DNA of 64,000 nt from assembly GCF_002078605.1 (NCBI RefSeq), contig NZ_MSJR01000008.1, positions 1 to 64,000 on the forward strand. The letters run 5' to 3'. The position numbers and the translations under genes are program-made. Source of the stretch: Salegentibacter sediminis. GTDB lineage: Bacteria; Bacteroidota; Bacteroidia; Flavobacteriales; Flavobacteriaceae. Position 1 is the first letter of the stretch, and each line of letters opens with the position of its first letter. The notes beneath the pieces were generated by a model. The model saw nothing but the letters and a program-made list of their open reading frames with translations, made no database searches and had not been told where the DNA came from. Positions 1 to 64,000 of this stretch are shown piece after piece.

Positions 1-3000
1 GGTAGAAAATGATGCTCCGGCTACTTTTCCATTAGGGGAAACTACAGTAACCTGGACGGTCACCGATGATACAGGAAATACTGCTACTGCCACTCAAAAA
101 ATTACAGTTGAAGATAATGAGGCACCAACAATTACAGCTCCGGCTGATTTAGTTATAGATTCAGATCCTGGAAGCTGTGATGCTACCGATGTAAGCCTTG
201 GAAACTCTACTACAAGTGATAATTGCGGAGTTGCTTCTGTAGAAAATGATGCTCCGGCTACTTTTCCTTTAGGGGAAACTACAGTAACCTGGACGGTTAC
301 CGATAATGCAGGAAATACCAATACTGCAGCTCAAATAATCACAGTTGAAGATAACGAAAAACCAACTGCCAGCAATCCAGCCCCAATAAACGTCCAGTGT
401 GCAGCTGATGTTCCTGATCCTGATCCTTCAGTAGTCACCGATGAAGCAGACAATTGCACTACCAATCCTACGTTAGCTTTTGTTTCTGATTCAAGTGACG
501 GCAACAATAATCCTGAAATAATTATAAGAACTTACAGCGTAACAGATGAAGCTGGAAACTCAATCGAGGTAACCCAGGAAATAACTGTTGATGACACCAT
601 AGATCCAACTGCCAGCAATCCAACCCCAATAAACGTCCAGTGTGCAGCCGATGTTCCTGATCCTGATCCTTCAGCAGTCACCGATGCAGCAGATAATTGT
701 ACTTCCAACCCAATCGTAGCTTTTGTTTCTGATTCAAGCGACGGCAATTTTAATCCGGAAATAATCACCAGAACTTATAGCCTAACCGATGAGGCTGGAA
801 ACTCTATTGAGCTAACTCAAAAAATAACCGTTAAAGATACACAGCCACCAACGATACCTGAATTACCAGACTTAACTTCCGAATGCCCCTTAACAGTTAC
901 CCCGCCTACAACGACTGATAATTGTGACGGGGCAATCACTGGAACAACGGGTCTTACCGAACTCACCTTTGATGCATCAGAGACAATTTATTGGTATTTT
1001 ACAGATGCTTCAGGCAATAAGATTGGGCCTATTGAGCAGGAAGTAATTATTGATAATACTGTTGCACCTGTACCGGATATAACTACATTACCTAAAGAAA
1101 CCATAAGCGGTTGCCAAATTTCAGGTATTTCAGAATTAACAATTCCCACAGCTACAGATGCGTGCGAAGGCACTATTTCTGGAACATTAAGCGAAGATTT
1201 TCAATTTCCATATTCTTTCTTTGGAACAAACAGTATTACCTGGGAATATATTGATAGTCAGGGCAACATATCAACACAAGAGCAGAAAATTGAGCTTGTA
1301 CCTGAAACAATAGATGGCGGCACCATAGAGGGCACCTTTCTTTCTTCAACATTCCAGGACCAAATTGACATTTCTGCCTGCGGGGATGAAATTTCTATTG
1401 ATCTGGAATTATCTGGGCAAATTGGAACAATTGTTCATTGGGAAAAATTTGCCGTAAATAGAGGTATCTGGGAAATAATAAACAATACAAGCAATTCTCA
1501 TACAGCCAGTTTTGAAGAAGGCGGTTTGGAATCTACTTATTACCGAGCTTTGGTGGAAGTTGGAAGCTGCTCAGCATATTCTGAAAGTTTTTATGTAAGA
1601 GCATTACCCGCAGGGGATGCCCCAACAGTTACCAATTTAGATGATAGCGATAAATATTGTTTGGATGATGAGGTAAGCCTTCGAGCCACAAGTAATTATT
1701 CAGCCACTCAACCAGCAATACCATCAGACAAAGCCCCCGGAGATTTTAACCAGGGACAATTAAACACCCAGGATCCGGATTCATGGTTAGTTGATGGTGA
1801 TCCAGGCGGTTTTACTGCCGGCGGAGACTCCAAAAAGGCAAGAAACTGGTCTGGTACAAACGATCATGAATTTGGTGATATCACTTACGATGGAGGTGAT
1901 GGTAAATTTGCTATAGCTCAGGGAAATTTCTATGAAACCAAGAATAACGGAGATCCACTTTATGATGGAGATGTACCAACAACCTTAGAGAGTCCAATAT
2001 TGGATTTATCGAATGCGGGGTCGGCAAGTTTAGATTTTGATCAGGCTTTTTACTTTGCAGATGGGGACATCGCACTAATTGAAGTATCCATTGATGGTGG
2101 AGAAACTTATTCTCTACTTAGGGAAATGCATGCTGCAGGTACCGGGGTTAAAAAGTGGTTTACAGCTGGAACTGCTGCATCGGTAAGTGGTTCAACAACT
2201 ACCGAATATAATTTCAAAACAGATAACACCTCCATTTCTCTAGAAGATTATATTGGCGAAAGCAACGTAAGAATAAGATGGTCTTTTACAGGAACCAGCG
2301 ATAAAAGTGTGTGGGCGATGGATAATATTTTTGTGAATAAAGAAGTACCTGTAGACACTGAGTTGGAATGGACTATTGGTATAGGTAATCCCGAGGAAGA
2401 ACCTATAGAAACCGGGGAAACAAATGTTGATATAACTTTTACCCCTCAATCTCCGGGAATTCATCAATATGGAGGAACTGCCTTAATTAATGGCTGTAGA
2501 ACCTATGGCGAAGAGGGTACAGATCTTATTGACATTTATGTATCTTATGCATATGCCGGGGAAGATATTAAATTTACAGAAGCAGAATGCGGACGGAATA
2601 CGGTACAGTTAAATGCTTATGACAATACTATTTCAGCAAATGAAAACGCAGCAAAGGACGCGTATCCCTCCATACCTGAAGACTGTAAAACCTGTGATAA
2701 TCCTGGAACTGGAGAGATAGGCACGTGGTCCTGGGCTGGTGCAACACCAACTTGCAAAGACGTATCTTTTTCAGATATTAATGATCCTAATGCAACTTTT
2801 ACCGCTGGTCCGGGAACATATACTCTAACCTGGACCGTTGATGGATGTTCCAGTGATATGATCGTTACCATTAATGATTGTGACCAGGTTGATTTCGATG
2901 GAGTTGATGACCATGTAGACTTTAATGATAATTATAACTTAAGTGGAGACTTTAGTCTGGAGGTTTGGGTAAAACCAGAATCTAAAAATGGTCTTCAAAC

Positions 3001-5530
3001 AATTTTTTCAAAAAGGGATGGAAATTTCTCAGATCCAGCAAAAGGTTATGATTTAAGAATTGAAGATGGCATAGTATCTTTTAATTGGGATAAATCGGGA
3101 ACCATTGCTTCACCAGAAGAAATTAATACAAACCGTTGGTACCATATAGCGGTCACCCATTCCGCAGCCGGAGAATACAAACTTTACATCGATGGAGTTG
3201 AAGTTAAAGTAGATGGAGGTGGTTCACCTGGAGATAACGATTATAACGCCATCCTGGGTGCAATGGACGGCAATGAACCCGGCGACTCTTCAAATTATTT
3301 CAATGGGTGGATGGAAGAGCTAAGAATTTGGAATGCCGCACTCACACAAGATCAGATCCATCTAATGATGAATCAACGTATTAAAAAAGCTAATACCAAT
3401 GAGGTTGAAGGTGAGGAAATTCCAATTCTTGTGGATAATCTCAAATGGGATGATTTGATTGGATATTATAGAATGGATGATATAGGATGTGGCAATATGA
3501 ATTCTCATCAAGGAATTGGTGTCCACGGAAAACTTAAAAATATTACTTCTCCTCAGGAAAGAACTGCTCCCCTTCCCTACATAGCAGCACAAGCTGGGAA
3601 CTGGTGGGACACAAATACCTGGAAGGAACCCCTGGTTTGGGATCCTCCAAGTAGTCCTGGAATAACCGGAGATACCATAGCTTGGAATATCGTAAGGCTA
3701 AACAATAAACTGGTTCATAATCCTGCCAGCACGAATAATTCTAAAAGCATAGACCTGCTTGCCCTTCTGGATGAAGGAGGCACATTGGATATGCAGGGAG
3801 CAAATAACACTTCCGGAAACGGGCTTACCATTACCCATTATTTCAAGTTAGACGGAATACTGGACCTTAACGGAGAATCTCAGCTTATCCAGTCTGAGGG
3901 TAGTGAGGTTTTAGGATCGGGGCATATTGAACGCGACCAACAGGGAACTGCCAGCAGTTTTAATTATAACTACTGGAGTTCTCCGGTTTTACCTTCCAAT
4001 TCTTCAACATACACGGTTGCCGGAGTTATGTTCGACGGAACTGATTTAGGAACAAATAATTTCAAAAACATCAATTTTGGTGACCGCTATGCCCATGCCG
4101 ACGGGCCATTAAGCTCCCCTATTAAGATCAGTAATTACTGGATCAATGCCTTCAGAAAAAGGCAGGCTAATGAATACAGCCAATGGGAAAGAATTGGCAG
4201 TAATCCTACAGATGCAGCATATTTCCTGAAACCCGGGGAAGGCTATACCATGAAAGGTACGTACTGGGTTTCGGTTAAACAGAATAAGCTACAGAACTAC
4301 ACCTTTAAAGGTTTCCCTAATAACGGGGATATCGAATTAACCGGAATAAGTGCTGATCAGAATTATCTAATTGGGAACCCATACCCGTCTGCAGTAAATG
4401 CTGTCAAGTTTATCGAAGGTCACCTTAAAAACACTAATCCCTCTATTGGTGGAAATGTTTTCAACGGAACCATTTATTACTGGGATCACTATTCAGGACA
4501 AACCCATTATCTCGAAAAATATGTAGGTGGTTATGCTGCCTTCAACCTTTCGGGTGGGCTTAGAGCTCTCTCCAACGATAACAGGATCAATTTTGAATCT
4601 GATGAAGAAGGAACAAAAACCCCGGGACCATATATTCCTGTAGGACAAGGTTTTTTCATCAATACCGCTTCCGGGGATTCAGATGCTCAAACCAACACCA
4701 ATATTACCGGCGGGACGGTAAAATTTAAAAATGAATACCGGGTCTTTGCTTCGGAAGCAAACAAATCCCAAAGTCAATTTTTAAGTCCGGAAAGTCTTTC
4801 AAAACAAAAGGCGATCTCAGCAAATAAAATGCAAAAAGACAACAGGTACAAAATACGGCTTCAGTTTAATTCCCCAACAGGGTATATTCGTGAGCTCCTT
4901 GTTACCGCCGACAGGAAATCAACCAACGGGTATGACCTTGGCTATGATGCCCTGCTTTTGGATAATTCAGAAGAAGACATGTATTGGATGATAAATGAAG
5001 ATGAATTTATAATCCAGGCGGTACCGCATTTTAATATGGACCAAGTCCTTCCTTTAGGATTAAAGATTGCTGAAGAAAGTGAATTCAGTATTAAAATAAA
5101 GGAATTGGAAAATATACCAAAAGGCATGAATATCTATCTAAAAGATAAAATTGATGATTCCTATTTCAACCTAACTCAAGCTGATTTTAAAGCCAGCCTT
5201 CCCCCGGAAATTCATAATGAAAGGTATGAGATTGTATTTAATAATGGTGAAGAGCCCGAGGAAGAAGTTGAACATGAGGAAGAATCAGCATTAACCATGG
5301 GATACTCCTACAATAGCCGGGAGTTACACATCAAAAATCCGGAAATGCTTGAAATACATAAATTGGTTATTTACAGTATTTCTGGCCAGGAAGTACACAG
5401 TTTTCTCGAAGTTCCAACTTCAAAATTAATAAGCCTCGAACTGGACAAACCGCTAAGCTCTGCTGTTTATGTAGTAAGAGCCTATACGAACAAAGGAATT
5501 ATAGCCACCCAGGTAATTATAAAGCAGTAA
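1..5530 (+). CDS. Giant T9SS-secreted HYR/LamG surface protein (5' truncated)
   Basis: Open from the left edge (frame of base 2) to a TAA at 5528-5530, so at least 1842 residues; the N-terminus and signal peptide lie outside. The visible order is HYR-like Ig repeats (about residues 1-285), further Ig-like segments with TDNC/TDAC motifs, a MAM/jelly-roll-like stretch (about 590-780), a LamG/concanavalin-like domain (about 960-1124, starting FDGVDDHVDF), a long T9SS-protein spacer, an acidic EEPEEEVEHEEE linker, and a C-terminal type A sorting domain (about 1765-1842) with the usual 'YSISGQEV' and 'YVVRAYTNKG' blocks. The role is probably an exported adhesin or matrix protein, anchored or released through T9SS. 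A PorT-type gene lies 7 kb downstream. The family is clear; the ligand is unknown. An ATG at 1526 lies inside the frame and is not the true start. Confidence 0.88.
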   Translation, partial: VENDAPATFPLGETTVTWTVTDDTGNTATATQKITVEDNEAPTITAPADLVIDSDPGSCDATDVSLGNSTTSDNCGVASVENDAPATFPLGETTVTWTVTDNAGNTNTAAQIITVEDNEKPTASNPAPINVQCAADVPDPDPSVVTDEADNCTTNPTLAFVSDSSDGNNNPEIIIRTYSVTDEAGNSIEVTQEITVDDTIDPTASNPTPINVQCAADVPDPDPSAVTDAADNCTSNPIVAFVSDSSDGNFNPEIITRTYSLTDEAGNSIELTQKITVKDTQPPTIPELPDLTSECPLTVTPPTTTDNCDGAITGTTGLTELTFDASETIYWYFTDASGNKIGPIEQEVIIDNTVAPVPDITTLPKETISGCQISGISELTIPTATDACEGTISGTLSEDFQFPYSFFGTNSITWEYIDSQGNISTQEQKIELVPETIDGGTIEGTFLSSTFQDQIDISACGDEISIDLELSGQIGTIVHWEKFAVNRGIWEIINNTSNSHTASFEEGGLESTYYRALVEVGSCSAYSESFYVRALPAGDAPTVTNLDDSDKYCLDDEVSLRATSNYSATQPAIPSDKAPGDFNQGQLNTQDPDSWLVDGDPGGFTAGGDSKKARNWSGTNDHEFGDITYDGGDGKFAIAQGNFYETKNNGDPLYDGDVPTTLESPILDLSNAGSASLDFDQAFYFADGDIALIEVSIDGGETYSLLREMHAAGTGVKKWFTAGTAASVSGSTTTEYNFKTDNTSISLEDYIGESNVRIRWSFTGTSDKSVWAMDNIFVNKEVPVDTELEWTIGIGNPEEEPIETGETNVDITFTPQSPGIHQYGGTALINGCRTYGEEGTDLIDIYVSYAYAGEDIKFTEAECGRNTVQLNAYDNTISANENAAKDAYPSIPEDCKTCDNPGTGEIGTWSWAGATPTCKDVSFSDINDPNATFTAGPGTYTLTWTVDGCSSDMIVTINDCDQVDFDGVDDHVDFNDNYNLSGDFSLEVWVKPESKNGLQTIFSKRDGNFSDPAKGYDLRIEDGIVSFNWDKSGTIASPEEINTNRWYHIAVTHSAAGEYKLYIDGVEVKVDGGGSPGDNDYNAILGAMDGNEPGDSSNYFNGWMEELRIWNAALTQDQIHLMMNQRIKKANTNEVEGEEIPILVDNLKWDDLIGYYRMDDIGCGNMNSHQGIGVHGKLKNITSPQERTAPLPYIAAQAGNWWDTNTWKEPLVWDPPSSPGITGDTIAWNIVRLNNKLVHNPASTNNSKSIDLLALLDEGGTLDMQGANNTSGNGLTITHYFKLDGILDLNGESQLIQSEGSEVLGSGHIERDQQGTASSFNYNYWSSPVLPSNSSTYTVAGVMFDGTDLGTNNFKNINFGDRYAHADGPLSSPIKISNYWINAFRKRQANEYSQWERIGSNPTDAAYFLKPGEGYTMKGTYWVSVKQNKLQNYTFKGFPNNGDIELTGISADQNYLIGNPYPSAVNAVKFIEGHLKNTNPSIGGNVFNGTIYYWDHYSGQTHYLEKYVGGYAAFNLSGGLRALSNDNRINFESDEEGTKTPGPYIPVGQGFFINTASGDSDAQTNTNITGGTVKFKNEYRVFASEANKSQSQFLSPESLSKQKAISANKMQKDNRYKIRLQFNSPTGYIRELLVTADRKSTNGYDLGYDALLLDNSEEDMYWMINEDEFIIQAVPHFNMDQVLPLGLKIAEESEFSIKIKELENIPKGMNIYLKDKIDDSYFNLTQADFKASLPPEIHNERYEIVFNNGEEPEEEVEHEEESALTMGYSYNSRELHIKNPEMLEIHKLVIYSISGQEVHSFLEVPTSKLISLELDKPLSSAVYVVRAYTNKGIIATQVIIKQ
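2..350 (+). repeat. Near-identical tandem HYR-coding repeat, family A (period 237 bp)
   Basis: Bases from 2 recur from 239. The first 80 bases of each copy differ at only a few positions. The period is 79 codons, so the reading frame is kept. The translated core is VENDAPATFPLGETTVTWTV in both copies. More copies may lie left of the window. Confidence 0.9.
362..847 (+). repeat. Near-identical tandem repeat, family B (period 243 bp)
   Basis: Two consecutive copies of an 81-codon unit start near 362 and 605. They share the translated string NVQCAADVPDPDPS followed by VTD, ADNCT and 'AFVSDSSDGN'. Most differences are single bases. This is a second repeat type, distinct from family A, and suggests recent unequal exchange. 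Confidence 0.88.
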
Positions 5531-5531
5531 C

Positions 5532-6161
5532 TTATTTCTTATATTTCAAAGGAAGATGAACCACCTTTTTGGTCAGGAAAAATTCTTCCTCAAAATAATT
5601 TGGGAGTTCGTAGATTGTTGCTTTCGGAAAATCACGAAGTTCAACCGTCAAATCTCCACCTTTTAAATAGAGAATTCCGTTCTTTAATTCGTGATTGCTC
5701 TTTTTTGCTATCTTACCTTTTACCCAATGCACAAAAGTGGGCATCGCTGCAACAGCTCTACTAACAATAAAATCATATTCACCTGAAATCTCCTCTACCC
5801 TGGCGTTGGTTACCTTAACGTTCTCTAGCTCCAGCCCGGCAACTACTTCTTCAACAACCTTTATTTTTTTTCCGATAGAATCTACCAGGTGGAACTGGGT
5901 TTCAGGAAATAGTATCGCCAAAGGAATCCCGGGAAAGCCACCGCCTGTTCCCACATCCAGAATTTTGGAGCCGGGTTTAAAGCTTTGTACTTTCGCAATA
6001 CCCAGGGAATGTAGCACGTGTCGCAGGTAAAGCTCGTCTATATCCTTTCGGGAAACCACATTTATTTTCAGGTTCCAATCCTTATATAATTCTTCTAATT
6101 TGGTGAATTTTAAAATCTGGTCTTCAGTTAAATGCGGGAAGTATTTCTTGATCAATTCCAA
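5532..6161 (-). CDS. rsmG: 16S rRNA (guanine527-N7)-methyltransferase RsmG
   Basis: Methylates N7 of G527 in 16S rRNA using SAM. The 209 residues match the family's usual length (about 207). The SAM-binding block 'ILDVGTGGGFPGIPLAILFP' is seen near residue 65, and 'DFIVSRAVAAMP' near 130. The chosen start is TTG at 6159-6161, giving MELIKKYFP. The nearby ATG at 6167-6169 is out of frame and stops after five codons. A TAnnTTTG box just upstream fits a short leader. The gene is convergent with the T9SS protein gene, with one base between the stop codons. Confidence 0.93.
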   Translation of the reverse strand: MELIKKYFPHLTEDQILKFTKLEELYKDWNLKINVVSRKDIDELYLRHVLHSLGIAKVQSFKPGSKILDVGTGGGFPGIPLAILFPETQFHLVDSIGKKIKVVEEVVAGLELENVKVTNARVEEISGEYDFIVSRAVAAMPTFVHWVKGKIAKKSNHELKNGILYLKGGDLTVELRDFPKATIYELPNYFEEEFFLTKKVVHLPLKYKK

Positions 6162-6178
6162 AATTTCATATTTTAAGG

Positions 6179-6186
6179 CAAAAATA
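6179..6186 (-). promoter_or_regulatory. Bacteroidota -7 box for rsmG
   Basis: CAAAAATA on the plus strand is TATTTTTG on the minus strand, matching TAnnTTTG. It lies 18 bases upstream of the rsmG TTG start. No clear -33 element was recognised. Confidence 0.55.
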
Positions 6187-6242
6187 CATAATTTGAAATG
6201 GAAAAATTAACCTAATTAACAGACCTAACCACGAGAATATTT

Positions 6243-6250
6243 TAACTTTG
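6243..6250 (+). promoter_or_regulatory. Bacteroidota -7 box for the desaturase gene
   Basis: TAACTTTG matches TAnnTTTG and lies 20 bases upstream of the ATG at 6271. Confidence 0.55.
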
Positions 6251-6270
6251 GAACTTATTTATAATAATTA

Positions 6271-7377
6271 ATGGAAAACATTCAAAATCAAATAAAATTC
6301 TCCCGGGTAGATTCTGCAAAATTCTTCAGGATTCTAAACAAAAGGGTGAATAATTATTTTAAAGAAAATAACCTAAGAAAAACAGGAAACTGGAAGCTTC
6401 ACCTGAAAGCTATCGTCATGTTCTCCTTATTCTTAACTCCTTACTTTTTAATTCTCACTCTGGATATTTCCCAGTGGTGGATGCTTTTACTTACCGTAGT
6501 AATGGGAGCCGGAATGGCCGGAGTGGGCATGAATATTATGCACGACGGTAATCACGGTTCATATTCCACTAAAAAATGGGTGAATAAATTCATGGGTGGT
6601 ACAATTTACGTGCTTGCCGGGAATGTTTATAACTGGCAGGTACAACATAATGTACTCCACCATACCTACACCAATATCCACGGGCACGATGAAGACCTGG
6701 ATGCGGGAAGAATTATTCGTTTTTCTGAACATGCTGAATGGCGATGGTTTCACAAATTTCAACATTATTATTCCATTTTTCTCTATGGGTTATTAACCTT
6801 CAATTGGGCTTTAACCACCGATTTCAAGCAAACCAAAAACTACCTGAAACGTAAACTTTCTTACGGAAAAATGCCTAATCCGGTTACCCAATGGAGCATT
6901 ATTGCGATTACAAAATTAATCTACGTTACTATCTGGATTGTCATTCCTATGCTCATTCTTTCGATTTCCTGGTGGAAGATCCTAATCGGATTTTTCGTGA
7001 TGCATTACACCGCCGGTTTAATCTTAAGCATAGTATTTCAATTGGCCCACGTGGTAAAAGAGACCCAGATGCCCCTGCCGGATAAAACCGGAACTATGAA
7101 AAATACCTGGGCGATTCACCAGCTTTTTACTACGGTAAATTTCTCTACTAGAAACAAAATAGTGAACTGGTTTACAGGCGGCCTGAACCATCAGGTAGAA
7201 CACCACATTTTTCCGAATATAAGTCATATTCACTATTCAAAACTTTCTAAAATAGTAAAAGAAACCGCTAAGGAGTGTAACCTTCCTTACAACGAATACA
7301 AAACCACACGCGCAGCTATAATTGCCCATTTTAAACATCTAAAAGAAATGGGAACAAAACCTGCAATTTCATTATAA
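6271..7377 (+). CDS. Membrane fatty acid (acyl-CoA/acyl-lipid) desaturase
   Basis: A di-iron membrane desaturase of 368 residues that would introduce a double bond into a fatty acyl chain. The three histidine boxes are visible: HDGNH (91-95), HNVLHH (126-131) and QVEHH (308-312). Hydrophobic pairs around 47-90 and 205-245 form the membrane core. The Q in the third box is the form known from front-end (delta-5/delta-6) desaturases, but there is no fused cytochrome b5 domain. Regiospecificity therefore cannot be read from sequence. An aminotransferase gene follows after 21 bases and may be cotranscribed. Confidence 0.88.
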   Translation: MENIQNQIKFSRVDSAKFFRILNKRVNNYFKENNLRKTGNWKLHLKAIVMFSLFLTPYFLILTLDISQWWMLLLTVVMGAGMAGVGMNIMHDGNHGSYSTKKWVNKFMGGTIYVLAGNVYNWQVQHNVLHHTYTNIHGHDEDLDAGRIIRFSEHAEWRWFHKFQHYYSIFLYGLLTFNWALTTDFKQTKNYLKRKLSYGKMPNPVTQWSIIAITKLIYVTIWIVIPMLILSISWWKILIGFFVMHYTAGLILSIVFQLAHVVKETQMPLPDKTGTMKNTWAIHQLFTTVNFSTRNKIVNWFTGGLNHQVEHHIFPNISHIHYSKLSKIVKETAKECNLPYNEYKTTRAAIIAHFKHLKEMGTKPAISL

Positions 7378-7398
7378 CTAATTTTAAGTCTTAAAAAA

Positions 7399-8592
7399 AT
7401 GCAAGAACAACTTTCCGACAGGATTAATAACCTGGCAACCTCTCAAACTTTGGCTATGGCTGCAAAAGCGCGTGAACTTAAAGCTGAAGGTAAAGATATT
7501 ATTGGACTAAGCCTGGGGGAACCGGATTTCAATACCCCCGACTTCATTAAGGAAGCTGCCATTCAGGCAATTAAGGATAATTACAATAGCTACACCCCGG
7601 TAGACGGTTATGTAGAGTTGAAAGACGCCATTATCAATAAATTCAAAAGGGATAACGACCTTACTTATGACAGGTCTCAGATCGTGGTTTCAACAGGTGC
7701 TAAACAGTCCCTGGCAAATGCAGCAATGGTCATCCTTAATCCTGGCGACGAGGTTATCCTACCCTGTCCTTATTGGGTGAGCTATGCTGAAATCGTTAAA
7801 CTGGCTGAAGGCGTGCCGGTAGAAGTTCCAACCACCGTAGATACCGATTTCAAAATGACCCCGGAACAATTGGAGGCCGCTATTACTCCAAAAACAAAGA
7901 TGATCTGGTACAGCTCCCCCTGTAACCCAAGTGGGATGGTATATAGCAAAGAAGAATTAAGAGCTCTTGCCGAGGTTCTGGTGAAACACCCTAACATAAT
8001 TGTTGTTAGTGACGAAATCTACGAGCACATCAATTTCGTAGGGGATCACGCCTCTATGGCTCAATTTGAAGATATGTATGATCGGGTGATCACCGTTAAT
8101 GGGGTTTCCAAAGCCTTCGCCATGACGGGTTGGAGAATTGGTTACATTGGCGCTCCGGCCTGGATCGCGCGTGCCTGTAACAAGATGCAGGGCCAGATTA
8201 CCAGCGGTGCAAATTGTATTGCACAACGTGCCGTGATTACAGCTTTAGAAGCTCCTGTGAGCAAGATAAGCTATATGGTAGACACCTTTAAAAAGAGAAG
8301 AAAACTTATCATCGATTTGCTCAACGAGATTGAAGGTTTTAAAACCACTGAGCCGGAAGGTGCATTTTATGTTTTCCCGAATGTCTCTCATTTCTTCGGA
8401 AAAACCATTAAAGGTCATAAGATAGAAAATGCTACCGATTTTTCTATGTTCCTACTGGAAGAAGCTCTGGTAGCTACGGTCACCGGTGATGCCTTCGGAA
8501 ATCCAGATTGTATTAGGATTTCTTATGCTGCCAGCGAACCCCAGATCGAAGAAGCCCTAAAACGCATCAAAAAGGTCTTAGCGGAAGCTTAA
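7399..8592 (+). CDS. aspC: PLP-dependent aminotransferase, aspartate aminotransferase Ib type
   Basis: A class I/II aminotransferase, 397 residues, full length. The N-terminal pattern 'LSLGEPDFNTPDFI' is typical of subgroup Ib aspartate (and prephenate/aromatic) aminotransferases. 'SSPCNPSGMVY' supplies the cofactor-binding Asn, and 'VSDEIYEHI' the Asp and Tyr. The PLP lysine is K238 in 'SKAFAMTGWRIGY', with the substrate Arg near the C-terminus ('CIRISYA'). The likely reaction is aspartate plus 2-oxoglutarate to oxaloacetate plus glutamate in the cytosol. Substrate range is not certain. The gene is followed by a terminator and is convergent with trkH. Confidence 0.87.
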   Translation: MQEQLSDRINNLATSQTLAMAAKARELKAEGKDIIGLSLGEPDFNTPDFIKEAAIQAIKDNYNSYTPVDGYVELKDAIINKFKRDNDLTYDRSQIVVSTGAKQSLANAAMVILNPGDEVILPCPYWVSYAEIVKLAEGVPVEVPTTVDTDFKMTPEQLEAAITPKTKMIWYSSPCNPSGMVYSKEELRALAEVLVKHPNIIVVSDEIYEHINFVGDHASMAQFEDMYDRVITVNGVSKAFAMTGWRIGYIGAPAWIARACNKMQGQITSGANCIAQRAVITALEAPVSKISYMVDTFKKRRKLIIDLLNEIEGFKTTEPEGAFYVFPNVSHFFGKTIKGHKIENATDFSMFLLEEALVATVTGDAFGNPDCIRISYAASEPQIEEALKRIKKVLAEA

Positions 8593-8620
8593 TTTTTAAG
8601 TTTACTTTCGGAATAAATTT

Positions 8621-8652
8621 AAACCGGTTTGAACATTCAGATCGGTTTTTTT
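8621..8652 (+). terminator. Terminator after the aminotransferase gene
   Basis: AAACCG (8621-8626) pairs with CGGTTT (8643-8648), followed by T residues up to 8652. The stem is short; it lies between convergent genes. Confidence 0.6.
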
Positions 8653-8653
8653 A

Positions 8654-10150
8654 TTAGTGGTTACGCCAAAAGTACGGGGTTAAAATAATCAGGACGGTAA
8701 AGAGTTCCAGACGTCCAATCAACATTAAGAAGGCACTCCAGAATTTTCCAAAGACAGGTAGGATATCATAATTATTAACAGGGCCCAGGGCTCCCAAGGC
8801 AGGCCCAATATTTCCAAGAGAAGAAGCGGCCCCTCCTATGGCAGTCTCAAAATCCAGGCCCATCCCACCGAAAACTACCGACCCAATAATAAACGCCAGC
8901 ATATAGAGAATAAAAAAACCAAGGATATTAAAAACGATATCATGGCTAACAGATTTTCCGTTGAAGCGTACCGGTAAAATAGCATTGGGATGCAGGCTGC
9001 GTTTAAATTCGGTCATCCCATTTCTAATCATAATGATATGGCGCATCACTTTTACCCCTCCCGCAGTAGATCCCGCTGATCCTCCGAGAAAGAACAAACC
9101 GAAGAAGACAACCGTTAAAAACGGCGTCCACATCGTATAATCGGCCGTAACGAAACCTGTTGTTGTAATAATAGCGATTACCTGAAACAGGGCATGTCTA
9201 AAAGCACTTTCGGCTTCTCCCCAAACCATGGGGTGGTCTATTTGAGAAAGACTTATGTCCGCTTCAAAATATATTAAAACAGAGGCCAGTATGGTAAATA
9301 ATGCAATAAAGAGAATATACCATTTAAATTCGTCATCATGGAGCACCTTCTGAATCCGACCTTTAAAACTAAAATAACTGAGCACAAAATTACTACCCGC
9401 CAGGATCATGAATAAAATTATAATATACTGAATTAGCGGCTGATCATTCCAATAGGCCACACTAATATTCTTGGTTGAAAACCCCCCGGTAGACAGCGTA
9501 CTTAAAGAATGATTAACAGCATCAAAGAAACTCATCCCGGCAAGCCTAAGCAGGATTGTTTCAGCCACGGTGTAGGATACGTAGATCAACCAAAGCCGTT
9601 TGGCGGTATCGGTAATTCGGGGTTTAAGCTTATCGGCATTTGGGCCGGGAGCTTCAGCGGCAAAAAGCTGCATACCCCCTATCCCTAAAAGAGGTAGAAT
9701 TGCGATAGCCAGAACAATAATTCCCATCCCGCCTATCCAATGCGTTAAACTCCGCCAAAATAAAATTCCGTCGGGGATAGATTCAATATCATTTAAAATG
9801 GAGGCTCCGGTTGTGGTATAACCAGACATGGTTTCGAAAAAAGCATTATGAAACTGAGGAATTGCTTCACTTATTAAATAAGGCAGGGTTCCGCTAAGGG
9901 CCATAAAAATCCACCCGAAGGTTACAATTATATAACCTTCACGTTTTTTGACTTCCTTGCGATGCCCTTTTGTACTAAACATAAGGAATATACCTATAAA
10001 TAAAGTAATTAAAGCAGCCGTAGAAATTTCAAGGGTAACTCCATCCTGGTAAAACCAACTTATTAAAACAGCCAATAACATAAAGGCTCCGTTACATAAA
10101 AGCAACAGTCCCATCACATGAAAAATGATCTGATAATTAAGCCTTGGCAT
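8654..10150 (-). CDS. trkH: Trk potassium uptake channel subunit TrkH
   Basis: The membrane pore subunit of the Trk/Ktr potassium uptake system, 498 residues with about ten hydrophobic segments. The four pore-loop filter signatures with their key glycines are visible: 'SGYTTTGAS', 'LSTGGFST', 'TTTGFVTAD' and 'SSLGNIGP'. A 'GGSAGSTAGGVKVMR' stretch lies before the last pore. The gene is last of a two-gene unit with trkA: its ATG overlaps the trkA stop by one base (TAATG), so coupled translation is likely. Its stop lies just beyond the aminotransferase terminator. Confidence 0.94.
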   Translation of the reverse strand: MPRLNYQIIFHVMGLLLLCNGAFMLLAVLISWFYQDGVTLEISTAALITLFIGIFLMFSTKGHRKEVKKREGYIIVTFGWIFMALSGTLPYLISEAIPQFHNAFFETMSGYTTTGASILNDIESIPDGILFWRSLTHWIGGMGIIVLAIAILPLLGIGGMQLFAAEAPGPNADKLKPRITDTAKRLWLIYVSYTVAETILLRLAGMSFFDAVNHSLSTLSTGGFSTKNISVAYWNDQPLIQYIIILFMILAGSNFVLSYFSFKGRIQKVLHDDEFKWYILFIALFTILASVLIYFEADISLSQIDHPMVWGEAESAFRHALFQVIAIITTTGFVTADYTMWTPFLTVVFFGLFFLGGSAGSTAGGVKVMRHIIMIRNGMTEFKRSLHPNAILPVRFNGKSVSHDIVFNILGFFILYMLAFIIGSVVFGGMGLDFETAIGGAASSLGNIGPALGALGPVNNYDILPVFGKFWSAFLMLIGRLELFTVLIILTPYFWRNH

Positions 10151-11499
10151 TATAAAAAGAGTTTTTCAACTTTTTTAATAGATCGTGGGAGACAGCATAC
10201 TACAATGCGGTCTCCGGCCTTGATCATGAAATCACCTAAAGCGATAATCCCTTCGCCATTTCTAATTATTCCTCCAATAATCGCTGAACGTGGAAAGTCA
10301 AGGTTTTTAATTCTTTTATCACAAACCTGGGAATTGGGTTTAACAATGAACTCGAGTAACTCGGCGTTCATATTGTTGATTTTAGTCATGGCCACTACTT
10401 CCCCTTTTCTTATATAACGGAAAATATTATTGGCGGCCAGGAGTTTTTTATTGATAAGGGTGTCGATTCCTATAGAGTGACTTAACTGGTAATAATCCAT
10501 ATTTTCTACCAGGGAAATTGTTTTTTTCACCATTTTAGATTTCGCTACCAGACAGGACATGATATTGGTTTCAGAATTTCCGGTTACGGCAATAAAAGCA
10601 TCCATGTCGTAGATATTCTCTTCTTCCAGTAATTCTACATTACGACCATCACCATAGATAACCAGCGCCTTTGGGAGTTCGTCGGCCAGGTCATAAGCTT
10701 TGGTTTTATTTTGTTCAATTAGCTTAACATTAAAGTTTTGACTGCAGAGGTCACGGGCAGTTTTTTTTCCTATTTTACTGCCTCCTAAGATCATCACATT
10801 TTTGATATCCTGCTTTACCTTTCCTGCCAATTTATACAGGTTTTCTACCCCTTTTTTAAGGGTAACAAAATTCACCTGATCGCCTTCCCGAAATTCAGTA
10901 TCTCCCCGGGGAATCAAGGTGTATTGAGTACCTAAGCGCTGAATAGCTATAGGCACAAAATTTAGCTCTGGGAAAATTGCAGCTGCTTCTTTAACAGTTT
11001 TACCTACAAAAAGTGCCTGGCGGGACAAGCTAAGACCAATCATAGTAAGCAAACCACCTTCAAATTCATAACTATCATTAAAAGCCGATTGATTTAAAAG
11101 CAACTCTATTTCCCGTGCTGCAATGGCTTCAGGAGAAATAAGTTCATCTATTCCTAATTTAGCAAAGCCTATCTCCTCTTTATTATGAAGAAATTCGGTA
11201 TTGGAAATTCTGGCTATAGTTCTTTTAGCCCCCAGTTGTTTAGCTAAAACACAGGCCGTTATATTTGTTGCTTCGCTGGAAGTAACCCCTATCAGCATAT
11301 CAACATGCTTCACATGAGCTTCTTTTAAAATACCAATAGAAGTCGCATCCCCTTTAATGGTTCGAATATCCAGATGCGTATCAGCATAAATTAAATTATC
11401 CCGGTTAGTGTCTATCAGGGTAATATCCTGGGATTCAAAGGAAAGTAATTTTGCCAAATGAAAGCCTACTTCTCCCGCTCCGGCGATAATTATCTTCAT
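10150..11499 (-). CDS. trkA: Trk system NAD-binding regulatory subunit TrkA
   Basis: The cytoplasmic gating subunit that binds NAD(H) or nucleotides and controls TrkH. From the ATG at 11499 it is 449 residues, beginning 'MKIIIAGAGEVGFHLA'; a start 48 bases further upstream would add a non-conserved tail. Two tandem RCK_N/RCK_C units are visible: the first Rossmann motif AGAGEVG near residue 6, the second 'ILGGSKIGKKTA' near residue 235, each followed by a TrkA_C region. The length is close to the 458 residues of the E. coli protein. It forms an operon with trkH through a one-base overlap and is divergent from ubiE. Confidence 0.93.
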   Translation of the reverse strand: MKIIIAGAGEVGFHLAKLLSFESQDITLIDTNRDNLIYADTHLDIRTIKGDATSIGILKEAHVKHVDMLIGVTSSEATNITACVLAKQLGAKRTIARISNTEFLHNKEEIGFAKLGIDELISPEAIAAREIELLLNQSAFNDSYEFEGGLLTMIGLSLSRQALFVGKTVKEAAAIFPELNFVPIAIQRLGTQYTLIPRGDTEFREGDQVNFVTLKKGVENLYKLAGKVKQDIKNVMILGGSKIGKKTARDLCSQNFNVKLIEQNKTKAYDLADELPKALVIYGDGRNVELLEEENIYDMDAFIAVTGNSETNIMSCLVAKSKMVKKTISLVENMDYYQLSHSIGIDTLINKKLLAANNIFRYIRKGEVVAMTKINNMNAELLEFIVKPNSQVCDKRIKNLDFPRSAIIGGIIRNGEGIIALGDFMIKAGDRIVVCCLPRSIKKVEKLFL

Positions 11500-11526
11500 A
11501 TAACTGCTTGAAATTGTAAGGAAAAG

Positions 11527-11534
11527 CAAATGTA
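11527..11534 (-). promoter_or_regulatory. Bacteroidota -7 box for trkA-trkH
   Basis: The minus strand reads TACATTTGC, matching TAnnTTTG with the favoured following C. It lies 28 bases upstream of the trkA ATG. Confidence 0.6.
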
Positions 11535-11612
11535 CGTTATTTTCCACAATCCAAAAATCTAAGCAGCTTCAACAAATTGAGAATCTGTAAGACACAGTTT
11601 CCCGATAAGACT

Positions 11613-11620
11613 TATCTTTG
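11613..11620 (+). promoter_or_regulatory. Bacteroidota -7 box for ubiE-porT
   Basis: TATCTTTG matches TAnnTTTG and lies 15 bases upstream of the ATG at 11636. It also argues against the upstream TTG at 11618, which lies inside the box. Confidence 0.62.
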
Positions 11621-11635
11621 GCAAAAATTTATTGC

Positions 11636-12364
11636 ATGAGCAAAAAGGTTACCCCATACCGCGATTCAAAACTTAATAAAAAGAAACAAGTTGAACAGAT
11701 GTTCGATAATATCTCGGGAAATTACGACGGACTTAATCGTGTGATTTCTTTTGGGACAGATGTTAAATGGAGGAAAAAAGTAATAGCACTGGTAGCCGCT
11801 CAAAATCCTGATAGCATTCTGGATATTGCAACCGGCACCGGAGATCTGGCTATCCAAATGGCTTCTATTAAAGCTGAAAGAATAGTAGGTTTAGATCTTT
11901 CTGAAGGTATGCTGAAGGTAGGCCGAAGAAAAATCACCGCTAAAAATCTTGACAACAGGATAGAGATGATCCAGGGTGACTCTGAAGCGCTACCCTTTGA
12001 TGACAACACTTTTGATGCCATTACCGTCGCTTTTGGAGTAAGAAATTTTGAAACCCTTGAGAAGGGGTTGGCTGAAATTTACAGAGTCCTAAAACCGGGA
12101 GGCCTATTTATAGTTCTTGAAACCTCTGTTCCTACGAAATTTCCTTTTAAACAGGGCTATAAATTTTATTCGGGTTACGTGCTTCCATTAATAGGAAAAG
12201 CTTTTTCTAAAGACAAAGATGCCTATTCCTATTTAAGTGAAAGCGCCGCCTCTTTCCCTTATGGCGAAAACTTCAACAATATTTTGAAGAAAATAGGGTT
12301 TACTAATGTAGAACACCAACCTCAAACTTTTGGGGTGGCAACCATTTATAAGGGTTCAAAATAA
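11636..12364 (+). CDS. ubiE: Demethylmenaquinone methyltransferase UbiE/MenG
   Basis: A SAM-dependent C-methyltransferase making menaquinone from demethylmenaquinone. Flavobacteria use menaquinone, so menG is the apt role. From the ATG at 11636 it has 242 residues. The N-terminal block '[22 protein letters not shown]' (split here by a few bases of reading), motif I '[13 protein letters not shown]' near residue 62, and '[16 protein letters not shown]' near 155 are family signatures. porT starts four bases after its stop, so the two are cotranscribed. Confidence 0.93.
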
Positions 12365-12368
12365 AACT

Positions 12369-13076
12369 ATGAGAAGATTTTTTCTGCTAGCCTTTTTCCT
12401 GCTGTCTTTTTCCCTTTCCCACGCCCAGCTATTTTCCGGGGAAAAGATTATGAACAAAGAAAATTTTGATCGGCAGCGCTGGTCCTGGGGATATTTTCTG
12501 GGCCTTAATTCTTACGATTTCAAATTTAAATATGAAGAATACGACCCCAGCCCCACTAGCGGAAAAGACCGCCTCGTTGAAACCAACATGGGCTTTAACG
12601 TTGGTCTGGTAGGGAATCTTAGACTATCCAACAACCTCGATCTCCGGCTTGAACCGGGGGTTAGTTTCAATACCAGAGGCTTCCAGGTTACCCACGCAGA
12701 TCCCGACACCTACCGGGAAATAAATGCCACTTACGTTCATATCCCCCTTTTACTTAAATTTTCTACCGATAGGCTTAACAACTTTAAACCCTTTGTGGTG
12801 GGCGGACTCTCCACTTCTATTAACCTCTCGAGCAACGAAAACAACCCTGATGATAATTATGCCGGGCAATTCAGGATGACTACAAATTCCTATTATTACG
12901 AAATTGGGTTTGGGATAGACCTGTACTTGTATTATTTTAAGTTTTCACCCTCCATTAGAGGGGTGTTTGCCATTAACGACGAGCTAATAAGAGATAATAC
13001 CGCCAACAGCCTGTACACTGGTAATATTGAAAAAATGTCAACCCGGGCCGTTTTTCTAAATTTTACTTTTCAGTAG
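12369..13076 (+). CDS. porT: PorT/SprT family outer membrane protein (T9SS)
   Basis: A 235-residue outer membrane beta-barrel protein with an N-terminal signal peptide ending near 'SLSHAQ' (residue 20). Alternating hydrophobic strands such as 'YVHIPLLLKF', 'FKPFVVGGLSTSINL' and 'YYYEIGFGIDLYL' fit the PorT fold, and the C-terminus ends in an aromatic strand (FLNFTFQ). PorT (SprT in Flavobacterium) is required for type IX secretion and gliding in studied species. The start is ATG at 12369, because an upstream in-frame start would lie within ubiE. It agrees with the T9SS-dependent protein at the left edge. Confidence 0.8.
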   Translation: MRRFFLLAFFLLSFSLSHAQLFSGEKIMNKENFDRQRWSWGYFLGLNSYDFKFKYEEYDPSPTSGKDRLVETNMGFNVGLVGNLRLSNNLDLRLEPGVSFNTRGFQVTHADPDTYREINATYVHIPLLLKFSTDRLNNFKPFVVGGLSTSINLSSNENNPDDNYAGQFRMTTNSYYYEIGFGIDLYLYYFKFSPSIRGVFAINDELIRDNTANSLYTGNIEKMSTRAVFLNFTFQ

Positions 13077-13077
13077 A

Positions 13078-13803
13078 TTACCTGCGCTTAAACTCACTTA
13101 AAAGAATTGCGGTTGCGGTAGCCACATTAAGACTTTCTGTTTGAGGGGTGTCGCCAAACCGGGGAATTCCTACCCGCTGGGTGATTAGCCTCTCTATCTT
13201 TTCTGAAATACCGTTAGCTTCATTTCCCATGACCAATACCCCTTCAGCAGGAAGCGTTTTCTCGTAAATATTTTCACCATCCATAAATGCACCAAAAACG
13301 GGGAGATTTTCATACTTCCCAATAAATTCAGCAAGATCTCTATAGACCACTTCTACTCTGGTTAGGGATCCCATGCTTGCCTGCACTACTTTCGGATTAA
13401 AAGAGTCGGCAGTATCCGGAGAACAAATCAGGTCTTGAATTCCGAACCAATCACATAATCGAATTATTGTTCCCAAATTACCGGGATCTCTCACCCCATC
13501 CAAGGCAACTACCAGACCCTTGGGAAGAAATGCTTCCTGTTTTGGAATTCTAAAAATTGCCAGCGCGGTTTGAGGGGTTTTTAGTTGGCTTATTTTCTTA
13601 AGATCGGCCTCTGAAATAATTTCGGTTTGTGAAGTTGGAGCAATAAACCAGTCTTCGGTTGTGTAAAGTTTTTCCAAAGGAAACCGGGACGAAAGAAATT
13701 CCTGAATACTTTTTTTTCCTTCCACTATAAACATCGCATTTTTAAGACGATACTTTTTTTGAGTAAGACTTCTTATTAACTTAATTTGGCTTTTACTAAC
13801 CAT
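13078..13803 (-). CDS. TrmH/SpoU-family RNA 2'-O-methyltransferase
   Basis: A SAM-dependent ribose methyltransferase with the knotted SPOUT fold, 241 residues. An N-terminal substrate-binding domain (residues 1-95) precedes the three family motifs: 'VALDGVRDPGNLGTIIR' (about 110), 'VLVMGNEANGIS' (about 185) and 'TESLNVATATAILL' near the end. The target (23S rRNA or tRNA) cannot be told from the sequence. It is convergent with porT with one base between the stops, and divergent from tamL. Confidence 0.88.
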   Translation of the reverse strand: MVSKSQIKLIRSLTQKKYRLKNAMFIVEGKKSIQEFLSSRFPLEKLYTTEDWFIAPTSQTEIISEADLKKISQLKTPQTALAIFRIPKQEAFLPKGLVVALDGVRDPGNLGTIIRLCDWFGIQDLICSPDTADSFNPKVVQASMGSLTRVEVVYRDLAEFIGKYENLPVFGAFMDGENIYEKTLPAEGVLVMGNEANGISEKIERLITQRVGIPRFGDTPQTESLNVATATAILLSEFKRR

Positions 13804-13813
13804 ACAAAAAATG

Positions 13814-13821
13814 TATTTTTG
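13814..13821 (+). promoter_or_regulatory. Bacteroidota -7 box for tamL
   Basis: TATTTTTG matches TAnnTTTG and lies 19 bases upstream of the proposed TTG start. Confidence 0.58.
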
Positions 13822-13840
13822 ATTTCTTAAAAACGACTGT

Positions 13841-16411
13841 TTGAACCGGTTTCTCGCAAAAATATCATTATTTTTCTTATTCCTGTCCTTATTAATTTCC
13901 TGTAACGCTGTTAAACGCGTAGAGAATGACCAGGCATTGTTAACAGAAAACGCCGTGTTCCTCGATGGAAAAAAAATTAATGATAACCAAATCTACAATC
14001 AGCTTTACCAGGAGCCTAACACCAAATTGCTGGGAGTCCCAATACGACTGCATTTTTATAATCTTGCACGACCGGATATAGATTCAATCCTTACCCGAAA
14101 ATATCTGGACAACCCCAAAAAGAAAAAGTTTTTAGTAGATATTCTTTCCTACAAACAATTTGAAAAATTCCTGTATACCAGGAAGAATTTTAACGAATGG
14201 ATAAAGAAGACCGGAGAAGCTCCGGTTATAGTAAGCAAGGAAGAAACCGAAAAATCGGTTAGACGCTTAAACTCCTGGTATTGGAATCACGGGTGGTTTA
14301 ATGTGGAGACAGATTATAAGATAATCCCATCGGAAGAAAAAAAGAAACGGGCAAGTGTAGAATATTATGTAAAGACCCACACTCCTTATATTGTAGATTC
14401 CATAAGCAAAAGAATAGCTTCTGAAGTAATAGATTCCCTTTACGATGCTAACGCCCAGGATTCCCACATAAAGGAAGATATACAATACAAAACTCTTGAT
14501 TACAATGATGAAAGAGACAGACTTACCCGGCTTTTTAGAAATAATGGAGTTTACAACTTTGATCAGGAGTTTATAAGTTTTGAGGCTGACACCGTAGGTA
14601 CCAATTACAAAGTTAATACGACGGTAATTATAAAGAATAGGCCTGCGAGCGAAGACGACACTACTTCAAGGGTCCCATTTAAAATTCATGATGTAACCAA
14701 AGTGAATGTCTTTACCGATTACACGTATGCTAATAGATCAAAACCCGTTACAGACAGCATTCAGCACGAAGGATACAATATTTATAGTTTTGGAGATCAA
14801 CGTTATAAACCCGAAGCTATTACCGATGCTATTTTTATAAGACCGGGAAATACCTACAGCGATATTGCACGCACGCGTACTTACAACAGAATTAATTCGC
14901 TCAGAAATTTCAAATATCCTACCATTAGATACACACCAGATCCTGAAGACAGTACCCGCACCGACCTGGTAGCAAATATTTTTCTTACCCCACAGCAAAA
15001 ATATTCACTGGGCTTCGATTTTGAAATCTCACAAAGCAACATTCAGGAATTTGGGATTGGCTTTGGGGGCTCCCTTTTAATAAGAAATGTGTTTCGAGGC
15101 GCTGAAAACCTGGAGATTTCAGGAAGGGGTAGCATTGGCTCCTCAACCGATGCGGCGGCTAGCAGTGATAAAGACCGGTTTTTTGATATTTCTGAAATTG
15201 GAGCCGATCTCAAACTCAGCTTCCCCAGAATATTTCTTCCCGTTAACACCGAACGTATTATCCCGAAGTACATGTCTCCCTTCACCACCCTGAGTTTGGG
15301 AGTGAGTACCCAATCCAATATAGGGTTGGACAAACGAAATCTTTCTGGTGCAATGGAGTATCGCTGGACGCCTTCGCGCCAATTATCCAATAGGCTGGAC
15401 CTTCTCAATATTCAATATGTAAGAAATTTGAATACTGACAATTATTTTAATGTATACAGAAATTCTTATAGCGAGTTAAATGAGATCGTTCAATCCCCTA
15501 ATGTGGTTACCAGCCCTGATTATTTGGATGATGAAGGTCTCTTAACTATACCCCAGGGCGCAGAAAATTTCCTTGAAGATATTGATGCCGAGGAAGGACC
15601 TACCACAGGATTAAATTCAGAGCAGCGCCAGATAGCTAATTATGTAAAGGAGAGAAAAAACCGCTTAACTGAAAACAACTTGATTTTCGCAACTAACTTT
15701 ACTTATTTATGGAATACCAAAGAAAATCTGTACGACCAGGAGTTTACCAGGTTCAGGTTTAAATTAGAGACTGCGGGCAATTTTTTATCGGCCGTTTCCA
15801 GTTTGGCGGGACTGGAGAAAAATGCCAATGGCAATTACAAAATTCTGGGTGTAAATTTTTCCCAATATGCCAAGACCGAAATAGATTTTATTAAACACTG
15901 GGATTTTGGTCAGGAAAAAATTTTTGCAGTGCGGGCATTTGGCGGCATTGCAATTCCTTATGGAAATGCGAACAGCATCCCCTTCGCCCGCAGCTTTTTT
16001 GCAGGAGGTCCTAACGATAACCGCGCCTGGCAGGCCTATGACCTTGGCCCGGGCAGCACGGGCGGACGCAACGAATTTAACGAGGCAAACATGAAACTTG
16101 CCTTAAACCTGGAATACCGGTATAATCTTTTTGGCTCTTTACATTCGGCCGTTTTTATTGATGTTGGGAATATTTGGAATGTACTGGATATTGTTGAAAA
16201 TGAAGAGGCCACATTTACCTCATTTTCCGATCTTAAAAATATAGCTGTTGGCTCCGGTTTTGGATTGAGGTATGACTTTAACTTTTTTGTTTTAAGATTC
16301 GATATAGGTTTTAAAACCTACGACCCCGCCCGCGAAGAAGGAAATCGCTGGTTTAAAGATTATAACTTCAACCATGCGGTTTATAATGTGGGTATCAATT
16401 ATCCTTTCTAA
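13841..16411 (+). CDS. tamL: TamL-like BamA/TamA-family outer membrane lipoprotein
   Basis: An Omp85-superfamily protein of 856 residues. The start is TTG at 13841: the frame closes at a TGA at 13820-13822 and has no ATG between. The N-terminus is a lipoprotein signal with lipobox 'LLISC' (Cys21), unlike classical TamA. POTRA-like segments follow (about 25-430), then a 16-strand barrel domain with 'NIFLTPQQKYSLGFDFEIS' at its entry, the 'FFAGGPNDNRAWQ' motif (about 720, the R-G-F/Y-like lid region of Omp85) and a C-terminal 'VYNVGINYPF' strand. The lipid-anchored Bacteroidota form is known as TamL. No tamB lies next to it. Confidence 0.85.
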   Translation: MNRFLAKISLFFLFLSLLISCNAVKRVENDQALLTENAVFLDGKKINDNQIYNQLYQEPNTKLLGVPIRLHFYNLARPDIDSILTRKYLDNPKKKKFLVDILSYKQFEKFLYTRKNFNEWIKKTGEAPVIVSKEETEKSVRRLNSWYWNHGWFNVETDYKIIPSEEKKKRASVEYYVKTHTPYIVDSISKRIASEVIDSLYDANAQDSHIKEDIQYKTLDYNDERDRLTRLFRNNGVYNFDQEFISFEADTVGTNYKVNTTVIIKNRPASEDDTTSRVPFKIHDVTKVNVFTDYTYANRSKPVTDSIQHEGYNIYSFGDQRYKPEAITDAIFIRPGNTYSDIARTRTYNRINSLRNFKYPTIRYTPDPEDSTRTDLVANIFLTPQQKYSLGFDFEISQSNIQEFGIGFGGSLLIRNVFRGAENLEISGRGSIGSSTDAAASSDKDRFFDISEIGADLKLSFPRIFLPVNTERIIPKYMSPFTTLSLGVSTQSNIGLDKRNLSGAMEYRWTPSRQLSNRLDLLNIQYVRNLNTDNYFNVYRNSYSELNEIVQSPNVVTSPDYLDDEGLLTIPQGAENFLEDIDAEEGPTTGLNSEQRQIANYVKERKNRLTENNLIFATNFTYLWNTKENLYDQEFTRFRFKLETAGNFLSAVSSLAGLEKNANGNYKILGVNFSQYAKTEIDFIKHWDFGQEKIFAVRAFGGIAIPYGNANSIPFARSFFAGGPNDNRAWQAYDLGPGSTGGRNEFNEANMKLALNLEYRYNLFGSLHSAVFIDVGNIWNVLDIVENEEATFTSFSDLKNIAVGSGFGLRYDFNFFVLRFDIGFKTYDPAREEGNRWFKDYNFNHAVYNVGINYPF

Positions 16412-16426
16412 GCCATTTAATTTTCT

Positions 16427-16434
16427 TATTTTTG
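16427..16434 (+). promoter_or_regulatory. Bacteroidota -7 box for fbaA
   Basis: TATTTTTG matches TAnnTTTG and lies 21 bases upstream of the fbaA ATG. Confidence 0.58.
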
Positions 16435-16455
16435 TAAGCCAAATTCAAATAAATT

Positions 16456-17523
16456 ATGAGTCACAATATTAAACCCGGCGTAGCCACAGGAAAAGAAGTT
16501 CAGGAAATATTTAAACTTGCCAAGGAAAAAGGTTTTGCCCTTCCCGCGGTAAATGTTATAGGTTCCAGCAGTATCAATGCTGTCTTGGAAACCGCTGCAG
16601 AATTAAACTCCCCCGTTATCATTCAGTTTTCAAATGGAGGAGCTCAATTCAATGCAGGAAAAGGATTATCTAACGAAAATGAAAAGGCCGCCATCGCAGG
16701 GGGTGTGGCAGGTGCCAAGCACGTTCACGAACTCGCAGAATTATATGGAGTTCCGGTTATAATGCACACCGACCACTGTGCCAAAAAATTACTTCCCTGG
16801 ATAGATGGGCTTCTTGATGCCAGTGAAAAACACTACGAACAATTCGGGAAACCTTTATATAGCTCACATATGATAGATCTTTCAGAAGAATCTCTGGAAG
16901 AAAATATGGAAATAAGCAAGAAATACCTTGAAAGAATGAGCAAAATGGGAATGACCCTGGAGATAGAGCTTGGAATTACCGGTGGTGAGGAAGACGGAGT
17001 TGACAACACCGATGTGGATTCATCAAAATTATATACCCAGCCTGAAGAAGTAGCCTATGCTTATGAAGAGCTAAGCAAGGTTAGCGATCAGTTTACTATT
17101 GCTGCTGCATTCGGAAATGTACACGGAGTTTATAAACCAGGAAATGTAAAACTTACTCCTAAAATCCTTAAAAACTCACAGGAATATATCACCAAAAAAT
17201 ACTCCGTGGGAGAAAATCACATCGATTTTGTATTCCATGGTGGTAGTGGTTCTACCGTAGAAGAAATTAGAGAAGCAATTGGTTACGGAGTTATCAAAAT
17301 GAATATCGACACCGACCTTCAATATGCGTACCTGGAAGGAATACGTGATTATATGGGTACCAACAAAGACTATCTTGCTACTCAAATAGGTAATCCTGAA
17401 GGAGATGATGTTCCGAACAAAAAATATTACGACCCCAGAAAATGGGTTCGTGAAGGTGAGCTCACTTTCAAAGCTCGTCTAAAAAAGGCATTTGAAGACC
17501 TGAATAACGTAAATACCCTATAG
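16456..17523 (+). CDS. fbaA: Class II fructose-bisphosphate aldolase
   Basis: A zinc-dependent aldolase cleaving fructose 1,6-bisphosphate to dihydroxyacetone phosphate and glyceraldehyde 3-phosphate in glycolysis and gluconeogenesis. At 355 residues it is full length for class IIA. The catalytic and metal motif 'HTDHCAKK' gives Asp106 and the zinc ligand His107. 'EIELGITGGEEDG' near residue 175, 'AAFGNVHGVY' near 217 and 'FHGGSGS' near 260 supply the other ligands and the phosphate site. It has its own promoter box and terminator. Confidence 0.96.
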   Translation: MSHNIKPGVATGKEVQEIFKLAKEKGFALPAVNVIGSSSINAVLETAAELNSPVIIQFSNGGAQFNAGKGLSNENEKAAIAGGVAGAKHVHELAELYGVPVIMHTDHCAKKLLPWIDGLLDASEKHYEQFGKPLYSSHMIDLSEESLEENMEISKKYLERMSKMGMTLEIELGITGGEEDGVDNTDVDSSKLYTQPEEVAYAYEELSKVSDQFTIAAAFGNVHGVYKPGNVKLTPKILKNSQEYITKKYSVGENHIDFVFHGGSGSTVEEIREAIGYGVIKMNIDTDLQYAYLEGIRDYMGTNKDYLATQIGNPEGDDVPNKKYYDPRKWVREGELTFKARLKKAFEDLNNVNTL

Positions 17524-17534
17524 ATTAAAATGCA

Positions 17535-17573
17535 AAAACAGCTGGAATTTTATTATTTCAGCTGTTTTTATTT
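17535..17573 (+). terminator. Terminator after fbaA
   Basis: AAAACAGCTG (17535-17544) pairs with CAGCTGTTTT (17559-17568); the T run continues to 17569. Confidence 0.75.
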
Positions 17574-17590
17574 AAAATAAACCCTCAGTC

Positions 17591-17607
17591 TCCGGAGTAG
17601 TTCCGGA
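17591..17607 (+). promoter_or_regulatory. Small hairpin in the accD leader
   Basis: TCCGGA (17591-17596) and TCCGGA (17602-17607) form a 6-bp stem with a 5-base loop, about 30 bases before the accD ATG. The role is unknown; it could be a leader structure or a protein site. Confidence 0.35.
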
Positions 17608-17637
17608 AGAGTTCAATCCCTGAAACCTGAAACAAAT

Positions 17638-18493
17638 GGCTTGGTTTAAAAGAACACAAAAAGGAATTCAAACCCCTACCGAACACAAAAAAGATGTTCC
17701 AAAAGGTTTATGGTATAAATCTCCAACAGGAAAGATCGTAGATGCCGAACAATTGGAAAGCAATTTCTATGTTAGTCCTGAAGATGGTTACCACGTAAGG
17801 ATAGGAAGTAAGGAATATTTCAAGATCCTTTTTGATGATAATGAGTTCAAGGAACTCGATAAAAACATGACCTCTAAAGATCCACTGGAATTTAAGGACA
17901 CCAAGAAATATACCGACAGATTAAAAGCTGCCGAAGATAAAACCGGCTTGAAAGACGCCGTTCGTACGGCGGTAGGAAAATCTAAAGGAAAAGATCTGGT
18001 AATAGCCTGTATGGACTTTAGTTTTATTGGGGGATCAATGGGCTCTGTGGTAGGAGAAAAAATTGCCCGGGGAGCCGATTACGCGCTGAAGAACAAGATT
18101 CCTTTTATGATTATTTCAAAATCGGGAGGCGCCCGAATGATGGAGGCAGCATTATCCTTAATGCAATTGGCAAAAACTTCAGTAAAACTTGCGCAACTTG
18201 CCGAGGCAAAAATCCCATACATCTCATTATGCACCGATCCAACTACGGGAGGAACAACTGCTTCCTTTGCAATGCTTGGCGATATTAATATCTCGGAGCC
18301 CGGTGCACTTATAGGTTTTGCGGGGCCCCGGGTAGTAAAAGACACTACTGGAAAAGATCTTCCCGATGACTTTCAAACTGCTGAATTCGTTAAAGAACAT
18401 GGTTTCCTGGATTTCATTGTAAAACGTTCAGAGCTTAAGAATAAAGTGAATTTATACCTGGATCTCATTCAAAATCAACCAGTAAGAAAATAA
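17638..18493 (+). CDS. accD: Acetyl-CoA carboxylase carboxyltransferase subunit beta
   Basis: The beta subunit of acetyl-CoA carboxylase, which with AccA moves the carboxyl group from biotin to acetyl-CoA to make malonyl-CoA. About 285 residues from [10 protein letters not shown]. The carboxyltransferase core is clear: '[13 protein letters not shown]', '[15 protein letters not shown]' and '[16 protein letters not shown]'. The N-terminal segment aligns with the usual zinc-ribbon region ('[17 protein letters not shown]' and '[12 protein letters not shown]'), but none of its four cysteines is present; the first Cys falls near residue 125. The ATG is at 17636-17638. Confidence 0.94.
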
Positions 18494-18529
18494 ATAAGAG
18501 TTTTAAAGAACTTTATCTTAAGAAAATAG

Positions 18530-18537
18530 TATATTTG
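18530..18537 (+). promoter_or_regulatory. Bacteroidota -7 box for rpsO
   Basis: TATATTTG followed by C matches TAnnTTTG. It lies about 53 bases upstream of the rpsO ATG, leaving room for a leader of roughly 50 bases. Confidence 0.6.
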
Positions 18538-18590
18538 CCGCTTGACAGAAAAACTGTCAGTACATAAAAATCATTTAAATAAATATTGGA

Positions 18591-18860
18591 ATGTATTTAG
18601 CAAAAGAAAAAAAGCAGGAGATCTTTGAAAAGCACGGAAAAGGTAAGAATGACACCGGTTCTACTGAAGGTCAAATCGCATTGTTTACTTACAGAATTTC
18701 TCACCTTTCAGAACACCTTAAAAAGAACCGTCAGGATTACAACACCGAACGTTCTCTTGTAAGGCTGGTTGGTAAAAGAAGAAGTTTGCTTGATTACCTG
18801 ATGAAGAAGGATATTATGAGATATCGTGCTATCGTTAAGGAATTAGGATTAAGAAAATAA
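18591..18860 (+). CDS. rpsO: 30S ribosomal protein S15
   Basis: An 89-residue ribosomal protein binding 16S rRNA in the platform. Family signatures are 'TGSTEGQIALFTYRI' (about 22-36), 'HLSEHLKKNRQDY' and 'LVGKRRSLLDYL'. As in many bacteria it is followed by pnp, here separated by a strong terminator and a structured leader. Confidence 0.97.
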   Translation: MYLAKEKKQEIFEKHGKGKNDTGSTEGQIALFTYRISHLSEHLKKNRQDYNTERSLVRLVGKRRSLLDYLMKKDIMRYRAIVKELGLRK

Positions 18861-18867
18861 ATTTCGA

Positions 18868-18891
18868 GGGGGCTTTACGCCCCCTTTTTTT
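18868..18891 (+). terminator. Strong rho-independent terminator after rpsO
   Basis: GGGGGC (18868-18873), loop TTTAC, GCCCCC (18879-18884), then seven T. It starts eight bases after the rpsO stop codon. Confidence 0.92.
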
Positions 18892-18934
18892 ATATAGAAG
18901 CAATTTGTAAATTGCCTTAAATTGTCACCCTGTA

Positions 18935-19061
18935 GCTCCAAAATTGTCCGGAGCGAAAGGTAGTTTTTCATTGGTCTGCAACAACTACACACAACAACAC
19001 AACCAGACCGTCCTGAAAGACGGAGACCATTGTTTAACACAGGCCCTAAGACTACGGCCTG
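18935..19061 (+). promoter_or_regulatory. Structured pnp leader with four hairpins
   Basis: Four inverted repeats lie in the 217-base gap before pnp: GCTCC/GGAGC (18935-18939, 18950-18954); GGTCTG/CAGACC (18973-18978, 19004-19009) with a G-free A/C-rich loop of 25 bases; CCGTC/GACGG (19008-19012, 19019-19023); CAGGCC/GGCCTG (19040-19045, 19056-19061). The second and third share two bases. TGGTCT (18972-18977) could instead pair with AGACCA (19024-19029). In E. coli the pnp leader is cut by RNase III and controlled by PNPase itself; a similar role here is inference. Confidence 0.5.
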
Positions 19062-19077
19062 ATTTGAAATTTTTATT

Positions 19078-21312
19078 ATGATTCCACAAACATTTAAAGA
19101 GGTTATCGATCTTGGAGATGGAAGAGAGATCTCGATCGAAACCGGAAAATTAGCAAAACAAGCCCACGGGTCGGTTGTTGTGCAAATGGGCAAAGCCATG
19201 CTGCTGTGTACCGTTGTTTCTTCTTACAAAGAAAGCACTATGGATTTCTTCCCTTTAACCGTAGATTACCGTGAGAAATTTGCTGCTGCCGGGCGTTACC
19301 CTGGAGGTTTTTTCAAAAGAGAAGCAAGACCAAGTGATGGTGAAGTTTTAACAATGAGAATTGTAGACCGGGTGCTACGTCCATTATTCCCATCAGATTA
19401 TAGAACTGAGACTCAGGTGATGATCCAGTTGATGTCTCACGACGAAGAAGTTATGCCAGATGCTTTGGCAGGATTGGCCGCTTCTGCAGCAATTCAACTT
19501 TCAGACATTCCTTTTGAAACCGCTATTTCTGAAGCCCGTGTGGCCAGAATTGATGGTGAATTCGTGATAAATCCAAGCCGCAGCCAATTACAGGATTCAG
19601 ACATCGATATGATTATTGGTGCATCTGCCGATTCTGTGATGATGGTAGAAGGCGAGATGAAAGAAATTTCAGAAGAAGAGATGGCTGAAGCCATTCAATT
19701 CGCTCACGAACACATTAAAAAACAAATAGACGCTCAATTACGTCTTGCAGAAGCTTTTGGTAAAAAACCAGTTAGGGAATATCCAACTGCTGAAGAAAAA
19801 GAAGATATCGAGAAAAAAGTTCGCGATGCGGCTTACGATAAAATTTACGAGATTGCTAAAGGCGGTCACGGTAAAAAGGAACGCAGCGAAGCTTTTTCAG
19901 CAGTAAAAGAAGAAGTTTTAGCTTTATTTTCTGAAGAAGAATTGGAGGAAAATGAAAAGCTAATCAAAAAATATTATAGCAAAACCGAAAAGGAAGCGGT
20001 AAGAGAACTTACCCTTGCTGAAGGGGTGAGATTGGACGGAAGAAAAACCGACGAGATCAGACCTATTTGGTGTGAAATCGATTATTTACCATCGGTACAC
20101 GGTTCGGCTATCTTCACCCGTGGGGAAACTCAGGCATTGGCAACCGTAACTTTGGGAACTTCCAGAGAAGCGAATACTATAGATATGCCAACTCACCAGG
20201 GAGAAGAAAAATTCTACCTGCATTATAACTTCCCTCCTTTCTGTACAGGTGAAGCTTATCCAATTAGAGGTACTTCAAGACGTGAGATTGGACACGGAAA
20301 CCTTGCACAACGTGCATTAAAAGGAATGATTCCTGAAAACAATCCATATACAGTAAGAATTGTTTCAGAAGTTTTGGAATCTAATGGTTCCTCTTCTATG
20401 GCTACTGTTTGTGCAGGAACAATGGCATTGATGGACGCAGGTATCCAAATGAAGAAACCGGTGTCGGGTATCGCAATGGGATTAATCTCTGACGGGGAAC
20501 GCCACGCTGTACTTTCAGATATTCTTGGAGATGAAGATCATCTTGGAGATATGGACTTTAAAGTAACCGGAACGGCTGACGGGATAACCGCCTGCCAAAT
20601 GGACATTAAAGTAAAAGGACTTCCTTACGAGATTTTAGTAAAAGCGCTAAAACAAGCCCGTGCAGGAAGATTGCATATTCTTGAGAAACTTACAGATACT
20701 ATTGCTGCTCCTAGTGAAAATGTTAAAGCCTACGCTCCAAAAATTATCACCAGAAGAATTCCGAATGAATTTATTGGTGCCTTAATTGGACCTGGAGGAA
20801 AAGTTATCCAGGAACTTCAGAAAACTACGGGAACCGAGATCGTAATCAATGAAGATCCTGAAACCGAAGAAGGAATTGTTGAAATTCTGGGAACTGATCA
20901 GGATGGTATCGATAAGGTGCTTGCCAAAATTGATTCGGTTACTTTTAAGCCTGAAAAAGGAGCTACTTATAAAGTAAAAGTGATTAAAGTCCTTGATTTT
21001 GGAGCTGTGGTAGAATATCTTGATGCCCCAGGTAACGAGGTATTACTTCACATTTCTGAACTGGCCTGGGAACGCACCGACAACGTAAAAGATATTGTAA
21101 ATCTGGGTGACGTAATTGAAGTGAAATACTTTGGTGTAGATCCTAAAACCCGCAAGGAAAAAGTTTCAAGAAAAGCTTTGCTTGAAAAACCTGAAGGTTA
21201 CCAGGCTCGTCCGACAAGAGATAATAATCGCGATAATCGCGGGTCCCGGGACAACCGAGGCCGTGATGACCGCAGAGGTAGAGACAACAGAGATCGTAGA
21301 AATAACGATTAA
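19078..21312 (+). CDS. pnp: Polyribonucleotide nucleotidyltransferase (PNPase)
   Basis: A phosphorolytic 3'-5' exoribonuclease of RNA turnover, 744 residues. The order is RNase PH domain 1, an all-helical linker (about 240-310), RNase PH domain 2 ('[15 protein letters not shown]'), a KH domain with the loop IGPGG near 570, and an S1 domain (about 629-700). After S1 comes a low-complexity tail of about 40 residues rich in Arg, Asp and Asn, ending RDRRNND. The start at 19078 gives '[18 protein letters not shown]', the usual flavobacterial beginning. No Shine-Dalgarno site is seen. Confidence 0.96.
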
Positions 21313-21334
21313 TTAAGTCTAAATTTATATCCTA

Positions 21335-21370
21335 AAATGCCCTGAAATAATTTTCAGGGCATTTTTTTAT
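21335..21370 (+). terminator. Terminator after pnp
   Basis: AATGCCCTGAA (21336-21346) pairs with TTCAGGGCATT (21353-21363) around a 6-base loop, followed by T residues. Confidence 0.9.
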
Positions 21371-21399
21371 CCTTTTTTTTAAATAAAATAACTATTAAA

Positions 21400-21488
21400 C
21401 CTGCGTTAGGGATTGCAGTGGAAAGCCCACAGCGACCGGAGGGAGCGCGGACTTGAACGGAAAGCCCGACCCACAGGGGAACGCCCAA
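21400..21488 (+). ncRNA. Conserved-looking structured RNA element (flavo-1-like candidate)
   Basis: This G/C-rich block stands out from its AT-rich surroundings. Its ends pair: GCGTT (21403-21407) with AACGC (21480-21484). Inside lie two GGAAAGCCC motifs (from 21420 and 21459), one in the hairpin GTGG...CCAC, and a GCG...CGC arm around 21432-21449. From memory it resembles an intergenic element repeated across flavobacterial genomes that may be the flavo-1 RNA family; this was not checked. It lies about 100 bases upstream of rpoD and could be a free RNA or part of the rpoD leader. Confidence 0.45.
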
Positions 21489-21571
21489 ATAAAATTTATT
21501 AAGGTTCTTTGTAACATTTCGACTACTCTCTGCGTATAAACTAATACAAGAGCTATTCACAATTAAAATCC

Positions 21572-21577
21572 AAGGAG
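21572..21577 (+). promoter_or_regulatory. Strong Shine-Dalgarno site of rpoD
   Basis: AAGGAG lies seven bases upstream of the ATG at 21585. It is complementary to the 16S rRNA 3' end at good spacing. The neighbouring genes pnp, rpsO, fbaA and tamL show no such site, as is usual in Bacteroidota. Confidence 0.8.
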
Positions 21578-21584
21578 ACGATAG

Positions 21585-22448
21585 ATGAGACAACTTAAGA
21601 TTACGAAGCAGGTAACAAACCGTGAAACTGCTTCGCTGGATAAGTATTTGCAAGAAATTGGTAAAGTTGATTTGATTACTGCCGATGAAGAGGTAGAATT
21701 AGCACAACGAATTAAAGCGGGTGATGACCGTGCCTTGGAGAAACTAACAAAAGCGAATCTTCGTTTTGTGGTATCTGTGGCAAAACAATATCAAAATCAG
21801 GGCTTAACCCTACCCGACCTTATTAACGAAGGAAATTTAGGTTTAATTAAGGCTGCGAAACGTTTTGACGAAACCCGTGGTTTTAAATTTATTTCTTACG
21901 CTGTTTGGTGGATTCGTCAGTCCATTCTTCAGGCACTGGCCGAGCAATCACGTATTGTACGTTTGCCATTGAATAAAATTGGATCTATTAATAAGATCAA
22001 CAAAACTTTTGCTTTCTTAGAGCAATCACATGAGCGCCCACCAAGTGCTGAAGAAATCGCGAAAGAGCTGGACATGACGATAAATGATGTGAAGGAATCT
22101 ATGAAGAATTCTGGCCGTCACGTCTCTATGGATGCTCCTTTGGTAGAAGGTGAAGATTCTAACCTTTACGATGTATTGCGTTCGGGAGAATCTCCAAATC
22201 CTGATAAAGAGCTTCTTCACGAATCTTTAAGAACAGAAATCGAGCGTGCTTTAGAAACCTTAACTCCGCGTGAAGCCGATGTTATTCGTTTGTATTTCGG
22301 TTTAGGAGACCAGCACCCAATGACGCTGGAAGAAATTGGCGAGACTTTTGATCTTACACGCGAAAGAGTTAGACAAATTAAAGAAAAGGCGATTAGAAGG
22401 CTGAAACATACCTCAAGAAGTAAGATCCTGAAAACCTATTTAGGATAA
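21585..22448 (+). CDS. rpoD: Primary RNA polymerase sigma factor RpoD/SigA
   Basis: The housekeeping sigma factor, 287 residues, the short form typical of Bacteroidota, without region 1.1. Region 1.2 ('[19 protein letters not shown]'), region 2 ('[19 protein letters not shown]' and '[10 protein letters not shown]'), region 3 ('[14 protein letters not shown]') and region 4 ('[20 protein letters not shown]') are all present. It presumably recognises the TAnnTTTG promoters noted in this window. The ATG is fixed by the strong Shine-Dalgarno site. Confidence 0.97.
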
Positions 22449-22525
22449 GATATTTAAGATGACAACAGTTAATTCCGGCTGATTACCGGATAACATATAA
22501 CTGTTCGTTTTTTGATTGATGAATG

Positions 22526-22554
22526 ACCCCGGCCTGATGAACCGGGGTTTTTTT
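22526..22554 (+). terminator. Terminator after rpoD
   Basis: ACCCCGG (22526-22532) pairs with CCGGGGT (22542-22548), followed by a T run. Confidence 0.85.
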
Positions 22555-22703
22555 ATGTATAACAACCAGAATAAATCTCGATTACCACCGGGAATTCTGC
22601 CACTTGCACCCGGTAAATTAACCTATTAACTTTCCCCAATCAGAATTAAATTAAACCCCGCTTAAATAAATTTACAGAAGGCATCAATTAAGTATAATCT
22701 TAT

Positions 22704-22711
22704 TATTTTTG
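22704..22711 (+). promoter_or_regulatory. Bacteroidota -7 box for rpe
   Basis: TATTTTTG matches TAnnTTTG and lies 24 bases upstream of the ATG at 22736. It overlaps the alternative TTG start at 22709, which is therefore unlikely. Confidence 0.6.
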
Positions 22712-22735
22712 TGGCACACTCACAGCACAACATTT

Positions 22736-23398
22736 ATGAGAACAAAACTTATTGCCCCATCTATTCTTGCTGCTGATTTCGGAAATCTCCAGCGTGATAT
22801 TGAAATGGTAAATCAAAGTGATGCCGATTGGTTTCACATAGATATCATGGACGGTGTTTTTGTTCCGAATATCTCCTATGGGATGCCGGTATTAAAAGCG
22901 ATCAATAAACACGCCCAGAAGACTATAGACGTTCATCTAATGATCGTAGATCCAGACAGATACATTAGTGAGTTCGCTAAACTGGGAGCAGACAACCTAA
23001 CGGTACATTATGAGGCCTGCACCCACCTGCATCGCACGCTCCAGGCAATTAAAGCCGAAGGAATGAAAGCAGGTGTAGCTATAAATCCACATACCAGTGT
23101 AGACTTATTACAGGATGTCATTCAAGACATAGACCTGGTATGTTTAATGAGTGTTAATCCCGGGTTTGGAGGACAAAGTTTTATTGAAAACACTTATAAG
23201 AAGGTACAGCGCCTGAAAGAAATAATCATAACGCACAACGCCACCACGCTTATCGAAATTGATGGAGGCGTAACCGATAAAAATGCTGCGCGATTAATTG
23301 AAGCCGGGGCCGATGTTTTGGTTGCCGGAAGCTTCGTTTTTAAAGCTGAAGATCAAATTGAAACAATAAAAAACTTAAAACTACTTGCAAACTCCTGA
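22736..23398 (+). CDS. rpe: Ribulose-phosphate 3-epimerase
   Basis: Interconverts ribulose 5-phosphate and xylulose 5-phosphate in the pentose phosphate pathway. It is a TIM barrel of 220 residues from the ATG at 22736 (MRTKLIAPSILAADFGN). Metal and catalytic motifs 'FHIDIMDGVFVPNIS' (near 33), 'IDVHLMI', 'MSVNPGFGGQSF' (near 138) and 'IEIDGGV' with 'VAGSFVF' (near 175-205) are all present. The following gene overlaps its end by 14 bases. Confidence 0.95.
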   Translation: MRTKLIAPSILAADFGNLQRDIEMVNQSDADWFHIDIMDGVFVPNISYGMPVLKAINKHAQKTIDVHLMIVDPDRYISEFAKLGADNLTVHYEACTHLHRTLQAIKAEGMKAGVAINPHTSVDLLQDVIQDIDLVCLMSVNPGFGGQSFIENTYKKVQRLKEIIITHNATTLIEIDGGVTDKNAARLIEAGADVLVAGSFVFKAEDQIETIKNLKLLANS

Positions 23399-24362
23399 GG
23401 ATATATTTGATGTTATTATTATTGGCGGTGGTCCCATAGGAATTGCCTGCGGACTTGAAGCAAAGAAAAAACAGCTTTCTTATCTTATTTTGGAAAAGGG
23501 ATGCCTGGTAAATTCGTTATACCACTACCCTACCAAAATGACATTTTTTTCGACTTCTGAAAAATTGGAATTGGATAACATTCCTTTTATAAGTAACAAT
23601 CCGAAGCCGGTAAAAGCTGAAGCCCTGGAATATTACCGTCGAATTGCCACTTCCAATAAACTCAACATTAAATTATTCGAAAAGGTTACTTCAGTAGGGA
23701 GTGAGAATAAAAATCTACATGAAGTAAAAACCGAAAAAACCACTTACAATACTAAAAATGTAGTAGTAGCAACCGGTTTTTACGACATCCCCAATTATCT
23801 TAACATCCCGGGGGAGGATCTCCCAAAGGTGGCCCATTATTACGATGATCCTCATTATTATGCTACTCAAAAAACAATTGTAGTTGGCGCCAGTAACTCG
23901 GCTGTTGATGCTGCTTTAGAAATTTATCGCAAAGGTGGGGAGGTTAGTATGATAATTCGAAAAGAAGATATAGGCGAACGGGTAAAATACTGGGTTCGCC
24001 CCGATATCATTAACCGAATTAAGGAAGGAAGCATCAAAGCCTTTTATAGCTCACGCCTTAAAGAAATTAGAGAAAATGAGGTGGTGATTAGTACTCCAGA
24101 TGGTGAGATTATCCTTGAAAATGACTTCGTTTTACTTTTAACAGGATACAGGCCCAATTTTGAATTTTTGAAGGATATGGGGATTAAACTTTCTGATGAT
24201 GGAAGAAAAATCCCTCATTACAACGAGCAAACCATGGAGACCAATGTTAAGGGCATTTACCTGGCCGGCGTAATTTGTGGCGGAGTAGAGACCCATAAAT
24301 GGTTTATAGAAAATTCAAGGATCCACGCAAAAATGATAATGGAAGACCTGGCTAAAGAATGA
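23385..24362 (+). CDS. ypdA: YpdA-family putative bacillithiol disulfide reductase
   Basis: An FAD/NAD(P)H-dependent oxidoreductase of 325 residues. The N-terminal FAD site is 'VIIIGGGPIGIACGLEA' and the NAD(P)H site 'IVVGASNSAVDAALE' near residue 165. A final 'GIYLAGVICGGVETHKWFIEN' matches the YpdA group, known in Firmicutes to reduce oxidised bacillithiol. The start is TTG at 23385, inside the end of rpe; the next ATG in frame would remove the FAD site. The overlap of 14 bases implies cotranscription with rpe. That this organism makes bacillithiol is inference from the family. Confidence 0.8.
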   Translation: MQTPEDIFDVIIIGGGPIGIACGLEAKKKQLSYLILEKGCLVNSLYHYPTKMTFFSTSEKLELDNIPFISNNPKPVKAEALEYYRRIATSNKLNIKLFEKVTSVGSENKNLHEVKTEKTTYNTKNVVVATGFYDIPNYLNIPGEDLPKVAHYYDDPHYYATQKTIVVGASNSAVDAALEIYRKGGEVSMIIRKEDIGERVKYWVRPDIINRIKEGSIKAFYSSRLKEIRENEVVISTPDGEIILENDFVLLLTGYRPNFEFLKDMGIKLSDDGRKIPHYNEQTMETNVKGIYLAGVICGGVETHKWFIENSRIHAKMIMEDLAKE

Positions 24363-24370
24363 TGATTAGC

Positions 24371-24721
24371 CTAAGCATTTTCAAGAAAATCTTTTAGGAT
24401 GATGGCATGATTTTCTTCTTTATTTTTAGCACCGTAGAGGAGTACTAATGTTTTACGTTTATCCACCTCCTCTAGATCTTGAAGAATTTTCTCTTTGATA
24501 TCAGTTAATTCCTTCTGATATTTTTTACGGAATTCACTCCAATCAATTTGCTCCTGATGGAATTCTTTACGCAATTCGTTACTGGGGGCCCATTCTTTAA
24601 ACCAGAAATCCAGGTTTGCATTTTCTTTTGAAATACCCCTGGGCCAAAGTCTGTCTACCAAAATCCTAACAGCTTCTGAAGCTTCTTTATTTTCGTAAAT
24701 TCTTGCTATTTCTATATTCAT
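24371..24721 (-). CDS. DUF488 (YeaO-like) family protein
   Basis: A small cytosolic protein of 116 residues from the ATG at 24721 (MNIEIARIYE). Family signatures are 'ILVDRLWPRGISKE' near residue 18, 'FKEWAPSNELRKEFHQ' near 40, and 'LVLLYGAKNKEENHAIILKDFL' at the end. The biochemical function of DUF488 is not established. It is convergent with ypdA with an 8-base gap, and separated from the next minus-strand gene upstream by a terminator hairpin. Confidence 0.85.
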   Translation of the reverse strand: MNIEIARIYENKEASEAVRILVDRLWPRGISKENANLDFWFKEWAPSNELRKEFHQEQIDWSEFRKKYQKELTDIKEKILQDLEEVDKRKTLVLLYGAKNKEENHAIILKDFLENA

Positions 24722-24734
24722 CTTATAAAAATAA

Positions 24735-24770
24735 AAAAGCGATTTCAAAGTAGGGTTCAAAATCGCTTTT
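24735..24770 (-). terminator. Terminator hairpin between two minus-strand genes
   Basis: AAAAGCGATTT (24735-24745) pairs with AAATCGCTTTT (24760-24770). The minus strand continues into T residues. It ends transcription of the gene at 24790-25155 just before the DUF488 gene. Confidence 0.78.
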
Positions 24771-24789
24771 AGTTGGGGCAAAAAAGTTT

Positions 24790-25155
24790 CTATCTACTCA
24801 TCAGGATAAGCTCCGATGAGCTTAAAATCTCATTTCGATTCAAAAGTTTTCCATAAAATTCCATATCGCCCCTTGTGTTTCTAAATGATTTATCAAGCCA
24901 ATCTGAGGCCTTCTTAACCGGAAATTTATAAACTTTTATTTCAGGATAAGTTTCCGGGGAGTAGGATTCATCGATCCCAATTTCAATGTGTTTTTTCTCT
25001 TTATTATAATAAACATACTTGGCCAGGAAGTTATGTTTTATAAGGCTAATAAACTCCTCGGGAAGGCTACCGCAATCTTCACACTCCTCAATATATTGTT
25101 TTACGAGTTGCCTCAAAGAAGATTTTATTTCGTTTTCATTCAAATAAGAAGCCAT
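24790..25155 (-). CDS. Hypothetical protein, 121 residues
   Basis: I do not recognise this family. It has 121 residues, starts MASYLNENEIKS, has no signal peptide or membrane segment, and is rich in Lys, Glu and Ser. A CEDC motif (about 25-28) and one later Tyr-rich stretch ('YVYYNKEKKHIEIGIDESYSPE') are the only notable points. It is probably a cytosolic alpha/beta protein. It stands alone, with a terminator after it and a 393-base gap before it. Codon use looks like that of its neighbours. Confidence 0.65.
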   Translation of the reverse strand: MASYLNENEIKSSLRQLVKQYIEECEDCGSLPEEFISLIKHNFLAKYVYYNKEKKHIEIGIDESYSPETYPEIKVYKFPVKKASDWLDKSFRNTRGDMEFYGKLLNRNEILSSSELILMSR

Positions 25156-25548
25156 AATTCTATTAGTTTAGGTGTTAGATTCAGGGTAAAATTATGGGTT
25201 CAATACTAAGCTAAAAACAATTTATGCTGAGTTTAACGCACCTTTCTAAAAATTTGCAAATAAATTGCCTTAAATTTTAATGAATAAATAATCTTAATTT
25301 CTGAACTTTATGTCTTTAACAGCCGTAAACGAGTAGTTTTCATATTTAGGCCTTAACGTAATATTAAGCCGGCCTCTCCCTATTAATAATTCAATATAAA
25401 GTGAGACTTCTAAGCTACAGTAAGAATTAGGTGAAAAAACCCAGGAAAAAGGATCAGTGGCAAAATTGAATTACAGAAAAAAAAATTCAATTTTTTCGAA
25501 ACATATTACAGAGATATTTTGATTAAATAAACTAACCTCTTTTAACCC
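25156..25548. other. 393-base gap upstream of the restriction gene
   Basis: AT-rich, with no convincing reading frame and no clear TAnnTTTG box before the gene at 25549. One terminator-like hairpin is present at 25462-25494 and listed separately. It could hold the promoter of the gene at 24790-25155 on the minus strand and a small RNA on the plus strand, but nothing direct shows this. Confidence 0.5.
25462..25496 (+). terminator. Terminator-like hairpin in the leader of the restriction gene
   Basis: AAAATTGAATT (25462-25472) pairs with AATTCAATTTT (25484-25494), ending in six T. It lies 54 bases before the ATG at 25549. The stem is all A/T except two G-C pairs, so its strength is doubtful. 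Confidence 0.45.
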
Positions 25549-26160
25549 ATGGACTTACATCGGCTTGAAATTGAACTAAAAAAAAGATTAATTTACCCAT
25601 ACCGTTGGGGGCGAAAGCAATCTGATTCCTGGGATAGAGAAACGAATTTTATCTACGTCACCAATAGTTTTCAGGAACTGTTGAAAAAAACCAGGAGTCT
25701 TGATGCGAACATCCGTGATTATGCATTAAATCGCTGGTATAATTACTGGTCTGCTATGGGAGCCGAATATATTTTTTCTACTCACCCTCAAGTCAGTCCC
25801 AATAAAAATATCTATGACAAATTAGTAGATTTTACAATTGAGGATATTCCTTTTGATCATAAAACCACAGTTTTTCCTGGAGGATTTCCTCATTCAGTAC
25901 ATTATGCCTTGGAGCACAAGCAAGAATTGATTGAATGGTTATATCTTAACCAAAGTCAGCAAGGAAGAAAACACCTCAAAAACAGGTTATTCATAGTTCT
26001 ACATGATCCCTCCGGAAGACATTGGAAGTTGAAATCGGAAATACAATTGATTAAAGCTGCTATAGATTTCTACCTCAAAAATTTTTCCTCTAAAAACCTC
26101 CTTGAAATAGTGATTGATAAAAATGAGATTCAGGCAGACATAATCTGGATACTGAAATGA
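25549..26160 (+). CDS. Probable type II restriction endonuclease, PD-(D/E)XK-like
   Basis: A 203-residue protein that I do not match to a named enzyme. Its placement directly upstream of a DNA adenine methylase and its motif suggest a restriction endonuclease. A possible catalytic set is Glu73 (GAEYIF), Asp94 (KLVDFTIED) and Asp103-His-Lys105 (PFDHKTT), the order and spacing of a PD-(D/E)XK core, followed by 'VFPGGFPHS'. A later 'NRLFIVLHDPSGRHWKLKSE' segment could be a core strand with a basic DNA-contact loop. The protein is cytosolic and basic-rich. The 77-base gap to the methylase holds a promoter box, so the methylase can be expressed alone. The function is inferred from context, not shown. 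Confidence 0.55.
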   Translation: MDLHRLEIELKKRLIYPYRWGRKQSDSWDRETNFIYVTNSFQELLKKTRSLDANIRDYALNRWYNYWSAMGAEYIFSTHPQVSPNKNIYDKLVDFTIEDIPFDHKTTVFPGGFPHSVHYALEHKQELIEWLYLNQSQQGRKHLKNRLFIVLHDPSGRHWKLKSEIQLIKAAIDFYLKNFSSKNLLEIVIDKNEIQADIIWILK

Positions 26161-26211
26161 ATAAACCAAAAGAATATAAAATCTAAACAACTCTAAGTGG
26201 TGGGTATTGTT

Positions 26212-26219
26212 TAATTTTG
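26212..26219 (+). promoter_or_regulatory. Bacteroidota -7 box for the DNA methylase
   Basis: TAATTTTG followed by C matches TAnnTTTG and lies 18 bases upstream of the ATG at 26238. It overlaps the alternative TTG at 26217. Confidence 0.6.
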
Positions 26220-26237
26220 CAAAAACCAAATTTTCTG

Positions 26238-27239
26238 ATGAATTATATAGGTTCCAAAAACAAATTGAATCCGTTCATAAAGGACAACGTAGAATCTATT
26301 GTAGGTGAGGACTTATCCGATAAAATTTTCTGTGATCTTTTTGCCGGAACTGGTATTGTGGGCCGTAATTTCAAGACTAAGGTTAAAAAAGTTATAAGCA
26401 ATGATTTAGAATACTATAGTTATGTTCTAAATAAAAATTATATTGAAAACCATAAGCCAATCGAAGCTGGTAAAGAGCTTATAAAAGAACTGCAGGAAGC
26501 CCCAGCTTTCTCTGGATTCATTTATAAAAATTATAGTAAAGCCGGCCAGGGAGCAAGACAGTATTTTAGTGATGAAAATGCGCGGAAAATAGATGGAATT
26601 CGCATAAGCATAGAAACCTGGAAGGACAAAGGCAAAATTGATAAGAGTAGTTATTATTTTCTTTTAGCCAGTCTTCTGGAGAGTGCCGATAAGGTCGCCA
26701 ATACGGCATCGGTATATGGTGCCTACTTAAAAAACCTCAAAAAATCGGCACAAAAACCTTTAAGCCTGGAAGGTGCCTATTTTGAATTTAATGGGAACTC
26801 CCACGAGGTATATAATACTGATAGCAATAAATTAATTAAGGAAATAAAAGGAGATATTTTATATTTAGATCCGCCCTATAATGCCAGACAGTACGGAGCA
26901 AATTATCATTTATTAAATACTATTGCTATATATGATGAATTCATTCCTAAAGGTAAAACGGGTTTAAGAACCTATAACAAATCTGAATATTGTAGTAGAA
27001 ATTATGCCCTCCAGGCATTCGAAAATTTAATTGAAAATGCCGACTTCCAATATATTTTTCTAAGTTATAATAATGAAGGATTAATGTCTTTAGAACAGAT
27101 TGAAAAGTCAATGTCTAAATATGGTTCTTATCAATTAGCTTCTACAGATTATCAACGTTTTAAGGCAGACAAAACCGAAAACAGAATTCATAAAGCTAAT
27201 AAAACCACGGAGTATCTGCATATATTGGAAAAGAAATAG
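26238..27239 (+). CDS. D12-class N6-adenine DNA methyltransferase
   Basis: A SAM-dependent DNA adenine methylase of 333 residues. It starts with the classic motif X 'NYIGSKNKL' at residue 2, which fixes the ATG at 26238. Motif I is 'CDLFAGTG' (32-39) and catalytic motif IV is DPPYN (211-215). The stretch of about 130 residues between them is the likely target-recognition region. This is the order of the alpha class. Together with the upstream protein it forms a candidate type II restriction-modification pair. The target sequence cannot be read from sequence alone. The final codon is TAG at 27237-27239. Confidence 0.9.
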   Translation: MNYIGSKNKLNPFIKDNVESIVGEDLSDKIFCDLFAGTGIVGRNFKTKVKKVISNDLEYYSYVLNKNYIENHKPIEAGKELIKELQEAPAFSGFIYKNYSKAGQGARQYFSDENARKIDGIRISIETWKDKGKIDKSSYYFLLASLLESADKVANTASVYGAYLKNLKKSAQKPLSLEGAYFEFNGNSHEVYNTDSNKLIKEIKGDILYLDPPYNARQYGANYHLLNTIAIYDEFIPKGKTGLRTYNKSEYCSRNYALQAFENLIENADFQYIFLSYNNEGLMSLEQIEKSMSKYGSYQLASTDYQRFKADKTENRIHKANKTTEYLHILEKK

Positions 27240-27593
27240 GGACTTTCAATTTACCTGGTCAATACCATTAAATTGAAACTGCACATTTGGCAATAAAGAA
27301 CATAGAAAAACCCGCAAACACTTTATTATTCCTGAAAGACCTTTAATTATCCAATTTTCATAGTTAGTGATTCCATGAAATAGGTTAGATGACCTCATCT
27401 ATTTAGTATAAGAGTTATCCAATTGATTATTAGATTTTTTTCTTAACTCATTTAGTCTATATTTATGGATGAGGCTAAACTCTGCTCCATGAAGAACCCA
27501 TCCTAACGGTTCCTATAAAAAATAGCCAGTTCAAAAAACGGAAAAATCGACCCTACTCAATTTGCATGTTTTATAGAACTGGCTTTTTTATTT
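27240..27593. other. 354-base gap after the methylase
   Basis: AT-rich with no convincing gene. Its right end holds an inverted repeat that can terminate both flanking genes, listed separately. I see nothing else in it. Confidence 0.5.
27524..27592. terminator. Bidirectional terminator with a long loop
   Basis: AGCCAGTTC (27524-27532) pairs with GAACTGGCT (27576-27584), with T residues after the stem on both strands. The loop is 43 bases. It lies between the convergent methylase and response-regulator genes. Confidence 0.6.
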
Positions 27594-28259
27594 CTAAATC
27601 AATTTTAAATCTTTCATTATACTTACCAGGTGAATAGAATTATTTGCCTGAAACTCTTCTTTTAATTCTTTCAGGCGCTTTTCAATAGCACTTTTGCTAT
27701 TTGGCTTTATTCTCTCTGATTTTAATTTTTCTTCTATTTGATCCTGGGTAAAGCCACTAGCAAGGTATTGTACAATTTTAATTTCAAATTCATTGAGGAC
27801 AAGTATATTATTCTGCTTCAGAGATTTCTCTATCTCGGGAGAATTGTAATTTTTTCCTGCCCAAAGGGCATTAATTGCTTCTTTTAATTCTTTTAATCCA
27901 TTGCGGCCTTTGCAAACGTAGGCTTCTATATTACCTGAATCCCATAACTCCCTTACCGTTTGAGGATGATCTTCAATTGAATTGACAATGATTTTAAGAT
28001 TGGGGTCTTCCGATTTTAATATACCAATCAGTTCATTTCCGGAGGTAATTTTCTCATTGCGGTGGTCTTTCTTAAAAGATAGATCACAGATTAGCAAGTC
28101 GAAAGGATTTTCTTCTTGCAAAGCTTTTTTAGCCAATAACCAGGCTTGATCACAGTATTGAGCATGGAAGATATTTTCAATGTTCATTTCTGAAAGGCTG
28201 GCAGCAACAGCGTGGTTGATGCTATCCATATCTTCGGCAATAAGTACTTTTTTGAACAT
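27594..28259 (-). CDS. Response regulator with LuxR-like HTH
   Basis: A two-component response regulator of 221 residues. A receiver domain fills the N-terminus: acidic pocket Glu9-Asp10 in 'LIAEDMDS', phosphoacceptor Asp59 in 'LLICDLSF', and a conserved Lys in 'AYVCKGRNGL' near 115. A C-terminal HTH region ('NEFEIKIVQYLASGFTQDQI', from about 155) resembles a LuxR/GerE output domain but is divergent. It starts three bases after the histidine kinase stop, so both are cotranscribed and form a pair. Targets are unknown. Confidence 0.88.
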   Translation of the reverse strand: MFKKVLIAEDMDSINHAVAASLSEMNIENIFHAQYCDQAWLLAKKALQEENPFDLLICDLSFKKDHRNEKITSGNELIGILKSEDPNLKIIVNSIEDHPQTVRELWDSGNIEAYVCKGRNGLKELKEAINALWAGKNYNSPEIEKSLKQNNILVLNEFEIKIVQYLASGFTQDQIEEKLKSERIKPNSKSAIEKRLKELKEEFQANNSIHLVSIMKDLKLI

Positions 28260-28262
28260 GCT

Positions 28263-30185
28263 TTAAATCGGAATTTTAATACTGCTTTTAAGCCCTTTTC
28301 CTTTCTGTGCTTCAAAAATAATACCTCCTCCAATAGAAAAAATACGGTTTTCCGTATTTTGGATCCCGTTCCCATTTCTCAGGTCCTCTTTCGAACAGCC
28401 TTTTCCATTGTCAGAATAGTTTATTGTCAGGCACTTACTGGTCTTCTGAAAGCTAATGGCTACCAGGCTTGCTCCACTGTATTTTTTCATATTAATCATT
28501 AATTCCTGGAGAATCCTGTAAAGAATAATTTTCTTTTCCGTCGCTAATTTATTCCAGTGAATATCCTCCTGTCCCCGAAGTATGATTCTTGTATTTACTG
28601 AAGTATTGGAAGTAAGCATGGCCGTAAGGTTGTGGAGATAATTTTCTCCTGTATCTATAGACCTGTTTTCCCTGGAAATATTTCTTGTCCTGGAATAAAT
28701 ACTCTCGAGCCCTGCCAGTTCTTCTTCAGAAGCTGTACTTTCCATTTTGCTCATGATGTTATAAATGTCATTAGCTAATTCATCATGAATCTTTTTAGAA
28801 ATTCTGGATTCGGTATTATAAATTTCTTTTAATTTTTCTTTTTGGTGTCTTTGATTCAGGTGATAAATGCCAAAACCTACCAGAATTAATATAATCGAAG
28901 CCCCAAAAGAAATGGTAATTAGTTGTTTTTCAAGATCTGAAGTTTTTAAACTCTGAGCCAATGTTCTTTTCTCCAGTGCATCTATCTGCTTTAGTTTTTC
29001 CTCTTCGTCATAGCTGATTTTGGCAAAAAGATTTTTAGCTCTCAGGTTTTCAGCCTTGAGGCTATCATTAATCCTTATATATTGTGACGAAAGACTTTTA
29101 GCTTCTTTTTGGGAAGAAAGTGCTATTAGCTTTTCAAGAGCGGTTAACTTAGCCGACTTGCTTCCAAGGTCTCCAGCTGTTTGAAAAAGACTGTCGGCAA
29201 AAGCTTTTGCCACTTCCCGGTTCCTTCCTTTGTAATATTCGGAAAGATGATCGTAACTGGCCACAAGTCCGTTAAGATCATTTATACTTTTACGAATAGC
29301 CAGCGCATCCAGGAGTTCTTCTTCTACATCTGCCGAATCAGTTAACCATTTCGTATAGGCATGGTTATCTATAAAACGAGCTTTAGACTTTTCAAACTTG
29401 AATTTATTTCTATCCAGGATTTGCTCAAAAATATGAAGGGCCTCCTTATTCCGCTGAAGGTCTCTTAAAGAAAGAGCAATATTATTCATTGCACTAAGGC
29501 TGTCATCGGTATCAACGGCATATTTCAGTGCATTTTTATATTCAGCAAGGGCATCCTCGTACAGTCCTTGATTTCTGTAGGAGCTTGCAATGGTATTAAA
29601 AGTGCTCGATATGTAAGTTGAATCTTCCTGTTTAAAATGCCTTAAAGCCTCGGTAGCCGTTTTTTGAGCACCCGAATAATCTGTGATCAGGTGTTGGGCT
29701 GCGGCAATTTCTGAAGTGCGTCTAGCATAGCTGGTACTATCCCCAAGTAGCCGATAATATTTTCTAGATTTTAAAGAATTTTCATAGGTTTTCTCGGGTT
29801 GGTTGGTATACCTGTAAACCACTGCTTTTCTATAATAACCGGTAGCCAGGTAGGCCGTATCATTCTGTGCTTTGGCTATGTCAACCAGTCTGTTTGCATA
29901 AAAAAGCGAGCTGTCGTATTGCTTTAGTCTGTTGTGATAGTAAACCTTGAAATCAAGAACTTTAGGATATAAACTATCGTGCCTGTTTTTCACAAACGCA
30001 AGCGCCTTATTGAGATTTTTGATTTTATCCTGAACCTTTTCTGCCTCCTGAGCTTTTTGAAAATAGATGTAGCTGCTATCTGAAAGAATGAGATTCTTAT
30101 TTCTCTGATCTTCAACTCGATTGCAGGAACACATAACAAAAACGATCAGACCAATCAGCAATGAAGAAAAGCGTAAAATTGTCAT
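28263..30185 (-). CDS. TPR-containing lipoprotein sensor histidine kinase
   Basis: A 640-residue kinase. The N-terminus is a lipoprotein-type signal with Cys21 in 'FVMCSCN'. Residues about 40-390 form tetratricopeptide repeats, facing the periplasm. One transmembrane helix ('LITISFGASIILILVGFGIYHL') lies near 415-440 and a coiled coil follows. The dimerisation helix 'SKKIHDELANDIYNIM' holds the phosphoacceptor His, a HisKA_3-like form. The ATP-binding domain shows an N box ('QELMINMKKYSGAS') and a G box ('YSDNGKGC'). It signals to the regulator encoded just downstream. Its input is not known; TPR repeats suggest protein-protein sensing. A hairpin with a T run sits 12 bases before its ATG. Confidence 0.87.
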   Translation of the reverse strand: MTILRFSSLLIGLIVFVMCSCNRVEDQRNKNLILSDSSYIYFQKAQEAEKVQDKIKNLNKALAFVKNRHDSLYPKVLDFKVYYHNRLKQYDSSLFYANRLVDIAKAQNDTAYLATGYYRKAVVYRYTNQPEKTYENSLKSRKYYRLLGDSTSYARRTSEIAAAQHLITDYSGAQKTATEALRHFKQEDSTYISSTFNTIASSYRNQGLYEDALAEYKNALKYAVDTDDSLSAMNNIALSLRDLQRNKEALHIFEQILDRNKFKFEKSKARFIDNHAYTKWLTDSADVEEELLDALAIRKSINDLNGLVASYDHLSEYYKGRNREVAKAFADSLFQTAGDLGSKSAKLTALEKLIALSSQKEAKSLSSQYIRINDSLKAENLRAKNLFAKISYDEEEKLKQIDALEKRTLAQSLKTSDLEKQLITISFGASIILILVGFGIYHLNQRHQKEKLKEIYNTESRISKKIHDELANDIYNIMSKMESTASEEELAGLESIYSRTRNISRENRSIDTGENYLHNLTAMLTSNTSVNTRIILRGQEDIHWNKLATEKKIILYRILQELMINMKKYSGASLVAISFQKTSKCLTINYSDNGKGCSKEDLRNGNGIQNTENRIFSIGGGIIFEAQKGKGLKSSIKIPI

Positions 30186-30196
30186 ACGGTGAAATT

Positions 30197-30227
30197 AAAA
30201 AAAGCCGCAGACTCTGGGGCTTTTTTT
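30197..30227. terminator. Hairpin with T run directly upstream of the histidine kinase gene
   Basis: AAAAAAAGCC (30197-30206) pairs with GGCTTTTTTT (30218-30227), and CAG (30208-30210) with CTG (30214-30216) inside. The T run lies on both strands. It begins 12 bases upstream of the kinase ATG, so on the minus strand it may act as a leader terminator or end transcription coming from the right. Confidence 0.55.
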
Positions 30228-30560
30228 GTTTTAATTTCCGTCTCAGACGACTAAAGTTTCATAGTGCCAAAAAAAACTGCTTTTAATCAGGAAGAAATTG
30301 AGTTAATTATATTCTGTCCTCCCCGCACAGCTATATATGGACTAACTTTTTAAAATTTTCTAAGCTTAAAAAACAAACCCCCATGATTTCTCAAGGGGTT
30401 TCAGCCTTATGGAAGCTATCCAGTGTGACCCCCGCAGGATTAACTTTGTTTTTCCTAAGGGCTCGCGCATGAAAATAGAAAGTTGTTCTGCCTTGCGGCC
30501 AGTGCTTTTTTTATTTCCCAAAAAAGCTTTGAGCAATCTCAGCTTTTTCTGAGAAATAAA
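30228..30560. other. Gap with a copy of the tRNA-Arg 3' end and local palindromes
   Basis: No gene is visible. The region holds the tRNA 3'-end copy at 30425-30441 and two small inverted repeats near 30504-30526 (GCTTTTTT/AAAAAAGC) and 30537-30554 (TCTCAG/CTGAGA). The low coding content and palindromes would fit a scar of a mobile element. Confidence 0.4.
30425..30441 (-). repeat. Partial copy of the tRNA-Arg 3' end
   Basis: The 17 bases starting GTGACCCC match 30596-30612 at 16 of 17 positions. In the tRNA they cover the 3' half of the T arm, the acceptor 3' strand and the next base. Partial tRNA 3' ends of this kind are typical of attachment sites left by integrases. No integrase gene is present here. 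Confidence 0.55.
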
Positions 30561-30586
30561 AAAGTCTACACTCTCGTGTAGACTTT
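30556..30586 (-). terminator. Terminator after tRNA-Arg
   Basis: AAAGTCTACAC (30561-30571) pairs with GTGTAGACTTT (30576-30586) around a 4-base loop. Read on the minus strand it follows the tRNA by ten bases and runs into T residues. Confidence 0.85.
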
Positions 30587-30596
30587 CTGCTTTAAG

Positions 30597-30670
30597 TGAC
30601 CCCGGCAGGATTCAAACCTGCAACCCTCAGAGCCGAAATCTGATGCGCTATTCAGTTGCGCCACGGGGCC
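30597..30670 (-). tRNA. tRNA-Arg (anticodon TCG)
   Basis: A full cloverleaf folds in 74 bases on the minus strand: acceptor GGCCCCG with CGGGGTC, D stem GCGC/GCGC, anticodon stem TCAGA/TCTGA with loop TTTCGGC (anticodon TCG), five-base variable loop, T stem GCAGG/CCTGC, discriminator A. No CCA is encoded. Its D loop reads AACTGAATA and its T loop TTTGAAT, so the usual tertiary G19-C56 pair appears as A19-U56. It would read CGN arginine codons. Confidence 0.93.
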
Positions 30671-30722
30671 GTTATTCAGTTTGCTAAACTAAAAAAAATT
30701 CTTTTCAAATTTATTTTGAAAA

Positions 30723-31175
30723 TTACTTACTCAATTTCTTCTTAACAATGGTAGAAATGGTTTTACCATCGGCTCTACCGGCAAGCTCAGCACTTGCCAT
30801 TCCCATCACTTTTCCCATATCCTGCATTCCGCTGGCACCGGTTTTAGCGATAACTTCGTCTACTTTGGCTTCAATTTCAGCCTCGCTTAATTGCTCAGGC
30901 AAAAAAGACTCGATCACAGCGGCTTGCTTTTCTTCAGGCTCTGCCAAATCTGGTCTGTTTTGCTCCCGGTAAATTGCAGCGCTCTCTTTGCGTTGCTTTA
31001 CCAGTTTTTGCAAAAGCTTCAGCTCCTCATCTTCGGTAAGACCATCTTTTCCAGAACTTTCGGTATTTGCCAATAAAATGGCTCCTTTTACCGATCGTAA
31101 AGCTTCCAGCTTTTCGCTGTCTTTAGCCTTCATAGCAGCCTTCATCTCTGCCATTACTTTATCCTGTAAACTCAT
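30723..31175 (-). CDS. yqeY: GatB/YqeY domain protein
   Basis: A 150-residue, all-helical YqeY-type protein related to the C-terminal domain of the GatB amidotransferase subunit. Signatures are 'MKAAMKAKDSEKLEALRSVKGAI' near the start, 'LLQKLVKQRKESAAIYREQNRPDLAEPEE', 'FLPEQLSEAEIE' and 'MGKVMGMASAELAGRADGKTIS' with the C-terminal 'KKKL'. The exact role is not established; a link with aminoacylation or tRNA binding is assumed from the domain. It stands alone between tRNA-Arg and the esterase gene. Confidence 0.92.
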   Translation of the reverse strand: MSLQDKVMAEMKAAMKAKDSEKLEALRSVKGAILLANTESSGKDGLTEDEELKLLQKLVKQRKESAAIYREQNRPDLAEPEEKQAAVIESFLPEQLSEAEIEAKVDEVIAKTGASGMQDMGKVMGMASAELAGRADGKTISTIVKKKLSK

Positions 31176-31189
31176 AGCTTTTAAGTGTC

Positions 31190-31209
31190 ATTTCTGCGCA
31201 GGCAGAAAT
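31190..31209. repeat. Short perfect palindrome, REP-like
   Basis: ATTTCTGC (31190-31197), loop GCAG, GCAGAAAT (31202-31209). From memory, palindromes of this TTCTGCGNAGGCAGAA form are scattered through Bacteroidota genomes. It lies 15 bases upstream of yqeY and could also be a leader hairpin. Only one copy was found in the window. Confidence 0.4.
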
Positions 31210-31306
31210 CTAATTTCAGCAGCGAAGATAAAATATTAAAATTAAATTCCCCACTTATTCTCCCTTCAAAATTAAGTATCTTGAGGCTTCAAACATAGCT
31301 TTTATT

Positions 31307-32206
31307 ATGAAAAACCTTTTTATTTACACCCTTCTTTTTCTAAGCTTTTCAATTTCAGCGCAAGAGCGATTTATAGAGGATTCTTTTAAACTCAAAAAAA
31401 CAGAAACCAAAACTTACGCAACCAAAAATGGCGAAGCTTTAAAGTTGGATATCTATCAACCTAAAAATGATACCATGCAGCAAAGGCCTGTGATTATATT
31501 TATGCACGGTGGCGGATTTGCGGGCGGTACACGAACCAATCCCGCCGAAGTTAAATTTGCAGAAAACGCCGCCAAAAAAGGTTATGTAGCCGTACAGATA
31601 TCTTACCGGTTAACCCGAAAAGGACAATCTTTTGGTTGCGATTATGAAGCCGCAGGAAAAATGGAAACCTTTAAACTGGCTGCCGAGGACTTTATGGATG
31701 CCGTTAGTTTTATGGTGAAAAATAAGGACGAATACGGCATAGATACTTCCAAAATAATTGTTGGTGGAAGCAGCGCCGGGGCCGAAGCGGTTTTAAACGC
31801 CGTCTATAACCAAAGGTTAATGTTTCAGGATACTACTAAATACAAAAACATAGATCTTGCCGGGGTTTTCTCTCTTGCCGGCGCAATTGTAGATGCGCGA
31901 TATATTACTGAAGAAAACGCCGTTCCCGGAATATTTTTCCACGGAACCGAAGATAATTTAGTGCCTTATGAAACCGCACCTCATCACTGGTGTGATCCAG
32001 ACCAGCCGGGATATATTATGCTAGACGGGTCCAAAACAATTACCCAAAAGCTGGCAAATTTGAATACCGCTTATATGCTTTATAGTTTCGAAGGCGGAAA
32101 ACACGAACATTCAGGAATGCCTTTTGACTATTTACCGGAAGTTTTTGAGTTTTTCAACTCGGTGTTTTTGAATGGTGAAAACCGGCAACTCGAAGTCTGG
32201 AAATAA
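31307..32206 (+). CDS. Secreted alpha/beta-hydrolase esterase (BD-FAE-like)
   Basis: A 299-residue secreted esterase with a signal peptide ending near 'SISAQ'. The fold markers are the oxyanion motif HGGG (near 65), nucleophile Ser156 in GSSAG, an acidic residue in 'FFHGTEDNLVPY' and a C-terminal His in 'GKHEHSG'. It resembles feruloyl- or acetyl-xylan-type esterases, which remove acyl groups from polysaccharides. The GH2 gene follows after 24 bases on the same strand, which argues for a role in glycan use in the periplasm. The substrate is not known. Confidence 0.8.
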   Translation: MKNLFIYTLLFLSFSISAQERFIEDSFKLKKTETKTYATKNGEALKLDIYQPKNDTMQQRPVIIFMHGGGFAGGTRTNPAEVKFAENAAKKGYVAVQISYRLTRKGQSFGCDYEAAGKMETFKLAAEDFMDAVSFMVKNKDEYGIDTSKIIVGGSSAGAEAVLNAVYNQRLMFQDTTKYKNIDLAGVFSLAGAIVDARYITEENAVPGIFFHGTEDNLVPYETAPHHWCDPDQPGYIMLDGSKTITQKLANLNTAYMLYSFEGGKHEHSGMPFDYLPEVFEFFNSVFLNGENRQLEVWK

Positions 32207-32230
32207 GAAACCTCGTTCAAAATTATTCCT

Positions 32231-34828
32231 ATGAAATCTGCTTACTATTTTTTTATTCTAATTTTCCTGTGGAGCTTTAACCTTGCTGCGCAACGAAATA
32301 TCCAAACCATAAATTCTGCCTGGGAGTTTTCTTCAGAAAAAAATGAAAAAACCGAGATGGTAAATATTCCGCATACCTGGAATGCCGAAGATGCTTTTCG
32401 CGATGGCAAGGAATATTTCCGCGGAAAGGGAACTTACAAAAAATCACTTTTTGTTCCACAGGAATGGCAACAAAAACAGGCCTTTTTAAAATTTGAAGGT
32501 AGCAATCAAATCACCACTGTGTATATTAATGAGGAAAAAGTAGGCGAACATCGCGGCGGCTATACGGGTTTTGTTTTCGATATTTCTGAAGCATTAAATT
32601 ATGGAGAAGCAAACCAGCTACGAATTGAGGTTGATAATGCGCACAATACCGATATCCCCCCGCTGGATGCCGATTTCAATTTCTACGGCGGAATTTATCG
32701 CGATCTACAACTTATTCTCGCTAACCAAATCCACTTTGAACTCGAAAATGAAGCCACCGGGAATATGCTTATTAAAACCCCTGATGTTTCTGCTGAAAAT
32801 GCAAAGCTTAGTTTTGAAACCAAAATCGTAAATCATTCTAAAGCTTCTAAAAATCTCCAGGTAAGTGTAGATATTTTTAATCCCGGAAAACAGAAAATCG
32901 AAACTTTAACCAAACAGGTTCAGCTCTCACCGGCTGAAACTAGATCGGTTAATTTCAGCAAAGAAATTACTAATCCTGAATTATGGTCGCCAGATTCTCC
33001 AAAATTATATGAAGCGGTAGCAAAGATTTCTGAAGAGAATTCCGAAGAAATTTTAGATGAAATAGATTCCAAATTCGGACTGCGGTGGTTTGAAGTGAGC
33101 ACCGAAAAAGGCTTCGTTTTAAACGGGAAACCTATAAAACTTATTGGTGCTAACCGCCATCAGGATTTTAAAAGTTTAGGCAATGCATTGCCAAACAAAA
33201 TCCATAAATCAGATTATAAAACCATTAAGGAAATGGGCGCCAACGTGATTCGTACCGCTCATTATCCGCAGGATCCTGAGGTTTATAAAATTTGCGACGA
33301 ACTTGGGTTATTGGTATGGACCGAAGTACCGGTTATCAACGATGTCACCGATAGCGATGCTTACCACGAGGTTTCGCTTAAAATGCAGCGCGAGCAGATC
33401 CTTCAGTTTTATAATCATCCTTCCATAGTAATGTGGGGACTAATGAATGAGATATTTATCAGGCTGGTTTTTAATAACCAAATGACTGAAGAGGAAAAAG
33501 AAGCCAAAATAAAAACTACGGTAGAACTGGCTAAAAAGCTGGAGAAAGAAACCAAAAAACTCGACCCAGATCGTTTAAGTGTACTGGCTTTGCACGAAAA
33601 CGAATTATACAACGAATCTGGCATTGCCGATATCCCCGATGTAATTGGCTGGAATCTTTATTTTGGCTGGTATTCTCCAGGCCTTGAAAGTTTTGGAGAA
33701 TTTTTAGATGAACAACACAAACGATACCCAAATCGGCCTTTATTTATTTCGGAATACGGTCCCGGTGCCGATTCCAGGATCCAGACTGATGAGCCGAAAC
33801 CCTGGGATTATTCTGAAGCTTACCAGCTGAAATTGCACCGCAGTTATATAAACCAGGTGCAGGAACGCGATTATGTATTTGGAATGACCGCCTGGAATTT
33901 CGCCGATTTCGGTTCATCTTTCCGGCAGGATTCCCGGCCTTATATCAACCAGAAAGGTTTGGTGAATATGGACCGTAGTAAAAAAGATATCTATCATTAT
34001 TACCAGGCGAGGTTACTGGAAGAGCCTATTATCCATATCGCCGGAAAAAATTATGAAAAGCGATATCCCAAAGATGAAAATGATAGCTTAAGAATCAATG
34101 TATTTTCAAATGCTGAAGAAGTAAAATTGAAAGTAGGTGATTCTGAATTCACTTCGCAGGTTAAAGATGGCATCGCAATTTTCAAACTTTCGCTTCCGGA
34201 AGGAAACCATGAGTTAATTGCAACAGATGGCACAGTTTCACATTCCCGGGAAATTAAAGTAAAATTCAGAAAAAATCTTGTTGCGAAAATTAATCAAAAT
34301 GCGATACTGGTAAATGTAGGCACTCACGTGAATTTCATCGATGAAACAACCGGCGAAACCTGGGTTAGCGATCAGGAATATAAAGAAGGAGGCTTTGGGT
34401 ATGGTGGTGGCAATGTTTACCAGAAAAACTTCAGTAAATTCCAGGGAACTGCCTCAGATATTCAAGGCACCGAAAACGATCCGTTATTTCAAACTATGCG
34501 GGAAGGCATCGTGGCTTACAAATTCGATGTAGAAAAAGGGAAATACCGCATCACTCTTCTTTTTACTGAACCTGAATACAATGCTTCCGAAGAAAATATT
34601 TATAACCTGAGTGAAGTTGAGAAAAAGAAGATAACAAATTTAAGAAGTTTCGATATAGAAATTAATGGAAAAACACTTTCCAGAGACCTTAACCTGGCCC
34701 GGGATTATGGCAGACTTCAAGCTGTGGAGATTTCATATGAAATAAAAACCGGTGCAGGGATTGAGATTGAATTCGAAGAGAATTCGGGAAAAGCATTGTT
34801 ATCGGGAATTAAATTAGAGAAATTGTAA
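32231..34828 (+). CDS. Glycoside hydrolase family 2 enzyme with malectin-like domain
   Basis: An 865-residue secreted GH2 enzyme, beta-galactosidase-like by overall similarity. After the signal peptide (to about 21) come the sugar-binding domain ('NAEDAFRDGKEYFRGKGTY'), the immunoglobulin-like domain, and the TIM barrel with 'TAHYPQDPEVY', acid/base Glu407 in 'MWGLMNE' and nucleophile Glu508 in 'FISEYGPG'. A C-terminal malectin-like domain (about 690-860, 'VNVGTHVNFIDETTGETW') probably binds carbohydrate. Substrate could be beta-galactoside, beta-glucuronide or another; the sequence does not decide. It converges with the GH3 end of the PUL operon. Confidence 0.85.
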   Translation: MKSAYYFFILIFLWSFNLAAQRNIQTINSAWEFSSEKNEKTEMVNIPHTWNAEDAFRDGKEYFRGKGTYKKSLFVPQEWQQKQAFLKFEGSNQITTVYINEEKVGEHRGGYTGFVFDISEALNYGEANQLRIEVDNAHNTDIPPLDADFNFYGGIYRDLQLILANQIHFELENEATGNMLIKTPDVSAENAKLSFETKIVNHSKASKNLQVSVDIFNPGKQKIETLTKQVQLSPAETRSVNFSKEITNPELWSPDSPKLYEAVAKISEENSEEILDEIDSKFGLRWFEVSTEKGFVLNGKPIKLIGANRHQDFKSLGNALPNKIHKSDYKTIKEMGANVIRTAHYPQDPEVYKICDELGLLVWTEVPVINDVTDSDAYHEVSLKMQREQILQFYNHPSIVMWGLMNEIFIRLVFNNQMTEEEKEAKIKTTVELAKKLEKETKKLDPDRLSVLALHENELYNESGIADIPDVIGWNLYFGWYSPGLESFGEFLDEQHKRYPNRPLFISEYGPGADSRIQTDEPKPWDYSEAYQLKLHRSYINQVQERDYVFGMTAWNFADFGSSFRQDSRPYINQKGLVNMDRSKKDIYHYYQARLLEEPIIHIAGKNYEKRYPKDENDSLRINVFSNAEEVKLKVGDSEFTSQVKDGIAIFKLSLPEGNHELIATDGTVSHSREIKVKFRKNLVAKINQNAILVNVGTHVNFIDETTGETWVSDQEYKEGGFGYGGGNVYQKNFSKFQGTASDIQGTENDPLFQTMREGIVAYKFDVEKGKYRITLLFTEPEYNASEENIYNLSEVEKKKITNLRSFDIEINGKTLSRDLNLARDYGRLQAVEISYEIKTGAGIEIEFEENSGKALLSGIKLEKL

Positions 34829-34845
34829 TAAGTATTTTTAAAGCG

Positions 34846-34878
34846 CTTTAAAATAAAAAATCCCGCCGAAGCGGGATT
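34846..34878 (-). terminator. Terminator of the PUL operon, after the GH3 gene
   Basis: AATCCCGC (34859-34866) pairs with GCGGGATT (34871-34878) around a CGAA loop. The minus strand then runs into T residues. It lies just beyond the GH3 stop. Confidence 0.85.
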
Positions 34879-34927
34879 AGTAAGCCCCAGGACAGTAGGG
34901 TGTCCCCGGGTTGTACATCAATAAAAA

Positions 34928-37201
34928 CTACTCCTCTACAGTAAAAGTTCCTGTAAATTCGTGATCTGAACTTCCGGCAACGAAAAACTCGAATTCGCCG
35001 GGTTCTACAACAAATTCTAAATCTGCATTATAAAATTTCAGGTCTTCAACGGTAAGCTCAAAACTCACTTCTTTGGTTTCACCTTTCTTTAATCTTATCT
35101 TTTTAAACGCCTTCAACTCCTTCATTGGCGGCGTAATACTTCTCACCTTATCGTGAATATACAACTGCACTACTTCTTCCCCATCAAAATCACCGGTATT
35201 GGTAAGCGTAGTGGTAATGGTAATACTGCCATTTTTGCTTAATTTATCACTACTTGCTTTTGTCTCACCGTATTCAAAATCGGTGTACGAAAGTCCGTAA
35301 CCAAATGGCAATTGTGGAGTATTTTCCACATCTAAATAATTAGACTTGAATTTCTGGAATTCAGATGGTGATGCCGCTGGTCTACCGGTGGTTTTCATTC
35401 GGTAGTAAATTGGAATTTGCCCAACATTTCTTGGCCAGGTAGCAGTTAACTTTCCTGAAGGATTATAATCTCCAAAAAGAACATCGGCTATCGCATTTCC
35501 GGCTTCTACACCCGGATGCCAAACCTGCAAGATACTCACTGGCAATTCCATTTCTTCTGAAATCACCAACGGACGGCCACTCATCAATACTAAAACCACA
35601 GGTTTCCCGGTTTTTACGAGTTCCCTAATCAATTTCTTCTGACTCTCAGGAATATTTAAATTGGTACGGCTGGCAGCTTCCCCGCTCATTTCGGTTGCTT
35701 CTCCAACCACAGCAACAATTACATCTGCATCTTTAGAAACCTGTAAAGCTTCTTCCATCATGGCTTCAGGAGTTTCTTCAGAAATCTCGATACGCGGACC
35801 AAAAACATTTACATTTTTAGCAAAGGTAGTATCGTTACTAATATTGGCTCCCTTCGCGTAGGAGATTTCAGCATTTGGAGCTACATTTTTTATTCCTTCC
35901 ATCACCGGAACTGAAAGCTGAGGATTCCCGGTTGGCGCCCATGTTCCAAGCATATTGTTTTTATTATTTGCCAATGGGCCAACCAATGCGATTTTTGCAT
36001 CTTTAGCTAAAGGCAGTGTATTTTCATGCTTTTTCAAAAGCACAAAAGAACGTTTTGCTGCCTTCCTCGCTACTGCCCTATTTTCTTCGGAAAGAATATC
36101 TTTTTCTGGCCTGCTTTCATCTGAATATAAATATGGATCGTCTAAAAGCCCCAGTTTATGTTTTGCTTCAAGAATTCTACGAGCCGCTTTAGTGATCTGT
36201 TCTTCGGAAACTTTACCTTCTTCTACAGATTTTTTAAGGGTGGTTAAAAATCCTTCTCCAACCATATCCATATCAAGGCCCGCGTTTATGGCCAAAGCCG
36301 AAACATCCTGCAGGTCTCCCATTCCGTGGGCGATCATTTCATTTACCGAAGTATAATCTGAAACAACAAAACCTTCAAACCCCCAACGCTCGCGAAGCAA
36401 ATCGGTAATTAACCATTTATTCCCTGAAGCAGGAACCCCGTGAATATCGTTAAAAGAAGTCATTGCGCTGGCAACACCTGCGTCTACTGCTGCTTTATAA
36501 GGTGGCAAATATTCATTAAACATTTTCAATTTACTCATATCTACCGAATTGTAATCCCGGCCGGCCTCAGATGCTCCATAAAGCGCTAAATGCTTTACGG
36601 TAGCGATCATTGTATTGGGCGCAGTAAAATCATCTCCCTGGTAACCTTCTACCATCGCTTTTGCAACCTGTGAACCCAGGTAAGGATCTTCCCCGGCACC
36701 TTCAGCAATACGACCCCAACGAGGATCACGAGCTATATCTACCATTGGTGAGAAATTCCAGTTAATCCCATCAGCTGTGGCTTCTTTTGCTGCAATTTGG
36801 GCAGTTTCTTTTATCAAATCCATATCCCAGCTGGAAGAAAGTCCCAACGGAATTGGAAATGTAGTTTTATATCCATGAATAACATCAGAGCCAATTAACA
36901 ACGGAATTCCAAGTCGGGAATTCTCTACTGCAAGTTTTTGCGCCTGTCTTACTTTTTCGGGGCTGGAAACACCAAATATACCCCCAACACTTCCTTCTTT
37001 AATTTTGGTTTCTACGCCTTCACTTACTACAGATCCTGTAGCCACGCCGCCACCGGGAGTAAGTAGGTTAAGCTGGCCAATCTTTTCTTCCAGCGTCATT
37101 TTTTCCAGAATTTCTTCTACTTCCGGAATTTGGCTTTGTGCCTGCAGCACCAAGGTTCCTGCGAGAAGGAATAGGCTAATCGACAAATAAATCTTTCTCA
37201 T
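34928..37201 (-). CDS. bglX: GH3 beta-glucosidase
   Basis: A 757-residue periplasmic exo-acting beta-glucosidase with a signal peptide ending near 'LVLQAQ'. It is full length: the N-terminal barrel holds 'PRWGRIAEGAGEDPYL', the KHLALYG motif (near 200) and the nucleophile Asp282 in 'VVSDYTSV'. The second domain holds 'LVLMSGRPL' and the fibronectin-III-like C-terminal domain follows from about 640. It is the last gene of the minus-strand PUL. Related GH3 enzymes next to GH144 genes in other Bacteroidota split sophorose and short beta-1,2-glucans to glucose, which fits here but is not shown. Confidence 0.9.
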   Translation of the reverse strand: MRKIYLSISLFLLAGTLVLQAQSQIPEVEEILEKMTLEEKIGQLNLLTPGGGVATGSVVSEGVETKIKEGSVGGIFGVSSPEKVRQAQKLAVENSRLGIPLLIGSDVIHGYKTTFPIPLGLSSSWDMDLIKETAQIAAKEATADGINWNFSPMVDIARDPRWGRIAEGAGEDPYLGSQVAKAMVEGYQGDDFTAPNTMIATVKHLALYGASEAGRDYNSVDMSKLKMFNEYLPPYKAAVDAGVASAMTSFNDIHGVPASGNKWLITDLLRERWGFEGFVVSDYTSVNEMIAHGMGDLQDVSALAINAGLDMDMVGEGFLTTLKKSVEEGKVSEEQITKAARRILEAKHKLGLLDDPYLYSDESRPEKDILSEENRAVARKAAKRSFVLLKKHENTLPLAKDAKIALVGPLANNKNNMLGTWAPTGNPQLSVPVMEGIKNVAPNAEISYAKGANISNDTTFAKNVNVFGPRIEISEETPEAMMEEALQVSKDADVIVAVVGEATEMSGEAASRTNLNIPESQKKLIRELVKTGKPVVLVLMSGRPLVISEEMELPVSILQVWHPGVEAGNAIADVLFGDYNPSGKLTATWPRNVGQIPIYYRMKTTGRPAASPSEFQKFKSNYLDVENTPQLPFGYGLSYTDFEYGETKASSDKLSKNGSITITTTLTNTGDFDGEEVVQLYIHDKVRSITPPMKELKAFKKIRLKKGETKEVSFELTVEDLKFYNADLEFVVEPGEFEFFVAGSSDHEFTGTFTVEE

Positions 37202-37231
37202 TTCTATTGGTTTAATTAATTCACAAATTTT

Positions 37232-39040
37232 TTATTCTACATATATAACTTCAGATCGCTCTGAAATCCCATTTTCATTAAAAGCTTCAATCTGAAAGTA
37301 ATATTCAGTATCCCGATCCAGGTTTCGCATAAAATGTTCATTTTTATCATAAATTAACCAGGCGTGGTATAATTTATCAGGAGCAATACCCCAGCGAATA
37401 TTATAGCCCTGGGCTCCCTTTACTGCTTTCCAGCTGAAAGATGCATCTCTTCGGTCTTCCTCGCGAGAAACTTCGAGGCTTTTTACCCTTGCAGGTTTCT
37501 TGCCAAAACCTTTCCCAAAAACCCTAATTTCAGATAAAGCCAGGTTATTCCCCGGAACTTCAATATTATTATAGCGCACGTATTGTGCCTTTACAGGCTG
37601 GTTAAGGGTTAAATAGGCATTCGGCGTATCTTCAAAGCTCTTACTTCTATCTACAATGGTTTTCCAGTTTTCACCATCTTCTGAAACTTCTAAGGTATAC
37701 CGGTGTCGTAAACCTTCGGTACGGGTATAAATACCAGATTCCTCATCGTGAAAATTCAGTTGAAAAGCATAAATCTTTCCTGGAGAAAGCATCTCGATCT
37801 CAACCCACTGTTTATCATCGTTGGCTTGAGCAACCCAAAAAGATTTTGGACTTTCATCGGTTAATAGTTTTGAGATAATTTCACCTTCACTATTCTTTTC
37901 CAATGGCATTTCGGTAATATCAAAATCACCATCTGTGGCAGTGCTTTTTCTTACCTGCATTTTTGAAGAGGAAACCGTTGTTTTTCCTTTATAGGAAAGC
38001 AACATCCAGCCATTGTGCAGCCCTGCTTTTGTAGGATGATCTGGACCGTACAAAGGATAATCGCCATAACTTGTAATGGTATACATTAGTCCTTCGTCAT
38101 CAAAATAAGTGGGAAACATAGCCAGCCTGCGTTCCCAATGAGAATTAGAAGCCAGGGCCATGGTGGCAAAATGCCAGTATTGTCCGTTGGTTTGTTGCAT
38201 AGTAATTCCGTGGCCGGCACCATTGGTGAATCCGCCCGGCTTGAAACTCATGGGATTGTTTTTCATGTATTTAAAAGGACCAAGTGGCGTTTCACCTACG
38301 TAAGCGGCATCGGCATAAACATTAAATTGTGTTCCGGGTGCTGCATATTGTAAATAGTATTTTCCATCGTGCTTTGTCATTGAAGCACCTTCCATATATC
38401 CTTCCTTTAAGGTGGGATGGTAATTATTCTCCCCAAAACGTTCCCAGCCGTGTTCTTCTTCTACCAGATTAATAAGTTCCTTTTCAACTCCCGTTTCAAG
38501 AAAACGATCGTCTTTGTCGAGCATTTTAACCTTAAGTGGGTGTACATTGGAGGAACCCCAATACAAATAGGTTTTCCCGTCATCATCAATGAATAATTCG
38601 GAATCCTGAATATTATTAGAAATTGAAGCTGTTGGAGTCCATTCACCACTTTTAGGATCATCGCTGTAAAGAATGCTTCCGTAACCTGCGGGGTCACCGG
38701 CAAAATAAACTAGTGAATCCTTATAATTAAAAGCGGTTGGTGCGTTGGAACCTTCAAAAAACCATTGTTTTGGTTTTATAAATTCCCAATTGATCAAATC
38801 TTTAGAATGCCAATACCCAAAAGAACGGGTAACAAACATATAATATTCGCCCTGAAATTCAATTACGGCAGGATCGGCACCCGAACGATAGGAAATATTC
38901 TTACTGGAATTATAAACCATATAGGTATAATCAATATCCAGGGGATTGATATAGGTTTCGGGCACTACTTCCTGTGCATTTAAAATTGCACCAAAAAGTA
39001 TGGCGGTAATTGTAAATAACTTCTTGAAATTTTTCATCAT
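37232..39040 (-). CDS. GH43-like hydrolase with discoidin and FN3 domains
   Basis: A 602-residue secreted protein, signal peptide ending near 'LNAQ'. The five-bladed GH43 propeller holds the likely general base Asp56 in 'SGADPAVI', the pKa-modifying Asp near 146 in 'QDSELFIDDDGK' and the acid Glu near 219 in 'GYMEGAS'. An F5/8 type C (discoidin) carbohydrate-binding domain (about 380-520) and a fibronectin-III domain (about 525-602) follow. Such enzymes usually act on arabinosides or xylosides, sometimes galactosides. The activity is not decided by sequence. It lies 30 bases upstream of the GH3 gene in the operon. Confidence 0.78.
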   Translation of the reverse strand: MMKNFKKLFTITAILFGAILNAQEVVPETYINPLDIDYTYMVYNSSKNISYRSGADPAVIEFQGEYYMFVTRSFGYWHSKDLINWEFIKPKQWFFEGSNAPTAFNYKDSLVYFAGDPAGYGSILYSDDPKSGEWTPTASISNNIQDSELFIDDDGKTYLYWGSSNVHPLKVKMLDKDDRFLETGVEKELINLVEEEHGWERFGENNYHPTLKEGYMEGASMTKHDGKYYLQYAAPGTQFNVYADAAYVGETPLGPFKYMKNNPMSFKPGGFTNGAGHGITMQQTNGQYWHFATMALASNSHWERRLAMFPTYFDDEGLMYTITSYGDYPLYGPDHPTKAGLHNGWMLLSYKGKTTVSSSKMQVRKSTATDGDFDITEMPLEKNSEGEIISKLLTDESPKSFWVAQANDDKQWVEIEMLSPGKIYAFQLNFHDEESGIYTRTEGLRHRYTLEVSEDGENWKTIVDRSKSFEDTPNAYLTLNQPVKAQYVRYNNIEVPGNNLALSEIRVFGKGFGKKPARVKSLEVSREEDRRDASFSWKAVKGAQGYNIRWGIAPDKLYHAWLIYDKNEHFMRNLDRDTEYYFQIEAFNENGISERSEVIYVE

Positions 39041-39060
39041 TTCTTTTTTATACTACTTCC

Positions 39061-39858
39061 TTATTCTTCTTTTTTATGAGAGAATAACCACGGCAATAAA
39101 TTAGGTTCTGCAAAGGCTGAATCCCAACTATTATGATTGTCTTCCGGATATAAAGAAAGCTTGGCATTCCCACCGTAGTGATTAATAGACCGGGCCATAG
39201 CCTCAGAATATTTTGGAAGTACTACGTCATCTTTTTTTCCGTGGAAAAGCCAAATATTGAAACCTTCAGGATATTCTTTAGCTATTTCAGGATTTGCACC
39301 GCCGCAAATAGCGAAGGCTGCTGCAAACATTTCAGGCTTTTTATAGATGATCTCGAAGGTTCCCATTCCTCCCATTGATAGTCCGCCAACATAGACTCGA
39401 TCTTTATTGACGTAGCTCTTTGAAGTCATTTCATCCATAAGCCCCATGACTAATTGTAGCGATTTGGTAGCAGGTTTTTCATTCATAAAGTCGAATTGAA
39501 AAGGAACCGTATCACGCTTTACCTCCACCTTTGCCCAATAGTCCTCTTTTGGTGCCTGCGGAAAAATAACTATGGCTGGAAATTCTTCCTGATTTTTCAA
39601 AAACAAATCACTACCGTGGGTTAATTGTGACTGGTTATTGTTACCTCTTTCTCCGGCACCGTGCAGAAACAAAACCACAGGATATTCCTTTTCTTCAGAA
39701 AAATTCTTCGGAAAAAGAATACGGTAATTTAGGGTATCAGAATTTTTAATAAAATGTTCTTTTTTAAAGGCTTCATTCTCCTGTGCTTCTACTGAAAGTG
39801 GCACAATGAGTAAAATAAACAGTAAAACCGCTAAGACGTTTAAAAATCGCTTTTTCAT
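39061..39858 (-). CDS. Secreted alpha/beta-hydrolase esterase (CE1/phospholipase-like)
   Basis: A 265-residue serine hydrolase with a signal peptide ending near 'SVEAQ'. The oxyanion motif is 'FLHGAGERGNN' (64-74) and the nucleophile Ser161 lies in 'GLSMGGMGTFE'. The Asp and His follow in 'LFHGKKDDVVLPKYS' and 'DNHNSWDSA'. It probably removes acyl decorations from the PUL's glycan in the periplasm, but the substrate is unknown. It is a separate gene from the esterase at 31307, with a different sequence. A small hairpin at 39877-39908 separates it from the metallophosphoesterase gene upstream. Confidence 0.8.
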   Translation of the reverse strand: MKKRFLNVLAVLLFILLIVPLSVEAQENEAFKKEHFIKNSDTLNYRILFPKNFSEEKEYPVVLFLHGAGERGNNNQSQLTHGSDLFLKNQEEFPAIVIFPQAPKEDYWAKVEVKRDTVPFQFDFMNEKPATKSLQLVMGLMDEMTSKSYVNKDRVYVGGLSMGGMGTFEIIYKKPEMFAAAFAICGGANPEIAKEYPEGFNIWLFHGKKDDVVLPKYSEAMARSINHYGGNAKLSLYPEDNHNSWDSAFAEPNLLPWLFSHKKEE

Positions 39859-39912
39859 ATTTTATTCATTTTTATAAACCTCACAGGCTTTTGAAATCTA
39901 TGAGGTTTGGTG

Positions 39913-40911
39913 TTATTTAAACAATACATTTTTAAAAGTGAAATCATTTGCTTTCTCCTTTTTAAACTCGTCAAGCCAGGGCGAGTAGGTTTTCACTTCA
40001 ATTCTTTGATTTTCGGGATTGACTTTAATAATTCTTAAAAAACCATTTCCACCATTTTCCGAGCCTTCCACCCCTTTTTGATAATTGGCAAGCATCTGGT
40101 AAACCTTATTCCCATTTTTACCTTCGCTTATTAAAGTTCCAACGCCAGATTTAAGAATATGCCCTGAAAACACCATTGAAATATTTTCGTGTTTTTTAAT
40201 TAGTTTTTCCCAAAGTTGAGCGCCGTTATTTGGAGTTTCTTCACCGGTATCTTTACCTATTCCATAATTCTCAGGCAGCCACCAATCCTCACCATCGTGC
40301 AGTGTGCTATCTTCATAAACATAAGCGTGAGTGACAATGATGAAATTATGCTCCGGATATTTTGCGATCATTTTATCTGCCCAGGCTATTGTTTTATTAC
40401 GTGGGCCAAATTCTAATGAAAGCACCATCCATTTTTGTTTGCCAATAGTAAATTCACTTAATAAATTATCTATTTTCCCTTCCGGAAACGTGGTTTTAAG
40501 ATTAGCAAAATCACTAGCAGTAAAGTAGGCGTTAGCTAAAGAAGTATTCCTGGTGTCAGCAAATTTCCCGCTTTCACTTCCCATATCGTGATTTCCCAAA
40601 GCAAAAGAATAAGGTAACTTCCCCTTAATTATATGAAAGCCTTTTTTAGCAATATCCCATTCTTTCCCGTTGTTATTCTGGGTAATATCACCAACATGCA
40701 ACGCGAAAGAAAATCTATCTTTATTATTTGCTAACCAACGCATTTGGTGTAGGTAGATTTCTGGATATTCTTCAACATAAGTTTGGGTATCGGGCAGCAC
40801 TACAAATTCAAAAGACTTTTGTTGAGACAATGAAGAACCTGTAATCATTACTGCGACAAGTATCAAAATAAAACTCCGAATACCTTTAAAATATGTTAGC
40901 TCGTAATTCAT
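39913..40911 (-). CDS. Secreted calcineurin-like metallophosphoesterase
   Basis: A 332-residue metal-dependent phosphoesterase with a signal-like N-terminus, ending near 'SSLSQQ'. Metal-site motifs are 'VLPDTQTYV' (the usual D-x-H replaced by D-x-Q), 'HVGDITQNN', 'ALGNHDMG' and 'VTHAY', followed by 'VFSGHIL'. The D-x-Q change is shared by other secreted bacterial members. It lies between the GH144 and esterase genes in the operon, so it may remove phosphate or phosphoglycerol-type groups from the glycan, which is inference. Confidence 0.82.
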   Translation of the reverse strand: MNYELTYFKGIRSFILILVAVMITGSSLSQQKSFEFVVLPDTQTYVEEYPEIYLHQMRWLANNKDRFSFALHVGDITQNNNGKEWDIAKKGFHIIKGKLPYSFALGNHDMGSESGKFADTRNTSLANAYFTASDFANLKTTFPEGKIDNLLSEFTIGKQKWMVLSLEFGPRNKTIAWADKMIAKYPEHNFIIVTHAYVYEDSTLHDGEDWWLPENYGIGKDTGEETPNNGAQLWEKLIKKHENISMVFSGHILKSGVGTLISEGKNGNKVYQMLANYQKGVEGSENGGNGFLRIIKVNPENQRIEVKTYSPWLDEFKKEKANDFTFKNVLFK

Positions 40912-40916
40912 ATAAA

Positions 40917-42293
40917 TTAATCAGCAGTATTAAACCCTAATTTTTCGAGACCGTTTTGTACTTCGGGAGCGCCCATAAATAGATCCCAAATTAACCCAGA
41001 TCTGTAATTTTCTATCATCACCACTTGTGGTCCCTGGTCTATAGCCAGGTATTTTGGAGCTACCCAATCTTCACCTTCAAGGCTAAAAGCATCGTAAAAA
41101 CCGGCAGGTCCCCAAAGCAATTCATTTTGATCTTCGAAGAAATAACGCATTGCATTCAATGAAAGTTCCGGCGTGTAAGGGATAGAACTAATCGCCGCAG
41201 TTGGGGAAACAACTCCCCGATCGGTATCTGGAGAATGAGCTGTGTAGCCTATACCGTCGTTTTCATTTCGGGTATAACTAGCTGTTAGTCCCCATGAATT
41301 TTCATTATAAGTTTCAAAATCATTTGGATTTTCCTGGGTATACTCATAGTTAATTCGGGTATGATTTACATTCAAATCCCAGTAATTCGCATACTTATCT
41401 TCAAGTCCTTTTGGGTTTAATCCTAAATAAGAATAATGTGCCCAAAAAAGCGGCCCGGCTTTATCACCCCGGGTGTTATGTTTTAGAATTAACGGAATTC
41501 CGTATGCTTCTTTATCGCTTACAATATCGCCGCTACGAGCCCAACCATCGTGATAAGCTTTAGCATCGATAGCGTGGTCTGGAGAAGAAGCAGCCATAAC
41601 GTAAGTGATCAAACATTCGTTGTAACCTTCTATCATAAAATCCATTTCCCACTGATAATCTGGCGACCAGTGCCAGTAAAGTCCGTTTTTATTATTGGTA
41701 TACCATTGCCATTCTATGCCTTTCCAAAGCTCATCGTATTTAGCAGCTACTGCTTGTTCTTCTTCGTTTCCATTTTTCAAATATTCACGAACTACAATAA
41801 AGCCCTGGGCTAAAAATGAAGTTTCCACAAGATCTCCTCCATTATCTTTATCGCTGAAAGCCTGAACTTCACCGGTTTCTCCATTTAGCCAATGGGGCCA
41901 TACCCCGTGAAATCTTGGAGCATTATCTAAAAAATCAGCGATCTTATCTAAGCGGGCAACAGCCGAATCACGCTCAATCCATTTCCGTTCCATTCCGGAA
42001 ACTATAGCCATAAGCCCGAATCCCGATCCTCCTGTGGTTACCACGTGGGAATCATTTTTTGGATATTCGCCATCTGGATGATAGCGTTCTCGTGCCATTC
42101 CCGAATTTGGCTCGGCATAATCCCAGAAATATTTAAGGGTTTGCTTTTGAACCGTATCTAATAACGCTTCCCTGGAAAGAGACGAGGTTTCAGTTTTTTC
42201 TAATTCCTGCTCCTCCTTATTTGATTCGTTCTTACAGCTAAAAAGCACGACACCAATAAGGAGAAAGCTTAGAATTGATTTATAGTTAGTCAT
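40917..42293 (-). CDS. GH144-type endo-beta-1,2-glucanase, copy 1 (lipoprotein)
   Basis: A 458-residue lipoprotein (lipobox 'VVLFSC', Cys20) of the family once labelled putative glucoamylase and now GH144, whose studied members are endo-beta-1,2-glucanases with an (alpha/alpha)6 barrel. Shared motifs are 'QTLKYFWDYAEPNSGMARER', 'TGGSGFGLMAIVSGMER', 'WHWSPDYQWEMDF' and 'YLAIDQGPQVVMIENYRSGL'. It is clearly paralogous to the next gene. The two may differ in location or chain-length choice. Activity rests on the family alone. Confidence 0.77.
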   Translation of the reverse strand: MTNYKSILSFLLIGVVLFSCKNESNKEEQELEKTETSSLSREALLDTVQKQTLKYFWDYAEPNSGMARERYHPDGEYPKNDSHVVTTGGSGFGLMAIVSGMERKWIERDSAVARLDKIADFLDNAPRFHGVWPHWLNGETGEVQAFSDKDNGGDLVETSFLAQGFIVVREYLKNGNEEEQAVAAKYDELWKGIEWQWYTNNKNGLYWHWSPDYQWEMDFMIEGYNECLITYVMAASSPDHAIDAKAYHDGWARSGDIVSDKEAYGIPLILKHNTRGDKAGPLFWAHYSYLGLNPKGLEDKYANYWDLNVNHTRINYEYTQENPNDFETYNENSWGLTASYTRNENDGIGYTAHSPDTDRGVVSPTAAISSIPYTPELSLNAMRYFFEDQNELLWGPAGFYDAFSLEGEDWVAPKYLAIDQGPQVVMIENYRSGLIWDLFMGAPEVQNGLEKLGFNTAD

Positions 42294-42319
42294 TATTGTA
42301 TAATTTTTAATTTTCGGAA

Positions 42320-43657
42320 TTAATAATTAAACTCCAGTTTGTCTAAACCGGTTTGTATTTCTTCATCTTGCATAAAAAGATCCCAAAGTAAACCTGTTCG
42401 GTAGTTTTCTATCATAGTTATTATGGGTCCCTGGTCTATAGCCAGGTAACCATCGGCCACCCAGTTTTCTTCTTCAGAAAAAGCATCATAAAATCCATAA
42501 GGCCCCCATAGTTGATCTCCCATTTCTTCATAAAAATAGCGTAGGGCCTTCATAGATTCTTCCGGAGTATATGGGAAAGACGACAAAGCTGCTGTTGGCG
42601 TTATCACTCCCAAATCGTTTGCCGGACTATGCGCGGAATAACCTTCATAATTATCGCTGGCGGTAAAACCCCAACTGTTTTCTCCATAACCTTCATAATT
42701 CCGCGGATTATCTATCGCGTAATTATAATGAATTAGGCTATGGGCGGTGTTTTGCTGCCAGTAATTTGCGTATTGATCGCTCAGGTTTCGAGGATCAAGG
42801 CCTATAAAAGAATAATGGGCAAAGAATAAGGGACCGCCGTAAGATGGCCCAAGTGGTAACTCAAGTCCGTAATGTTGACGATTATTGACCATAGCGCCAT
42901 TTGATGCCCAACCCTGATGATAAACTTCAGGTTCAATGGAATGAGTGGGTGATGATGCTGCTAGTACATAAACCATTAGAGATTCATTCCACCCCTGAAT
43001 TTTCAAATCTTTTTGAAAATTATAGGTTGGGGACCAGTGCCAGTAAAGCACATTTTCTCCCTGGGTGTACCAATCCCATTCTACAGCTTTCCACAGTTCT
43101 GTAATTCGTTCTGAAATATTTGTTGCTTCAGAAAAATACTGTCGGTTTATAAGCAAACCCTGCATCAGGAAAGCAGTTTCTACAAGATCGCCACCATCAT
43201 CCATATCTCCGAAGGGACGTGTTTGGGCTATATCGTCTAAATACCAATGGGAAAAAGCGCCGTGATAGGTAGGAATTTCTTCCAAAAAGTCAAGAATTTT
43301 TTCCAGCCTTTCAACTGCTTCAGCTCTGCTTATCCAACCACGCTCTACAGCTACCGGAAAAGCCGCGAGGCCAAAACCGGAGCCTCCAATGGTAACAATA
43401 TTTCTTCCTTCACCTCCATAAGCATCATCCTGGGAGCGTTCACGCGCTAAGCCCGAATTTTCCCCGGCAAAATCCCAAAAATATTTAAAAGTAGTTTCCT
43501 GTACTTTTTCCAGTACTTCATCATCGCTAAGACTCTCCTCCCCGTCTTCATCCTTCCCTGCATCTGGATTATAAGGTTCCTGATAGCCTGGGCCAGTGTC
43601 GTTAGAACAAGCCGTAAAAATCAAAAACAATCCTAATACATACATAGTCCGAAGCAT
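42320..43657 (-). CDS. GH144-type endo-beta-1,2-glucanase, copy 2 (lipoprotein)
   Basis: A 445-residue lipoprotein from the ATG at 43657; the further upstream start at 43690 would spoil the signal peptide. The lipobox Cys is residue 17 ('FTACSND'), followed by an acidic linker ('DAGKDEDGEESLSDDE'). It shares the same motifs as copy 1, such as 'ETTFKYFWDFAGENSGLARE', 'VTIGGSGFGLAAFP' and 'YLAIDQGPIITMIENYRTGL'. A hairpin after the upstream lipoprotein gene separates this group from susC-susD. The acidic linker could help surface export. Confidence 0.77.
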   Translation of the reverse strand: MLRTMYVLGLFLIFTACSNDTGPGYQEPYNPDAGKDEDGEESLSDDEVLEKVQETTFKYFWDFAGENSGLARERSQDDAYGGEGRNIVTIGGSGFGLAAFPVAVERGWISRAEAVERLEKILDFLEEIPTYHGAFSHWYLDDIAQTRPFGDMDDGGDLVETAFLMQGLLINRQYFSEATNISERITELWKAVEWDWYTQGENVLYWHWSPTYNFQKDLKIQGWNESLMVYVLAASSPTHSIEPEVYHQGWASNGAMVNNRQHYGLELPLGPSYGGPLFFAHYSFIGLDPRNLSDQYANYWQQNTAHSLIHYNYAIDNPRNYEGYGENSWGFTASDNYEGYSAHSPANDLGVITPTAALSSFPYTPEESMKALRYFYEEMGDQLWGPYGFYDAFSEEENWVADGYLAIDQGPIITMIENYRTGLLWDLFMQDEEIQTGLDKLEFNY

Positions 43658-43778
43658 AATTTGATCTTTAAGAATTATTGAACTACCCAAAAAATTTCAG
43701 GTTAAAAAGCTAATAAAAAAGGTGTTTTAAAATCTAAGAATAGGTCTTTTCGCCAGAATAATTCTGGAGCAAGTCATT

Positions 43779-43814
43779 AAAAAAATCCCGGCACCGGAAA
43801 AGGATGCCGGGATT
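43779..43814 (-). terminator. Terminator-like hairpin inside the PUL operon
   Basis: AATCCCGGCA (43784-43793) pairs with TGCCGGGATT (43805-43814), and the minus strand then reads T residues. It follows the two-LamG lipoprotein gene. It may terminate or reduce transcription into the GH144 genes. Confidence 0.82.
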
Positions 43815-43823
43815 CATTTAAAA

Positions 43824-45554
43824 TTACTGGCCGATTTCGGCCTGAATCTCTTCCTGAGTAAGCGCTTTGTTGTAAAAACGCAGCTCATCCATAGAACTCT
43901 TATCTGAAAGGTGTCCCCAACCTGTAAATCTTGGAGCACCGGACATTACAGAAAGAAGATCTGCTCCGGTCCAGGAGATAGAATTACCTCCGAGATTATT
44001 ATTATTCACCGGTTTTCCATCGATGTAGACTATGGTCTCATTTTGAGCACTTGAAATGGTAAAAGCGACATGTACCCATTCTCCTTCGTAAGGCCCTATC
44101 GCTCCCCCATCGTTCCAACTTTCTCCAGCCCCTGTTCCCACATTCAACTTAAGTACAGGCACTCCATCTCTAAGTTCCCTGAAAAATCGGAGACCTGAAG
44201 TCCTTAGGTTTTGAGCATCTGGGTTCTCAGTATCTTCGGGGCTAATGGCAATTAAACCTGCATTTTCAGTGCTACCATCGAATTTATACCAGAAAGTGGC
44301 GCTAAATTCTTCGTTTTGAAGTCCTTCAGTAGGCAATGTTAAATAGGCGTTTTCGGCCCCGGCATAAGCATTCGTGCCGGCCGCCGCCTCTTCAGTTAAG
44401 CCCGGTTCACCTTCTACAACTACTTCCCTGTTGGATACCTGGTCTTTATAATCTCCCTCAAATGGCATATATAAAGTAACAGCGGCATCATCTACCATGG
44501 CGGCAATTTCTTCAGCAGATAAAGCTCTATTGAATAATCTTAATTCATCAATTAAACTGGTATCTGAATTGTGTCCCCATCCAGAAAAGTTTAATCCAGA
44601 TCCAACTACTAAATCTTCAACTCCGGTCCAATCGAATTGAGCATTGGTTAGTTCAGTAGATCCTACAGCAACACCATCAAAATATATAACGGTCCCCGCT
44701 GGAGAAAAACTCAGGGCTATATGCACCCATTCGCTATTGTCCTTATGAATCAAGCCTCCGTCATTCCAAACTTCACCGTCACCGGTTCCAATGTTCAGCT
44801 TAAATCGTTGATATTCCGGATCCTGATTATCTGTCTCTCTAAACAACCTAAACCCCTGGTTACGGTCATCATCATCGGTGGCGGTTAAGATACCCGCTTT
44901 ATCATTACTTGAATCCAGCTTATACCAAAATGCAGCTGTAAATTCATTACCCAATTCTTCTTGCTTAAGAGGTACTGAAACATAAGAATCATTGGCACCA
45001 CTATAGGCACCTGTACCTAAATAAGCATTGGAGGTAATTCCCGGATTTCCAGTTTCTTCTCCCATGTAAATATTCACCAACTCAGTAAAATCGGCATCAA
45101 ATGGCATATAGAAGAACTCCCCGGCATATCTCGGGGTATAAGGCGGCTCTTTACTAAAGTTTACAGTTTTGCTGGTGGTGTTTCCGGCAATATCTGTAGC
45201 CTTAATTGTTAAAGTGTGTTCGCCATTGGTTACCTGCTCAAAGGCAACCTGTTGCTTTACGATTCTGTAATCAAGGAAATCGTTGAAACTTGCGATCTGA
45301 TTTCCGTTCACCAATACTTCAATATTATCTACTTCAATATCGTCTTTTACTTCGAAACGGATATCAATTGCAGCTACCGGTTCAGGAACCTGAATGGTAG
45401 TTCCTTCATTGGGATACTGAATATTAATTTCTGGTGCTCCCGCATCAGGTCCCGGATCTACCTGTGTAAGTGGATCTATATTATCATAATCACAGGAAGC
45501 AAAACCAATAACGAGGAGCAAAAGTCCTATTGAAGATTTTATATAATTTTTCAT
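43824..45554 (-). CDS. Two-LamG surface glycan-binding lipoprotein
   Basis: A 576-residue lipoprotein (Cys21 in 'IGFASCDYDN') placed directly after susD, where surface glycan-binding proteins (SusE/F-like) usually lie. An Ig-like domain (about 40-130) is followed by two LamG/concanavalin-like domains (about 145-360 and 365-575). Their similar blocks 'WYKLDSS' / 'WYKFDGS' and 'DELRLFNRALSAEEIA' / 'DELRFYNKALTQEEIQ' suggest an internal duplication. It probably holds the glycan at the cell surface for SusC-SusD. The ligand is unknown. Confidence 0.82.
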   Translation of the reverse strand: MKNYIKSSIGLLLLVIGFASCDYDNIDPLTQVDPGPDAGAPEINIQYPNEGTTIQVPEPVAAIDIRFEVKDDIEVDNIEVLVNGNQIASFNDFLDYRIVKQQVAFEQVTNGEHTLTIKATDIAGNTTSKTVNFSKEPPYTPRYAGEFFYMPFDADFTELVNIYMGEETGNPGITSNAYLGTGAYSGANDSYVSVPLKQEELGNEFTAAFWYKLDSSNDKAGILTATDDDDRNQGFRLFRETDNQDPEYQRFKLNIGTGDGEVWNDGGLIHKDNSEWVHIALSFSPAGTVIYFDGVAVGSTELTNAQFDWTGVEDLVVGSGLNFSGWGHNSDTSLIDELRLFNRALSAEEIAAMVDDAAVTLYMPFEGDYKDQVSNREVVVEGEPGLTEEAAAGTNAYAGAENAYLTLPTEGLQNEEFSATFWYKFDGSTENAGLIAISPEDTENPDAQNLRTSGLRFFRELRDGVPVLKLNVGTGAGESWNDGGAIGPYEGEWVHVAFTISSAQNETIVYIDGKPVNNNNLGGNSISWTGADLLSVMSGAPRFTGWGHLSDKSSMDELRFYNKALTQEEIQAEIGQ

Positions 45555-45556
45555 AC

Positions 45557-47122
45557 CTATTTGTTTTGCTGGTTTAATATTGAATTCATCATGGCATTTG
45601 CTTCAAGAGGCAATGCATCTACCTGCGCCTGAGGATAAGGCAAATATTCCTTATCGGCCGAAAAGTTTCTTCCGCCATAACTTAGTTCTTCGTACTTATC
45701 ATTGCGAATCATATCAAAATATCTAATCCCCCATTCCATAGCAAATTCAGCAAATTTCTCCTCTAAAACCTGTTCATGGGTTACCCCGCTTAGATCGCCT
45801 AAACCTGCGCGATCTCTAACTAAATTTACGGCCTGATCGGCTGAAATGCTGTTTCCATTAGCTCCCAGAGTTAATGCTTCAGCATACATAAGAAGAATTT
45901 CAGAATAGCGAATTACGATCAAATTTTTTCCAGCACTATAATCATTTCTACCATCGGTTAATTGTTCAGACGGTAAATAATGCTTCCCGCTGGAAAAAAG
46001 GGCTCTTTCAAAATCGTTGATCACATCACCTGAAGGAGTAGTATTGTTTACAAAATCAGGAAGATCGGTATACCCATCGGCTTCCAGTTCAGCAATACCA
46101 CGATCGGTGAACAAGACACTGGTTTGCAATCTCACCTCTTCGTCCCGATCCAACATAAATTCAATAAACTTAAGACTAGGCTCATAGAAGCCCCAACCAC
46201 TTTGGGCATTTTCCCTTTTCGGAGTCCAGTTTTGTGGTCCAAATGGTGCATATAAATGATAGAGGGCATCTCCTGATGGCGTTCCATAATCTGAATATTG
46301 CAATTCCAATAAGCTTTCATTGCTTAACTCACCAGGCTTTTTGAAAAGCTGGTAAAAATCCGGATAAAGCTCAAATTTTCCGGAGCTGATTATCGCTCCG
46401 GCAGCATCTGCCACTTCCTGATGATTTCCCAGTTCCTGATGAGCGAGAGCTTTCAATGCATAAGCAGTATATTTGGTTACCCCACCTTGTATATCGGTTC
46501 GTTCATTAGGCCTGGCATCTGGCAGTTCCTGGATAGCCATATCCATCTGATCTGAAATAAATTGCATTACATTGGCTTTTGATGAAACCCCTTGTTGCAA
46601 TTCTTCCTCAGGCTGGTTGGAAGTAATAATGAATACATCTTCCCATACCCTGGCCAGATTAAAATGAAGCCAGGCTCTCATCACCATAATTTCCGCGATA
46701 TATTGGTCGGCTCTGGCTGCATCTTCTTCATTGGCAAATTCCCTGAAGTTTTCAAGCTGTAAAATGGCGGTATTCATATTGATAATATCATTGTAATGCA
46801 CATTCCACAGGGAATTATACATCCAGTAATCCTTGCTATATATGTACATATCAGTATCAGCAAAGGGTTGCTGGTCGCCTAAGCCGCCGGCATTCACATC
46901 GTCTCCCCTAACTCCCAGTAAGAGCGGTTCTTCCCAACCACGGGTAGCCAACTCATGGTAGGCACCAATTAAGGGTTGAATCATATTACTGGCATCGGTA
47001 TAATCAAGATCGCCGGTATTTAATTGCCCTTCCCGCACATCCAGCTTATCGTGACACGAGCTTAGACCCACTCCCATAACAAGGAACAGGATCAAAATTT
47101 TTGTTGAACTATATATCTTCAT
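45557..47122 (-). CDS. susD: SusD/RagB-family outer membrane glycan-binding lipoprotein
   Basis: A 521-residue lipoprotein (Cys23 in 'VGLSSCHDK') forming the lid of the SusC transporter. The helical TPR-like N-terminal half ('YDMLYIYSKDYWMYNSLWNVHYNDIINMN' is here split by reading) and the C-terminal 'KNLIVIRYSEILLMYAEAL' with 'VRDRAGL' match the SusD fold. It starts ten bases after the susC stop, and the LamG lipoprotein starts two bases after its own stop. Confidence 0.92.
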   Translation of the reverse strand: MKIYSSTKILILFLVMGVGLSSCHDKLDVREGQLNTGDLDYTDASNMIQPLIGAYHELATRGWEEPLLLGVRGDDVNAGGLGDQQPFADTDMYIYSKDYWMYNSLWNVHYNDIINMNTAILQLENFREFANEEDAARADQYIAEIMVMRAWLHFNLARVWEDVFIITSNQPEEELQQGVSSKANVMQFISDQMDMAIQELPDARPNERTDIQGGVTKYTAYALKALAHQELGNHQEVADAAGAIISSGKFELYPDFYQLFKKPGELSNESLLELQYSDYGTPSGDALYHLYAPFGPQNWTPKRENAQSGWGFYEPSLKFIEFMLDRDEEVRLQTSVLFTDRGIAELEADGYTDLPDFVNNTTPSGDVINDFERALFSSGKHYLPSEQLTDGRNDYSAGKNLIVIRYSEILLMYAEALTLGANGNSISADQAVNLVRDRAGLGDLSGVTHEQVLEEKFAEFAMEWGIRYFDMIRNDKYEELSYGGRNFSADKEYLPYPQAQVDALPLEANAMMNSILNQQNK

Positions 47123-47132
47123 AATAATCTTT

Positions 47133-50100
47133 TTAGAATTTTAAATTAACTCCCAACGTATAAATTGCCGGAACCGGATAAGTTTGTCTATCGACTCCGT
47201 TAGGAACTTCAGGATTAAATCCGTTATAGTCAAATACCGAAAGTGGTTTTTCCGCAGTAAAATAAATTCTGGTTTGCGGTAAACCTTCGGCTTCTATATT
47301 ATATGCTACCTGCACATTCTGAATACGGAAGAAGTCTCCATCCTCCACCCAGAAATCGCTTAATCGCTGATTCCAAGCCTTGCGAAGGCCTGCCGATGAT
47401 GGATAACTATTACTGGTCCCTTCTCCGTGCCATCTGTTAATAGCGAGATCAGCATCCATATTGGTATCCTGGGTGAAAATAATTTCTCCCCTTTTTCGGT
47501 TAAGAATCTTGTTTCCGGTTTGCGCGTAGACATCCATAGAGAATTCGAAGGCCTTATAGTTAACACCAATACTACCTCCAAAGGTATACTTTGGAAGAAA
47601 TGACCCCAGGATTACACGGTCGGCATCATCTATTACTCCATCCCCGTTCTGGTCACGGTAAATTAAATCTCCGGGAACAAGGCCGTTTTCAACTGCAATT
47701 GGATCTGAATCTATTTGTTGCTGATTTTGGTAAACTCCAATTCTTTCATATCCGTAAAAACCTAAAAGAGGGCCACCAAGCTCAGTTCGCTGTCTGAATT
47801 CAGCCGAACCGGAATCTATATATCCTCTTTCATCTTCAATTTCTATCGCTTCATTTTTAAGGCTTGTGAAGTTGGCTCCAATTCTGAAACTAAAATCATC
47901 AGAAACCTGTTGGCTCCAGTTAGCACTTAATTCCAGGCCTTCATTTCGAATAACTCCTGAGTTTCGATCTACACTTCGGTTTACAATAGGAATATAAACC
48001 GGTAAAATGGCATCCTGAGTATCACGAATGTAATAATCGGCATCTATGGATAACCTGCTGTCAAAAGTTTGCAGGTTTAAACCAAAGTTCTTTTCTTCGA
48101 TCACCTCCCAGGTATTATTGGAGAATACACTCGTAGAAGTAAGCCCTGTTCGCGGCTGGTCTCCAATAGGAGTGGTAATCACTTCAATGGTATTCGATCC
48201 TGCACTGGCATCTACATTATCATTTCCTAACTTCCCCCAACTGGCTCTGAATTTAAGAAAATCAAACACCTCATTATCGGCAAGAAAATCTTCATCAGAA
48301 GCAACCCAGCCAAGACCTACAGAAGGGAAGTATCCCCAGGGATCTAAGGTGAATTTTGAAGAACCATCGGCCCTAAGGGTTGCGTATAATAGGTACTTAT
48401 CTTTGTAATCATAGGCTACCCGCCCAAAGTAGGATACTCCATAAAACCTGGTACCTAATTCTTCTACATTATTGCTGAAGGAATCCTGATCTGCAAAATC
48501 AAGGTACCAGCTTGTTTCAAGACCAATGCCCGCGATATCATAACCTGTAGCTTCGAATCTATTACTGGCTTCATCTCTAAAGGAGGTACCCAACATTACC
48601 GTGAGGTCGTGATCTCCAAAGTTGTCATTATAGGTAAGCACATTATCCCAATACTGATTGGAAAAGTTATTATTTTCTCTTTTAATACTGGATCTTCTTT
48701 CAAAATTATTTCCTAAGGTATAGGGTAAGTTCACTTCCCTGTTTTCTAAACTGGAATAATCGTGACTGTAAGTTGTTTTAAAATCCAGTTTATCTTCTAT
48801 TAGCTCATACTGTAGAAACATAGTAGTGAGCAACTTTCTTATCTTAAGCCTGTTTTGATTATAGGCAAGATCCTGAAAAGGGTTTTGGGTTCCTCTGTAC
48901 CCAAGATTTTGTGCATTTGAATATTGAATTGGCCCGGCCTCTGTGTTGAGTTCATCGATCACAGGCATAACTGGTACGGCGAAATAAGCCCTGAACCAGG
49001 CTCCGTTTTCAGGAGCGTATTTCGTGGCATTACTAAATATAGTATTAACCCCGGCTTTAAAGCGATCGCTGATATCGACATCTACTTTAGACCGTATATT
49101 AAATCGTTCGTAATCGTTTTTCATATCCAGGATACCTTCCTGACCTGTATAGTTGGCCCCAACGGCATAAGCCACTTTTTCGCCCCCGCCGGAAGCAGAG
49201 ATACTATGGTTTTGAATGAGGCCTTCCCTAAGAATTTCCTTATACCAGTCGGTATTAACGGCTGGCACATTAGGATTTATCCGGCTTCGTCCATATCGCT
49301 GAATCGCATTCTCAATAAAATTAACATCGGCTTGAGAACCCGATTCCAAAGCCATGGTATAAAATTGTTCGGTATTGGCTAGTTTTACCACATTCTGTGC
49401 CCGTTGTATCCCGGTATAGCCATCATATTCAAATTGAACTTTCTGGTTTTTTCTCCCTGATTTAGTTTCAATAATCACTACTCCATTGGCAGCTCTTACT
49501 CCATAAATTGCAGAGGAAGAAGCATCCTTTAATATGTTAACAGATTTGATGTCCTTTGTATTCAAAAAATCTATATTATCATACAAAGCCCCATCTACTA
49601 CATATAAAACGTTGGTTGCGTCTCCAAAGGTCCCAACCCCCCTAATCCTAACAGTAGGAGATTCGCCAGGTGAACCGGAGTTTACAATTTGCACCCCTGA
49701 AACTTTCCCCTGTAACGACTGCATCACATTAGCAGTGGGCGTTTTTTCAATTTCCTCCGCATCAATATTAGCAATTGAGCCGGTGAGATCTCGCTTTTTC
49801 TGGCTACCATAACCCACTATAAGGACCTCTTCCAACTGCCCGGCATCTTCCTCCAGAGTAACATTATATTGGTCTTGAGAAGAAATCGTTATTTCCTGAG
49901 GTTTAAACCCTAAAAAGGTAACCCTGAAAACATCACCTTCTTCCACATCCTCCAATGTGAAATTTCCATCAAAATCGGTTATAGAAAAAATATTCTTGCC
50001 GATTACCTTAACCTCGGCCCCCGGTAGGGGCATTTCACTAGGGTCGACAATGACCCCACTAATTGTTTTAGTATCCTGGGCATACCCTGCAAGGGTAAAA

Positions 50101-50135
50101 AAGGAGACTAAAAGAGAAAATAATTTAAATTTCAT
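47133..50135 (-). CDS. susC: SusC-type TonB-dependent outer membrane transporter
   Basis: A 1000-residue TonB-dependent transporter that imports oligosaccharides with SusD. A signal peptide (ending near 'LAGYAQ') is followed by a carboxypeptidase-D-like regulatory domain ('ISGVIVDPSEMPLPGAEV', about 22-95), the plug with the SusC signature 'LKDASSSAIYGVRAANGVV', and a beta-barrel ending 'YTLGVNLKF'. Upstream lie the candidate operators. There is no extra anti-sigma-linked STN domain, so control by the neighbouring LuxR-type regulator is more likely than by an ECF sigma pair. Confidence 0.94.
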   Translation of the reverse strand: MKFKLFSLLVSFFTLAGYAQDTKTISGVIVDPSEMPLPGAEVKVIGKNIFSITDFDGNFTLEDVEEGDVFRVTFLGFKPQEITISSQDQYNVTLEEDAGQLEEVLIVGYGSQKKRDLTGSIANIDAEEIEKTPTANVMQSLQGKVSGVQIVNSGSPGESPTVRIRGVGTFGDATNVLYVVDGALYDNIDFLNTKDIKSVNILKDASSSAIYGVRAANGVVIIETKSGRKNQKVQFEYDGYTGIQRAQNVVKLANTEQFYTMALESGSQADVNFIENAIQRYGRSRINPNVPAVNTDWYKEILREGLIQNHSISASGGGEKVAYAVGANYTGQEGILDMKNDYERFNIRSKVDVDISDRFKAGVNTIFSNATKYAPENGAWFRAYFAVPVMPVIDELNTEAGPIQYSNAQNLGYRGTQNPFQDLAYNQNRLKIRKLLTTMFLQYELIEDKLDFKTTYSHDYSSLENREVNLPYTLGNNFERRSSIKRENNNFSNQYWDNVLTYNDNFGDHDLTVMLGTSFRDEASNRFEATGYDIAGIGLETSWYLDFADQDSFSNNVEELGTRFYGVSYFGRVAYDYKDKYLLYATLRADGSSKFTLDPWGYFPSVGLGWVASDEDFLADNEVFDFLKFRASWGKLGNDNVDASAGSNTIEVITTPIGDQPRTGLTSTSVFSNNTWEVIEEKNFGLNLQTFDSRLSIDADYYIRDTQDAILPVYIPIVNRSVDRNSGVIRNEGLELSANWSQQVSDDFSFRIGANFTSLKNEAIEIEDERGYIDSGSAEFRQRTELGGPLLGFYGYERIGVYQNQQQIDSDPIAVENGLVPGDLIYRDQNGDGVIDDADRVILGSFLPKYTFGGSIGVNYKAFEFSMDVYAQTGNKILNRKRGEIIFTQDTNMDADLAINRWHGEGTSNSYPSSAGLRKAWNQRLSDFWVEDGDFFRIQNVQVAYNIEAEGLPQTRIYFTAEKPLSVFDYNGFNPEVPNGVDRQTYPVPAIYTLGVNLKF

Positions 50136-50213
50136 ACGCTCGGTTTTTAACTGAATTTTACAGAAAGATACGTTCTTAGGTTATCTTCACGCAAACGATA
50201 TAGTACATTACCA

Positions 50214-50321
50214 CTACATCATAAAATTTTTACAGCTAAAATACTGATTTTAAGCTTTTTAAATGCGTTATGAAGTAAAAAATTAAAGAAATTTTAAGTA
50301 GATGATGTAGTAATGATGTAG
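50214..50321 (-). promoter_or_regulatory. Candidate operators upstream of susC (ATGATGTAG repeats)
   Basis: Two direct copies of ATGATGTAG lie at 50302-50310 and 50313-50321 on the plus strand, 11 bases apart, about one helical turn. A third copy in inverted orientation (CTACATCAT) lies at 50214-50222. All sit in the 213-base gap between the regulator stop and the susC start. Their position suggests binding sites for the LuxR-type regulator encoded next to them. Confidence 0.6.
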
Positions 50322-50348
50322 TTGATTTATCGTACTTTTCCGAGAATA

Positions 50349-53090
50349 TTAGAAATTTTTAATAAGGAAATTTGTTAAATTTTCTTTCTTATCCAGTCCC
50401 ATTTTTTTTCGTAATCTGTATCGATGTACCTCTACTCCCCGCACCGAGATCCCCATTAAAGGAGCTATTTCTTTTGAAGTTAAATTCATTTTCAAATAAG
50501 AACAGAGCTTGAGATCTTTATTGGTGAGTTGCGGGTATGTTTCCAAAAGATCTTTGAAAAAATCTTCGTGAACCTCGTTAAAATTAGTTTCAAAAACCTG
50601 CCATTCATCCTTGTTCTTAATGGCCCTATTAATTTTATTCATAATATGCTTCAACCTGAATTGGTTGGAAAATTTACTTTTATCTTTATTCAGCTCCCCC
50701 TGGATCTCCATCAACACCTCATTCTTTTTAGCGGCCACCATTGTAGTATTTGCCAGCTCTTTTCTTTTTAAGGTAATCTCATTCATTAGACGCTCCTTCT
50801 CAAGCTGATTTAGCCGTTCTTTATGTTCTTTCTCAAATTTTTGTTCAAGTAAAAGATGTTGTTTTTTAAGTTTAAGTTGATTAAACCAATAAATGAGACC
50901 TATAAAGGCAAGAAACAGAAGCATATAAACAAATTTCATTAGGCCCGAGAGATACCAGGGTGGATTAACCCGAAAGGCGAACGAACTTCTAGCCGGAGTG
51001 CCTTTTTGCTGACTAACTGCAAAAAGATTTAATTCATAATCTCCATGCCTTAAATTCTGAAAGTTTAAATGACCGTTTTGCACCTTTCCCCGTAGGGTAT
51101 CTTCTCCTATTAGTTCATAATTCATCCCGGCAGCATCACTTACAGGCAAAGCGGTTTGCACCAGGATATCTCTGGCTTTATTGTAGGGTACAACGGGCAT
51201 TTGAGAGAGATCATATCGTTTTTCTATGTCAGAGAAGCCGCGAATAATAGGTTCACTAAGTCTTTCGTTTTGTCTGCTCCTTATCAATTCCTGAAGATTG
51301 ATCCTTGCAAAACCATCATTTAAAGCCACATAATAAATCGAGTCATTCGTCTTAATTAGTTTTTCATATTTCTTCACAAGCCTCTCCCTAATTTTAGGAA
51401 AAGCCACTCTAACCTGATCATCTTTTAAATCGGTGAAGACCAAAGAGTTTTTCTGGGTATCGGTAAACCAGTACCCCATACTATCATAATAAAGCAACTT
51501 ATGATTATTAAAAGAAGCCAGCTCTTTAAAAACCTCAAGGCTATCCGAAAAACTATTATACCTAAACCATTTTCCTCCATTATAGACCGCAAGCTGATCA
51601 TTAATGCGAGAAATATCGGCATTGTAATGACCTTTCCCGTCAACATCCTTAAGTTTATCAACCGAAAGTGCACTGGTTAAATCATCATTCAATACAATTT
51701 TGTAAATTCCTTCGTAGGGATGGGAAGCCAAAAAAAATGACGGGTTTTGATATAAAAGTTCGCGTATAGGAAAATTAATTCCTTCTACGGTTTGAGCCAG
51801 TCCATTTTCATTTACCTGTGTTAATCCTGTATATGTTGCAATTAATTTACTGTTCTGTGCATTGGGCACATTCAGAATTTGAAAACTCCCGGTACGTTCC
51901 TCTACAGGTTCAAAGGTGTTCTTTTCTATTTTATAGGTTCCTGTATTATGATTGGCATAAAGTTCATTATTAAGAACTTCAAGATTCCAGGTATGCCCCT
52001 CGGAACCGTCTATTAGCTCTTGTTCATCCCCAACAAAACGATAAACACCAGTATTACTGCCAAGGTATAAGTGTTCATTGAAAAAAGTCAGATCGTATAC
52101 TGCTCCCAATTCGCCGGTCTCATCTGTAAAATATTCTATTGGGGAATTTAGATTAATCATATCCACGCCGTTATCGAGACTCAACCAGATATTACCGTTA
52201 TTTTCCACCATCCGCAAAATCGTATTGTTTTGCAAGCCATTATGCCTATTGTAAATACTATAGTTAGCTTCAGTTATATTGTAATGAATTATCCCATTTT
52301 TCACAGTCCCCAGTACAATCTCATTCTCATTTAACGCCAGAATGTGATTTAGTTCGAAACGTCGTAAATCAGCATTCAAAAAATCATCATTAAACAGGCT
52401 GCACTTCCCATCTTTGAATTCGTACAAAGCATCTCTTGTACCTATTAGCAGTTTCTCGCCCTTCACCTCAATATCAATGATAGTTTCACCTTCAAGCACA
52501 TCCTGATTAGGCAAAGCTTCCATATCTCCATTCTCGTCCAGATAATAAAGTCCGGAATTAACAACAGCGATTAGCAGGCGGTTCTTAAAAACCGTCATTT
52601 TATTGGTGACTTCATTGGTAACCAGGGTGATTTTATCATTTTCATATTTATAAATAGCACCAAAAGATCTGAAGTAAATAGCATTTTTATAAGAGAGTAT
52701 TTCCCAAAACTCATCGCTATGTAGCTCCTCTTCATCCATGAGAGACATTAAAGAATTATACCTTAAACTCCCCGTGTTATCCCGGGACCAATACCCAAAC
52801 TCCTTATAGGAGCCGGTATAGATCCTGTCATTATGAGTATACACCGATCGAATTATCGAACCTGTCTTAAGGCTATGAAGTTTCCAGCGTTGCCCGTCAT
52901 AGCTTAACAAGCCCTGATTATTGGCCACATAAATAATTCCCTGGTGATCTATATCTATATCCCAGTTCTGGCTGGCAGCTTCATAATCTCGAGAAGAATA
53001 GTTTTGTATAGGTGGAGTAAGTTTTTGGGGAAATGCCGATACAGTGATCAAAACCGTGATTACCAGACTATTTACTATCTTCATTTTCAT
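50349..53090 (-). CDS. Membrane-bound PUL regulator: sensor propeller plus LuxR HTH
   Basis: A 913-residue sensor-regulator. A signal sequence, two beta-propeller-type repeat sets (about 25-640, with 'IYVANNQGLLSYDGQRWKLH'), a Y_Y_Y-like domain (about 640-720), one transmembrane helix ('LMKFVYMLLFLAFIGLIYWF', about 725-745), a coiled coil, and a C-terminal LuxR/GerE HTH ('LTSKEIAPLMGISVRGVEVHR'). It has no kinase or receiver domain, so it senses in the periplasm and binds DNA directly. It probably controls susC through the repeats between them. The plus-strand sulfatase gene diverges from it. Confidence 0.88.
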   Translation of the reverse strand: MKMKIVNSLVITVLITVSAFPQKLTPPIQNYSSRDYEAASQNWDIDIDHQGIIYVANNQGLLSYDGQRWKLHSLKTGSIIRSVYTHNDRIYTGSYKEFGYWSRDNTGSLRYNSLMSLMDEEELHSDEFWEILSYKNAIYFRSFGAIYKYENDKITLVTNEVTNKMTVFKNRLLIAVVNSGLYYLDENGDMEALPNQDVLEGETIIDIEVKGEKLLIGTRDALYEFKDGKCSLFNDDFLNADLRRFELNHILALNENEIVLGTVKNGIIHYNITEANYSIYNRHNGLQNNTILRMVENNGNIWLSLDNGVDMINLNSPIEYFTDETGELGAVYDLTFFNEHLYLGSNTGVYRFVGDEQELIDGSEGHTWNLEVLNNELYANHNTGTYKIEKNTFEPVEERTGSFQILNVPNAQNSKLIATYTGLTQVNENGLAQTVEGINFPIRELLYQNPSFFLASHPYEGIYKIVLNDDLTSALSVDKLKDVDGKGHYNADISRINDQLAVYNGGKWFRYNSFSDSLEVFKELASFNNHKLLYYDSMGYWFTDTQKNSLVFTDLKDDQVRVAFPKIRERLVKKYEKLIKTNDSIYYVALNDGFARINLQELIRSRQNERLSEPIIRGFSDIEKRYDLSQMPVVPYNKARDILVQTALPVSDAAGMNYELIGEDTLRGKVQNGHLNFQNLRHGDYELNLFAVSQQKGTPARSSFAFRVNPPWYLSGLMKFVYMLLFLAFIGLIYWFNQLKLKKQHLLLEQKFEKEHKERLNQLEKERLMNEITLKRKELANTTMVAAKKNEVLMEIQGELNKDKSKFSNQFRLKHIMNKINRAIKNKDEWQVFETNFNEVHEDFFKDLLETYPQLTNKDLKLCSYLKMNLTSKEIAPLMGISVRGVEVHRYRLRKKMGLDKKENLTNFLIKNF

Positions 53091-53128
53091 CGATTTAAAA
53101 CTTTTTGTGCAGTTTTTGTTGTAGTATT

Positions 53129-53171
53129 AATTTCATCAAAAATACAAGCTTTTTGTATTTTTGATGAAATT
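53129..53171. promoter_or_regulatory. 19-bp perfect inverted repeat with back-to-back promoter boxes
   Basis: Bases 53129-53147 are perfectly inverted at 53153-53171 around a 5-base centre. Each arm carries an outward-facing TATTTTTG box: on the minus strand at 53137-53144 (toward the regulator, start codon 46 bases away) and on the plus strand at 53156-53163 (toward the sulfatase, 40 bases away). It could be a shared divergent promoter, an operator, or both. It would also form a hairpin in a readthrough transcript. Confidence 0.65.
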
Positions 53172-53203
53172 TGAAAAGAAAATAATCAATTAAACTTCGT
53201 CTA

Positions 53204-54892
53204 ATGCTCAAACAACATTCATTTTTGAAATTTCTGGGAGCCTTTATTTTTATAAGCTTATTCTCTTCTTGCAAGCAAAAGGAAGCACAGCCAGAGAAGG
53301 AAAAAACTCAAAGACCTAACATAGTCTTTATTATGACTGATGATCATGCTGCCCAGGCCATAAGTGCATATGGACACCCAATCAGTAAACTGGCCCCTAC
53401 TCCCAATATTGACCGAATAGCACAAAACGGAGTTAAATTCAATAATAATTTTTGCACAAATTCAATTTGTGGCCCCAGCAGGGCGGTAATCCTCACTGGA
53501 AAACATAGTCACATGAATGGTTTTAGAATGAACGGGGAGGTATTCGATGGCTCCCAAGCCACCTTACCTAAATATTTAAAAGAAGTTGGCTACCAAACCG
53601 CCCTGGTAGGAAAATGGCACCTTCACGGTTTACCCGAAGGTTTTGACCATTGGAACATCCTGGTCGATCAGGGAAATTATTACAACCCCGATTTTATAAA
53701 AGGAAAAGATACCACAAGAATTGAAGGTTATGCGACCGATATTATAACCGATATGGGGCTGGACTGGTTAAAGCAAAATGCCGATTCGGAAAAACCTTTT
53801 ATGCTTATGGTTCAACATAAGGCTCCGCATAGAAACTGGATGCCAGCTCCGAGACACCTTAATTTATACGACAGCATAAAATTCCCTTTACCCGAAACCT
53901 ATTTTTCTGATCATGAGAACCAGTTAGCAGCTCAACAGCAACTTCAAACCATTTATGAAGATATGTATAAAGGCCATGACCTCAAATTAACTGTGGCCAA
54001 AGGTAGTGACTCTCTGGCCCATAATCCCTGGACTACCGATTTTGAAAGAATGACCACTGCGCAACGAAATACCTGGAACGAGGCTTACCGGCCAAAAAAT
54101 GATGCCTTTCACGAAGCTAACCTAAGTGGCAAAGAATTGGCAGAATGGAAAGGCCAGCGGTATTTGCGGGATTACCTGGCTACGGTAGCTTCCGTAGACG
54201 AAGGTGTTGGGCAAATACTGGATTACCTGGAGGAAACCGGGCTTGATGAAAACACAATAGTAATTTACACTACAGATCAGGGATTCTATTTAGGTGAAAA
54301 AGGTTTTTTCGATAAAAGGTTTATGTACGAAGAATCTCTTGCTATGCCCATGCTTATGCAATTTCCGAAAGAAATTAAATCAGGCACCGAAATCAATGCA
54401 CTCACTCAAAACCTCGACTTCGCTCCTACCTTCCTGGATTTTGCCGGAGCCGAAATCCCTCAGGACATGCAGGGAAGATCCCTAAAGCCGCTGGTAAATC
54501 AAACCACCAGCGATCAGGATTTTAGAAATGCTATTTACTATCACTACTACGATTTCCCCGCATTTCATATGGTAAAAAGACATTATGGAGTAAGAACCCA
54601 TCGCTATAAGCTCATACATTTCTATGATGATATAGATTTTTGGGAGATGTACGATTTAAAGGAAGACCCGCTGGAGGAAAATAATATTTACAAGCATCCT
54701 GATTATGTTGATATTCGGGAGCAAATGCATGCTAAACTCGATAGCCTTCAGGAAGAATATGAGGTAACAGAAGCAGAATTTGAACAAACTCCACAGAAGC
54801 GGGTAAAACAGGCCTACCGAAATTTTGCCAGGTTAGCCGGGGAGGACCCTGATACCTATCCGGATAAAAAATCTACCAAAATCGAAAAATAA
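53204..54892 (+). CDS. Family S1 sulfatase lipoprotein
   Basis: A 562-residue sulfatase, lipoprotein signal with Cys23 in 'LFSSC'. Metal ligands are seen in 'IVFIMTDDHAA' (Asp46, Asp47) and 'YTTDQGFYLGEKGF'. The formylglycine site is Cys89 in 'CGPSRAVILTGKHS' (the C-x-P-x-R motif), so it is active only after oxidation of the Cys by a sulfatase-maturing enzyme, which is not in the window. 'VGKWHLHG' and a C-terminal 'YKLIHFYDD' complete the fold. It would desulfate a glycan. It diverges from the regulator gene and probably shares its control. Confidence 0.9.
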   Translation: MLKQHSFLKFLGAFIFISLFSSCKQKEAQPEKEKTQRPNIVFIMTDDHAAQAISAYGHPISKLAPTPNIDRIAQNGVKFNNNFCTNSICGPSRAVILTGKHSHMNGFRMNGEVFDGSQATLPKYLKEVGYQTALVGKWHLHGLPEGFDHWNILVDQGNYYNPDFIKGKDTTRIEGYATDIITDMGLDWLKQNADSEKPFMLMVQHKAPHRNWMPAPRHLNLYDSIKFPLPETYFSDHENQLAAQQQLQTIYEDMYKGHDLKLTVAKGSDSLAHNPWTTDFERMTTAQRNTWNEAYRPKNDAFHEANLSGKELAEWKGQRYLRDYLATVASVDEGVGQILDYLEETGLDENTIVIYTTDQGFYLGEKGFFDKRFMYEESLAMPMLMQFPKEIKSGTEINALTQNLDFAPTFLDFAGAEIPQDMQGRSLKPLVNQTTSDQDFRNAIYYHYYDFPAFHMVKRHYGVRTHRYKLIHFYDDIDFWEMYDLKEDPLEENNIYKHPDYVDIREQMHAKLDSLQEEYEVTEAEFEQTPQKRVKQAYRNFARLAGEDPDTYPDKKSTKIEK

Positions 54893-55098
54893 ATATTAAG
54901 GGAACAAGACCTTAAGGCGGTGGTTCCTTTTAACGTAACTAATACTACAGGAAAAAATATTAAACTCCAGTAAGAGCACTAATGAGAAGATTATTGGTGA
55001 CAGCCTAAGAACCTGTATAATTAAACCTGAAGCACGGTGCCGTCAGTAAATTGAAATATTTGAATGAAAAGAATCCATTGATAAATTAAAAATTAGTT
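54893..55098. other. Gap between sulfatase and acidic lipoprotein genes
   Basis: About 200 bases without a convincing gene. A weak inverted repeat (GGAAC at 54901-54905, GTTCC at 54923-54927, then T residues) may be the sulfatase terminator. I see nothing else. Confidence 0.4.
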
Positions 55099-55106
55099 TA
55101 AATTTG
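55099..55106 (+). promoter_or_regulatory. Bacteroidota -7 box for the first acidic lipoprotein
   Basis: TAAATTTG matches TAnnTTTG and lies 30 bases upstream of the ATG at 55137. Confidence 0.6.
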
Positions 55107-55136
55107 TGTCTTCAACTAATTAAACATTATCTAAAA

Positions 55137-55373
55137 ATGAAAAAATTATTCTTATTATTTGCTGTTGCAACAATGTCTCTTTCTATCTACTCTTGTAGAG
55201 AGACTACCGAAGAAAAAACAGAAGACGCTTTAGAGTCTGCTGGTGAAGACATGGAAAACGCAGCTGAGGAAGCCGGAAACGAAATGGAAGAAGCCGGAAA
55301 CGAAATTGAAGCTGAAGCAGAAAATGCTGAAGAAGAAATGGAAGAAGAAATGAACGAAGACGATAATATGTAA
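55137..55373 (+). CDS. Small acidic lipoprotein, copy 1
   Basis: A 78-residue predicted lipoprotein from the ATG at 55137; an earlier in-frame start at 55104 would remove the signal. The signal ends at Cys20 ('SLSIYSC'). The mature part begins RETTEEKTEDAL and is made almost only of Glu, Asp, Ala, Asn and Met, probably one long helix or a disordered acidic chain. I do not know its function. It has its own promoter box and terminator. Its paralog lies next to it. Confidence 0.75.
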   Translation: MKKLFLLFAVATMSLSIYSCRETTEEKTEDALESAGEDMENAAEEAGNEMEEAGNEIEAEAENAEEEMEEEMNEDDNM

Positions 55374-55396
55374 TCGTTCTTTTCAAAGAAATTTCG

Positions 55397-55430
55397 AAAG
55401 CCGCTTTCTTCCCAGAAAGTGGCTTTTTTT
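55397..55430 (+). terminator. Terminator between the two acidic lipoprotein genes
   Basis: A 13-bp stem with one G-T pair (55397-55409 with 55414-55426), loop of four bases, then T residues to 55430. Confidence 0.85.
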
Positions 55431-55452
55431 AATTAAACCTAAACTTAAAGAT

Positions 55453-55692
55453 ATGAAGAAATTAATTTTATTTTTAGCAGCCATCCTGGCCCTATCATTA
55501 AATTCCTGTAGAGAAACTACCGAAGAAAAAACCGAGGAAGCTATTGAAGCCATTGGGGAAGATATTGAAGACAATACTAAAAAGGCCGGAGAAAAAATTG
55601 AAGAAGGTGCAGACAAGGTTAAAGAGGAAATCGATGAAGAAATTCACGAAACCGATGATATAAATGATGAAGAGATAAACGACGAATTTTAA
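55453..55692 (+). CDS. Small acidic lipoprotein, copy 2
   Basis: A 79-residue paralog of the preceding gene. The lipobox Cys is residue 19 ('LSLNSC') and the mature part starts with the same RETTEEKTE motif. The rest has more Lys and Ile ('NTKKAGEKIEEGADKVKEEI') and a final acidic Asp/Glu/Asn tail. Likely an amphipathic helix. It resembles small stress- or envelope-associated lipoproteins of flavobacteria only in general form. The function is unknown. Confidence 0.75.
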   Translation: MKKLILFLAAILALSLNSCRETTEEKTEEAIEAIGEDIEDNTKKAGEKIEEGADKVKEEIDEEIHETDDINDEEINDEF

Positions 55693-55716
55693 GCTTGCAA
55701 GATTTCTAAAATAACA

Positions 55717-55760
55717 AACAATCCGCGTCAATCCAGAAATCGCGCGGATTGTTGTTTATT
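55717..55760. terminator. Terminator between acidic lipoprotein 2 and the polyprenyl synthase gene
   Basis: AACAATCCGCG (55717-55727) pairs with CGCGGATTGTT (55743-55753); T-rich bases follow on the plus strand. It lies between convergent genes. Confidence 0.8.
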
Positions 55761-56733
55761 TTTTTCGTTCAATAACATAATTCACCATTAATTCCAGCGA
55801 ATTTTTATAAGTCGACTCGGGGTAATCTTCCAGAATAAGAAGAGCCTCCCGTTGGAATTCCATCATTTTGTTCTCAGCATAATCAAGCCCTCCTTTCATT
55901 TTCACGAAGTCAATCACCTCTTTGACCCGCTTTTTATCCTTATTGTGATTCTTAACCGAATTTATTAGCCAGGATTTTTCTTTTTTCGCTGAATTATTCA
56001 GGGCATAGATTAGCGGAAGTGTCATTTTCTGTTCTTTGATATCTATTCCGGTAGGTTTACCAATTTTATCATCACCATAGTCGAAAAGATCATCTTTTAT
56101 CTGAAAAGCCATCCCTATAAGTTCTCCAAATCTCCTCATTTTAGCAATTTCGTTGGATTCGGGTTTTACCGAGGCCGCTCCCAGGCTACAACACGCAGCG
56201 ATTAAAGTAGCAGTTTTTTGACGAATAATATCATAATAAACCGCTTCGGTGATATCAAGACGACGTGCTTTTTCTATTTGCAGCAGCTCTCCTTCGCTCA
56301 TCTCCCTAACAGCAACGGAAATTATCTTGAGAAGATCAAAATCATTATTATCAATAGATAAAAGCAAACCTTTAGAAAGCAGATAATCCCCAACCAAAAC
56401 GGCGATCTTATTTTTCCACAAGGCATTAATGCTAAAAAAACCGCGACGGCGGTTAGAGTCATCCACCACATCATCATGCACCAGGGTTGCGGTATGGATC
56501 AATTCAATAACCGAAGCCCCCCTGTAAGTCCGCTCGTTTACACTACCATCTGAAACCATTTTAGCCACCAGGAACACAAACATTGGCCGCATCTGCTTAC
56601 CTTTTCGGTTTACAATATAATGGGTAATGCGATTAAGCAGTGCAACTTGAGAAGACATAGACTCGAAGAACTTCTTCTCAAAAAGTTCCATCTCCTTCTC
56701 TACAGGAAGTTTTATTTGGGAAATCACTTTCAT
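55756..56733 (-). CDS. Polyprenyl diphosphate synthase
   Basis: A 325-residue trans-isoprenyl diphosphate synthase that elongates an allylic diphosphate with isopentenyl diphosphate. The first aspartate-rich motif is DDVVD (87-91) in 'LVHDDVVDDSNRRR', and the second is 'DDLFDY' near 215. The basic 'GKQMRP' lies near 45. A long-chain product for the menaquinone side chain is likely by analogy with octaprenyl-type enzymes, but chain length is not decided here. It has its own TAnnTTTG box and a short leader. Confidence 0.9.
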   Translation of the reverse strand: MKVISQIKLPVEKEMELFEKKFFESMSSQVALLNRITHYIVNRKGKQMRPMFVFLVAKMVSDGSVNERTYRGASVIELIHTATLVHDDVVDDSNRRRGFFSINALWKNKIAVLVGDYLLSKGLLLSIDNNDFDLLKIISVAVREMSEGELLQIEKARRLDITEAVYYDIIRQKTATLIAACCSLGAASVKPESNEIAKMRRFGELIGMAFQIKDDLFDYGDDKIGKPTGIDIKEQKMTLPLIYALNNSAKKEKSWLINSVKNHNKDKKRVKEVIDFVKMKGGLDYAENKMMEFQREALLILEDYPESTYKNSLELMVNYVIERKK

Positions 56734-56741
56734 TAAGCCAC

Positions 56742-56749
56742 CAAAGATA
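56742..56749 (-). promoter_or_regulatory. Bacteroidota -7 box for the polyprenyl synthase gene
   Basis: The minus strand reads TATCTTTG, eight bases upstream of the ATG (56731-56733), implying a leader of only a few bases. Confidence 0.55.
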
Positions 56750-56791
56750 AATATTTAAAGAGAATTTTCAGTAGTGACTTTGTATTTCCTA

Positions 56792-57835
56792 TTAAGCCGA
56801 TTTATTCGCCAATTGACCGCAAGCAGCATCGATATCTTTTCCTCGGGAACGGCGCACCGTTACGGTAATATTATTCCTTTCCAGCATTTGCTGATACATA
56901 TCTGTAGCCTGAGATGAGGCCTGCTGGAAATTCCCATCGTCTATAGGATTATATTCTATCAAATTGACCTTGCAGGGAACATATTTACAGAATCGAACCA
57001 AGGCTTCAGCATCTCTAAGAGTATCATTAATATCCTTCCACACTATATATTCGTAAGTAATACGGCTTTTGGTTTTTGAATACCAGTATTCCAGGGCTGC
57101 TCTTAAATCATTCAAAGGAAAGGTTTCATTAAACGGCATTATTTTCGTGCGCACTTCATCTATGGCCGAATGCAGCGAAACTGCAAGTTTAATCTTCGCT
57201 TCATCATCGGCCAGCTTCCTGATCATTTTAGGCACACCAGAAGTAGAAATTGTAATGCGTTTAGGAGACATGCCCAAACCTTCCGGGGAGGTTATTTTCT
57301 CAACCGCCTTCATCACATTATTATAATTCATTAGCGGCTCCCCCATCCCCATAAAAACGATATTACTCAGAGGGCGGTCAAAATATAGTCTGCTTTCGTT
57401 ATCGATTGCAACAACCTGGTCATAAATCTCGTCCGGATTCAGGTTCCGCATTCTTTTTAATTTCGCAGTAGCGCAAAACTGGCAATCCAGGCTACATCCC
57501 ACCTGCGAGGAAACACAGGCTGTAGTTCTTGAAGCCGTGGGAATCAATACCGATTCTACGGTTAACTGATCGTGCAGTTTTACCGCATTTTTGATCGTTC
57601 CATCGCTGCTGCGCTGCATTCGATCAACCCGAATATGATTGATTACAAAATTTTCATTCAGCATTTTACGGGTTTCCTTGGAAATGTTGGTCATGGCCTC
57701 GAAACTGTGTGCCCCTTTATTCCAAAGCCATTCATAAACCTGACTTCCGCGGAAGGACTTATCGCCTTCAGCAACAAAAAAGTCCTGCAATTGCTTCTTG
57801 GTAAGCGCCCTTATGTCTTTCTTCTTATTTTTCAC
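56792..57835 (-). CDS. rlmN: 23S rRNA (adenine2503-C2)-methyltransferase RlmN
   Basis: A radical SAM enzyme of 347 residues that methylates C2 of A2503 in 23S rRNA (and A37 of some tRNAs). The iron-sulfur cluster ligands are Cys114, Cys118 and Cys121 in 'QVGCSLDCQFCATA'. The radical-handling Cys near the end is about 339 in 'DAACGQLANK'. 'VFMGMGEPLMNY' and 'SLHSAIDEVR' are further family marks. A promoter box lies only five bases upstream of the ATG. Confidence 0.95.
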   Translation of the reverse strand: MKNKKKDIRALTKKQLQDFFVAEGDKSFRGSQVYEWLWNKGAHSFEAMTNISKETRKMLNENFVINHIRVDRMQRSSDGTIKNAVKLHDQLTVESVLIPTASRTTACVSSQVGCSLDCQFCATAKLKRMRNLNPDEIYDQVVAIDNESRLYFDRPLSNIVFMGMGEPLMNYNNVMKAVEKITSPEGLGMSPKRITISTSGVPKMIRKLADDEAKIKLAVSLHSAIDEVRTKIMPFNETFPLNDLRAALEYWYSKTKSRITYEYIVWKDINDTLRDAEALVRFCKYVPCKVNLIEYNPIDDGNFQQASSQATDMYQQMLERNNITVTVRRSRGKDIDAACGQLANKSA

Positions 57836-57839
57836 GCTG

Positions 57840-57847
57840 CAAAAGTA
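57840..57847 (-). promoter_or_regulatory. Bacteroidota -7 box adjoining the rlmN start
   Basis: The minus strand reads TACTTTTG, ending five bases before the rlmN ATG (57833-57835). The predicted RNA start would be at or next to the ATG, so the mRNA may be leaderless. Confidence 0.55.
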
Positions 57848-57898
57848 TGAAGAATTAAAGGATTTTATTACTATTTGATGCTTAAGTGTTTAGCCTTC

Positions 57899-57938
57899 TA
57901 AAAACAAAAAAAGCCACAAACTTTAAATTTGTGGCTTT
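57899..57938 (-). terminator. Terminator after queA
   Basis: AAAGCCACAAA (57910-57920) pairs with TTTGTGGCTTT (57928-57938); the minus strand then reads T residues. Confidence 0.85.
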
Positions 57939-57957
57939 AACTCTATATTTCACAATC

Positions 57958-59013
57958 TTAGATTATCAACATAGCATCTCCATAAGTATAGAAACGGTAC
58001 TTCTCTTTTACGGCTTCTTCATAGGCTCTTTTCATGAAATCGTGTCCCGCAAATGCTGATACCATCATTAGCAAGGTTGATTTTGGCGTATGAAAATTGG
58101 TCACCATACAATTGGCAATACTAAAATCGTAAGGAGGAAAGATAAATTTATTAGTCCAGCCCCCGAATTCATTTAAAGTTTGGTTTGAAGAAACCGCACT
58201 TTCCAGAACACGCATAACCGTGGTGCCTACCGCACAAACCTTACGGTTTTCCAGCTTGGCCTTATTGATAGTCTCGGTGGCTTTTTTTGTAATAAAAGCT
58301 TCTTCACTATCCATTTTATGTTTGCTAAGGTCTTCTACCTCAACAGGACTAAAAGTTCCCAAACCAACGTGAAGGGTAACTTCGGCAAAGTCTATCCCTT
58401 TTATTTCCAATCGTTTCAACAAATGTTTGGAAAAATGCAATCCCGCAGTGGGAGCAGCAACAGCGCCTTCTTCTTTAGCATAAATCGTTTGATAACGCTC
58501 CGAGTCTTCTGGCTGCACATCTCTCTTAATATATTTTGGAAGTGGAGTTTCCCCAAGTTCCTGAAGTTTCTTTCTGAAATCTTCGTAAGAACCATCATAT
58601 AAAAATCTAAGGGTTCTCCCACGAGAGGTTGTATTATCAATAACTTCAGCTACCAGACTCTCATCTTCGCCGAAGTAAAGTTTATTCCCGATTCTTATTT
58701 TTCTTGCAGGATCTACCAACACATCCCAAAGTTTAGTTTCAGGATTTAGTTCCCTGAGCAAAAAAACTTCAATTCTTGCACCGGTTTTTTCCTTATTCCC
58801 GTAGAGACGGGCCGGAAAAACCTTAGTGTTATTGAGTACCATAACATCTTCGGGTTCAAAATAATCGAGGATGTCTTTAAATTGTTTATGCTCAATAGTT
58901 TGTTCTTTCCTGTTAAGAACCATTAGTCTCGCTTCGTCCCTGTTCTCGGCAGGGTACTCAGCCAATAGTTCCGGTGGAAGATCAAAATTGAAGTGTGAAA
59001 GTTTCATTCCCAT
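57958..59013 (-). CDS. queA: S-adenosylmethionine:tRNA ribosyltransferase-isomerase
   Basis: Transfers and isomerises the ribose of SAM onto preQ1 in tRNA to give epoxyqueuosine. At 351 residues from the ATG at 59013 (or 349 from 59007) it is full length. Typical marks are '[21 protein letters not shown]' at the start, '[13 protein letters not shown]', '[10 protein letters not shown]' near 185 and '[10 protein letters not shown]' near 215. The end is '[13 protein letters not shown]'. It lies upstream of rlmN but is separated by a terminator. Confidence 0.94.
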
Positions 59014-59033
59014 AAGTGTGCTTTTAAAAGCTG

Positions 59034-59041
59034 CAAATATA
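59034..59041 (-). promoter_or_regulatory. Bacteroidota -7 box for queA
   Basis: The minus strand reads TATATTTGC, matching TAnnTTTG plus C, 20 bases upstream of the queA start. Confidence 0.6.
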
Positions 59042-59097
59042 CAATCTCAAAACAGGCGTTGTCAAGTAAATAGCAGTTTATTTGCCAAAGGCCTTGT

Positions 59098-60321
59098 TCA
59101 GCCCCTGTCTACGTTAAAGCCCAGCTTTTCCATATCCTTCCAGAAATCGGGATATGACTTGGAAACCACCATAGCATCTTCAATTTCAAAGGGCACTTTA
59201 AGACCCAGCGGGGCGAAAGCCATGGCCATACGATGATCGTTGTAGGTAGCTACCGAGACTTGTTTCCTGAAATCTTTCTGCGGAATCAACTCCAGGCTAT
59301 CATCTGAAATCTTTACACTACTTCCAAATTTCTCGATTTCAGTTTTTAATGCGGCGAGCCTATCGGTTTCTTTTATTTTAAGGGTATGTAAACCTTTTAA
59401 GGTACAGGGCACATTAAGGGCAAGACAGGTCACTGCTATTGTTTGCGCAATATCGGGCGAGTCTATAAGGTTTTCTGAAAGATGGCGTGGCTTCTTTTGG
59501 GAGGTTTTTTTAAGTATTATCGTATCCTTTTCGTAATGCGTTTCTACCCCAAACTGGCGGTAAATTTCAGAAATGCAGCAGTCGCCCTGCAGACTTTTTT
59601 CCCGATAGATTCCCAATCTTATATTTGCAGTTTCACTAATTGCCGCAAGGCTGTAGAAATAAGAAGCTGAACTCCAATCTGATTCTACAGCGATGGTTTT
59701 ACTCTCCAGGTTTTTAGCAGGTTCAATTATTATCTTTCTCCCTGTAAACTCTCCCTCTATCCCCGCATTTTTCATCATCCCGAGGGTCATTTTGATGTAT
59801 GGCGCTGAAGTCACCTGGCCAATTAGACTTATTTGCAGTCCGTTAGGTAAAGAAGGTGCGATAAGCATTAAAGCCGAGATGTACTGGCTGCTTATATTAG
59901 CCTGGACTTTTACTTCATTTACGTCAAGGCGTTTCCCTTTAATCCGTAAGGGAGGATAACCTTCTTTCTTTTCATAACTAATATCGGCACCCAGAGTTGT
60001 TAGGGCTTCTACCAATAATTTCACGGGGCGTTCCTGCATGCGCTGGCTTCCCGTTAAAACCACTTCTCTGCCCTCTCGGGTAGCAAAATAAGCTGCCAGG
60101 AACCGCATTGCGGTACCCGCATGATGAATATCTATAAGCCCTTCGTCAGAAGCCAAAGCTTTCTTGAGATACTGGGTGTCATCACTATTAGATAAATTCT
60201 CAACCTTTAGGGCGGGATATAGAGCCTGAAGAATAAGAAGACGGTTCGATTCACTTTTTGAACCGGTAATTTTAAGGTCTCCCGAGAGTTGCTTCTTGTC
60301 GTTAAAAAGTTTGATTTTCAT
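59098..60321 (-). CDS. aroA: 3-phosphoshikimate 1-carboxyvinyltransferase (EPSP synthase)
   Basis: Joins shikimate 3-phosphate and phosphoenolpyruvate in aromatic amino acid synthesis. At 407 residues it is complete and slightly shorter than the E. coli enzyme (427). The N-terminal 'ITGSKSESNRLLIL' is the substrate-binding block, 'HAGTAMRFLAAYFA' the conserved loop. 'LKIKETDRLAALKTEI' and 'YNDHRMAMAFA' near the end are family signatures. It lies 12 bases after a small membrane protein gene. Confidence 0.94.
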   Translation of the reverse strand: MKIKLFNDKKQLSGDLKITGSKSESNRLLILQALYPALKVENLSNSDDTQYLKKALASDEGLIDIHHAGTAMRFLAAYFATREGREVVLTGSQRMQERPVKLLVEALTTLGADISYEKKEGYPPLRIKGKRLDVNEVKVQANISSQYISALMLIAPSLPNGLQISLIGQVTSAPYIKMTLGMMKNAGIEGEFTGRKIIIEPAKNLESKTIAVESDWSSASYFYSLAAISETANIRLGIYREKSLQGDCCISEIYRQFGVETHYEKDTIILKKTSQKKPRHLSENLIDSPDIAQTIAVTCLALNVPCTLKGLHTLKIKETDRLAALKTEIEKFGSSVKISDDSLELIPQKDFRKQVSVATYNDHRMAMAFAPLGLKVPFEIEDAMVVSKSYPDFWKDMEKLGFNVDRG

Positions 60322-60333
60322 CTCCTCCTAATA

Positions 60334-60600
60334 TTACTTATTCCTGGTATTTTCCTTTTCTTTCATCTTAAACTGTCCGAAAGCGATGATAAACCCGTAA
60401 GCAAGAGCCGCGACAAATTGCCCGAGGATAAACCTAAATAGTTTCCCGTCTTCGGTACGTTCATTGAAAAAGGCGGCTATTTCAATTCCTCCATATTCAA
60501 ACAACATACTCACAAAATTATAAATTACAAGAAAGGAAACTCCCAGCAATATTACCGATTTCCAGAAACTTTTCTGAGATACTATACTCTTAAAAGACAT
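60334..60600 (-). CDS. Small membrane protein, 88 residues
   Basis: I do not recognise a named family. It has 88 residues, with two hydrophobic segments ('SVILLGVSFLVIYNFVSML', about 15-33, and 'ILGQFVAALAYGFIIAF', about 58-74) and a basic C-terminal tail (MKEKENTRNK). It is probably an inner-membrane protein. It starts with a one-base overlap (TAATG) on the MazG-like gene and precedes aroA by 12 bases, so it belongs to the same transcript. Confidence 0.7.
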   Translation of the reverse strand: MSFKSIVSQKSFWKSVILLGVSFLVIYNFVSMLFEYGGIEIAAFFNERTEDGKLFRFILGQFVAALAYGFIIAFGQFKMKEKENTRNK

Positions 60601-60926
60601 TATTGAAGTTTTTTATTATTCTTATGCCGGTCTTTATCTCTTTTTGTTTTAATGTCCAGCTTTTTATCGAAAGCCTCCTGCAAATTAATCCCGGTTTGAT
60701 TAGCAAGACACAGCACCACGAACATCACGTCTGCCAACTCCTCTCCCAGGTCTTTTGCTTTGTCACTTTCCTTTTCGCTTTGTTCCCCATAACGACGAGC
60801 AATTATTCGGGCTACTTCTCCTACCTCTTCAGTGAGTTGAGCCATATTGGTAAGCTCATTAAAATAACGAACCCCATGTTCCTTTATCCAATCGTCTACC
60901 GCTTCTTGAGCGTTTTCTATATTCAT
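60600..60926 (-). CDS. MazG-like nucleotide pyrophosphohydrolase
   Basis: A 108-residue all-alpha NTP pyrophosphatase-like protein. The metal-binding ExxE is in 'LTEEVGEVARII' (near 32) and the following ExxxD in 'LGEELADVMFVVLCLA' (near 63). It probably removes damaged or non-canonical nucleoside triphosphates. It sits three bases downstream of the DUF3857 gene and overlaps the next gene by one base. Confidence 0.85.
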   Translation of the reverse strand: MNIENAQEAVDDWIKEHGVRYFNELTNMAQLTEEVGEVARIIARRYGEQSEKESDKAKDLGEELADVMFVVLCLANQTGINLQEAFDKKLDIKTKRDKDRHKNNKKLQ

Positions 60927-60929
60927 TCC

Positions 60930-62939
60930 TTAAACTTTAGTGAGCACAATGGCTTCGGTCTGTTTCTCCACCATTTGTGCAAAAAATTCCTTCAACATTT
61001 CATATTCGGCCGAAGTATACACAATATTATTCAGATCCATTATGGTTTCTATCCTTAAAAAATTACCCGCAAGGCTGGTTTTAAAGATAAATTGTCCTGC
61101 ACCCTCGCCTAAAATACTCTCAAAATCTTCTGGAATTGAGCTTACTTCATAACCCTTTGGAATCATAAGATTTACAGTATTTTTTTCCACACTGGGAAAA
61201 TCAAAGATCACCGGGTAATTTCTCTCATTTTCCTTGAAGGGATTTTCAGCCAGTCCTGCGAACATTAAAGGTTTTAAATAAATATTACCATTTATAACCT
61301 CTATCCCATTTTCAAGATTAAATTCATAGGTCTGCCGCAGATTTTCACCTTTATCTTCACGATTATGAATCTCCAGGTTCGAAATTACAATATTACCTTT
61401 ATCTTTTTCCAGAATTTCCACATAATTATCCTTACTGGTCTTCCCATGTTTATCTCTGAAAGCTTTAGCATGTAAACCATAATAAGAATTCAAAACGCGG
61501 CCGTGAATACTAAAATCATCCTGGACCTGGAAATCCAAACGATTGGCATTAACAGATTTGACCTGTGGTAAAAGAGCTAACCAGCCCGAACTGCCATCCT
61601 CCCTTATTAATCTACCCTGCCAGTTCCTTGCTCTCTTGGGCAATTCTCCTAACCCTGCATTTTGATCGGTTGCATCCAGTAATACCACCCCATTGGGTAA
61701 TTCCAGTCCTGCGACCACATAGTTAAAACCTTCGCGAGTAGGATATAGAGGAATACCATGAGAACGGGTACTCACCAAAACCGGATTGGCTTTAAAACCG
61801 GCATATCTAAGCATACTAATCAACATAAGGTTGATATCCCCGGTGTTGCCCAGTCCTTCCTTGTAAGCTTTACGTGTTCCCGTTTCGGCCTGAAATCCTA
61901 CATAATCATTCCACTTAATTTTATCCCGCACAAAATTGTAGATAAGATCAACTTTGTCTTCCTTTTTTTTCCCCTCCAGAAGTGCATCAAGATCCTCTTC
62001 ATAATAATTGGTGATTCCTATTTCCTTTTTTAGATCAGAATCATCGAAGATGCTTTTAGCTACCCCTTCCCAGGATTGAGAGTAATTTTCGATCGGGGAG
62101 TCGGGGTATTTGGTATATTGCAGCTCCAGCCTTAAGTAAGCAGCATAATTTTTTAGGTAATCTACATAATTCTCGTCTTTTAAAGGAGGAATAGCCTCCT
62201 GCTCAATACTGTATTCATTAAGTAAATATTGTATTTTTTTTCTTTCAAATTTGGTACTCCCTGTTAATGACCGGGGTCTATTTGCTTGCGTATAATTATA
62301 ATTGAAACTACCCTGGCTTTGCTCTATTGGGAAGATAAGCGGAGACCTGGGATTATAATGAACCTTAAACCCAAAAAATTCCGGAATTTTCAAACTTACT
62401 TCCAACTTATCAATTGGTATCATATCCTGAAGCGGCACCGCATCTATTGAGGTGATAAAAGGCGATCGGATAGTATATTCTAATTCTATAACACTTCCCT
62501 CAGTAACCGCCGGCATAGTAAATTTGGTAGTTTTACGATACCTGGAAGTTTCCTCTTCAAAAATGTCTCTCCTGTTTAGTTTCTCTTCCTGTAATTTTCC
62601 ATCAACCAGGTTATAGGTATAGGCCTTAATGGAGCTTACTTTTTCTTCGGTTGATGAGTTTTTATAAACCTTTATTTCTTTATTAGCCCAATCAAAACCC
62701 TCTTTGTTATATATTTTTATACGTTCGTGTATCTGGGTTATTAATGTTAAACCGGTTTGTTTATGTAATTCATAAAACACCTCCTGTTTTCTGTATAGCA
62801 CTGCTGCATTGGCCTCTTTATGCGTAGGGTGCTCCGTTTGAGCCACCTCTTCTTCAGAAACCTTTCCGAATTTATAATTCTGAGCATTTATGGGAAAGCC
62901 CAGCAAAAGGATTAGAATAAATAAAACTGAATTTTTCAT
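60930..62939 (-). CDS. DUF3857/transglutaminase-fold protein without catalytic Cys
   Basis: A 669-residue secreted protein with a signal peptide (ending near 'FPINAQ'). It contains a DUF3857 domain (about 50-230) and a transglutaminase-like fold (about 270-400). At the usual catalytic position the motif reads 'GNTGDINLMLISMLRYAG', so the cysteine is absent and the domain is probably not an active transglutaminase. A DUF2569-free C-terminal beta-domain follows. It is directly downstream of a paralog (three-base gap), and upstream of mazG-like, and may share its transcript. The role is unknown. Confidence 0.8.
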   Translation of the reverse strand: MKNSVLFILILLLGFPINAQNYKFGKVSEEEVAQTEHPTHKEANAAVLYRKQEVFYELHKQTGLTLITQIHERIKIYNKEGFDWANKEIKVYKNSSTEEKVSSIKAYTYNLVDGKLQEEKLNRRDIFEEETSRYRKTTKFTMPAVTEGSVIELEYTIRSPFITSIDAVPLQDMIPIDKLEVSLKIPEFFGFKVHYNPRSPLIFPIEQSQGSFNYNYTQANRPRSLTGSTKFERKKIQYLLNEYSIEQEAIPPLKDENYVDYLKNYAAYLRLELQYTKYPDSPIENYSQSWEGVAKSIFDDSDLKKEIGITNYYEEDLDALLEGKKKEDKVDLIYNFVRDKIKWNDYVGFQAETGTRKAYKEGLGNTGDINLMLISMLRYAGFKANPVLVSTRSHGIPLYPTREGFNYVVAGLELPNGVVLLDATDQNAGLGELPKRARNWQGRLIREDGSSGWLALLPQVKSVNANRLDFQVQDDFSIHGRVLNSYYGLHAKAFRDKHGKTSKDNYVEILEKDKGNIVISNLEIHNREDKGENLRQTYEFNLENGIEVINGNIYLKPLMFAGLAENPFKENERNYPVIFDFPSVEKNTVNLMIPKGYEVSSIPEDFESILGEGAGQFIFKTSLAGNFLRIETIMDLNNIVYTSAEYEMLKEFFAQMVEKQTEAIVLTKV

Positions 62940-62942
62940 AGG

Positions 62943-64000
62943 TTAGGTTTTAGTTGTCTTGAGTATCACGGCTTTCTGGTTATTATAGGAGTTAATCCTA
63001 TTTAAGAAATTATAATAGGCTTTATAATTTTCAGGTTCCCAAAGCCCCTGGTTTATAATTAGTTTTCTTTCTACTTCCAGGGCAGGGCCGTCTTCGGCTT
63101 CGATCAGACTGGTTTGAATGAATAAACTCCCAAATTCATTTTTAAGTTCGACCTTTTCGGGAATAGATTCAATTTCAAAACCCTGCGGAAAATAATATCT
63201 GTAAGTATCAAAATAGCTTTCACCCCTGGCAATTTCAATGGGTGTTGTACGAGCCTCGTCCCGCGGAAGATTATACACCGTTGGACGTAAAAAATTTACC
63301 GGCAATAGCAATCGGTTTCCTGCCTTTCGGGAAAAGCTTTTCCCCTCGATCTCAAGCTTTTCCTGGAATTTCACTGAATCCCGATCATTAATGAAAGAAA
63401 GCTTTTGAATCTGAAAATCTCCCAAATACCCCCATTGCTCTTTATAATATTCCTTTTGATCCTTTTCTTTAATACTTGCTATCCCGTAAATTTTATCATA
63501 GGCAATCCCGCTTTTTTTACGAGTGATATCAGCGGTAAAATTCTTTTCATTCAAACGGATCTCTGCCTCAGTACGGGTTAGATTTTGGTTGGCGTCATAG
63601 GCTGGGGTCTTTACCAGTTCCCCACCTTCGGGTGTAAGTTTCAGCACATAACGATCGTCTGTAAATCTACCCAGAAAATCGAACGGAATACTCTGGCTGG
63701 TGCATTCCAACCAGATATCCTGGTCTTCCTGCGGGATGTTTAGTATAACGTGATTTCCCTGCATAGATGGGAATTCTGGGTCCAAATGTTTCCGGTCTCC
63801 CCCATATACAATGGTATAATAAGAAGGAATATTCTGGGATTCCAGTAAAACCCTGGTGTAATTGGTAAGTGCCTTGCAATCGCCATACCCCAACTCATCA
63901 ACACTTGCTGCAGGCATAGGGACCCAACCTCCAATGCCTAGTTGAACGCTAATGTAGCGGGTATTATCCTGCACATACTGATAAATAATCTTCGCTTTTT
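62943..64000 (-). CDS. DUF3857/transglutaminase-like protein (5' truncated by window edge)
   Basis: The frame stays open to the right edge, so the N-terminus lies outside; 352 residues are visible, and a GTG near 63974 is not the start. The visible part holds the transglutaminase-like core with a conserved Cys in 'ELGYGDCKALTNYTRVLLES', a His in 'MQGNHVILNI', and a C-terminal beta-domain. In contrast with its neighbour, the Cys-His pair is intact. It is probably a secreted or envelope protein. The paralogous genes follow in tandem, three bases apart. Confidence 0.8.
   Translation of the reverse strand, partial: KAKIIYQYVQDNTRYISVQLGIGGWVPMPAASVDELGYGDCKALTNYTRVLLESQNIPSYYTIVYGGDRKHLDPEFPSMQGNHVILNIPQEDQDIWLECTSQSIPFDFLGRFTDDRYVLKLTPEGGELVKTPAYDANQNLTRTEAEIRLNEKNFTADITRKKSGIAYDKIYGIASIKEKDQKEYYKEQWGYLGDFQIQKLSFINDRDSVKFQEKLEIEGKSFSRKAGNRLLLPVNFLRPTVYNLPRDEARTTPIEIARGESYFDTYRYYFPQGFEIESIPEKVELKNEFGSLFIQTSLIEAEDGPALEVERKLIINQGLWEPENYKAYYNFLNRINSYNNQKAVILKTTKT

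Follow-up and report, generated by a model that had tools for sequence, protein, structure and literature searches.

Two adjacent genes, designated R and M (Table 1), quite probably constitute a compact Type II (IIP-like) restriction-modification system in which R would cut unmethylated CATG, M would protect it, and R would have displaced the endonuclease NlaIII. The pair was identified in a 64,000-nucleotide stretch of Salegentibacter sediminis DNA, referred to here as the window. The earlier note on this DNA had interpreted the genes as a Type II pair with a PD-(D/E)XK endonuclease, and the present analysis supported that interpretation. To it are added a predicted target, CATG, a tie to the NlaIII/iceA loci and a second type of methylase partner. 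A wider reading, which we hold at somewhat short of an even chance, is that an undescribed family of PD-(D/E)XK enzymes directed at CATG displaced NlaIII in existing restriction-modification loci, with intermediates kept and two interchangeable methylase types. If true, it would trace how one endonuclease replaced another while the specificity of the methylase stayed fixed. The loci would also offer a natural series in which one methylase is seen to be shared by, and to pass between, two endonucleases with no relation to each other.

Table 1. Features of the R-M pair in the window.
Feature	Position	Strand	Basis
R: 203-aa predicted PD-(D/E)XK restriction endonuclease	25549..26160	+	ORF, 68-row alignment, AlphaFold2, co-occurrence
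TAATTTTG: candidate Bacteroidota-type -7 box, 26 bases before M start	26212..26219	+	weak
M: 333-aa D12-class N6-adenine DNA methylase, kin of NlaIII/HpyI (CATG) methylases	26238..27239	+	PF02086, PADLOC, homologues

The gene pair and the start of M

A 203-residue reading frame directly before a D12 methylase, as first described, was present, and the product of the second gene matched PF02086 with an E-value of 4.9e-53. The start previously given for M, a TTG at 26217, was judged too early, as it sits inside TAATTTTG and the homologues begin MNYIGSK. The ATG at 26238, 77 bases past the stop codon of R, gives a product that begins in the same way. M had also been credited with a promoter box of its own. 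The element TAATTTTG is indeed there, but it makes a weak candidate for a Bacteroidota-type -7 box: copies of TANNTTTG in the window were no more numerous than expected (65 against 75.5), no TTG was seen by eye at the usual -33 spacing before it, and only 4 of 38 start sites, among them that of the window itself, had a box 26-28 bases upstream of M. A scan of sigma-70-type promoters gave 7, compared with 11.5 expected from shuffles.

Sequence and family of R

The residues proposed in the earlier note as a catalytic set, Glu73, Asp94 and Asp103-x-Lys105, were found at those positions and did not vary in any of the 68 aligned homologues, so that the proposed set is exactly the conserved one. The pattern, E73, D94 and D103-H-K105, is that of PD-(D/E)XK nucleases. 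Invariant in the same alignment were D29, Y58, W63, E73, D94, F102, D103, K105 and P110, followed by Y132, Q135, R140, N145, R146 and F148. The alignment comprised 68 of 81 loci, after omission of four sequences that were short or contained X and nine near-copies above 90%, and the own-genome copy of R entered it as the window sequence. A 38-row alignment, drawn from the same loci, agreed on the catalytic residues.

The statement that R belongs to no familiar family also held, in that Pfam, NCBIfam, PHROGs and PADLOC gave no match at E<=1; no Pfam family was reached at that threshold, including PF05315, the ICEA/NlaIII family. That R is missing from PADLOC and NCBIfam says little about novelty, because neither library recognises the NlaIII homologue encoded in the same genome. 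When the 68 homologues were searched against Pfam, no family was matched by more than four members and none consistently, and the best E-value, 6.1e-5, came from one member only (25 of 42 families listed). Single matches to PDB sequences, at E 0.08 for R and 0.13 for the family profile, were judged not credible. The family is not described in the available parts of PMC6191088, PMC6449724, PMC4081073, PMC1892151, PMC2816704, PMC2749054 and PMC4687069, and a description may still be in print. A family unnamed in the searched profile libraries gains a testable target, CATG, and R could be of use as a reagent if it cuts at a different position from NlaIII.

Predicted structure of R

The AlphaFold2 model of R, calculated from the 68-row alignment, had a mean pLDDT of 93.9 and a pTM of 0.89. 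A long helix (residues 53-78) holds E73 and is followed by a strand (82-84), a second strand (95-97) with D94 just ahead of it, and a third strand (100-108) carrying D103 and K105; helices at 117-133 and a strand at 146-152 complete the series. In the model this order is consistent with, though not proof of, a PD-(D/E)XK core, and the predicted structure of a Chloroflexi homologue (pLDDT 92.3) had the same order of elements. Foldseek gave no significant match for R (best E 0.10 in PDB and 0.11 in BFVD) or for the Chloroflexi homologue (best E 0.048), with an rmsd above 8 Å in each row shown for both. Recurring among the weak matches were the PD-(D/E)XK superfamily nucleases Nt.BspD6I, FokI, McrC, RecE, MGME1, Cas4 and ThaI, beside clear noise such as glycogen phosphorylases. 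The fold anticipated for R was matched only in part: the predicted order of elements and the placement of the four residues agreed with it, but no solved structure was matched significantly.

Methylase partners

Among the 397 genomes of the window's family, 28 had a match to R and 28 had a match to M at E<=1e-60. Under strong cut-offs, R at E<=1e-28 and M at E<=1e-120, which were chosen after the lists were seen, both genes were found in 25 genomes, R only in 1, M only in 1 and neither in 370 (Fisher p 2.4e-37, kinship ignored). In the single genome with R only, M was cut by the contig end. Counting weaker matches, R in G296 and G363 (distant) and M in G302 and G369 (45% identity, longer frames), changed the numbers to 25, 3, 3 and 366.

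A wider collection of 85 R loci, which includes near-copies and genomes reached twice, was surveyed for methylases within about 3.5 kb. A D12 methylase was near R at 58 loci, a full N6_N4 methylase (PF01555, HPPY motif) at 15, three of which also had D12, and neither at 15. The expectation that homologues of R would stand beside methylases was thus borne out at 70 of 85 loci, where the endonuclease gene has a DNA methylase of its own nearby, as in Type II systems, and 7 of the 8 genomes tested behind solitary loci have a methylase elsewhere: D12 in four (57-68% identity) and N6_N4 in three others (E 3e-64 or better), with neither in the last. The rest of the 15 solitary loci are G087, where M lies about 32 kb from R; L080, which carries the same isolate name as L078; L027 and L028; and three viral contigs. 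The 12 loci with N6_N4 alone came from Ignavibacteriota, MAGs labelled Bacteroidetes, Chloroflexota and one Campylobacterales locus (L036) near a contig end. R pairs with either methylase type, D12 or N6_N4.

Relation to the NlaIII and iceA loci

The same genome holds a second D12 locus (G000:C12; L088:5558-9209) with the order N6_N4, a 382-aa protein, an ICEA-family protein (209 aa, PF05315 E 1.5e-66) and D12. This D12 methylase is 71% identical to M and has the same best PADLOC model, PDLC03257, which makes M close kin of a methylase paired with an NlaIII-type endonuclease. The 382-aa protein, between N6_N4 and the NlaIII homologue, gave a weak PDDEXK_4 match under the curated cut-off. According to PMC2749054, PMC2816704 and PMC4687069, iceA1 and NlaIII share 52% identity, iceA1 acts as a functional isoschizomer of NlaIII, and the methylase hpyIM methylates CATG.

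Several R loci have layouts in common with the NlaIII/HpyI (iceA1-hpyIM) type. In Thiothrix (L044) the order is N6_N4, R, a PF05315 protein (2.7e-71) and D12, with all frames open. NlaIII-type fragments adjoin R in two genomes of the window's family: G214 (L002) has a C-terminal scrap of N6_N4, R, the first 31 residues of an NlaIII homologue and D12, whereas G386 (L026, L121) has N6_N4, a homologue of the 382-aa protein, the first 53 residues of an NlaIII homologue, R and D12. A remnant of an N6_N4 methylase was sought in the window and not found. R differs from the endonucleases of these systems in that it has no PF05315 match and carries the PD-(D/E)XK pattern; NlaIII is an HNH enzyme.

Read from these gene orders, R would have entered NlaIII-type loci and replaced NlaIII, in that presumed direction. 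In the mechanism proposed, M would methylate the adenine in CATG of the host DNA, and R, a small PD-(D/E)XK nuclease, presumably a homodimer with Mg2+, would cut CATG lacking the methyl group; incoming phage or plasmid DNA would be broken by R. With no sequence kinship to NlaIII, R would work on the same methylase background, whichever base each methylase type may mark. It may have entered loci of the N6_N4 - R - NlaIII homologue - D12 type, as in Thiothrix, with the subsequent loss of NlaIII and often of one of the two methylases.

CATG as the predicted target

Genomes that carry the pair are expected to avoid CATG if it is the site on which R and M act. Within the window's family, the median observed/expected ratio of CATG was 0.48 in 20 carriers (844 kb) and 0.76 in 20 non-carriers (660 kb), with p 1.3e-4, and CATG was the top separator of the two groups among 136 tetramers. 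Compared by genus (14 vs 20), the p value was 1.5e-4. CATG density was lower in carriers in 16 of 16 flank contexts (0.34-0.69), which suggests a four-base rather than a six-base target. The carriers were 20 of the 28 matching genomes; omitted were G041 (short contig), G296 and G363 (distant R), and G186, G202, G273, G371 and G386, which were not or not fully covered. The 39 carrier stretches comprised 19 around R and others elsewhere, plus the window, and 33 of 40 non-carrier stretches, mostly contig starts, were used after seven short ones were omitted.

CATG was also scarce in two groups with mostly N6_N4 partners, Ignavibacteria (87 seen, 192 expected) and Chloroflexi (118 seen, 249 expected), both represented by carriers only, and in which other palindromes (GGCC, CTAG) were equally low or lower. 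The ratio was 0.62 in the genome of the window and 0.46 and 0.66 in the same-genus genomes G031 and G257, which have neither R nor any D12. The depletion in the genome itself is therefore not creditable to the R-M pair, because non-carriers of the same genus are equally poor in CATG and the genome has an NlaIII-type locus of its own.

Carriers in the Campylobacterota, against the prediction, were not depleted in CATG (204 seen, 222 expected). Three genomes with neither R nor M were strongly depleted, with ratios in larger samples of 0.02 (G023), 0.44 (G028) and 0.46 (G031), which suggests other CATG systems or lineage bias. In G252 (L091, G252:C35) an M homologue (67%) occurs with no R and adjoins a 287-aa protein without a Pfam match; its sample had 1 CATG where 141 were expected, and CCGG, GCGC and GATC were also scarce. 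The 287-aa protein is possibly another endonuclease, of a third type, that works with this methylase. Methylase kinship common to two endonucleases does not prove an identical target.

Alternative explanations

The pair could be a Type II system in which R cuts a longer or degenerate site that contains or overlaps CATG and M protects a wider set of sequences. This is improbable. The target was deduced from methylase kinship and depletion alone, and carriers in the Campylobacterota were not depleted in CATG, both of which leave room for another site, but the reduction in every NCATGN context speaks against it, as does the finding that no comparable tetramer emerged from the scan, which covered tetramers (the runner-up had p 0.004 and differed the other way). 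It is very improbable that R is instead an accessory nuclease of NlaIII-type systems, such as a second subunit, and not the restriction enzyme proper. Such a role would fit Thiothrix, where R adjoins an intact NlaIII homologue, and Sulfurimonas L033, where a 219-aa ORF between R and M shares 32% identity with the NlaIII homologue across residues 92-200. Against it, 79 of 85 R loci, many of them with about 1.5 kb of flank, had no similarity to the NlaIII homologue nearby, and R accompanies both types of methylase, as expected of an endonuclease that is sufficient by itself.

There is, finally, a bare chance that the pair is decayed or inactive and M an orphan methylase. Decay is suggested elsewhere, in L031, where R is only 136 residues long from a start codon (ORF list), and in L037, where M is split over two frames, and the genome itself shows no reduction in CATG relative to same-genus genomes lacking the pair; in the window, however, R and M are both open and R retains every invariant residue.

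Comparison with other CATG systems

FatI cuts at /CATG, as given in the available part of PMC6449724. The likeness to R, compared by description only, lies in the predicted target and in a source within the Flavobacteriaceae. FatI comes from Flavobacterium aquatile and, compared by target and source only, may belong to the family of R. UpaP162 of Ureaplasma parvum, again compared by description only, is like R in its CATG target; in the accessible part of PMC6191088 its endonuclease is said by the authors to have no homology or domain, and its methylase, annotated as a cytosine methylase, is suggested to form m6A. R resembles the PD-(D/E)XK Type IIP endonucleases in the pattern of its catalytic residues and in how its structural elements are ordered, but has no significant sequence or fold match to the solved members.

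Genomic setting and distribution of R

The genes around the pair had been described as accessory and near a tRNA. A tRNA-Arg does lie about 3.4 kb from M, and the accessory character applies to R, M and the right side, but not to the left side, where the genes rpoD, rpe, ypdA, DUF488 and a 121-aa gene keep their order in two of two same-genus genomes; the names rpoD and rpe are provisional. Both of these genomes lack R and M. By eye, G257 has an oxidoreductase-like reading frame after the conserved left block, in place of the pair.

A pattern scan of a collection of species genomes, a method limited to close relatives, gave 51 R loci. The hosts of R were Bacteroidota, Campylobacterota, Ignavibacteriota, Chloroflexota, one Cloacimonadota and one Thiothrix record, and identical copies occurred in Lutibacter and Polaribacter records. 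The nearest tree relatives of R include Campylobacterota, and horizontal transfer is therefore likely. Phage records contained no R. Plasmids had a single distant copy, in Priestia (32%), and inspection of the adjoining ORFs by eye revealed no methylase-like gene. In IMG/VR, 4 of 76 candidate stretches encoded a relative of R, one of them with M.

The distant relatives at L027/L028 (G296, G363), at 28-32% identity, keep the E/D/D-x-K residues. Helicase-like ORFs (by eye), not D12 or N6_N4 methylases, adjoin them, and the two genomes gave no match to M at E<=1e-60. At L029 (G371:C43) a 368-aa distant relative (25%) directly follows a distant D12 methylase (24%), a pair that may represent the nuclease family with a different specificity. 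At L058, L061 and L066 the gap between R and M was 1.4-2.6 kb, and in L061 it is occupied by a 455-aa ORF that appeared ATPase-like by eye.
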